Below are positions 1-28,769 of a stretch of DNA of 28,769 bases, one piece after another; the first letter of the stretch is position 1, and each line of letters begins with the position of its first letter. The notes under the pieces are model-generated. The model ran no database searches. It was not told the DNA's origin and worked only from the letters and a program-made list of their open reading frames with translations. Both the position numbers and the translations under genes were made by a program. Source of the DNA: a virus; the IMG/VR virus record IMGVR_UViG_3300017990_000049, positions 1 through 28,769 of that record; one strand, 5' to 3'.

Positions 1-324
1 ATCCGAGGCCAAAACATCCTGCAACACCTCCACACGCGACTGATCCGTAAACACAAAGTCATCGTCCAGGACCAAAACATCCCCGTCCGTATGATCGATC
101 AACCAATTCCGGCAAGCCGCCAGCCCGAAATCAAACGGCATCACCGCCACCTCGGCCCCCTCAACCTCCAACGCAAAGTCCCGCGGCCGAGCCGGCAGCC
201 AAACCCCGTTATCCGCCACCAGCACCCGCGCCCCCGGATACAACGCACGAATCGACTCCACCAACCGCCGCAAATGAGCCGGCCGCAAAAACGCCGTGAT
301 ACAAAACGTAGGTAATCCGTCCAT
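1..324 (-). CDS. Glycosyltransferase, GT-A/GT2-like (C-terminus outside window)
   Basis: The minus-strand frame opens with ATG at 322-324 and stays open to base 1, giving the first 108 residues of a longer protein. It starts MDGLPTFCITAFLRPAHLRR, then has a strand ending VLVADNG and, near residue 97, VLVLDDDFVF. Hydrophobic strand, LRRLVESI helix, nucleotide-binding strand and Asp-rich DxD-type metal/UDP-sugar motif are the order seen in GT-A fold glycosyltransferases. It probably moves a sugar from a nucleotide-sugar to an acceptor that cannot be predicted here. GGAGGGG and GAGG lie upstream of the start. It follows the 338-676 gene by 13 bases and looks like the last gene seen of a minus-strand run. 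Family assignment is by motif only. Confidence 0.8.
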   Translation of the reverse strand, partial: MDGLPTFCITAFLRPAHLRRLVESIRALYPGARVLVADNGVWLPARPRDFALEVEGAEVAVMPFDFGLAACRNWLIDHTDGDVLVLDDDFVFTDQSRVEVLQDVLASD

Positions 325-337
325 GTCCGCCTCGATC

Positions 338-676
338 CTATCCCCTCCGTGAACCACCGGACGGCTTGTCCGGTGGTTGGCCCAACGCAATCTCGATACG
401 GCTCGGAATATCCACCGTCAACGAGTGCAGCCACACGCACGTTTCCTCTTGGGCGTGGTGCCCCTCTGCGTATTCCTTGACCTCTCGTAACACCTCAATG
501 GCCTGTCGATAATGCTCAAGAAGCACCTCGTAACCAGCCACGACCCGTTGCCCCTGCCGGTAGTCTTTCACACCTTCCAGGTCTACCCGGCTGGGCAACG
601 CCTGACGCATGGTCCCGTCACCTATCGGCAGCGAGTCCAAAAGTTCAACGCCGTAAATCGGTCCTGTTTCTGACAT
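338..676 (-). CDS. Unrecognised 112-residue protein
   Basis: The ATG at 674-676 has a good ribosome site (GGAGG about 8 bases upstream on the minus strand). The product is acidic and mostly helical in appearance: a stretch around residues 45-75 is rich in E, A, L, V and H and could form a helical pair. The last residues, PPDKPSGGSRRG, are encoded by the inverted repeat at 352-378 and are probably a flexible tail. I do not recognise a family. It sits between another small gene (680-898) and the glycosyltransferase in one minus-strand run, a setting typical of accessory phage genes. Confidence 0.6.
   Translation of the reverse strand: MSETGPIYGVELLDSLPIGDGTMRQALPSRVDLEGVKDYRQGQRVVAGYEVLLEHYRQAIEVLREVKEYAEGHHAQEETCVWLHSLTVDIPSRIEIALGQPPDKPSGGSRRG
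352..378. repeat. Perfect inverted repeat, 11-bp stem, 5-base loop
   Basis: AACCACCGGAC (352-362) and GTCCGGTGGTT (368-378) are exact reverse complements around the loop GGCTT. The hairpin overlaps the 3' end of the 338-676 gene and lies just upstream of the glycosyltransferase start at 324. Each arm is the motif that recurs singly ahead of other genes in this block (708, 909, 1411, 1734). No T-run follows on either strand, so an operator or RNA element is more likely than a rho-independent terminator. Confidence 0.85.
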
Positions 677-679
677 CGT

Positions 680-898
680 TCACACCTCCATACCACGGGA
701 TACCTGGTCCGGTGGTCTCCGCAAATTCCCGCACGGCACCGAAACCACCGTGCAACCGACTTCAACGCCGTGATTCCGCGGCTTGCCACGCCCGACAATG
801 ACCACCCTGCCGACACGCCCGTGATACGGCATCCAATCGCGAACTCCCTCGCGATACCAAATCTGTACCGTTTGTTGTTTGGAGGGGGTCGCAATCAT
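680..898 (-). CDS. Unrecognised 72-residue basic protein
   Basis: A small minus-strand frame from ATG 896-898 to the stop at 680. The middle (residues 25-60) alternates hydrophobic and polar residues with Gly (GRVGRVVIVGRG, VGCTVVSVPCG), which suggests a small beta-barrel or SH3-like fold. It starts four bases after the stop of the 902-1177 gene and has only a weak ribosome site, so translational coupling is likely. An alternative frame over the same bases (622-894) lacks this pattern and looks like a shadow. No family is recognised. Confidence 0.5.
   Translation of the reverse strand: MIATPSKQQTVQIWYREGVRDWMPYHGRVGRVVIVGRGKPRNHGVEVGCTVVSVPCGNLRRPPDQVSRGMEV
708..717. repeat. Left-block decamer copy (TCCGGTGGTC)
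   Basis: One-mismatch copy of TCCGGTGGTT, lying 31 bases ahead of the start codon of the 338-676 gene when read on the minus strand. Confidence 0.6.
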
Positions 899-901
899 GT
901 T

Positions 902-1177
902 CTACCTGTCCGGTGGTTCAAGTCGCACCGGTTCCAGCATTACGACCTTGACGGCCTCGAAATTGGCTCCAACCTCAAGACGCATACCTTCCGCGATCCT
1001 CTCCGCATCTTCCCTGTCGCGAAAATACTTGTACTCTACAAGCCTGTCTGGTTCACAACGATTGTCTACAATCGTCCACACCGGCCCGAGCAACAATGCA
1101 AGCACCTCGTCGGACAATTCGCCGCCGGCGTCTATCAACCCCTGGATCACGTCGCGATAAGTCACTTTCGTATTCAC
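902..1177 (-). CDS. Unrecognised 91-residue acidic protein
   Basis: Starts at GTG 1175-1177, with GGAGG about ten bases upstream on the minus strand, and ends at TAG 902-904. The sequence begins with a helix-prone segment (TYRDVIQGLIDAGGELSDEV) followed by an alpha/beta mix with EYKYFRDREDAERIAEGMRL. The layout resembles small phage accessory proteins, but no family is recognised. It lies six bases after the Acb2/Tad1-like gene, so the two are probably co-transcribed. The last codons (PPDR) are formed by a copy of the recurring intergenic motif. Confidence 0.6.
   Translation of the reverse strand: MNTKVTYRDVIQGLIDAGGELSDEVLALLLGPVWTIVDNRCEPDRLVEYKYFRDREDAERIAEGMRLEVGANFEAVKVVMLEPVRLEPPDR
909..918. 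repeat. Left-block decamer copy (TCCGGTGGTT)
   Basis: Exact copy of the decamer, at the 3' end of the 902-1177 gene and 10 bases ahead of the start codon of the 680-898 gene on the minus strand. Confidence 0.65.
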
Positions 1178-1183
1178 GACCGA

Positions 1184-1387
1184 TTATCCTCCGGGGTTGA
1201 CGACAGCGCGTACCGCGGCATCCTTCGATTCAAGCAGCTTCCGTAGTGCTACGGTACGCTCCGGCCCGCCGTCGATTGTCTCAACCATCCGCAACGCCAA
1301 CTGCTGAAATGGCTTTGACACGGCCTGAAGATGTTCCGGTAGGTGGTCATACGCAAACCACATCAACATTCGTTCTTGTCGTTCCAT
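1184..1387 (-). CDS. Acb2/Tad1 hairpin-domain-like protein (possible anti-CBASS/anti-Thoeris sponge)
   Basis: A 67-residue protein from ATG 1385-1387, chosen over an upstream in-frame ATG at 1447 because GGAGGG lies about 8 bases before it. The start FAYDHLPEHLQAVSKPFQQL and the later PERTVALRKLLESKDAAVRA match the pattern I recall for the phage Acb2/Tad1 hairpin family: an aromatic-Y/F-H-P opening, a long helix, then E-R-x-x-A-L-x-K-L-E-x-A-x-x-A-V-x-A. Studied members form small helical oligomers that bind cyclic nucleotides or gcADPR and so block CBASS or Thoeris signalling. Many family members are untested, and ligand binding cannot be inferred here. Neighbours are small phage-type genes. 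Assigned by pattern, not by search. Confidence 0.6.
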   Translation of the reverse strand: MERQERMLMWFAYDHLPEHLQAVSKPFQQLALRMVETIDGGPERTVALRKLLESKDAAVRAVVNPGG

Positions 1388-1410
1388 TGGTTCACCCTCC
1401 GTACTATCTG

Positions 1411-1420
1411 TCCGGTAGTT
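1411..1420. repeat. Left-block decamer copy (TCCGGTAGTT)
   Basis: One-mismatch copy of the decamer, overlapping the stop codon of the 1419-1709 gene and 23 bases ahead of the 1387 start on the minus strand. Confidence 0.6.
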
Positions 1421-1709
1421 AGTCGTCCGATCCAAGAATCCGGCCAAAAATGGCTTTCTCTGTCAGACGACGCAAAGCCTTTGACGGCGTGAAATCGTCC
1501 GTGATGAATCGGTCGTTGTCCAATAGTTCCTCGATCTCATCGTCTACCTCGCCGAACGGTCCCGCCTCGTTAAGCATCTCCTGCGCCCTCGGGTGGATCG
1601 CCGCGGCCGTGTAACTGCCGAGGCTGTTCCGGTAAAGTTGGATCGTCCAGCCGTTGTCAAGCATCTTCTGACACTCGTCTGCCAGGTCGTCTTCGTTGAT
1701 CTGGTACAT
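1419..1709 (-). CDS. Unrecognised 96-residue acidic protein
   Basis: Starts at ATG 1707-1709 (MYQINEDDLADECQKMLDNG). An in-frame upstream ATG at 1811 was rejected because it would translate a tRNA fragment; the residues RGLEPPTTGST are the usual sign of that error. The product is acidic, with a run of D and E around residues 60-75 (EVDDEIEELLDNDRF) and a basic C-terminal helix (SKALRRLTEKAIFGRILG). No family is recognised. It is the first gene of the minus-strand block and directly abuts the putative attachment site. Confidence 0.6.
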   Translation of the reverse strand: MYQINEDDLADECQKMLDNGWTIQLYRNSLGSYTAAAIHPRAQEMLNEAGPFGEVDDEIEELLDNDRFITDDFTPSKALRRLTEKAIFGRILGSDD

Positions 1710-1726
1710 GGTTCCGTAGCGCTGCA

Positions 1727-1768
1727 CTGTCGATCCGGTGGTTGGGGGTTCGAGTCCCCTCGGCCTCG
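1727..1768 (+). other. 3' half of a tRNA (Asp-like), probable attachment-site core
   Basis: The bases fit tRNA numbering exactly from position 32 to 73: loop CTGTCGA (GTC in anticodon place), stem strand TCCGG, five-base variable loop TGGTT, T-stem GGGGG/CCCCT around TTCGAGT, acceptor strand CGGCCTC and discriminator G. Anticodon GTC with G73 fits tRNA-Asp. No matching 5' acceptor strand (GAGGCCG) or D-arm is found upstream, so this is not a working tRNA gene. Tyrosine integrases often use the 3' half of a tRNA as the crossover core, and an integrase gene lies 1.3 kb away, so this is read as attL/attR or attP. Confidence 0.6.
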
Positions 1769-1884
1769 CTGTCAACGGCGACCCGCCGCGGCGTCGCCTT
1801 CGCGGTCCCATGCTTCAGCCCGGTATGTCGGGAAGGGTTATCAGGGCGCCAAAGATCGCCGGGCCGTTTGGCCTGGCAAATCGA

Positions 1885-1903
1885 CTACGCATTATCGTAG
1901 AAT
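1885..1903 (+). promoter_or_regulatory. Operator and -10 element of the repressor gene
   Basis: CTACG-CATTAT-CGTAG (1885-1900) is a palindromic operator candidate that overlaps a good -10 hexamer TAGAAT (1898-1903). A weak -35 (TGGCAA, 1874-1879) is 18 bases upstream. Transcription would begin near 1910, at the first ATG of the repressor gene, which would make the message leaderless, as in lambda cI from PRM. The same palindrome recurs at 2401-2420. Confidence 0.6.
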
Positions 1904-1909
1904 AAGGGC

Positions 1910-2161
1910 ATGGAAACAATGCCGAAACAACCGAGCCGCGAAATCATCGCGGCAAACGTACGCCGCTTGCGTCTCGATTACGGGTGGACTCTTGACGAGC
2001 TCGGGGCGCGGCTTGGCGGCAAGCCGAGCTCGCGGATCGCGGAAATCGAGGCGGGCCGAAACGCCTTCACGAGCGGCACCCTCGACGACCTGGCCGACGC
2101 GCTCGGCGTCAATCCGGCGGCTTTGCTCATGCCCGTCGAGGCACCCGTCGCCGCGAAATAG
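1910..2161 (+). CDS. Phage repressor-like HTH protein (Cro/C1-type)
   Basis: An 83-residue protein with a single helix-turn-helix of the HTH_3 type from about residue 12 to 70: EIIAANVRRLRLDYGWTLDE, then LGARLGGKPSSRIAEIEAGR and LDDLADALGVNPAALL. The scaffold (R-L-R, W-T-L-x-E-L, I-x-x-I-E-x-G, L-x-x-L-A-x-A-L) is that of Xre/Cro repressors. It has no peptidase or oligomerisation domain, so it is shorter than LexA-like CI proteins. It likely binds the palindromes at 1885-1900 and 2401-2420, repressing itself and the rightward promoter. ATG 1910 is used if the message is leaderless; ATG 1919, with AAGGG about ten bases upstream, is the alternative. Being the first gene past the attachment site fits an immunity regulator. 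Confidence 0.8.
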   Translation: METMPKQPSREIIAANVRRLRLDYGWTLDELGARLGGKPSSRIAEIEAGRNAFTSGTLDDLADALGVNPAALLMPVEAPVAAK

Positions 2162-2209
2162 CACGGCCGGCCGACCTGGCAGGCGCTTGAGCAACTCGAG
2201 CCCGGCGAC

Positions 2210-2265
2210 TTGGAAGTATCTTTTTCACTTCCAAAACGCTAATACTTACTTCCAAGATAGCGTTT
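2210..2265. promoter_or_regulatory. Cluster of ACTTCCAA boxes and nested inverted repeats
   Basis: TTGGAAGT (2210-2217) and ACTTCCAA (2227-2234) form an exact inverted repeat. A second ACTTCCAA (2248-2255) is a direct copy 21 bp further on, about two helical turns. Around it AAACGCTA (2234-2241) pairs with TAGCGTTT (2258-2265). The segment is AT-rich compared with the rest of the phage and lies between the repressor gene and the rightward promoter. It could bind a second regulator or be integrase/excisionase arm sites. Confidence 0.55.
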
Positions 2266-2392
2266 GAGAAAAGCGGCAATTTGCCGATCTTTTCGCGCAA
2301 ATCCCGCCCGATCCGACCCTCTTGAAAAGCCTTTTTTGGCAACAAGCGCGCACCCCTAGAAGGTATACGAGCGGCCGTTAACCAAAACGGGC

Positions 2393-2421
2393 TTGTAAGT
2401 CTCTACGCATTTTCGTAGAGT
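2393..2421 (+). promoter_or_regulatory. Rightward promoter with embedded repressor operator
   Basis: TTGTAA (2393-2398) and TAGAGT (2416-2421) are separated by exactly 17 bases, as in sigma70-type promoters. The spacer and -10 are occupied by the 20-bp palindrome CTCTACGCATTTTCGTAGAG (2401-2420), an extended copy of the site ahead of the repressor gene. Repressor bound here would block the promoter. It probably drives the genes from 2638 onward. Confidence 0.6.
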
Positions 2422-2637
2422 TACGGGCGTCAAAAGGGCGCCCCATGAAAAGACGACGACAACCCGCAAATCTGGCCCGTACATTCCGCAGACACGCCGT
2501 AGGCGGCGTTTCTTGGGCCGGTCGTCGTTTGACACCTTCTCGGAGTTTGGCCGTATCGGGGCACCCTGGCGGCTTTCTCGACGCGGCCGGGCGACGACGG
2601 CGCCCGGTCGCGTTTTCGCGATATGGAGGGCGATTCA
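2422..2637 (+). other. Leader region without a convincing gene
   Basis: After the rightward promoter there are about 210 bases before the next good start. An ATG at 2445 opens a very long frame, but that frame runs antisensically in composition through two better genes and looks like a GC-driven shadow. A small hairpin (CGCCG/CGGCG near 2493) is visible. No RNA family is recognised. Confidence 0.4.
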
Positions 2638-2934
2638 ATGCAAACAACGGAATTATCCTTGCGATCTTTACACCTGCTGTCGCCGGGGCTGGCCGACGAT
2701 TTCGCGCAGCAACTGCAGGCGGCGGTAATCGACTGCCGGCAACGGCCGAGCCTCGCGCAGAAACGCGAAGTTACGATCAAGCTCGCGGTTACGCCGCACC
2801 CCGAGGACCCGGACGACGTTTCCATTTTACCGGTTACGACGAGCAAAACGCCCGCGCGAAAGATCGACCCGGTACGAGCTCGGCGTACGCGGGCAAATCA
2901 GTTGCAATTCGATTTCGACACCGAGGACTTTTGA
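2638..2934 (+). CDS. Unrecognised early phage protein, 98 residues
   Basis: ATG 2638 follows GGAGGG by eight bases; an in-frame ATG at 2623 overlaps that ribosome site and is less likely. The protein begins with a helical segment (LSLRSLHLLSPGLADDFAQQ), then has SLAQKREVTIKLAVTPHPED, which reads as a beta-strand with a basic start. It ends in a basic stretch and an acidic tail QLQFDFDTEDF. The middle strand pattern (K-R-E-V-T-I-K-L-x-V-x-P) recalls small phage proteins often found near integrase or replication genes, but no function is known to me. It is the first likely gene after the operator-controlled promoter. Confidence 0.65.
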   Translation: MQTTELSLRSLHLLSPGLADDFAQQLQAAVIDCRQRPSLAQKREVTIKLAVTPHPEDPDDVSILPVTTSKTPARKIDPVRARRTRANQLQFDFDTEDF

Positions 2935-3048
2935 TACGTCGTACACTTTGTTTTCTCTTTTTCTCAGGGAGGGGAGAAACCACGGAGGGCAGCGCGCCGC
3001 CGGCCTCGCACGGAGCGGGCGATCGGGCCGGCGGCTTGTTTGGCTGCC

Positions 3049-4326
3049 ATGAGTACGACACCACAGCACAGCGACGCGGGCAGGGCTTACTCGCTCGATT
3101 TCTCGTTTTCGATCCGGCTGGAGGGCTCGCCGGTGAACGATCAACTCAGGATTGTATGGCCCGAGGACCCGCCGCCGGTCGTATCGGGTACCTCGCCGCC
3201 GCAACTCAAGGGAAGTCAAGGGAACTCAAGGGAAGTCAAGGGAAGTCAAGCCGACGACGACCGGGCCGGCTGGACGATCGAGGCGTATTTCGACCGAGTC
3301 GTCGAGCCCGACTTACGCGCCCGCGGCCGGGCCGGCTCGACGATCACGGATTACTGTACACACGTACAAGCCTGGCGGCGGTATTGGGGGCAGGTCGCGG
3401 CCGGGCCGGAGTACCGGATTGCATATCCGGTACTCCGCTCAATTACACCCTCGGACCTGGAAACCTGGCGGGCCTGGCTGGTCGACCAGGCGGGCAAGTC
3501 GGCCGGCGTCGCCGACAAGTACACCGGTTCAATTACCGCGATTTTGCGGCACGCGGCCGCGCGGTGGGTCATCGAGCGGGCCGCCGGCTTGCCGCGGCTT
3601 ACAACGCCGACGGTCGGCTCGAAATTCGTATTTTCGCTCGACCAGGCCGAGGCAATGTATGCGGCAATGGGGCTTGCCGTATGGCCGAGCCGGCGGCGCG
3701 ACGGGTCGAAACCTCGGCGGCCGGCCGCCGACTACTGGCGGGCCTGGCTCGCGATCATGTGGACGTACGGCCCGCGCGTGCAGGAGGTCTGGGCGTACAA
3801 GTCGGCCCGCTCGCCGCTAACCTGGTCGGCGATCGACCCGCGACCGACGCGGGCCGTCGAGGACGCAAAATTTTGCTCGCCGGCCGGCTGGCTGGTGTAC
3901 ACGCCGCGAAAACAACGACGCCGCAAACCTCGGCCGCTCGTGCTACCCCTGGCGCCGCGGGTTCGAGAACTGCTGGATACCATCCGGCCGAAAGGGGCCG
4001 ACGACGACGAGCCGATTTTCGACTTTCCCCTCTCGGCAGGCACGAGCAAGGGCAACGGGCCGCCGCCGGCCTCGGCGGGGTTCTACGCGCAATACTGGGC
4101 GATCGCCGAGGCGGCCGGGATCCCGACGACCAGGTCGGCCGCCGGGCGGCGGATTGCCGGGCCGGCCGATTTCCGCAATACGGCCTTAACGGCGTACGGC
4201 GAGCTCGGGAAATTCGTTACGGGGCACGCGGCCGGCCGCGGGGTCGACGACGTGAATTATCGGCAACCGACCGAGCAGCTTATCGAGGCAATCTACGCTC
4301 GCCCGCAACCGGGCCGGGCGACATAG
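3049..4326 (+). CDS. int: Tyrosine recombinase / phage integrase
   Basis: Catalyses site-specific integration at the attachment site. An N-terminal core-binding (SAM-like) domain starts near residue 80 (WTIEAYFDRVVEPDLRARGR, then STITDYCTHVQAWRRYWG). The catalytic domain contains YGPRVQEVW with the first arginine near residue 242, and the C-terminal part has FRNTALTAYG, GHAAGRGVDD and NYRQ, giving the second arginine, the histidine region and the nucleophilic tyrosine. The usual HxxR histidine ahead of FRNT is not obvious. The start is uncertain: ATG 3049 has a poor ribosome site, while GTG 3133 has GGAGGG seven bases upstream. The sequence before the core-binding domain includes a 10-bp tandem repeat (3201-3250). 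It lies 1.3 kb from the tRNA-like core. Confidence 0.85.
   Translation: MSTTPQHSDAGRAYSLDFSFSIRLEGSPVNDQLRIVWPEDPPPVVSGTSPPQLKGSQGNSREVKGSQADDDRAGWTIEAYFDRVVEPDLRARGRAGSTITDYCTHVQAWRRYWGQVAAGPEYRIAYPVLRSITPSDLETWRAWLVDQAGKSAGVADKYTGSITAILRHAAARWVIERAAGLPRLTTPTVGSKFVFSLDQAEAMYAAMGLAVWPSRRRDGSKPRRPAADYWRAWLAIMWTYGPRVQEVWAYKSARSPLTWSAIDPRPTRAVEDAKFCSPAGWLVYTPRKQRRRKPRPLVLPLAPRVRELLDTIRPKGADDDEPIFDFPLSAGTSKGNGPPPASAGFYAQYWAIAEAAGIPTTRSAAGRRIAGPADFRNTALTAYGELGKFVTGHAAGRGVDDVNYRQPTEQLIEAIYARPQPGRAT
3201..3250 (+). repeat. Five tandem 10-bp repeats inside the integrase gene
   Basis: Five adjoining units (GCAACTCAAG, GGAAGTCAAG, GGAACTCAAG, GGAAGTCAAG, GGAAGTCAAG). Because 10 is not a multiple of 3, each unit is read in a different frame, giving the low-complexity peptide QLKGSQGNSREVKGSQ. 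Losing or gaining one or two units would shift the integrase frame if translation starts upstream. They could be integrase arm sites or a slippage hot spot. Confidence 0.85.
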
Positions 4327-4560
4327 CACACGCGAGCCGGCTTGTACTGTCCGGTACGTCAAGATTGATGGCACGGCCGAGCGTTTTGCCGCGGCCGGCC
4401 CGCGTTTTCTCACATCACGCTTGAGGATTACTTCCCGGCGCGCGGCTCGAAGTCGCAACCGGTCGGCACGGATCGCCGGCCGGGCCGGCACAGAGGCGAC
4501 CCGGCCGGCAAGGATGCGGGCCGGGTCGGGCGCTTACTCTACTCATGGAAGGGCAATAGC
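4327..4560 (+). other. Gene-free gap before the csrA operon
   Basis: 234 bases with no frame carrying a ribosome site and credible protein. TGTCCGGTA at 4349-4357 resembles the motif repeated in the left block. The csrA frame is open upstream to about 4423 but without a start codon. A promoter for the following genes is expected here but none stands out. Confidence 0.4.
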
Positions 4561-4740
4561 ATGCTAGTTTTGACACGCAAAATGGGCGAACGATTGGAAA
4601 TCCAAGCCGGCGACCAGGTCGTCGAGGTCCACGTCAACGGTATTTCTGGCTCGAAAGTACGGCTCGGGATCACGGCGCCGGCCGAGGTCGCGATCGCTCG
4701 CGGCGAGCTCGTCGACCGAGAGCAAGGGGGCGACGCATGA
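4561..4740 (+). CDS. csrA: CsrA/RsmA carbon storage regulator homologue
   Basis: A 59-residue protein matching CsrA along its length: MLVLTRKMGERLEI at the N-terminus, VRLGITAPAEVAIARGEL in the second half and an acidic tail. Leu4 and an arginine equivalent to E. coli Arg44 (here R47) are present; these contact RNA in studied CsrA dimers. CsrA binds GGA motifs in mRNA leaders, usually covering ribosome sites and blocking translation, sometimes stabilising the message. The start has GGAAGGG seven bases upstream. It is the first gene of a tightly packed run (its stop overlaps the next start in ATGA), so its product may act early in infection on phage or host messages. Targets are unknown. Confidence 0.93.
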   Translation: MLVLTRKMGERLEIQAGDQVVEVHVNGISGSKVRLGITAPAEVAIARGELVDREQGGDA

Positions 4741-4892
4741 GGTTTTGCGAAAGATGCGGCGACCAGGTCGCGGCCGACTGGCCGCACGACTGCAACGATT
4801 GCATGATACTTTCCGACCTGGCGTACGACGCCGCCCGCGAGTCGGGCCGAATCGTACGCCGCGACGACGACCCGCCCGAGGGCTCGCCATGA
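4737..4892 (+). CDS. Small zinc-finger-like protein, 51 residues
   Basis: The start overlaps the csrA stop (ATGA at 4737-4740), and its own stop overlaps the next start the same way (4889-4892), so translation is probably coupled. The sequence begins MRFCERCGDQVAADWPHDCN and continues DCMILSD, giving CxxC then CxxC, a plausible four-Cys zinc site within the first 23 residues. The rest is acidic and Pro-rich. It may bind nucleic acid or protein; no named family is recognised. Confidence 0.7.
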   Translation: MRFCERCGDQVAADWPHDCNDCMILSDLAYDAARESGRIVRRDDDPPEGSP

Positions 4893-5215
4893 GCAACGCG
4901 CAACTCGACCTATTCAACAACCCGCGACGATCGCGCCCGCCGGCCCGGCCTTGCGCAACCTCGATCGCGGCGGCCGAGTGGATCGCCAAGCACGAGGGCA
5001 CCCTCGCCGATCGCGTGCGCCGGTTTATCGCCGGCCGAGGCGACCACGGGGCGACCCGTGAAGAAATTCACCTGGAAACGGGTATCCGCGAGAATACGGT
5101 CGGCGCCCGGATCCGGCAATTGGAACTGGCCGGGATGATTTTCCGATCCGACGATACCCGGCCGACAACCTCGGGCCGGGCCGCGACCGTCTGGCGACAT
5201 AAGAGGGCCGTATAA
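4889..5215 (+). CDS. Winged-helix DNA-binding protein, 108 residues
   Basis: The N-terminus is disordered in appearance (LDLFNNPRRSRPPARP). From about residue 35 it reads DRVRRFIAGRGDHGATREEI, then GIRENTVGARIRQLELAGMI and a Thr/Ser-rich wing TTSGRAATVW. Helix, GATxxEI, recognition helix with TVxARIRxLExAG, then a beta wing is the order of a winged helix-turn-helix as found in many phage DNA-binding proteins. It starts inside the preceding stop (ATGA). In the early run it may regulate transcription or assist replication. An Arg-rich N-terminus could add DNA contacts. Confidence 0.75.
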   Translation: MSNAQLDLFNNPRRSRPPARPCATSIAAAEWIAKHEGTLADRVRRFIAGRGDHGATREEIHLETGIRENTVGARIRQLELAGMIFRSDDTRPTTSGRAATVWRHKRAV

Positions 5216-5216
5216 G

Positions 5217-5417
5217 ATGTTTCGATCGCGACAATGGGACCGAGACGCCATTGCGGCTCGCCAAGAGCGAGCCCGCGAGGGCTTCGCCCAATACGACCAA
5301 TTGCGGCGGGCGCCGGCTTGTAAGCACTTAACGTATTTCGTACACCGCGAGAGCGGCCTTTGTCGAACCTGCCACCTCTTGCGGGTCAAGTTCCCTAAAG
5401 TCGACCAAACCGACTGA
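5217..5417 (+). CDS. Small cysteine-containing early protein, 66 residues
   Basis: Begins one base after the preceding stop. It has a charged N-terminal helix (RDAIAARQERAREGFAQYDQ) and a C-terminal segment with C-K-H, later C-R-T-C-H, spaced so that one zinc could be bound by Cys and His residues. The C-terminus KFPKVDQTD is hydrophilic. It matches no family I can name. Its position between the winged-helix protein and the replication gene suggests a role in early phage functions. Confidence 0.65.
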   Translation: MFRSRQWDRDAIAARQERAREGFAQYDQLRRAPACKHLTYFVHRESGLCRTCHLLRVKFPKVDQTD

Positions 5418-5458
5418 GCGCAACGTACGGAAACCCTCACGGCAAGAAGGCGGCCGCG

Positions 5459-6331
5459 ATGGATCGCAACCTAAAGCTCGATTTCGAGAGCTCCAGAAAC
5501 GAATGGCACGCGGTACTCGTACGGGTCACACGGGCCGCGCTCGACGCCGGGCCGCGTACGCCTACGAGTTTCCATGTTCTTGGATTTGTGCGACTGGTGT
5601 TCAACCTGGCGACCGTATCGGGCTTTCGATCGCCGCGAGCGGTCGAGCTCGACGAGTCGGAACTCGCCGACGAGTTCTACCTCGGCCGCACGGCGATTCG
5701 CTCGGTCATTTCTCGCGCTCTGTCCACCGGGATCGTTACCCGGTCGACCATCGACGAAAGGGGCGCGCGGCGGCGATACCGGTATACCGTCGATCTGGCG
5801 GCGATCCGGCGGCTCGCCGGCTTTGATGTTCGCGAGGCAAACAACGATGTTCGCCTGCCGAACAATAATGTTCGCGAGGCAAACAACGATGTTCGCGAGG
5901 CAAACAACGATGTTCGCGAGGCAAACAACCAAGAGGAATTATCTTCTCGGGTATCTTCTCGGGGTTCTTGTAATCTTGCGCCGACCGATCGAACGACCGG
6001 CGCAGTTTGCGAGGATCGGGTCGAGGAAATCCGGCGAGAAGCGAACCGGATCAAAACGGCCGGGCCTCTCCCCACCAGATCGCCCGACGATCGGGCGCTC
6101 GTACTGACCGCGGCTACTTTGCTCGTCGACGGCAAGCTCGCGCCCGACCAGGTCGAGCAGGCGATCGAGTCGGTACAGAGCAAGAAACCTCGCAACCGCG
6201 CGGCCTGGTTTCGCTCTTGTTTGGTGAATGGTGCCAAGCGAGCGGGCGACGACTGGCACGCGCTCGAAGCCGCGGCCGACCTGCCGGCCGAGCTCGTCGA
6301 GCGGAAACGTCAAGGAGAATTACTAGCATGA
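5459..6331 (+). CDS. Replication-initiator-like protein with internal iterons
   Basis: A 290-residue protein with a winged-helix N-terminal half: VELDESELADEFYLGRTAIR, SVISRALSTGIVTRSTIDER and a basic wing RRRYRYTV, ending near residue 118. It is followed by five seven-residue repeats (DVREANN and variants, residues 123-157), a Ser/Thr linker, and a helical C-terminal domain (about 195-290) with DDRALVLTAATLLVDGKLAP and AAWFRSCLVNGAKR. An N-terminal DNA-binding domain, a DNA repeat within the linker and a C-terminal partner-binding domain is the organisation of lambda O, whose origin lies inside its own gene. Likely role: origin recognition and recruitment of host helicase. Homology to a named family is not certain. 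The stop overlaps the next start in ATGA. Confidence 0.65.
   Translation: MDRNLKLDFESSRNEWHAVLVRVTRAALDAGPRTPTSFHVLGFVRLVFNLATVSGFRSPRAVELDESELADEFYLGRTAIRSVISRALSTGIVTRSTIDERGARRRYRYTVDLAAIRRLAGFDVREANNDVRLPNNNVREANNDVREANNDVREANNQEELSSRVSSRGSCNLAPTDRTTGAVCEDRVEEIRREANRIKTAGPLPTRSPDDRALVLTAATLLVDGKLAPDQVEQAIESVQSKKPRNRAAWFRSCLVNGAKRAGDDWHALEAAADLPAELVERKRQGELLA
5825..5980 (+). other. Putative phage replication origin: five 21-bp iterons plus AT-rich tract
   Basis: Five adjoining 21-bp units begin at 5825, 5846, 5867, 5888 and 5909; four share GATGTTCGCGAGGCAAACAA with at most one change, the second (GATGTTCGCCTGCCGAACAA) is divergent. They are followed at once by a TTCT- and AT-richer stretch (5935-5980, with two TATCTTCTCGG copies) in an otherwise very GC-rich genome. 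Iterons next to an AT-rich unwinding region inside an initiator gene match the lambda ori plan. The 21-bp unit also keeps the reading frame. Confidence 0.65.
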
Positions 6332-6633
6332 GCGAGAACAAAGTCGCGGGCCTGTACGTTTGCGCCAATTGCGGGCAAATCGCGACGGCCGACGGTACGG
6401 TCGTAACACGCGGCGCGAGTATGTTAACCTGCCGGCTCGGGCACAAGTGGATTAGGCCGGCCGAAGTTACGACAAAGCGAGCCGTCGCCGCGGTTCGCGC
6501 GCTGTACGAGGATCGGGGGGTAGAATTACCCGACCATATACTCTCTACCGAAGAGTTGCGACGAGCCCGCCGCGGCCGTACGCCGGCGGCGCGAACCAGC
6601 AAGGAATCCGACAATGCCTACCCTGCTACGTAA
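6328..6633 (+). CDS. Zinc-ribbon-like small protein, 101 residues
   Basis: The start overlaps the previous stop (ATGA, 6328-6331), with AAGGAG about 13 bases upstream. Residues 11-40 contain CANCG, then a short strand and TCRLGHKW, giving CxxC and C-x3-H, a credible zinc ribbon. A basic helix (VTTKRAVAAVRALYEDRG) follows, and the C-terminus is Arg-rich (RRARRGRTPAARTS). It probably binds nucleic acid or a protein partner. The 3' end overlaps the next gene by 20 bases, suggesting coupling. No specific family is recognised. Confidence 0.7.
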   Translation: MSENKVAGLYVCANCGQIATADGTVVTRGASMLTCRLGHKWIRPAEVTTKRAVAAVRALYEDRGVELPDHILSTEELRRARRGRTPAARTSKESDNAYPAT

Positions 6634-6883
6634 ACCGATCGCCCGCCGCTTACCCTCGGGCCTGGTCGTCGAAATTAGGCCCGAGGGCGTCGCCTTGCGG
6701 CGAGTCCGCGGCCGCCGGCGGCTGGTCGTCTCTTGGGAACAAATCGCCAGCCTGGCGAGCGAAGACTCGGCCGAGGCGATCCCGCGGGCGACCGAAACGG
6801 CCGCCGGCTTGCGGTTTATCAAGAGCCTGTACGAGCCCGCCAAGCGAGCCCGCCGGCCGCGGCCCGGAAACGGCTCGACTTGA
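6614..6883 (+). CDS. Unrecognised 89-residue phage protein
   Basis: ATG 6614 has AAGGA about eight bases upstream and overlaps the preceding gene by 20 bases. The first half is beta-rich (SGLVVEIRPEGVALRRVRGR, then RLVVSWEQIASLA), reading like a small barrel followed by a helix; the tail is basic. The segment I-R-P-E-G-V-x-L-R-R is of a type often seen in small planctomycete phage genes, by recollection only. Role unknown; it belongs to the early run before the terminase. Confidence 0.65.
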   Translation: MPTLLRKPIARRLPSGLVVEIRPEGVALRRVRGRRRLVVSWEQIASLASEDSAEAIPRATETAAGLRFIKSLYEPAKRARRPRPGNGST

Positions 6884-7006
6884 CACGCCGGCCGGCGTTC
6901 GACTACGTTTTCTAGGGGGCACGCGGCGCCAAGGATCGGGACGACACGCCGCACGATACGCCGACGACCCGATTACGCCGGCCGCTTTTCACGCAGGGGG
7001 GCAAAC

Positions 7007-7303
7007 GTGAAGCGGTCTTACGTCAAGCGGGGCGGCGCTCTTTTTTTCGGCAGCGAGGATTTCCTCGAAGTCGCCGAGGTATCCCGCCCGGCCGTACTCT
7101 TTCGCGGCACGGTGCGCGGCAAGGATCTGCGGTTCTGGCTCGATATTTCCCGCGGCTGGCTGCCGATCCTCGGCGGCGCGGCTTTGCGGATCGACAAGAT
7201 TTCGGCCGATAACCGGCGGGTCGACTTTTCCGCCAAGAGCCCGGAACATATTCGAGTACGTACCGGGCCGGCTGCGCCCGAGCCGGCCGGATCGACGACT
7301 TAG
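7007..7303 (+). CDS. Unrecognised 98-residue protein, faint CsrA-like C-terminus
   Basis: Starts at GTG 7007 with a G-rich ribosome site (GGGGGG, six bases upstream). The protein is beta-rich throughout: KRGGALFFGSEDFLEVAEVS, then AVLFRGTVRGKDLRFWLDIS and ALRIDKISADNRRVDFSAKS, ending PEHIRVRTG. That last part follows the CsrA pattern (I-x-x-I-x-x-N-x-V-x-x-x-x-x-x-P-x-x-I-x-V-x-R-G) but lacks the M-L-V-L-T-R start, so homology is only a suggestion. The stop TAG begins a nine-G run. It sits between early and packaging genes. Confidence 0.6.
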   Translation: MKRSYVKRGGALFFGSEDFLEVAEVSRPAVLFRGTVRGKDLRFWLDISRGWLPILGGAALRIDKISADNRRVDFSAKSPEHIRVRTGPAAPEPAGSTT

Positions 7304-7377
7304 GGGGGGGGCACGCGGCCGAGCTCGTCGCGACTTATGGGGGGTCGCGCCGGGCCGGCCGCTTTTTCTGGGGGGGG
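7303..7377 (+). repeat. Poly-G tracts between small genes
   Basis: Runs of G occur at 7303-7311 (nine), 7339-7344 (six) and 7370-7377 (eight). Similar six-base runs precede the starts of the 7007 gene (6996-7001) and lie at the end of the 6614 gene neighbourhood. The last run serves as an unusual ribosome site for the gene at 7384. Three long tracts in 75 bases could form a G-quadruplex with a nearby GG step. Confidence 0.7.
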
Positions 7378-7383
7378 CAAGCG

Positions 7384-7809
7384 ATGGATAGGCACGACGC
7401 AGCGGTCGCACTTTTAGAGAGCTTGCAAAGCTCGCTCGAAATCGCGGCCGAGATTGAATCGGAACTGCTCGACACGGTCGGCGAGGGCCGCGAGCTTGCC
7501 GATCACCCGACTTCGCTCTTGGCGGCCGTACGACTACGAAAAGCGATACGCTCAATCGAGGGCTCGGTCGACCTGGTCGCCCGGGTCGTACGCTCGGTCG
7601 CCGCGGCGGATCGCGGGCGGCGCAGCGAGCAGCAAGCCGGCGAAACGCGGCCGAGGCGCGGGCGCCGCGTACCCGTATTCGACACGACCGAGCGGCCGCC
7701 GGTCGTCCGGCGATCCTCGACGGTTTGCGCCGCGACCGATCCGGCGGCGATTCCGCCCGAGGCGCGGAAAGTCGCCGAGGTCGACGGCGACGAGTCGGCC
7801 GGTGGATGA
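7384..7809 (+). CDS. Unrecognised 141-residue protein; possible small terminase subunit by position
   Basis: ATG 7384 follows an eight-G run by six bases. Residues 1-75 are strongly helical and acidic (HDAAVALLESLQSSLEIAAE, then IRSIEGSVDLVARVVRSVAA), while residues 80-141 are disordered, basic then acidic. Its stop overlaps the start of the terminase large subunit (ATGA), the usual place of the small subunit, but no helix-turn-helix can be seen, so that assignment is positional only. A helical oligomerising domain with a charged tail is compatible with several roles. Confidence 0.6.
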   Translation: MDRHDAAVALLESLQSSLEIAAEIESELLDTVGEGRELADHPTSLLAAVRLRKAIRSIEGSVDLVARVVRSVAAADRGRRSEQQAGETRPRRGRRVPVFDTTERPPVVRRSSTVCAATDPAAIPPEARKVAEVDGDESAGG

Positions 7810-9890
7810 GCAAAGACAACGACCGCGAGCAAGCGCGGCGGCGGGTCGACGCTCGCCGGGCGCGAGCGGTTCGGCATACCCGCCGCGAGTCCGAGTACGC
7901 CCGCGACATCGGAGAATTGCCGCGAGTCCGCCAACCGGCCCGGCGCAAAAAGGCGCTCGGGGATTTCCTGCACTTCAACCGGGCCTATTTTCCCGAGCGG
8001 TTTACCCTACCGTTTTCCGACGATCATATCGCCGTAATCCGGCGCATGGAAAAGGTTATCTGGAACGCTGAAAGTTACGCGCTAGCAATGGCAAGAGGCA
8101 CGGGCAAAACGAGTCTTTGCGAAACGGCGACGCTGTTTGCGATCCTCGGCGGCTGGCACGCTTTCGTATGCCTGGTCGGATCGGACAAAGACGCCGCGGT
8201 CGAAATGCTCGAAAGTATCAAGGTCGAGCTCGAAACGAACGACCGGCTACTCGCCGACTTTCCCGAGGTCGTCTACCCGATTCGATGTTTGGAGGGAATC
8301 AGCAACCGTGCCCGCGGGCAGCTTTACCGGGGCCGGCGTACGGCGATCAAATGGGAAGCGGAAACGCTAGTTTTTCCGACGATCGAGGGCTCGATCGCCT
8401 CGGGCTCTACCGTGCGCTGCCGAGGGATCACGGGCCGGATTCGCGGTATGCAGCGCACGCTACGCGACGGCCGCAAGATACGCCCGAGTTTGGCGATCGT
8501 AGACGATCCGCAAACCGAGGAATCCGCCAATAGCGACGCGCAATGCGCCTTTCGCGAAAAGGTCGTCAAGCGAGCCATACGGGGCCTGGCCGGGCCGGGC
8601 AAAACGACGGCGGTCGTCGTACCCTGTACGGTGATCCGCGACGGCGACCTCGCGGCCCGACTGCTCGACCGCGATCGAAACCCAGAATTTCACGGCGAGC
8701 GGTTCAAGCTCTTGAAGTCGTTTCCGGCGAATATGGAGCTTTGGGACGGGCCGTACGACGAGCGGCGCCGGGCCGGCCTGCGCGCCGACGAGGGGATCGC
8801 CAAGGCGACCAATTTTTACAAGCGCAACCGAAAGGCAATGCGCGATGGCGCGGTCGCGGCCTGGAAACAACGGAAGGACGACGACGAGCTCGACGCGATT
8901 CAGCACGCGCTCAATCTTTACTTGGAAGACCGCGAGGCTTTCGCCGCCGAGCGGCAAAACTCGCCCGAGGAAATCCGCGACCAGGTCGACGACACGCTCG
9001 ACGCCGACGCGATCCTCGCCAAGGTCAACGGGTACGGCATCGGCGTCGCACCGGACGCCTGCGAGCATGTCGTCGCGTATATCGACGTACAAGCCCGAAT
9101 GTTGTTTTTTGTGGTCGCCGCTTTCGCCGACGACTTTACCGGCGGGATCCTGGACTACGGCGGCTGGCCCGAGCAAACGACCCGGTACTACTCCTACCGG
9201 GCCGCCCGGCGTACGCTCGCGACTCAGTACAAAGGCGCCGGCGTCGAGTCGCGGATATTCCGCGGGCTCGACGACCTGGTCGGCAAGATCGCGGCGGCCG
9301 AGTGGCCGCGAGCCGACGGCACCCTCTTGCGAGCCGAGCGGATCCTCGTCGATTCACGCTACCAGGGCAAAACGGTCTTTTCCTTTTGCCGGCAATCCAA
9401 CCACGCGGCCGTTTTACTGCCGGCGCAGGGGCTTTACATCGGGGCACGTACCAGGCCGATTTCCGAGGATAAGGCGAAACGGGGCGAGCTCGTGGGGCCG
9501 TTTTGGAAATTGCGGCCGGATCCGGCGACCCGGCAGCGGAAACTACTGATCGACGCCAACGTCGCCAAGTCGTTTCTACACGCCCGCCTGGCCGAGCCCG
9601 ACGGGGCGGCCGGCGCTTTGCGGCTATACGGCCGGATCGGCAAGCGGCGGCTCGCCGCCAATTATCACCAGCTAATCGCCGACCAGATCGGCGGTTCGGA
9701 AACGCCGACCCGCACGGCCGGCGCCGGTCGTCAATTGATCGAGTGGGTGCATAAGCCGCATAAACCGGACAATCACCTTTTTGACGCGGCCGCCGGCGTT
9801 TGCGCGGCCGCAAGTCTATGCGGCTGCCGACTCAAAACCGACCCGGCGATCGCCCGACCTAAGCGGCGCCGGCTCGCCGTTACCTTTTGA
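7806..9890 (+). CDS. terL: Terminase large subunit
   Basis: A 694-residue ATP-driven DNA packaging motor and nuclease. The N-terminal ATPase has the Walker A motif MARGTGKTSL (about 95-104) and Walker B with catalytic acidic residues in SLAIVDDPQTEE (about 228-239). The nuclease half contains acidic strands VVAYIDVQ (near 420), ILVDSRYQ (near 517) and DNHLFDAAAG near the C-terminus, fitting an RNase H-like metal site. An inserted region around 315-400 carries a lysine-rich helix KQRKDDDELDAIQHALNLYL. Length is longer than the 450-600 usual for terminases because of N-terminal and insert segments. The start overlaps the preceding stop. Confidence 0.93.
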   Translation: MSKDNDREQARRRVDARRARAVRHTRRESEYARDIGELPRVRQPARRKKALGDFLHFNRAYFPERFTLPFSDDHIAVIRRMEKVIWNAESYALAMARGTGKTSLCETATLFAILGGWHAFVCLVGSDKDAAVEMLESIKVELETNDRLLADFPEVVYPIRCLEGISNRARGQLYRGRRTAIKWEAETLVFPTIEGSIASGSTVRCRGITGRIRGMQRTLRDGRKIRPSLAIVDDPQTEESANSDAQCAFREKVVKRAIRGLAGPGKTTAVVVPCTVIRDGDLAARLLDRDRNPEFHGERFKLLKSFPANMELWDGPYDERRRAGLRADEGIAKATNFYKRNRKAMRDGAVAAWKQRKDDDELDAIQHALNLYLEDREAFAAERQNSPEEIRDQVDDTLDADAILAKVNGYGIGVAPDACEHVVAYIDVQARMLFFVVAAFADDFTGGILDYGGWPEQTTRYYSYRAARRTLATQYKGAGVESRIFRGLDDLVGKIAAAEWPRADGTLLRAERILVDSRYQGKTVFSFCRQSNHAAVLLPAQGLYIGARTRPISEDKAKRGELVGPFWKLRPDPATRQRKLLIDANVAKSFLHARLAEPDGAAGALRLYGRIGKRRLAANYHQLIADQIGGSETPTRTAGAGRQLIEWVHKPHKPDNHLFDAAAGVCAAASLCGCRLKTDPAIARPKRRRLAVTF

Positions 9891-9904
9891 CCGAGGGGCT
9901 TATT

Positions 9905-10243
9905 GTGACAAAGAAAACGACCAAACCGCCGGCGAGCTCGTCGAGCTCGTCGAGCAGCGGGCCGACCAAGAAGCGGCCGACCAAGAAGGCAACCAGCACG
10001 CGCCGCCGCGGGCGACCGCGAGGCGCCAAGACGCACCAGCGAGATACGGTCGACGTAATACCCTCGGCCTGTCCGAAGTGCGGATCGACGAGCCGCGACA
10101 AGCTCGCGAAAGTTCAAGAGCGGGCGATCGTCGGGCAAATTCACGGGCAATGTTACGATACGATCGTCTGGCGCCGCACCCGTTGTCGCAAGTGCGGACA
10201 ATACCGGATCGAGCGGCACTTCGAGCGGCGGGCCGCGAAATAG
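9905..10243 (+). CDS. Zinc-ribbon protein with AT-hook and Ser/Lys linker
   Basis: Starts at GTG 9905, with GAGGGG six to seven bases upstream. Residues 10-18 are a serine run encoded by repeated GAGCTCGTC, followed by Lys/Arg-rich sequence with RRRGRPRG (about 34-41), an AT-hook core. The C-terminal half has CPKCG near residue 56 and CRKCGQYRIERHF near residue 98, a CxxC/CxxC zinc ribbon split by about 35 residues. AT-hook plus zinc ribbon argue for DNA binding. Its location between terminase and portal suggests a link to packaging. No named family recognised. Confidence 0.75.
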   Translation: MTKKTTKPPASSSSSSSSGPTKKRPTKKATSTRRRGRPRGAKTHQRDTVDVIPSACPKCGSTSRDKLAKVQERAIVGQIHGQCYDTIVWRRTRCRKCGQYRIERHFERRAAK

Positions 10244-10449
10244 GATACACGGGTCGACCTCTTGCCCGCGGCCGCCGCCGAGGGCGCCGCGGCGGCCCGG
10301 CCGGGCCTGCGCGGCGTTTTCTGGCGGTTTTTATTGCCGATGGCATTTTCGCCGGGCGGTTTCGCCTGGACTTCATGGCGGCTTTTGCGCAATCCTGGAA
10401 GTGCGACACGCGGTACGCCGCGCCGGGTCGAGCCGACGGGGGGCGACCG
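10244..10449 (+). other. Gap with strong GC hairpins between zinc-ribbon and pre-portal genes
   Basis: 206 bases without a convincing gene. GGCCCGGCCGGGCC (10294-10307) is a perfect 14-bp palindrome, preceded by GCCGCCG/CGGCGGC arms. TTTTC and TTTTT runs follow at 10317-10333. It may be a terminator or attenuator, but the stem is not directly followed by a clean T-run. Confidence 0.35.
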
Positions 10450-10641
10450 ATGGCCGACAACTCTACGGAAATTACCGAGCTCGAAGAAGTGCGCCATATG
10501 GCCGCCGATAGCGTATCGGTCGACGGCCTTTCGGCCGCGATCAATCAAGGGCTCGTCTCGAAACGCCTTCGCGATCTGCGCGAGCGCGACGACACCGAAG
10601 CCGGCCGCCGGCCGTACGCGGCGAGGATCAAGCTATCGTGA
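10450..10641 (+). CDS. Small pre-portal protein (gpW-like by position), 63 residues
   Basis: ATG 10450 has GGGGGGCGACC upstream. The protein reads EITELEEVRHMAADSVSVDG, then LSAAINQGLVSKRLRDLRER: a helix, a small V-S-V-D-G beta turn and a second helix, all in 63 residues. That helix-hairpin-helix outline, and the place between terminase and portal, fit the small gpW-like head-tail joining proteins of lambdoid phages. The identification rests on pattern and place. The stop overlaps the GTG start of the portal gene (10638-10641). Confidence 0.65.
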   Translation: MADNSTEITELEEVRHMAADSVSVDGLSAAINQGLVSKRLRDLRERDDTEAGRRPYAARIKLS

Positions 10642-12047
10642 TCGCCAAGAAAAAAGCCCGCCCGAAAACCAAGGCGCGGCGGCGATCGACGGCGACCCGC
10701 TCGCATTCTTATGACGTAGTCGACGCCGTCAACCGCCGCAAGCAAACGAGCTCGGTACTCAAGAGCGAAGACGACCACCTGGGGGCGAGCTCGCGCAAAC
10801 AATTAACAGCCGAAACGCGGCACGCTCACCGGAATTTCGCGATCGCCGGGTGGGCGATCCGCAAGCACCTGGATTTCGTGTCGTCGTTTAGTTTCTCTTG
10901 CAAGTCGTCCGACCGCGAGTTCAAGCGAGCGGTGGAGCGGTATATTGCAAGCCGCGAGCGAAAGTACCATTTTGACATCGCGGGCCGGCACCCGCGCCGC
11001 CGGTTTATCCGTTTACTGGAAGCGCGGCGCACGGTCGACGGCGATATTGCGGCGCTCAAGCTCGCCAGCGGGCACCTGCAGGCGATCGAGGGCGACCGGA
11101 TCCGCGATCCGGCGAAAATGGACCGCGGCGAGGATTGGAAACACGGCGTTAAGACCAACGCGGCCGGCCGCGCTCTCGCGTACGCGATTCACAAACGGAC
11201 GACCGGCGGCGGTTTCGAGCACGAGCGCACGGTCGCGGCCTGGAAAGTACTACATCACGCGCATTTCGACCGATTCGACCAGCGGCGAGGGATCACCCCG
11301 CTCGCCGCCGGCGTCGCCTCACTTCTCGATACGTACGAGACGATCGACTATACGGTCGCCAAGGCAAAGATTTCGCAATTGTTCGGCCTGGTCGTTACGC
11401 GCGATAGCGAAAACCCGATGGCGCCGACCGCCTCGACCGGCGAATCGGAAACATCGACCAAGTACGAGGTCGATTTCGGCAAGGGGCCGGTTTACCTCGA
11501 TATGGACCACGGCGACGACGCCAAGTTTCTTGAGAACAAGACGCCGCCGGCCGAGCTCGACGCTTTCCTGCACCATTTGATCGCAATTGCGCTCAAGTCG
11601 CTCGATATTCCCTACTCGTTTTACGACGAGGCGCACACCAACTTTTTCGGCTCGCGGTCGGCCTTAATTCTGTACCTCAAGAGCGCCCAAGAGAAACGGG
11701 CCGACGTGCGCGACCTGTTGACCGATTGGGCCGAATGGCAACTAGCCCGCGGGATCGCCTCGGGCGAGCTCGACCCGCCGCCGGAGGACGGCGAGATTCT
11801 ATTCGACTGGACCGCGGCGGGTATTCCCTGGTGGAACCCGACGCAAGAGGTCAAGGCAAACGCTGACGCGGTCGCCAATTGCTTTACGAGCCGCCGGCGA
11901 GTGGTCAAGGAAACGCTCGGCGAGGATTTCGAGGACATCGTCGAGGAAAACCGCGAGGACAACCAACTACTCGCCGACGCCGGGCTCTTGGAAATGGTAC
12001 CGGCGGCCGCCAAGGTCGCCAAACCGCCGGCGGCGGCTCAATCCTAG
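10638..12047 (+). CDS. Portal protein (lambda gpB type)
   Basis: A 469-residue protein that would form the dodecameric ring at the capsid vertex for DNA entry and tail joining. It starts with a basic N-terminus, then SRKQLTAETRHAHRNFAIAG and a long helical core. HAHFDRFDQRRGITPLAAGV is the signature typical of lambda-type portals (F-R-x-G-x-R-G-I-x-x-L). Later come DIPYSFYDEAHTNFFGSRSA and a C-terminal acidic segment with Ala-rich tail. Length is slightly below the usual 500-530. GTG 10638 overlaps the previous stop. Followed by the head protease, the normal order for this class. Confidence 0.85.
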   Translation: MIAKKKARPKTKARRRSTATRSHSYDVVDAVNRRKQTSSVLKSEDDHLGASSRKQLTAETRHAHRNFAIAGWAIRKHLDFVSSFSFSCKSSDREFKRAVERYIASRERKYHFDIAGRHPRRRFIRLLEARRTVDGDIAALKLASGHLQAIEGDRIRDPAKMDRGEDWKHGVKTNAAGRALAYAIHKRTTGGGFEHERTVAAWKVLHHAHFDRFDQRRGITPLAAGVASLLDTYETIDYTVAKAKISQLFGLVVTRDSENPMAPTASTGESETSTKYEVDFGKGPVYLDMDHGDDAKFLENKTPPAELDAFLHHLIAIALKSLDIPYSFYDEAHTNFFGSRSALILYLKSAQEKRADVRDLLTDWAEWQLARGIASGELDPPPEDGEILFDWTAAGIPWWNPTQEVKANADAVANCFTSRRRVVKETLGEDFEDIVEENREDNQLLADAGLLEMVPAAAKVAKPPAAAQS

Positions 12048-12058
12048 CGAGGGGCAAA

Positions 12059-13405
12059 ATGCGAGCGAAACCGTTCATTCATGATGCCGGGCGCTTTGAC
12101 ATCGCGAGCGAGCCGCGGGCCGACTTGCGGCGAGCGACGATTGTACGCGGCCTGGCGGCCGCCGACGCGGCCGAGCTCGATACCGAGGGCGACGGCGGCA
12201 AGTACGGCGGCGGGATCATACCCGGCTTTGCGGTCGTTACCCGCGGCGAGGCTTTGGGGCACGGCGTTTGGCTCGATCAAGAATTCGTCGACTCGATCCG
12301 CGGGTACCTCGAAGCCGAGCGCAGCGGCGTCAAGGCGAGGTTTACGCACCCGGATATGTCGGCCGACGGCCTGGGGCGCAAGCTCGGCCGGGCCGACTCG
12401 GGCCGGCTCGATCGCGAGGGCGACCTCTTGCGGGCCGACCTGCACCTCTACAAGTCGGCGCACAAAACCCCCGAGGGCGACCTCGCCGAGTATACGCTTT
12501 CGCTCGCGGCCGAGGATCCGGGCAGCTTTGGCGCCTCGATCGTCTACCAGATCGACCTCGACGCCGAGCGGGAATTTTTCGAGGCGCACGGCGGCGAGGT
12601 CGTCGAGGAAGACGAGGGGTTTTTGGTTTGGATCAACGACAATTTCACCTCGCCCGACGAGCTCAACGTCGACAACTTACCGCACGCTCGGGCCGCCGGC
12701 CTGCTCGCGGTCGATATTGTCGACGACCCGGCCGCGAATCCCGACGGCCTGTTTTCCCGTACTCGTAACCCGGCGATCGTCGACGCCGACCGTTTGCTAC
12801 GCTTCGCAACCGGCCTCGACGCCGAGCAACCGACCATGCAAGCGCTATCGGTTTCACCCGCTCGCGCTCGCGTGTTTTTCGACAAGTGGCTTACGCGCCA
12901 CAATCTGGCTCTTGTTTCAAGGGAATCTACCATGAGCACCGAACACCCGCCGGCCGATCCGGTCGACGACAAGCCGGCCGATACGCCGGCCGATCCGGTC
13001 GACGACAAGCCGACCGACGACGACACGCCCGAGGGCGACGACAAGCCGGCCGAATCCTTGCCGAGTTCGGGCGAGAGCTCGACACCCTCGGAAAGCTCGC
13101 CGAGCGACGACTCGCCGGCCGAGCAATTGCGGGCCGAGCTCGGGCGCTTCTGCGAGGCTTTCGGCCGCGACAACGGATCCAAGTGGTTCGAGCAGGGCTT
13201 GAGCTTTGCCGCGGCAATGGAGCAGCACGCGCGAGCGCTGGCCGAGGAAAACGGCCGCCTGCGGAAACGGCTCGAAGCCGCCGGGCAAGAAGAGGGCGAG
13301 CCGGTATCCGCCGGCGACGCGCCCGAGCCTGGCAAAGAACCGCAAACCTTTGGGGATCTATTCCGTATGCGATCGCGGGCCTCTCGGGCCGCCGCGAGCA
13401 ACTGA
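12059..13405 (+). CDS. Prohead protease fused to scaffold domain
   Basis: A 448-residue protein. The N-terminal 290 residues look like a capsid maturation protease: KARFTHPDMSADGLGRKLGR contains the likely catalytic histidine, and SLAAEDPGSFGASIVYQIDL the likely serine with S-x-x-x-G-A-S. The C-terminal 157 residues are acidic, Pro/Ser-rich then coiled-coil (LAEENGRLRKRLEAAGQ), typical of scaffolds. Proteases with a scaffold tail also made separately are known from lambda (gpC/Nu3). ATG 12059 has GAGGGG upstream. It lies between portal and major capsid. The catalytic assignments come from motif appearance only. Confidence 0.75.
   Translation: MRAKPFIHDAGRFDIASEPRADLRRATIVRGLAAADAAELDTEGDGGKYGGGIIPGFAVVTRGEALGHGVWLDQEFVDSIRGYLEAERSGVKARFTHPDMSADGLGRKLGRADSGRLDREGDLLRADLHLYKSAHKTPEGDLAEYTLSLAAEDPGSFGASIVYQIDLDAEREFFEAHGGEVVEEDEGFLVWINDNFTSPDELNVDNLPHARAAGLLAVDIVDDPAANPDGLFSRTRNPAIVDADRLLRFATGLDAEQPTMQALSVSPARARVFFDKWLTRHNLALVSRESTMSTEHPPADPVDDKPADTPADPVDDKPTDDDTPEGDDKPAESLPSSGESSTPSESSPSDDSPAEQLRAELGRFCEAFGRDNGSKWFEQGLSFAAAMEQHARALAEENGRLRKRLEAAGQEEGEPVSAGDAPEPGKEPQTFGDLFRMRSRASRAAASN
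12932..13405 (+). CDS. Nested scaffold protein (in-frame internal start)
   Basis: ATG 12932 is in frame with the protease gene (residue 292) and has AAGGGA about eight bases upstream, so the last 157 residues may be made alone. The product starts MSTEHPPADPVDDKPAD and has two near-copies of PADPVDDKP encoded by a 36-bp repeat, a Ser/Pro/Asp-rich stretch, and then EQLRAELGRFCEAFGRDNG and LAEENGRLRKRLEAAG, a coiled coil. This is the lambda Nu3 arrangement, in which scaffold is produced in excess over protease. Translation from this site is inferred. Confidence 0.6.
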   Translation: MSTEHPPADPVDDKPADTPADPVDDKPTDDDTPEGDDKPAESLPSSGESSTPSESSPSDDSPAEQLRAELGRFCEAFGRDNGSKWFEQGLSFAAAMEQHARALAEENGRLRKRLEAAGQEEGEPVSAGDAPEPGKEPQTFGDLFRMRSRASRAAASN

Positions 13406-13503
13406 CCAAGTTACTTTTCCGCGGCCGCCATTCAGACCTACATGCCATCGGCCGACAACTACCCCGCGGATCGTAGGGAACCGCGAGGCGGGAGTTCTTA
13501 CCG

Positions 13504-14478
13504 ATGGCAGACACGTTACTCACTCTAACCGACCTGTTGCGGATCAATGACCGCTGCACGGTCGACCTGGGGATCACCGATTTACTCGATGATGCGCCGG
13601 TATTGGCGGCGCTGGCCGCCGACATCGCGAGCAACGGCACGCAGCACAGTTATCTAAAGGAAATCGGCGCACCGGTGGTCGGTTTCCGGCAGGTCAACGA
13701 GGGCCGCGCGCACGACGCGAGCGAGGATACTCGGGTTACGATCGCGCTCAAAATTTTGGACGCGACTTTCCACGTCGACCAGGCGGCCGCTTTGAGCTAC
13801 ACCCGCGGCGGCCCGATGGCGCTGGTGCAACGCGAGGCAAAGCGGCACCTCAAAGCGGCGTTTTTCCTCGCCGAGCAGCAGATTATCAACGGCACGGGCA
13901 ACGCGGCCGACGGGTTTACGGGCCTCGCCGATGCTACCTACCTCGACACCATCGACGACATCATGGTAATCGGGGCCGGCGGCGCAACCGACCTCACCTC
14001 GGTTTGGCTGATCCGCACCAATAACGAGGGCCGCGATTGCCAGGTCATTACCGGCGAGAGCGGCCAGATCGAAATCGGCGAAACCTTCGAGGATATGGTC
14101 GAGGACGGCGACGGGGATTTCTTCCCGGTCTTTGCGACGGCAATTACCGGCTGGCTCGGTTTGCAGATCGGCAGCGCTCGAAGCGTAGGGCGGATCTGCA
14201 ATATCGACAACACGACCCATACGCTTACCGACGACCTGATCTATCGGGCCTTGGAGAATTTCCCGGCCTCGCGCCAACCGACGTTTATTGCGATGAATCG
14301 CCGATCGTTGCGACAGCTTCGCGAGTCGCGGACGGCGACCAACGCGACCGGCGCACCGGCGCCGCGGCCGACCGAGGTTGACGGTTTCCCGATCGTCGTT
14401 ACCGACGCGATCGCGAACGACGAAACGGCTTGCGCCGATACGAGCTCGTCGTCGAGCTCGGCCGCGCCACCTGATTAG
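13504..14478 (+). CDS. Major capsid protein
   Basis: A 324-residue protein following protease/scaffold, the expected place for the capsid subunit. The N-terminus reads LLTLTDLLRINDRCTVDLGI, and inside are HSYLKEIGAPVVGFRQVNEG, then FHVDQAAALSYTRGGPMALV and FLAEQQIINGTGNAADGFTG, the last resembling the hinge and nearby loop (QxxINGTG) of HK97-fold coats. It resembles the GP7-type capsid family from memory. The C-terminus ends in a Ser run (SSSSSSAAPPD), similar to other proteins here. GCGGGAG lies ten bases before ATG 13504. No separate delta domain, so scaffolding is by the upstream gene. Confidence 0.85.
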   Translation: MADTLLTLTDLLRINDRCTVDLGITDLLDDAPVLAALAADIASNGTQHSYLKEIGAPVVGFRQVNEGRAHDASEDTRVTIALKILDATFHVDQAAALSYTRGGPMALVQREAKRHLKAAFFLAEQQIINGTGNAADGFTGLADATYLDTIDDIMVIGAGGATDLTSVWLIRTNNEGRDCQVITGESGQIEIGETFEDMVEDGDGDFFPVFATAITGWLGLQIGSARSVGRICNIDNTTHTLTDDLIYRALENFPASRQPTFIAMNRRSLRQLRESRTATNATGAPAPRPTEVDGFPIVVTDAIANDETACADTSSSSSSAAPPD

Positions 14479-14567
14479 ATCGCTTGCCCCCAAGAGCCGA
14501 CGGCGGTCGCGCGCCGCCTTCGCCGCGGCCGCCGGGCTCTATTGGGGATCGCCGCGAGGGCGCAGTT

Positions 14568-14927
14568 ATGGGCTTTGATAATTTCCTTTCACGGGCCGCC
14601 GGAGTGCTGACCAAAACGGCACGCACGGCAACCCGTACGGAAATTACCTATACGGCGCCCGGCGGCTCGCCGGAAACCCTCGACGCCGGCGTCGGCGCTT
14701 GCGAGTTCGAGCTCGCGATCGACGACGAGATTGTCGATTCCTGGCGGGGGCTCGATTTCCTGGTCGATCCCGACGACCTGGCGGCCGAGCCGGTCGAGGG
14801 CGCCGTGATCGACTACGACGGCGACAAGTATCAAGTAATGAGTCCGGGTACCGAGCCGGTTTGGCGGTTTACCGACCGGTTTCGCACCTGTTACCGAATC
14901 CACGCAAAACGCACGGGGTCGACCTGA
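14568..14927 (+). CDS. Head-tail connector-like protein, 119 residues
   Basis: ATG 14568 was chosen because upstream residues of the longer frame are Pro/Arg noise; GAGGGCG lies before it. The sequence is beta-rich: RTEITYTAPGGSPETLDAGV, then EIVDSWRGLDFLVDPDDLAA and VIDYDGDKYQVMSPGTEPVW. D-x-L-V-x-P-x-D-L near the middle and W-R-F-T-D near the end match head completion/adaptor proteins found after capsid genes in siphoviruses. The stop and the next start overlap (TGATG). Likely a neck or stopper protein; family not verified. Confidence 0.65.
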   Translation: MGFDNFLSRAAGVLTKTARTATRTEITYTAPGGSPETLDAGVGACEFELAIDDEIVDSWRGLDFLVDPDDLAAEPVEGAVIDYDGDKYQVMSPGTEPVWRFTDRFRTCYRIHAKRTGST

Positions 14928-15409
14928 TGAGCACGAGCCGGGCCGACGCTATCGCCGAGGCGGTCAAGGATGAGCTCAACGCGCCAGATTTCTTTTGGGA
15001 CGCGGGCTTGCTGGACTGGTCGATTTCCTTTACGGCGACCCGGCGGCCGATGGTTCGCCGCGACCTCGGCGACACCGATAGCGGCGACCTGGTCGTTTCC
15101 GTAATTGCTCGGAGCGAAGCCCGCGAGCGGGATTTCCGCCGAGGGCACAAGCACGAGCACACAATCGGCATTGTCGTGCAAAAGGGCGGGCTCAATTTCG
15201 ACTCGAATACCGAAATCGACCCGTACAAGCTACTCGCCGAAGAAATCGGCGACTATTTCGAAAACCACAGCGGCGAGGCTTTCGCCGGCGCCTACCTGGT
15301 TTCCCAAGAACTTACGCCGCTATTCGATCCCGAGCGAGCGGTCGAGCGGCGCCAATTCGAGGCGGTTATCAATCTCAATTTCCGCCAAGAGCGATCGGAG
15401 GATGAATAA
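14927..15409 (+). CDS. Tail-terminator-like protein, 160 residues
   Basis: ATG 14927 shares its A with the TGA stop before it. It begins with a helix RADAIAEAVKDELNAPDFFW and has long beta strands, DLVVSVIARSEARERDFRRG and HTIGIVVQKGG, then a helix DPYKLLAEEIGDYFENHSGE and VINLNFRQ at the end. Helix, strands, helix, strand is the outline of tail terminator (gpU/gp10-like) proteins, and the place between connector and major tail protein agrees. The family is inferred from outline and order only. Confidence 0.65.
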   Translation: MSTSRADAIAEAVKDELNAPDFFWDAGLLDWSISFTATRRPMVRRDLGDTDSGDLVVSVIARSEARERDFRRGHKHEHTIGIVVQKGGLNFDSNTEIDPYKLLAEEIGDYFENHSGEAFAGAYLVSQELTPLFDPERAVERRQFEAVINLNFRQERSEDE

Positions 15410-15895
15410 ATGGCAACCAAGCAAACCGGCACGACCGGCAACTTAGAAAAGCTCTATTACGACACGGCGGGATCGGAAGCGAACCCGACCTGGTCGGAGG
15501 TCAAGCGGGTCAAGGACCTCAATACACCCTTGACCAAGAGCGAGGCGGATATGAGTCGGCGCGAGAGCTCGTGGAAGCTCTATAAGGGCGCGCTAAAGGA
15601 CGGCTCGATCGAGTTTACGTACGTCTACAAGTGCGGTACCGACGCAGTTTACGACGCTTTGCTCGACTCGTATGTCAACGGTACCGCACTTCAGCTTGCG
15701 GCAATGGATCAAGCGATCACGGAAACCGGCGCACGCGGTTTCGATGGCTGGTTCGAGGTTTTCGACCTGTCGCACGATCAACCGCTTGAAGACGGGGCCA
15801 TGATCAACGTCGTTGCCAAGCCGGCCGACAACGTCGCGGCGAGCAGCGGCAGCGATAGCATCCTCGTCGAGCCCGAGCTCTTGACGGTTTCCTGA
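15410..15895 (+). CDS. Major tail (tube) protein
   Basis: A 161-residue protein starting directly after the preceding stop. Features are LYYDTAGSEANPTWSEVKRV, then LTKSEADMSRRESSWKLYKG, which follows the tube-protein pattern of an opening strand, a W-x-x-V/I segment and a R-R-x-S-x-x-x motif, then IEFTYVYKCGTDAVYDALLD and a C-terminal strand pair. Length 150-200 fits tube proteins. It precedes a terminator and the G/GT-type chaperone frames, the classic order. Polymerises around the tape measure to make the tail tube. Confidence 0.75.
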   Translation: MATKQTGTTGNLEKLYYDTAGSEANPTWSEVKRVKDLNTPLTKSEADMSRRESSWKLYKGALKDGSIEFTYVYKCGTDAVYDALLDSYVNGTALQLAAMDQAITETGARGFDGWFEVFDLSHDQPLEDGAMINVVAKPADNVAASSGSDSILVEPELLTVS

Positions 15896-15900
15896 CAACC

Positions 15901-15945
15901 GGCGGCCTGGCGGCGGCTCGTGCGCCGCGGGCCTTTTTGTTTTTC
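15901..15945 (+). terminator. Rho-independent terminator after the major tail gene
   Basis: A GC-rich hairpin (GCGGC/GCCGC and GGC/GCC arms, about 15904-15933) is followed directly by TTTTTGTTTTT (15934-15944). It lies six bases past the tail protein stop, so it may end high-level capsid/tube transcripts or reduce expression of the following assembly genes. Confidence 0.75.
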
Positions 15946-15974
15946 ATGGGGGTAACTCGAAAGGATCCAAACCT

Positions 15975-16496
15975 ATGGGCAAGAAAGAATCGCGGCCCGC
16001 CGACGACACGCCGGCCGACGACCAGGTCGAAAGCTCGCTCGGGCAAGCTACCGAGCCGGCCGACGACCAGGTCGACGACCAGGCGACCGCAACGACGACA
16101 CCCGAGGCGGCCGGCCCGCCGGCCGAGGGCTCGACCGATCCCGCGCCGCCGGAAACCGCGGCGGCGGATCCGCAACCGGCTCGACCGCGGCGGCGCCGCC
16201 CGAAAACCGAAAGCGAGCGGATCGCCTTTGTCGTCGACCTGGCAAACCAATACCTCAAAACGCAGAAATTCGTGCCCGTCAATATCCTCGACTGGATTTG
16301 GCTCGTGGAATACCTGCGAGGGCACGCGCGAAGCGCTCAAGATAAATTCTTCGCGCAGTACATCGGCGGCAATATGAGCAAGCAGCGGGCTTTCGCCGCC
16401 AAGGCGCCCAGGACGCGCCTGTATATCCGCTCTAAGTCGTTCCACGCGGCGGCCTCGGCCGCGGCGAGGCTGTACCAAGCCGAGCAACCGAAATAG
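15975..16496 (+). CDS. Tail-module protein with acidic low-complexity N-terminus, 173 residues
   Basis: ATG 15975 follows AAGGA by nine bases. Residues 1-85 are Pro/Ala/Asp-rich with repeated PADD and ADDQV units, probably disordered. Residues 85-173 form a folded helical domain: RIAFVVDLANQYLKTQKFVP, then ILDWIWLVEYLRGHARSAQD and a basic C-terminus. The domain is not recognised. Position directly after the tube protein terminator and before the chaperone pair suggests an assembly or tail component. Confidence 0.6.
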   Translation: MGKKESRPADDTPADDQVESSLGQATEPADDQVDDQATATTTPEAAGPPAEGSTDPAPPETAAADPQPARPRRRRPKTESERIAFVVDLANQYLKTQKFVPVNILDWIWLVEYLRGHARSAQDKFFAQYIGGNMSKQRAFAAKAPRTRLYIRSKSFHAAASAAARLYQAEQPK

Positions 16497-16508
16497 GGGC
16501 GACGAGCG

Positions 16509-17027
16509 ATGCGGAAATTCAAAGACAAGGCGGGCCGCGAATGGCGGCTCGCTCTCAATGTCGCGACCGTGCGCAGTTTGCGCCACGAGCTCGGCGTCGA
16601 CCTCTTGAGCGACGATCAAGGGGCAATCCGCGACCTGGCGGGCGATCCGATCGCCCTATGCGAGGCATTGTGGGCGCTGATCGCCGGCCAAGCCGAGGAA
16701 GCGGGCGTTTCTCAACTCGATTTCTGGGAAGCGATGAGCGACGACAGTATCGACCAGGCGACGACGGCCTTTCTTGAGGCGCTCGTCGATTTTTTCCCGA
16801 CGACCCGCCAAGCAGCACCGAGGCGGGTACTTCAAGCGATCAAGAAAGCGAATGCGACGATTGCGAGCCATTTATCGGAGATTTGCGAGAGTGGGAAGCT
16901 CGACACGGCGATCGACGCCGAGGTCGAGCAGACGATAGCGGGAGTCGACCAGGCGATCGAGGAAGCGATCAAGGGGCCGACGACGACGAGCGAGGCGACG
17001 GCCGCGGCCGCGACGCCTGGCGATTGA
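16509..17027 (+). CDS. Tail assembly chaperone (gpG-like)
   Basis: A 172-residue protein opening MRKFKDKAGREWRLALNVAT, a form I recall from planctomycete siphoviruses, then VRSLRHELGVDLLSDDQGAI, LAGDPIALCEALWALIAGQA and FLEALVDFFPTTRQAAP. The body is helical, the last 40 residues acidic and Ala/Thr-rich. By place (after the tube gene, before an overlapping second frame and the tape measure) it fits the gpG role of guiding tape measure and tube assembly. Its 3' end overlaps the next frame in the -1 direction. Confidence 0.75.
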   Translation: MRKFKDKAGREWRLALNVATVRSLRHELGVDLLSDDQGAIRDLAGDPIALCEALWALIAGQAEEAGVSQLDFWEAMSDDSIDQATTAFLEALVDFFPTTRQAAPRRVLQAIKKANATIASHLSEICESGKLDTAIDAEVEQTIAGVDQAIEEAIKGPTTTSEATAAAATPGD

Positions 17028-17359
17028 TCGACGAGCTCGCCGGTATCCTCGGGCTGGATCCCGACCCGTATTGCCTGCGGCGACTATACCGTATGGCCCG
17101 CGGGCGGATCGAGCAAGATTGGGAGTACGCGGCGCAGATCTGCGCGACGATCGCCAATTCAGTACGCGACCCGAAAACGAGGCGGCAACCCTGGCAGATG
17201 GCGCACTTTCACCCAATGCGACCAGATCCCGAGCCAATACCGCTCGGCGTACCGATCAACCGGGATACCATGCCGGCGATCGCGTTCGCGTTTACTGGCA
17301 AGCGGTTCGAGGATATGCCCGACCCGGTCGACCTGGAACGAATCGAGTTCAAGCAATGA
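17024..17359 (+). CDS. Second tail chaperone frame (gpT-like), probably made by -1 frameshift
   Basis: The frame is -1 relative to the gpG-like gene and open from well upstream (at least 16883) to 17359. A TTG at 17024 overlaps the gpG stop (TTGA) and could restart translation, but has no good ribosome site. The product includes LIDELAGILGLDPDPYCLRR, then LYRMARGRIEQDWEYAAQIC and ATIANSVRDPKTRRQPWQMA. The conserved-looking W-R-L before the TTG suggests the real protein extends upstream, as with a G-T fusion. No canonical X-XXY-YYZ heptamer is visible. Stop and next start overlap (ATGA). Confidence 0.6.
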   Translation: MIDELAGILGLDPDPYCLRRLYRMARGRIEQDWEYAAQICATIANSVRDPKTRRQPWQMAHFHPMRPDPEPIPLGVPINRDTMPAIAFAFTGKRFEDMPDPVDLERIEFKQ

Positions 17360-17913
17360 GCAGCGACGGCATAACGCTTTCGATGCAATGTACCGACCTG
17401 TTTTTCGACTCGGCGCACGTACGCCGGCAGGTCGAAAAGGGTAAGCGTATCGGGCTCAAGCGAGCCGGTCAATTTCTGCGCGTCCGGGCTCGCTCGAAAT
17501 TACGCCGCCGCAAGAAGGTATCCTCGACCGGCTCGCCGCCGCACGTCCACAGCAAGGACCGGATCGCGACGCTCAAGAATATCCGGTACGTCTACGACGC
17601 CGGCCTCGGCGGCGTTTTCGTCGGGCCGGTCAAGCTCAATCAGAAAAACGAGGATTGGATCGCCGGCGGCGGCTCGATCCCAATCCCCAAGCTCATGGAA
17701 AAGGGCGGCGTAGTAACGATCGTCGAGAAATCGACCGACAAGGGCGCGACCTGGCGGCGGGCGAATCGCCGGCGTACGCCGCGGCCTTGGGAAAGATACC
17801 GACGCCGCCGAGCCATCTACAAGCCGCGCGAGTTCATGGGGCCGGCTTTAGAGGACGAAGTCGCGGCCGGCGGCCCGGTCGCGGCGCTCAAGGACTCTGT
17901 TATCGGACCTTAG
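17356..17913 (+). CDS. Tail completion/neck-like protein, 185 residues
   Basis: ATG 17356 overlaps the previous stop. The sequence has ADSAH-like opening FFDSAHVRRQVEKGKRIGLK, then AGQFLRVRARSKLRRRKKVS, SSTGSPPHVHSKDRIATLKN and an alternating VYDAGLGGVFVGPVKLNQKN. The order basic helix, R-K-K, S-x-x-G-x-P-P-x-x-H, then I/V strand V-F-V-G-P is one I recall from planctomycete phage neck/tail completion proteins, and G-x-P-P-x-x-H appears in HK97 gp10-type proteins. C-terminus helical and acidic. Role as tail completion is inferred. Confidence 0.65.
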   Translation: MSSDGITLSMQCTDLFFDSAHVRRQVEKGKRIGLKRAGQFLRVRARSKLRRRKKVSSTGSPPHVHSKDRIATLKNIRYVYDAGLGGVFVGPVKLNQKNEDWIAGGGSIPIPKLMEKGGVVTIVEKSTDKGATWRRANRRRTPRPWERYRRRRAIYKPREFMGPALEDEVAAGGPVAALKDSVIGP

Positions 17914-17964
17914 AAACTAGTACCGACCTTTTAACCTGGTCGAACCAATGTAGGGGGTAGCAAA

Positions 17965-18456
17965 ATGGACCGATTACGACCGAGCAAGTTTGCGTTTTGG
18001 TTTTTCCTGTTGGCAATGGTACTGGCGGCCGCTTGCGCGTTTGCGGCCGAGCCCGCGGCGAGCGATACGCCCGAGGCGGCGGTCGTCGGGTGGAGCGAAG
18101 AAAGCGAGGCGCCGGCCGCGGTCGACCGCACCGACGCGGCCGAGCCGGTCGCGATTCCGGCCGACCGGACGCTCGCCGCGTTTGCGCAGCGATGGGCGGA
18201 CCGCGACCGTCTTACGCGCCGCGAGCGCCGCGAGCTCGGCTTAACGTCCGGGCCTGTACTCGCCTCGCTCGCAAAGATCGCGGCCGACCCGGCGGCCGAC
18301 GAGCTCGGCGGCGAGCTCAAGTACGTTGTTGCGGCCGACCTGCGCTCGCAATTTCCCGAGGCTTGGAAAGACGCGCGACTGGATCCCGACAAGATCGCGC
18401 GCATTTTGGCGTTTCTCGAAGCCTTGATCGAGTTCTTGCTCAATTGGTTTGGATAG
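17965..18456 (+). CDS. Secreted/lipoprotein-like protein of unknown role, 163 residues
   Basis: Starts with a basic N-terminus and a hydrophobic stretch FAFWFFLLAMVLAAACAFAA (about residues 9-28), a clear signal peptide that may also be a lipoprotein signal (AAAC). The mature part has an acidic Pro/Glu-rich linker, then helical sequence FAQRWADRDRLTRRERRELG and AADLRSQFPEAWKDARLDPD, ending in a hydrophobic helix LAFLEALIEFLLNWFG that may be membrane-active. ATG 17965 has GTAGGGGG upstream. It opens a set of four genes lying between tail completion and tape measure. Confidence 0.7.
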   Translation: MDRLRPSKFAFWFFLLAMVLAAACAFAAEPAASDTPEAAVVGWSEESEAPAAVDRTDAAEPVAIPADRTLAAFAQRWADRDRLTRRERRELGLTSGPVLASLAKIAADPAADELGGELKYVVAADLRSQFPEAWKDARLDPDKIARILAFLEALIEFLLNWFG

Positions 18457-18466
18457 AGGGGGCGAT

Positions 18467-19243
18467 ATGTCCGCACTACTACTCGAATTGATCGCCGCGG
18501 CCGTACTGGCGGCCGGGCCGATCACCATTAACACGCCGGCCGACCCGCTCGACACGGGGCAGGCGGCAATTTTCCACGTCGAAGGGCTCGACGGGGTCGA
18601 CCTGGCAAAAGCGACCGCGGCCTGCGAGCCGAGCGAGGGCGTATTCTTTGCCGCGGCGCAGCTTTGGGGCGGGTCGCCCGTACTTTGGTTTCAGGCGAGC
18701 AAGCCGGGCGAGTACCGGATAACCGTATCGCTCAACGGCTGGCGGCGGCCGCTCGACCAGGCGATCGCCGAGGGCACCGCGGCCCGAGTCGATCCGGGCG
18801 ACCTGGCGACCCTGCGCGGCGTCGCCGACAAGTACGAGCTTACGCTCGGCTCGGCGGTCGTTGTGGTCGACGGCGAGGCGGACGACGACGAGGGAGACGA
18901 CGACCCCGACCCTTTTTCGGCGGCGCGGGCGATTCTGCTTTACGAGAGCAAGAAGAGCCCGCCGACCACCGGCGACCTATTGGCCCAATTGAGAGCAACC
19001 CACAAGCTGACGAGCCGCGAGTTCTTGGCGATCGACCAGGACGCGACGACGCCGGAGGATACTGCACACCCGACGGTCGTTGCTTTGCGCCGAGCAATCG
19101 GCCTGGAACCTGGCGAGGGTCTGCCGTTCGCGCTGGTTTTCGTGGATTCGGACGATAGGTACGTCGCGCACATCGACTGCCCCACGACGGCCGCCGCGGT
19201 CGTCGCCGAGCTCAAGAAGCAAGGGATCGAGCCCGATGATTGA
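18467..19243 (+). CDS. Exported protein with beta domain and thioredoxin-like C-terminus, 258 residues
   Basis: ATG 18467 has GAGGGGG four bases upstream. A short hydrophobic leader (LLLELIAAAVLAAGP) is followed by a beta-sandwich-like part, ITINTPADPLDTGQAAIFHV and KPGEYRITVSLNGW, to about residue 140, an acidic linker DDDEGDDDPDP, and ARAILLYESKKSPPTTGDLL onward, with FLAIDQD, LPFALVFVDSDDRYVAHI and a final helix. That last pattern (strand, helix, strand, x-P-x-x-V/L-x-F-D) fits a thioredoxin fold without a CxxC. Function unknown. Stop overlaps the protease start. Confidence 0.65.
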   Translation: MSALLLELIAAAVLAAGPITINTPADPLDTGQAAIFHVEGLDGVDLAKATAACEPSEGVFFAAAQLWGGSPVLWFQASKPGEYRITVSLNGWRRPLDQAIAEGTAARVDPGDLATLRGVADKYELTLGSAVVVVDGEADDDEGDDDPDPFSAARAILLYESKKSPPTTGDLLAQLRATHKLTSREFLAIDQDATTPEDTAHPTVVALRRAIGLEPGEGLPFALVFVDSDDRYVAHIDCPTTAAAVVAELKKQGIEPDD

Positions 19244-20015
19244 CGATTTCAATATCCCGATCGGCTGTGCGGCCGGATGCTTGCCGCGCGACGACTTGCT
19301 CGGCGCCGACTTTCCGGTTTTCGAGGACGTTATCCAGCCGATCCCCGAGGACGAATGGCCCGACCGGATCGCCGCGCAAACCGATACCCTCGACGACCTG
19401 GTCGCCAAGATCAAAGACCAGGGGCAAGAGGGCTCTTGCGCTAGCAACGCCGTAACCGGGGCCGCCGAAACCGTCGGGAACCTGTTGTGGGGTATGGATC
19501 AATGGATCGAGCTTTCGGCTATGAGCGTTTATCGGCAACCGGGCGTGGGCCGGTCGCCGAGCTCGGGCTCGACGATCGGCAGCAACTTGCGAGCAATGCG
19601 CGACGTAGGCGCCTTGCCGGTCGACAACGCCGCCAACCGCGAGCGGTTCGTCCATACGCACCCGGCCCGCGGTTTCCATATTTCCTTGCCGCGAGGATAC
19701 GAGGAAACCGCCGCGCTGTTCAGGATCCATGAGACGTACGACATACGCACCTGGTCGGGCCTTGTTACCGCGGTACTGCGCAAGTTTCCGGTGGTCTACG
19801 GCCGGGCCGGGCACGCGATCTACGGCGTTAAGATCGTATGGCAAAACGGCCGGGCCTATTTGGTCTACGCGAATAGCTGGCGGGCATCCTGGGGCGCCAA
19901 CGGCCGCGGCACCGATAGCGAGCGGGCCGTCGCCGGCTCGATTCGATCGTACGGCGCGTTTGCGATCCGCTCGCGGATTGTACCCGACTGGATCCTCGCC
20001 GCCGGCGACAACTAA
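19236..20015 (+). CDS. Papain-like (C1A) cysteine protease, 259 residues
   Basis: All catalytic parts of papain-type peptidases are visible: oxyanion Gln62 and Cys68 in DQGQEGSCASN (same six-residue spacing as papain Gln19-Cys25), His193 in GRAGHAIYGVKI, and Asn213 in YANSWRASWG. There is no signal peptide. Start ATG 19236 overlaps the previous stop. It lies between an exported Trx-like protein and a one-span membrane protein, just before the tape measure. It could be a peptidase for tail maturation, host-envelope entry or lysis; planctomycete envelopes contain much protein and reduced peptidoglycan, so a protease lysin is plausible. The substrate is unknown. Confidence 0.85.
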   Translation: MIDDFNIPIGCAAGCLPRDDLLGADFPVFEDVIQPIPEDEWPDRIAAQTDTLDDLVAKIKDQGQEGSCASNAVTGAAETVGNLLWGMDQWIELSAMSVYRQPGVGRSPSSGSTIGSNLRAMRDVGALPVDNAANRERFVHTHPARGFHISLPRGYEETAALFRIHETYDIRTWSGLVTAVLRKFPVVYGRAGHAIYGVKIVWQNGRAYLVYANSWRASWGANGRGTDSERAVAGSIRSYGAFAIRSRIVPDWILAAGDN

Positions 20016-20025
20016 CGAGGGAAGA

Positions 20026-20313
20026 ATGCAGAGCAAACCAAAGCCGGCGCCGCCGGCAAGCAACGGCAACGGGATCATACGCTACGAAAAGCTCGCGGCG
20101 ATCGGCTCGGGCCTGGCGGATCGGGTCGGGATTCCCGGCCTGCTACTGGCGGTCATTATCTACTTGATCGGTTGGAAGCTCGGGCCGCCGGCACTCAACG
20201 CGCAGCTTGAGTTTATCCAAGAGATGCGCACGTTTACCACCGGCGTCGAGAAAGACCACGCCACGATGGAGGGCAAGCTCGACGACGTATACGACGAGGT
20301 ACGGCGAGAATGA
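20026..20313 (+). CDS. One-span membrane protein with coiled coil (holin/spanin-like candidate)
   Basis: 95 residues from ATG 20026 (GAGGGAAGA upstream). It has a short hydrophilic N-terminus, a transmembrane segment VGIPGLLLAVIIYLIGW near residues 34-50, and a helical acidic tail NAQLEFIQEMRTFTTGVEKD, EGKLDDVYDEVRRE. Charged tail and single span agree with some holins and with class II spanin-like subunits, but membrane-anchored tail factors also look like this. Its adjacency to a cysteine protease is the reason for suggesting lysis. The stop overlaps the tape measure ATG. Confidence 0.6.
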   Translation: MQSKPKPAPPASNGNGIIRYEKLAAIGSGLADRVGIPGLLLAVIIYLIGWKLGPPALNAQLEFIQEMRTFTTGVEKDHATMEGKLDDVYDEVRRE

Positions 20314-23300
20314 GCAAGCGCAAGATCGAAGCGGGCGGCGCCTCAATCCTGCTCGGCGTCAAGGATCGGCTCGACAAAGGACTCCGGGCCGGGCAGGCAA
20401 AGCTACGCGCTTTTGCGGGCGGCGTCGCGGGTATCGGCGCCAAGCTCGGCGCGGCCGGCGGCGCGATCACCGCGCCGTTCGCCGCGGGCGTTTCGCTATT
20501 CACGGAAATGGGCGATACCCTCGACAAGATGGCGGGCCGTACGGCCTTTGCGGTCGAAACGCTCAGCGAGCTCGGTTTCGCCGCCGAGCAATCCGGCGGC
20601 GACCTGGCGACCCTGGAAAAGGGTATCTTTGGACTGTCGCGGGCCGTATTCGACGCGAGCCGCGGCTCGAAAATGGCCGCCGACGCGCTTAAGGAAATCG
20701 GCATTTCCGCCGACGACTTGATCGGGCTTTCGGCCGAGCAGCAATTCTATAAAGTCGCCGACGGCCTGGCGGCGATCAAGGATGAGAGCATACGCGGCGC
20801 CGTCGCTCAAAAACTGTTTGGCCGCTCGGGCCGGCAGCTTTTGCCGATGCTCGCCGGCGGGGCCGAGGGGATCAATAAGCTCCGAGCCGAGGCGCGGGCG
20901 CTGGGCCTGACGGTATCGACCGAAACGGCCGGGCAAGCCGCCAAGCTCACCGACGCTTTCAACGTGCTACGCCGCACGTCCAAGCAAATCGCGTTTACCC
21001 TCGGCTCGGCGGTCGCCGACGATCTTCTCGTTGTGACGAAGCGGGCCGCCGGTTTTGTGGTCGCCGCGATCGACTGGTCGAAGCGGAATAAGGAATTGCT
21101 GGCGACGATCGCCAAGATTGGGGTCGCGATCACGGGCGTCGGTATGGTACTCGGCGGGATCGCCGCGGCGGCTTTCGGCGGGTCGTTCGTACTCGGCGGC
21201 CTGTCGTCGGCGCTCGGCCTGGTCGGCTCGGTCTTGGGCGCGATCCTGTCGCCGGCCGGCCTGGTCGTCGGAGCGATCGCCGGGGCGACGGTCGCGTTTT
21301 TCAAGTTCACCAGCGCGGGCGCCGATTTGGCCGCGTTTCTGCGCGACAAGTTCGGCGGCCTGCTGTCGTTTTCCAAGAAGGTATTCGGCGGGATCGCCGC
21401 GGCGCTTATGTCGGGCGATTTCCGGGCCGCCGGGGCGATCGCCTGGAACGGCCTGCTAGTGGCCGCTCGCGGCGCCTGGCGGGGGATCGTCGAGCTCGTC
21501 GAGCTATTACGCCCGCACGTCGCCCGCGTTACCTCGGCTGTAGGGGCGAAGCTCGCGGGCTGGTTTGGTTGGCTGGTCGACATCCACGCGACCGCCTGGT
21601 CGGCGATCCGGGCCGACGCCGCCGATATGCTCGGCGCGATCCGGTCGGCCGCCGGCTCGGCCTGGCAATGGATCGGCCGGCGGGCGGGCGACCTGGCGGC
21701 CGCGGCCGGGTCGACCTGGTCGGCGATCAAGACCGGCGCCGGCTCGGCTTTCGGCTGGATCAAGGCAAACGCCGGCGAGCTCGTCGGGCTCTTGCTGTCG
21801 TCGTTTGGTGGTATCGGGATCGCGGCCCGCGCACTTTGGGGCGGGATCACCGCCGCGGCCTCGGCGTCGATCGGCGCCGTACGATCCGGCGCGGGGGGCC
21901 TGGTCGCCGGCCTGGTCGGGAGTTTCGGCGGCCTGGTTTCCGGCGCCTCGGCTGCCTGGGGCGGAATCGCCGCGGCGGCCGGCTCGACCTGGTCGGCGAT
22001 CCTCTCGGGCGGCCTCGGCGCAGTACGTACGATCCTCTCGGCTTTCGGCGGAATCGGGATCGCGGCCCGCGCTGCCTGGGGCGGAATCGCCGCGGCGGCG
22101 GCGAGCGTTTGGCCGGCGATCGCCGGGGCGGCCGGGTCGGCCTGGTCGTCGATTGCGAGCGCGGCGGCAAGCGCGGCCGGTTCTATCCGGTCGGGCCTGG
22201 CGGGCCTGGTCGCCGGCCTGGCGGGTACCTGGTCGGGAATGCTCACGGCGGCCCGGGGCGTTTGGTCGGGCATTCTCGGCGCGGCCGGCCTGGCTTGGGA
22301 TTTCGTCAATTCCAGCGCCGGCCAAGCGGCTCGTACCGTATTGTCGGCTTTCGGCGGGATCGGGATCGCGGCCCGCGCACTTTGGGGCGGGATCACCGCG
22401 GCCGCCGGCCGGGCCTGGTCGGCGATCGCCGGCGGCGCCGGGCGAGTCGTCGAGGGCGTCGGGGCGGCCTGGTCGAGCTTCACGGGCTGGTTTTCTAAGA
22501 TGCTCGGATCAATCGCCGAGGTCGGGCGTAATGTATGGTCGAACCTCGGCCGCGTACACGCAATCGCGTTTTCGAATATCGGGCAAAATACCCGGCGGAT
22601 TGCCCGGGGGATCGGGCAGAGTTTCGCCGACGCGAGCCGGTTTGCGGTCGAGTCGTTCGGCGGGATCGCAAACGCGCTCATGAGTGGCAATCTTGGGATG
22701 GCGGCCGAAATCGCCTGGCTTTCTATTCGGGTCGCGTTTCAAAAGGGCGTCGCCAAGGTCGACTCAATTCAATGGGAACTTGCGGCGAGCCTGCACCGCG
22801 CCTTTTCCGGCGTCGCCGCCAAGATTCGCGAAATTTGGGGCGGCCTGGTCGCCTATATCGCCAAGATGCTATTGCGGCTGCGCGGCCTGGTCGACAAGTC
22901 GCTCGACGTGGAAGGCGCTATCGAGCAGATCGACCAGCAGGTCGCCCGCTCCAAGGCGAAAGCCGCCGCCAACGCCGAACAAACCGAGCGCAAGCGGCAA
23001 TTGATCCTGGCGAGCAAACGAGCCAAGCAAGAGGCGAAAGTCGCCGAGCTCGAAGAACGCCGCCAAGAGCTCTTGACGCAAGCCGAGGGCGAGCGCCAGC
23101 AGGGCACGATATTCGACCGGGCCGCGGATCGGCTCGACGATCTGCTCGACGATTTCAAAATGCCCGAGTTCGATTTCAAGCTACCCGATTTCAAGCTACC
23201 CGACGACCTCAAGTTCGACCCGCCCGACCCGCGCGACGGCGAGGCGAAAGCGGCAAGCTCGGCGGTCGGCACATTCTCGGCGGCCGCGGCCGCGAGGATC

Positions 23301-23411
23301 ACCGCCCGCGGCAACATCGAGGCGGCGCAGCTTGCACAGCTTGAAATACTCAACCGCCGTATGGATCAACTGCTCGGCGTTACCCGCCGCAAGAAAGCAG
23401 TTTGGGGGTAG
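20310..23411 (+). CDS. Tape measure protein
   Basis: The longest tail gene apart from the fibre-like protein: 1033 residues, setting tail length (about 155 nm if 1.5 angstrom per residue holds). The N-terminus (ASILLGVKDRLDKGLRAGQA) leads into a Gly/Ala-rich hydrophobic region; then helical repeats with W about every 11 residues (SAWQWIGRRAG, STWSAIKTG, SAFGWIKANAG). The stretch SAFGGIGIAARALWGGI is present in three near-copies. A coiled coil with KR/E (residues about 890-925, NAEQTERKRQLILASKRAKQ) and an acidic tail with LPDFKLPDDLKF follow. ATG overlaps the preceding stop in ATGA. Confidence 0.88.
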   Translation: MSKRKIEAGGASILLGVKDRLDKGLRAGQAKLRAFAGGVAGIGAKLGAAGGAITAPFAAGVSLFTEMGDTLDKMAGRTAFAVETLSELGFAAEQSGGDLATLEKGIFGLSRAVFDASRGSKMAADALKEIGISADDLIGLSAEQQFYKVADGLAAIKDESIRGAVAQKLFGRSGRQLLPMLAGGAEGINKLRAEARALGLTVSTETAGQAAKLTDAFNVLRRTSKQIAFTLGSAVADDLLVVTKRAAGFVVAAIDWSKRNKELLATIAKIGVAITGVGMVLGGIAAAAFGGSFVLGGLSSALGLVGSVLGAILSPAGLVVGAIAGATVAFFKFTSAGADLAAFLRDKFGGLLSFSKKVFGGIAAALMSGDFRAAGAIAWNGLLVAARGAWRGIVELVELLRPHVARVTSAVGAKLAGWFGWLVDIHATAWSAIRADAADMLGAIRSAAGSAWQWIGRRAGDLAAAAGSTWSAIKTGAGSAFGWIKANAGELVGLLLSSFGGIGIAARALWGGITAAASASIGAVRSGAGGLVAGLVGSFGGLVSGASAAWGGIAAAAGSTWSAILSGGLGAVRTILSAFGGIGIAARAAWGGIAAAAASVWPAIAGAAGSAWSSIASAAASAAGSIRSGLAGLVAGLAGTWSGMLTAARGVWSGILGAAGLAWDFVNSSAGQAARTVLSAFGGIGIAARALWGGITAAAGRAWSAIAGGAGRVVEGVGAAWSSFTGWFSKMLGSIAEVGRNVWSNLGRVHAIAFSNIGQNTRRIARGIGQSFADASRFAVESFGGIANALMSGNLGMAAEIAWLSIRVAFQKGVAKVDSIQWELAASLHRAFSGVAAKIREIWGGLVAYIAKMLLRLRGLVDKSLDVEGAIEQIDQQVARSKAKAAANAEQTERKRQLILASKRAKQEAKVAELEERRQELLTQAEGERQQGTIFDRAADRLDDLLDDFKMPEFDFKLPDFKLPDDLKFDPPDPRDGEAKAASSAVGTFSAAAAARITARGNIEAAQLAQLEILNRRMDQLLGVTRRKKAVWG
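21801..22404 (+). repeat. Long near-repeats within the tape measure gene
   Basis: Blocks of about 60 bases starting at 21801, 22041 and near 22345 share GGnATCGGGATCGCGGCC and the following GCGGAATCGCC-like sequence. They encode F-G-G-I-G-I-A-A-R-A-x-W-G-G-I. Spacing (about 240 and 305) shows modular growth by duplication. Confidence 0.75.
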
Positions 23412-23413
23412 TT

Positions 23414-24199
23414 ATGGTCAAAATGTACGAGCTTCACGGGTCGCGGAAATCGACCCGGCGCATTTCCGAAGAAGGCGCCAATAATACCGATTTAATGTAC
23501 GTAATCCGCGACACGAACAACGACCAGACGGTCGAGACAACGCTCGCGGCAAGCCTGCCGGCGACGTACGACGGGCTCGAATTGTTCGATTTCGAGTACG
23601 AGCAAGTCGGTTTCGAGCTCTGGTATTGCATCGCGCACTACGTCGACCCGACTTGCTCGTGGGATGATACGGTTATCAATTTCGACACGACCGGCGGCAC
23701 GACGCACGTTACGCAGAGTTTAGCGACGGCCTCTTTTCCGGTCGAGGGCGCGGCCGAGGATTTCAAAGGCGCGATCGGCGTCGCCGGCGACGCGGTCGAG
23801 GGCGTCGATATTACGATACCGGCGTTTAAGTACAGCGAAACGCATTGCATTGACGACGCCAACGTGGACACGGCGTATATCAATACGCTTTACACACTCA
23901 CCGGCCGGGTCAACGATGCGATTTTTAAGGGCTTCGCCGCCGGCGAGGTACTTTTCCTCGGCGCTCAAGGATCGAAACGCGGCTTTGGCGATTGGGAGAT
24001 TACCTATAACTTCATCATGGAACCTAACGTCAATGTCACCGTCGACGGCATAGTGTGCGCCAAGAAAGGGCACGAGTACCTTTGGGTTTTATACCGCGAC
24101 AAAGAAGACGCCGCCGCCAAAGCGCTCGTAAAGCGACCCAAGGCGGTTTATATCGAGCAAGTCTACGTCGAGGACGACTTGAGCGCGCTGGGGATTTGA
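23414..24199 (+). CDS. Tail/baseplate-associated protein, 261 residues
   Basis: ATG 23414 was chosen over an in-frame codon at 23402; GGGGG lies upstream. Sequence features are VKMYELHGSRKSTRRISEEG, FEYEQVGFELWYCIAHYVDP, TTGGTTHVTQSLATASFPVE, FKGAIGVAGDAVEGVDITIP and FKGFAAGEVLFLGAQGSKRG, then VKRPKAVYIEQVY and FSALG-like DDLSALGI at the end. F-D-T-T-G-G-T-x-H-V-T-Q-S and F-K-G-A-I-G-V are patterns I remember from conserved planctomycete phage tail proteins of unknown function, always beside the tape measure. It is probably a structural tail-tip part. Confidence 0.65.
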   Translation: MVKMYELHGSRKSTRRISEEGANNTDLMYVIRDTNNDQTVETTLAASLPATYDGLELFDFEYEQVGFELWYCIAHYVDPTCSWDDTVINFDTTGGTTHVTQSLATASFPVEGAAEDFKGAIGVAGDAVEGVDITIPAFKYSETHCIDDANVDTAYINTLYTLTGRVNDAIFKGFAAGEVLFLGAQGSKRGFGDWEITYNFIMEPNVNVTVDGIVCAKKGHEYLWVLYRDKEDAAAKALVKRPKAVYIEQVYVEDDLSALGI

Positions 24200-24200
24200 T

Positions 24201-27200
24201 ATGGTCTACCATCGGCAGCGAGTACGCCGCGGCGAGGCGATCGAGCTCAACGCGGGGATTCAAAACGATTTCGTCGCCGCGGCCGACGCGCACCGCGAGC
24301 AGGAGTACCCGCTCGGCCGGCAAACGATTCGCGAGGAATCCGACCGCGACCGTATCAAGATCAAGAACGGGACCGCGGCCGCGCTCGTCACGGGCCGCGT
24401 ACTGGCGATCGACGGGCCGCTTTTCTCGCCCGACGCGAACCTCGACGAGTTCCGATTCAGAGCGAGCGTATCCGGCTGTACGCCGGGCGACGACAATTGC
24501 GGGCGGTTCGCGGTACTGGCCGAGCCGATCGACTCGGGGGCGATCGGTTGGGGGATCGTCAGCGGTTGGGCGCCGGCTCGCGTGAACGTGGAGCACGAGG
24601 CGCATACGCACGCGGACGTATCCGCCGGCTCGTGTACACTCAAGAGCGGCCGCAACGGGTCGGCCCGGATCCTATGGAAACAAGCCGGCACGGGCGAGCG
24701 GTGGGCGCTGGTCGCCGTTTCGAATAACGCGAGCCGCACGGTCACGGCAACGGCGCTCGAATGCCTACGGCCGGGCGAGTCGGCCGCGTTTCGGATCGGG
24801 CCGGACGATTGCCCGCAAAGCTCGGCCTCGGGCGGCTCTTGCGGCGAGTGGCCGGCGGAGCTCGAAACGGTCACGGTATACGATCCGCTCTACCGCAACC
24901 TGTACGTACGCGGCGAGCAAGCGCCGGTCGAATGGAATGAATGCTGTCAGCGGTTCGAGCTCGCCGGCTCGTACGGGCTTACCCGCCGCGGCCGTGCGCC
25001 GGCTGGTATCCCGATCGGCGGCTCGGGCCGGGTCGAAATCTTGTGCGACGCCGAGCTCGGCGGGTCGAGCTCGGGCTCGTTTTCTCACTCGTGTTGCGAA
25101 ACGCTCGACAGCGCTTGCGAGGTTGCGGCCTGCCACGATTTTGTGTGCGAGCGGGCCGTCGGGGCCGGCGACGAGGTTGTCGTCGTATACATGGGATGCG
25201 AGCGCGGTTGGGTCGTCGTCGCGATCGGCGAGGACTGTTGCGCCGTTTCGTCGAGCTCGTCGGGCTCGTCGTCGAGCAAAAGCGGGAGCTCGTCGAGCTC
25301 TTGCGAGACCTGCGAGTGTGTGCGCGTTTCCGGATCGGATATACCCGGCGTCAACGGCCTTTACGTTTGGAGCGAAACGGACAACCGATGGAATCGCGAG
25401 GGCGACGCGCACTTACCGTCGGTCATTCGCCCGCCCGGTTGGGCCGGATTTGAGACCTATATTATCCGGCACGCCCACACAAACTATTACCAAGCCGATT
25501 GCCTCACGGGCAACTGGTCGATAATACCCGGCTCGGGCGCTACGACCGATATTACGGTCGAGTGTGTACCCTGTGAATCGTCGAGCTCGTCGGAAAGCGA
25601 GAGCGAGTCGGAAAGCGAGAGCAAGAGCTCAAGCGAGAGCAAGAGCTCAAGCGAGAGCTCGTCGGAAAGCGAGAGCGAGTCGTTTTCTGGCTCGTCGAGC
25701 GGCTCGGCAGAATGCGATTGGACCGGCGAGCTCACGCTCGGCCGCGGCGACCTGTTGCGAGACGGCGACTACGTCACCGAGGGCCGGGTCACCTTAACGA
25801 TACGCGGCGGCAAAATCTGCGAGGTCACCGACGCCGGCCGGGCCGCGGTGTACGCCTGTTGCGAGGGCTCGTCGAGCTCTTGCGGTACCGAGCAACTTAC
25901 GCAGCAAGAGCTACGGGCCGCCGGGCCGGAGCGATGGGAACTTTACGAGCGCGAGGCAACTGTCGATTACGACGACTGTCAAATTTCGTACGATCCCTGG
26001 GAACTCGTACAGACTCTTTGCGCGGTAGCTTGCGGGTCGAGCTCGTCGTCGAGCGTTTCGTCGAGCTCGTCGGGCTCGTCGTCGAGCAGCGGGCCGAGTT
26101 CGTCGTCGAGCAGCGGGCCGAGCGTTTCGAGCTCGTCGAGCGGATCGAGCTCGTCGAGCGTTTCGTCGAGCTCGTCGGGCTCGTCGTCGAGCAGCGAATG
26201 CGACGATCAATCGCCGGCATGTAGTGTCTGCCAAACCGGCACGACGCCCGACCGGATCAAGGTCGTCGTCGCGGGCGTCGCCAATACCGGCAACTGCGAC
26301 GAGTGTGTATCGAATATCAACGGCACGCATTACCTGGAAACCGCGGTCATTCTCGGCGATCCGGCGCCTTGCATGTGGGAAAAGCCGGTCGACGGCTGTT
26401 GCGGCGAGGCAACCGACGAAATTTGCTTTATTAACTACAAGATCGAATTGAGTGCGGGAAGTATCGTCGGCCGCGTACGATTTCAGGACTCGAACAAGTC
26501 AAACGTAGCGGAATACAAAGGCACCTATTCGAGCAACCCGGCCGACTGCGCCGAGGCGCCGTCAATGGCGTTTCAATACGACAACTCGGATTGCGATTTC
26601 GGCACGGGCTCGGCAACCGTCACGATCACACCGATATGGAACCGAAACTATTCGTGTCAATTGACGCCGAGCGCCAGCGACACGGGCGGCCGCGGGCTTC
26701 TGATTCTCGAAGGGGCCTTGCCGGCGAATATCTGGACGGAGGCGCAGGACGGCGGCGGCGATCTGTTATTCTTCGGCGACGCCGCCGGCGAAAACCGGCT
26801 TGCTTGCGACGTAGAAAAGTTCGATACGGCGGCACAAGAGGCAATCATACACGTCGAAGAATCGGCAACCGTTTATTGCCGATATGGGACCTGCCCGGGG
26901 TTCACGGCGAGCCAACCCGGCGCCGACGAGTCGTACGGCGCGCACGCCGTATACGGCAACGCGGCCGAGGCTTTTCTCGGTTTGGGCGAGGATCCGTCGG
27001 GCGGCGCGCCGCAAATGGTCGACCGCACCGGCAACGGCAACAACGGCACCTCGGAAGGATCCATGACCAGCGGCGACGTTATCGCCGCAAAGGTCGGCGA
27101 CGGCCTGGACTTCGACGGCGTCGACGACGCGATCAACTGCGGGCAGGTCGCGGACTTCACGGGCAGCTATTCAATATCGCTTTGGGTCAAGCCGACGGCG

Positions 27201-27653
27201 GCCTCAACAAACGAAATGGTCGCAACGAAATACGCCGATGGCGGCGCCGGGTCACAATGGCGCCTGTGCGTCGACGCGAACGAACGAATACAAGGCATTC
27301 ATATAGATTCGGTTGCGCCGCTGCTCTACAACAAGGTCGAATCCGCGACCGGCCAAAATGGGGCCTGGCACCACGTCGTACTCAAGTTCACAAACGGCGT
27401 CGGAAGCGAACTATACATTGACGGCTCGTCGGTCGACACGGACACGTCGCGGACCGGCGGCGCGCCGTCGTCGTCTGTAGACTGTCAGATCGCCGCACAA
27501 GACGACGCAACACACCGGCGTTTCGGCGGCGTCGCCGTCGATTCTGTCGCCATATTCACGGCGGCGCTGACCACCGCGCAAGCAAGCGCAATTTGGAGTA
27601 TGGAATCCAACAACCCGGCGTTTTGGACGGTCGGTACACCCGTCGCACTATAG
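24201..27653 (+). CDS. Large Ser-rich, Cys-rich tail protein with LamG-like C-terminus (receptor-binding candidate)
   Basis: 1150 residues. N-terminal 1-120 is a tail-type domain with ALVTGRVLAIDGPLFSPDAN and NLDEFRF. It continues into cysteine-rich modules (about 240-345, 370-460, 505-610, 670-720 with many CC and CxxC), separated by three serine linkers near 349-368, 459-503 and 612-665. The last 200 residues look like a Laminin-G/concanavalin jelly roll: GLDFDGVDDAINCG, YSISLWVKP, AWHHVVLKFTNGVG, LYIDGSSVDTD. That domain binds carbohydrate or protein in other systems, so receptor binding is likely. Start ATG 24201 lies one base after the preceding stop. Poly-Ser spacers may be flexible, glycosylatable stalks. 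Confidence 0.75.
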   Translation: MVYHRQRVRRGEAIELNAGIQNDFVAAADAHREQEYPLGRQTIREESDRDRIKIKNGTAAALVTGRVLAIDGPLFSPDANLDEFRFRASVSGCTPGDDNCGRFAVLAEPIDSGAIGWGIVSGWAPARVNVEHEAHTHADVSAGSCTLKSGRNGSARILWKQAGTGERWALVAVSNNASRTVTATALECLRPGESAAFRIGPDDCPQSSASGGSCGEWPAELETVTVYDPLYRNLYVRGEQAPVEWNECCQRFELAGSYGLTRRGRAPAGIPIGGSGRVEILCDAELGGSSSGSFSHSCCETLDSACEVAACHDFVCERAVGAGDEVVVVYMGCERGWVVVAIGEDCCAVSSSSSGSSSSKSGSSSSSCETCECVRVSGSDIPGVNGLYVWSETDNRWNREGDAHLPSVIRPPGWAGFETYIIRHAHTNYYQADCLTGNWSIIPGSGATTDITVECVPCESSSSSESESESESESKSSSESKSSSESSSESESESFSGSSSGSAECDWTGELTLGRGDLLRDGDYVTEGRVTLTIRGGKICEVTDAGRAAVYACCEGSSSSCGTEQLTQQELRAAGPERWELYEREATVDYDDCQISYDPWELVQTLCAVACGSSSSSSVSSSSSGSSSSSGPSSSSSSGPSVSSSSSGSSSSSVSSSSSGSSSSSECDDQSPACSVCQTGTTPDRIKVVVAGVANTGNCDECVSNINGTHYLETAVILGDPAPCMWEKPVDGCCGEATDEICFINYKIELSAGSIVGRVRFQDSNKSNVAEYKGTYSSNPADCAEAPSMAFQYDNSDCDFGTGSATVTITPIWNRNYSCQLTPSASDTGGRGLLILEGALPANIWTEAQDGGGDLLFFGDAAGENRLACDVEKFDTAAQEAIIHVEESATVYCRYGTCPGFTASQPGADESYGAHAVYGNAAEAFLGLGEDPSGGAPQMVDRTGNGNNGTSEGSMTSGDVIAAKVGDGLDFDGVDDAINCGQVADFTGSYSISLWVKPTAASTNEMVATKYADGGAGSQWRLCVDANERIQGIHIDSVAPLLYNKVESATGQNGAWHHVVLKFTNGVGSELYIDGSSVDTDTSRTGGAPSSSVDCQIAAQDDATHRRFGGVAVDSVAIFTAALTTAQASAIWSMESNNPAFWTVGTPVAL
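25576..25706 (+). repeat. Ser/Glu low-complexity tract
   Basis: Repeating GAAAGCGAGAGC and AGCGAGAGCAAGAGCTCA units encode a Ser-Glu/Ser-Lys linker between two Cys-rich modules of the tail protein. The unit copies are close to perfect, which suggests slippage. Confidence 0.8.
26035..26197 (+). repeat. Poly-Ser tract built of TCGAGCTCGTCG units
   Basis: TCG and AGC codons alternate in repeats such as TCGAGCTCGTCGTCGAGC, coding runs of five or six serines separated by Gly, Val or Pro. The nearly identical DNA motif occurs in the same gene at 25248-25308, in the 9905 gene near 9937 and at the 3' end of the capsid gene near 14440. Confidence 0.85.
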
Positions 27654-27661
27654 GGGCAAAC

Positions 27662-27916
27662 ATGACAAGAGCGGCCGACCGGTGGGTCGCGGCACGCCGG
27701 CGAAAGTGGCCTTGCGAGTTCCGCGGTAAACAAGTCGGCGAGCTCGCCGTCGCGCAATGCCGATCGCCGCCGCCGCCGGTATTCGCCTGCAAGTGCGCGG
27801 CGGTCAAATCCGGCAAGTGCGTTTTGATACGCGATCAAAAGCGGCGACGAGCTCTAGCGATCGACCGGTCGGGCGTCGCGGTTTGCCGCCGTTGTCTTTT
27901 TCGAAGGGGGGTAAAG
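27662..27916 (+). CDS. Short cysteine-rich frame running into the glycosyltransferase
   Basis: From ATG 27662 (after AGGGGCAAAC) 85 codons read without a stop: MTRAADRWVAARRRKWPCEF, PPPPVFACKCAAVKSGKCVL, then SGVAVCRRCLFRRG. The cysteines (18, 33, 43, 45, 52, 76, 79) suggest a small zinc-binding protein; similar short frames lie before glycosyltransferases in planctomycete phages, from memory. It stays in the same frame as the next gene across a run of six G (27906-27911). With five G the frame would end at TAA five bases before ATG 27917. So it is a fusion, a slipped tract, or a sequencing error. Confidence 0.6.
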
Positions 27917-28769
27917 ATGGATACGAGCGACCTGTCGAAGGTATTCGAAAAGGTCTATTGTGTGAACCTCGCGTACCGCGAGGATCGCTGGGGCAATTTT
28001 CTCAAGCAAATACCGACCGACTGGCCGTTCGCGCCGATCGAGCGGTACGACGCGATCGACGGCAAAAAGGTCAAGCCGCCCGACTGGTTTACGGCCGGCG
28101 GCGGCGCCTGGGGGTGCTACTTGTCGCACTTGCGGATCCTCGAAACCGCGCTAAATACGGGCGTCGAGTCGATTCTATTCCTCGAGGATGATGCGCTGTT
28201 CTGCGAGGACTTCACCAAGCGAGTTACTGAATTCTTGGCCGAGGTACCCGACAACTGGCATATGTTGTATCTCGGCGGTCAACATTTGCACGTCGCGCAC
28301 AAGCCGCCGGTGAAGATCACCAACAATCTGTATCAGCCTTGGAACGTAAACCGCACGCACGCTTTCGCGATTCAGGGCGAGGGCCGGCAGATCGTCTACA
28401 AACACCTCATGCGCCGCAACTGGTCTCGCGGCCACCATATCGACCATCACCTCGGCCGGCTGCACCAGCAGCGGGCGCACCGGATCTACTGCCCGGCCGA
28501 CTGGCTCGTCGGGCAAAACGAGGGGTACAGCAACATCGCCGGCCGGCAGAAAAAAACAAACTATTGGCCGAGCGCCGCGACCGCGGCCGGCGGCGACGGC
28601 GCCGCGGCTCAAGTTCCGTTTGTCGCGGTTATCGGACTGCACTCGTCGGGATCCTCGGCGACGGCCGGCGTCTTGTACTGGCTCGGCGTACACATGGGCA
28701 ACAAGTTCACGGGGTATTACGGCAACAATCCCGACCGCAATTGCGGTTTCGAGGCGGTCGAGCTTCGCA
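27917..28769 (+). CDS. GT25-type glycosyltransferase with sulfotransferase-like C-terminus (incomplete)
   Basis: ATG 27917 has AAGGGGGG four bases upstream. Residues 5-225 follow glycosyltransferase family 25: KVYCVNLAYREDRWGNFLKQ, GGGAWGCYLSHLRILETALN and SILFLEDDALF, the last with the acidic metal-binding motif E-D-D. After a linker (about 215-230) comes FVAVIGLHSSGSSATAGVLY and WLGVHMG, which looks like the phosphate loop of sulfotransferase-type P-loop enzymes. The gene leaves the window at 28769. Such enzymes may modify host surface polysaccharide or phage proteins. The in-frame upstream extension (27662) makes the true start uncertain. Confidence 0.8.
   Translation, partial: MDTSDLSKVFEKVYCVNLAYREDRWGNFLKQIPTDWPFAPIERYDAIDGKKVKPPDWFTAGGGAWGCYLSHLRILETALNTGVESILFLEDDALFCEDFTKRVTEFLAEVPDNWHMLYLGGQHLHVAHKPPVKITNNLYQPWNVNRTHAFAIQGEGRQIVYKHLMRRNWSRGHHIDHHLGRLHQQRAHRIYCPADWLVGQNEGYSNIAGRQKKTNYWPSAATAAGGDGAAAQVPFVAVIGLHSSGSSATAGVLYWLGVHMGNKFTGYYGNNPDRNCGFEAVELR

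Follow-up and report, generated by a model that had tools for sequence, protein, structure and literature searches.

A tandem repeat that lies within an open reading frame, and keeps its frame, raises the question of whether it serves the protein, as a repetitive linker, or the DNA, as a set of binding sites, and, if the latter, whether the sites belong to a replication origin. This question is addressed here for a 290-residue reading frame in the window, by which we mean the whole stretch of 28,769 nucleotides that was analyzed (IMG/VR virus record IMGVR_UViG_3300017990_000049). The first-pass annotation of this DNA had read the repeat as a probable origin inside an initiator gene.

Iteron dyads and adjacent unstable DNA

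The five 21-bp direct repeats that had been reported are present in the place claimed for them (Table 1). Copies 1, 4, and 5 are identical, with one base different in copy 3 and five in copy 2. As had also been claimed, the repeat keeps the frame and encodes DVREANN, exactly so in copies 1, 4, and 5, with DVRLPNN in copy 2 and NVREANN in copy 3. Each copy is at the same time one imperfect 17-bp palindrome, TGTTYG-N5-CRAACA, a pattern matched five times in the window, always within the array (chance expectation 0.08, with at most one mismatch).

Table 1. Positions of features in and around the predicted initiator gene
Feature	Position	Strand	Basis
Small winged-helix-like protein, possibly of the same early module	4889..5212	+	phrog_1123 (E 5.8e-08), unknown function
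Replication initiator gene (predicted), 290 aa	5459..6331	+	ORF; N-domains of C-domain relatives; layout like array-bearing initiators
Winged-helix N-terminal domain, putative dyad binder	5459..5824	+	AlphaFold2 model; weak GntR wHTH match
Iteron array, five 21-bp copies (starts 5825, 5846, 5867, 5888, 5909), linker-coding	5825..5929	+	Repeat detection, copy alignment
Dyad 1, TGTTCGCGAGGCAAACA	5827..5843	.	Dyad pattern search
Dyad 2, TGTTCGCCTGCCGAACA, arms perfect	5848..5864	.	Dyad pattern search, copy comparison
Dyad 3, TGTTCGCGAGGCAAACA	5869..5885	.	Dyad pattern search
Dyad 4, TGTTCGCGAGGCAAACA	5890..5906	.	Dyad pattern search
Dyad 5, TGTTCGCGAGGCAAACA	5911..5927	.	Dyad pattern search
Candidate DNA unwinding element, 60 bp	5918..5977	.	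AT content and nearest-neighbor stability
Pair of exact 12-bp direct repeats, TATCTTCTCGGG, in the unstable stretch	5940..5963	.	Repeat detection
C-terminal domain (aa 184-284), putative host-factor adaptor	6008..6310	+	Identity to L257 and L259

It could be supposed that the repeat is a linker at the protein level only, DVREANN having been expanded by slippage with no role for the DNA. The identity of copies 1, 4, and 5, together with spacings that are all multiples of 3, resembles a recent in-frame duplication, and the spacing in the window is, by itself, compatible with a protein-level repeat because all five sites are in one frame. This explanation is nevertheless very unlikely in view of copy 2, in which the peptide is altered from EA to LP while the dyad arms become perfect; in simulations in which the five changes of this copy were placed at random, 6/6 arms were obtained in 0.7% of trials. 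It is also disfavored by the expectation that just 0.33% of the real 21-mers of the window would give GTTY-N7-RAAC once tandemized, and by the occurrence in other families of the same dyads with different peptides and in other frames. A test based on codon choice is weakly informative, the probability of a chance dyad given the peptide being 0.13 for DVREANN and 0.02 for DVRLPNN.

The AT-rich stretch that had been described directly after the repeats is present at 5928-5977, but is AT-rich in relative terms only (58%, versus a mean of 36%). By nearest-neighbor energy, no DNA in the 3.2 kb between 4.5 and 7.7 kb is less stable than the best 40-60-bp segments after the array, which rank in the lowest 0.1-0.2% for stability window-wide; among 60-bp segments, the minimum of these 3.2 kb is the candidate unwinding element, which is in the top 0.12% for instability across the window. 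The pair of 12-bp repeats within it recalls the repeats of unwinding elements. A GC-skew peak at 5.8-6.0 kb, put forward in the first-pass annotation as a check, is absent, and the minimum of the cumulative skew is at 2498; in a genome that is short and temperate-phage-like, the missing skew switch at the array says little.

Domains of the predicted initiator

With an input alignment composed of other array-bearing proteins, AlphaFold2 predicts a winged-helix fold for residues 1-122 (mean pLDDT 80; order H-H-E-H-H-E-E), and the earlier placing of the repeats in a linker between a winged-helix domain and a C-terminal domain is borne out to the extent that this fold is predicted. A full-length model made without an alignment was of low confidence (pLDDT 54) and was set aside. 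The match of the N-domain to the GntR wHTH (E 0.0026) is weak and below the cut-off. A structure search with the N-domain confirmed the wHTH, but its matches do not tell initiators and transcription regulators apart: the RepA N-domains 4pql, 4pt7, and 5kbj (Z 7.8-8.7, rmsd about 6) are tied with unrelated winged helices. A pooled N-domain profile matches the DnaD/RepA structures 2vn2 (E 3e-08) and 4pt7 (E 3.5e-07), largely because of the other proteins by which the profile is dominated; the window protein alone gave nothing significant in a PDB sequence search, and no DnaD/RepA match. Searches with the 290-residue protein likewise gave no Pfam family above the cut-off, with no match to PF04492 (Phage_rep_O) or PF06970 (RepA_N), and no PHROG at E≤0.001, the best (E 0.057) being a family of unknown function.

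Close homologs were found among viral contigs only in a near-identical virus, L001 (99.9% identity to the window over 6.5 kb); there were none in genome contigs searched with peptide patterns and none in plasmids, with one insignificant phage match. Over 2670-4792, the identity of L001 is 97.6% with 14 gap openings, and downstream it is 99.9% and gap-free. An integrase-like ORF at 3040-4326 has near its 5' end, at 3206-3250, a 10-bp tandem repeat, TCAAGGGAAG, in 4.5 copies. An ORF of 1150 residues at 24201-27653 contains numerous low-complexity repeats rich in serine and may specify a tail or adhesion protein.

The C-terminal domain has no match to known families by sequence, and it is related to two proteins, L257 and L259, that are encoded in one planctomycete genome, with identities of 53 and 44%, respectively, across the stretch given in Table 1 and of 54 and 47% in the best segments. 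No further relatives of the domain were present in the other 391 of 392 genomes sampled from the same phylum. The N-domains of the two relatives differ from that of the window protein and both match replication-initiator families (L257, phrog_2509, E 3e-47; L259, phrog_2514, DnaD-like, E 4e-22), which provides direct evidence that the C-domain of the window protein is one of replication initiators and that it is combined with more than one kind of N-domain. There are no GTTY-N7-RAAC sites at the L257 and L259 loci, and of the N-domains seen with this C-domain, only one is accompanied by these dyad sites. An integrase-like ORF, recognized by eye, adjoins L259. Judged by the C-domain relatives, the host of the phage is probably a planctomycete bacterium.

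These relationships bear on two other functions for the gene. The presence of a large terminase ORF at 7725, about 1.4 kb downstream, would suit a terminase small subunit having its packaging site (pac or cos) in its own gene, and some small terminases are indeed HTH proteins with sites so placed; however, the C-domain relatives carry replication-initiator N-domains and other genes with such arrays are annotated as initiators of replication, and we regard this identity for the ORF as extremely improbable. Alternatively, the dyads might be operators through which the winged-helix protein regulates transcription, or itself, from inside its own gene, the origin being elsewhere. Structure-search matches of such winged helices are mostly transcription regulators, and similar dyads are found in operator-like, apparently non-coding places in small phages, as tandem TGTTCGATAATCGAACA-type dyads in the phage contigs L004 (position 46), L007 (2966), and L008 (97). 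Regulation of this kind as the sole function is nonetheless unlikely, since the C-domain is common to replication-initiator proteins and the combination of a mid-gene array, several phased copies, and a one-sided unstable segment recurs across initiator families; moreover, autoregulation and origin function could coexist.

Dyad arrays in other phage genes

The scan pattern was derived from the window, but the phages used for the tests were others. A DNA-only search of viral contigs for a tandem pair of TGTTYG dyads led to L003. There, near-identical dyads of the TGTTCGGGAGGCGAACA type, in differing frames, occupy the linker of an ORF for a DnaD-like initiator, and a gene for a DnaB-type helicase follows directly. 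When viral contigs were scanned, again by DNA only, for three tandem GTTC-N7-RAAC dyads, at least 119 stretches were obtained; among the matches listed, 118 loci were analyzed and the array was inside a mid-sized ORF in 79, which, with relatives removed, represent 48 distinct families (here and below, by simple shared-word grouping). The arrays start at a median position of residue 121.5, and at about residues 110-120 in many initiator genes, compared with residue 123 in the window. Among 50 representative array-bearing proteins, that of the window included, 33 match the PHROG category "replication initiation protein," 30 an O-like family, 28 a DnaD-like loader, and 23 HTH_36. With a scrambled control half-site, CTTR, composed of the same letters, 11 stretches were obtained, and none of them could be placed clearly in the linker of an initiator. 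The GTCY half-site, which was also meant as a control, gave 79 stretches, mostly in initiator-like linkers and representing 30 families; therefore the array layout is general and the half-site is variable. GTTC dyad arrays are absent from eight annotated initiators that were sampled (similar to L011; phi31, phi11, PL-1, CSP3, and others), and the idea of one universal half-site was accordingly dropped, GTTC being one specificity among several.

Some matches are of a different character. The planctomycete pattern match L185 is not an initiator array, and the L190 and L201 arrays, with short or no ORFs, resemble chromosomal repeats and were rejected. Long 21-bp GTTC-type arrays outside recognizable genes were seen at L160, L190, L201, L206, and L236, the first three in one metagenome bin, KTt_bin-0590. 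Many actinomycete chromosomes (loci in the range L126-L205) carry a GTTCG-N5-CRAAC dyad pair whose total length is almost constant, mostly 36-37 bp. One initiator-like family, in whose genes GTTCG dyads are arrayed every 23 bp, was met repeatedly in gut genomes of Lachnospiraceae and their relations; its complete ORFs are mostly of 383 residues (L150, L153, L156, L163, L167, L172, L184, L205, L223, and L234).

More than one reading frame is used for the sites in 37 of the 48 GTTY families (among the matches listed) and in 23 of the 30 GTCY families; in both groups the dyad spacings are mostly 21, 22, and 23, with all classes modulo 3 represented. The array sequences in these families are therefore selected as DNA. 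This argument reaches the window by analogy, because its own sites use a single frame. When the two groups are pooled as 78 families (48 GTTY, among the matches listed, and 30 GTCY) and stability is ranked within each locus, a segment in the most unstable 10% is found just downstream of the array (in the direction of the gene, within about 105 bp) in 57, and upstream in 11, which is at the chance level of about 8. The instability in the window is on the same, downstream, side. The p-value for the pooled comparison presumes that the families are independent and is not to be read at face value, and AT-rich codons of the linker may contribute to the pooled result, but the one-sidedness of the unstable segment is clear.

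The predicted origin and its relationship to known systems

The combination of iterons, a one-sided melting segment, and a location in an initiator gene is the anatomy of a lambdoid origin, and 5825-5977 is very probably the vegetative origin of a temperate-type phage, lying inside its own initiator gene and working by the following mechanism. The winged-helix domain (residues 1-122), probably as a dimer, would bind the five TGTTYG-N5-CRAACA dyads, which, being 21 bp apart (two helical turns), would all be on one side of the helix; the complex so formed would melt the adjacent 5918-5977 segment, and the C-domain (residues 184-284) would then recruit the host helicase or primase. Recruitment from the host is proposed because no helicase or loader was recognized among the next genes downstream. 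It should be noted that the window is a linear metagenome contig, perhaps incomplete, so that an origin could instead be situated on a missing part. The proposal of the first-pass annotation, an origin on the lambda O plan with a different repeat, is supported as an architecture, and strongly so by comparison, in that the same mid-gene position, differing frames, and one-sided unstable DNA occur in many initiator genes.

A testable origin can now be proposed for a phage with planctomycete affinities. Related sites in the same layout are present in dozens of unrelated phage gene families, and tandem dyads in a linker with an unstable segment on one side can point to origins where initiator homology is slight or absent, so that the origins of uncultured phages could become readable from DNA, and initiator specificity could be paired with site sequence over many natural variants. 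We would give about even weight to a broader proposal, that a general grammar, readable from sequence, is shared by phage genes for winged-helix initiators across bacterial phyla: the linker is encoded by at least three GTYY-N7-RRAC dyads spaced about 21-23 bp, the unwinding segment is directly 3', and the N-domain and its sites together form a specificity cassette, moved by recombination onto C-domains adapted to the host, the planctomycete C-domain being one example. The dyad class may have been described earlier.

Most of the other array-bearing genes encode phage replisome organizers or DnaD-like initiators (PHROG 270, 678, and 186), which resemble the window gene in layout and size, but the window protein has no significant match to any of these families. 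In pSK41 Rep, a RepA_N protein, the boxes bound by the 120-residue N-domain are in the middle of rep; the central linker is not needed as protein, and the C-domain, which binds DnaG, is conserved according to host group (PMC5703833). The window shares with this system a predicted winged-helix N-domain of about 120 residues and putative origin sites that encode the central linker, and the host-group conservation of the RepA_N C-domain is counted as a likeness to the window C-domain (PMC5703833); it differs in having no RepA_N Pfam match, in a C-domain that matches no family, and in belonging to a phage rather than a plasmid. The lambdoid origin is in the middle of the O gene, with each iteron an inverted repeat and an AT-rich flank (PMC7466680). 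The window differs from lambda in its half-site, TGTTYG, in having five iterons rather than four or six, and in that neither a Phage_rep_O Pfam match nor a P-like loader downstream was seen, but has in common with ori-lambda the (here predicted) mid-gene origin, several inverted-repeat iterons that code for protein, and the AT-rich flank (PMC7466680). The predicted origin in the window is of a known kind, on the lambda O/RepA_N plan; of greater interest is the dyad layout that is so widespread.
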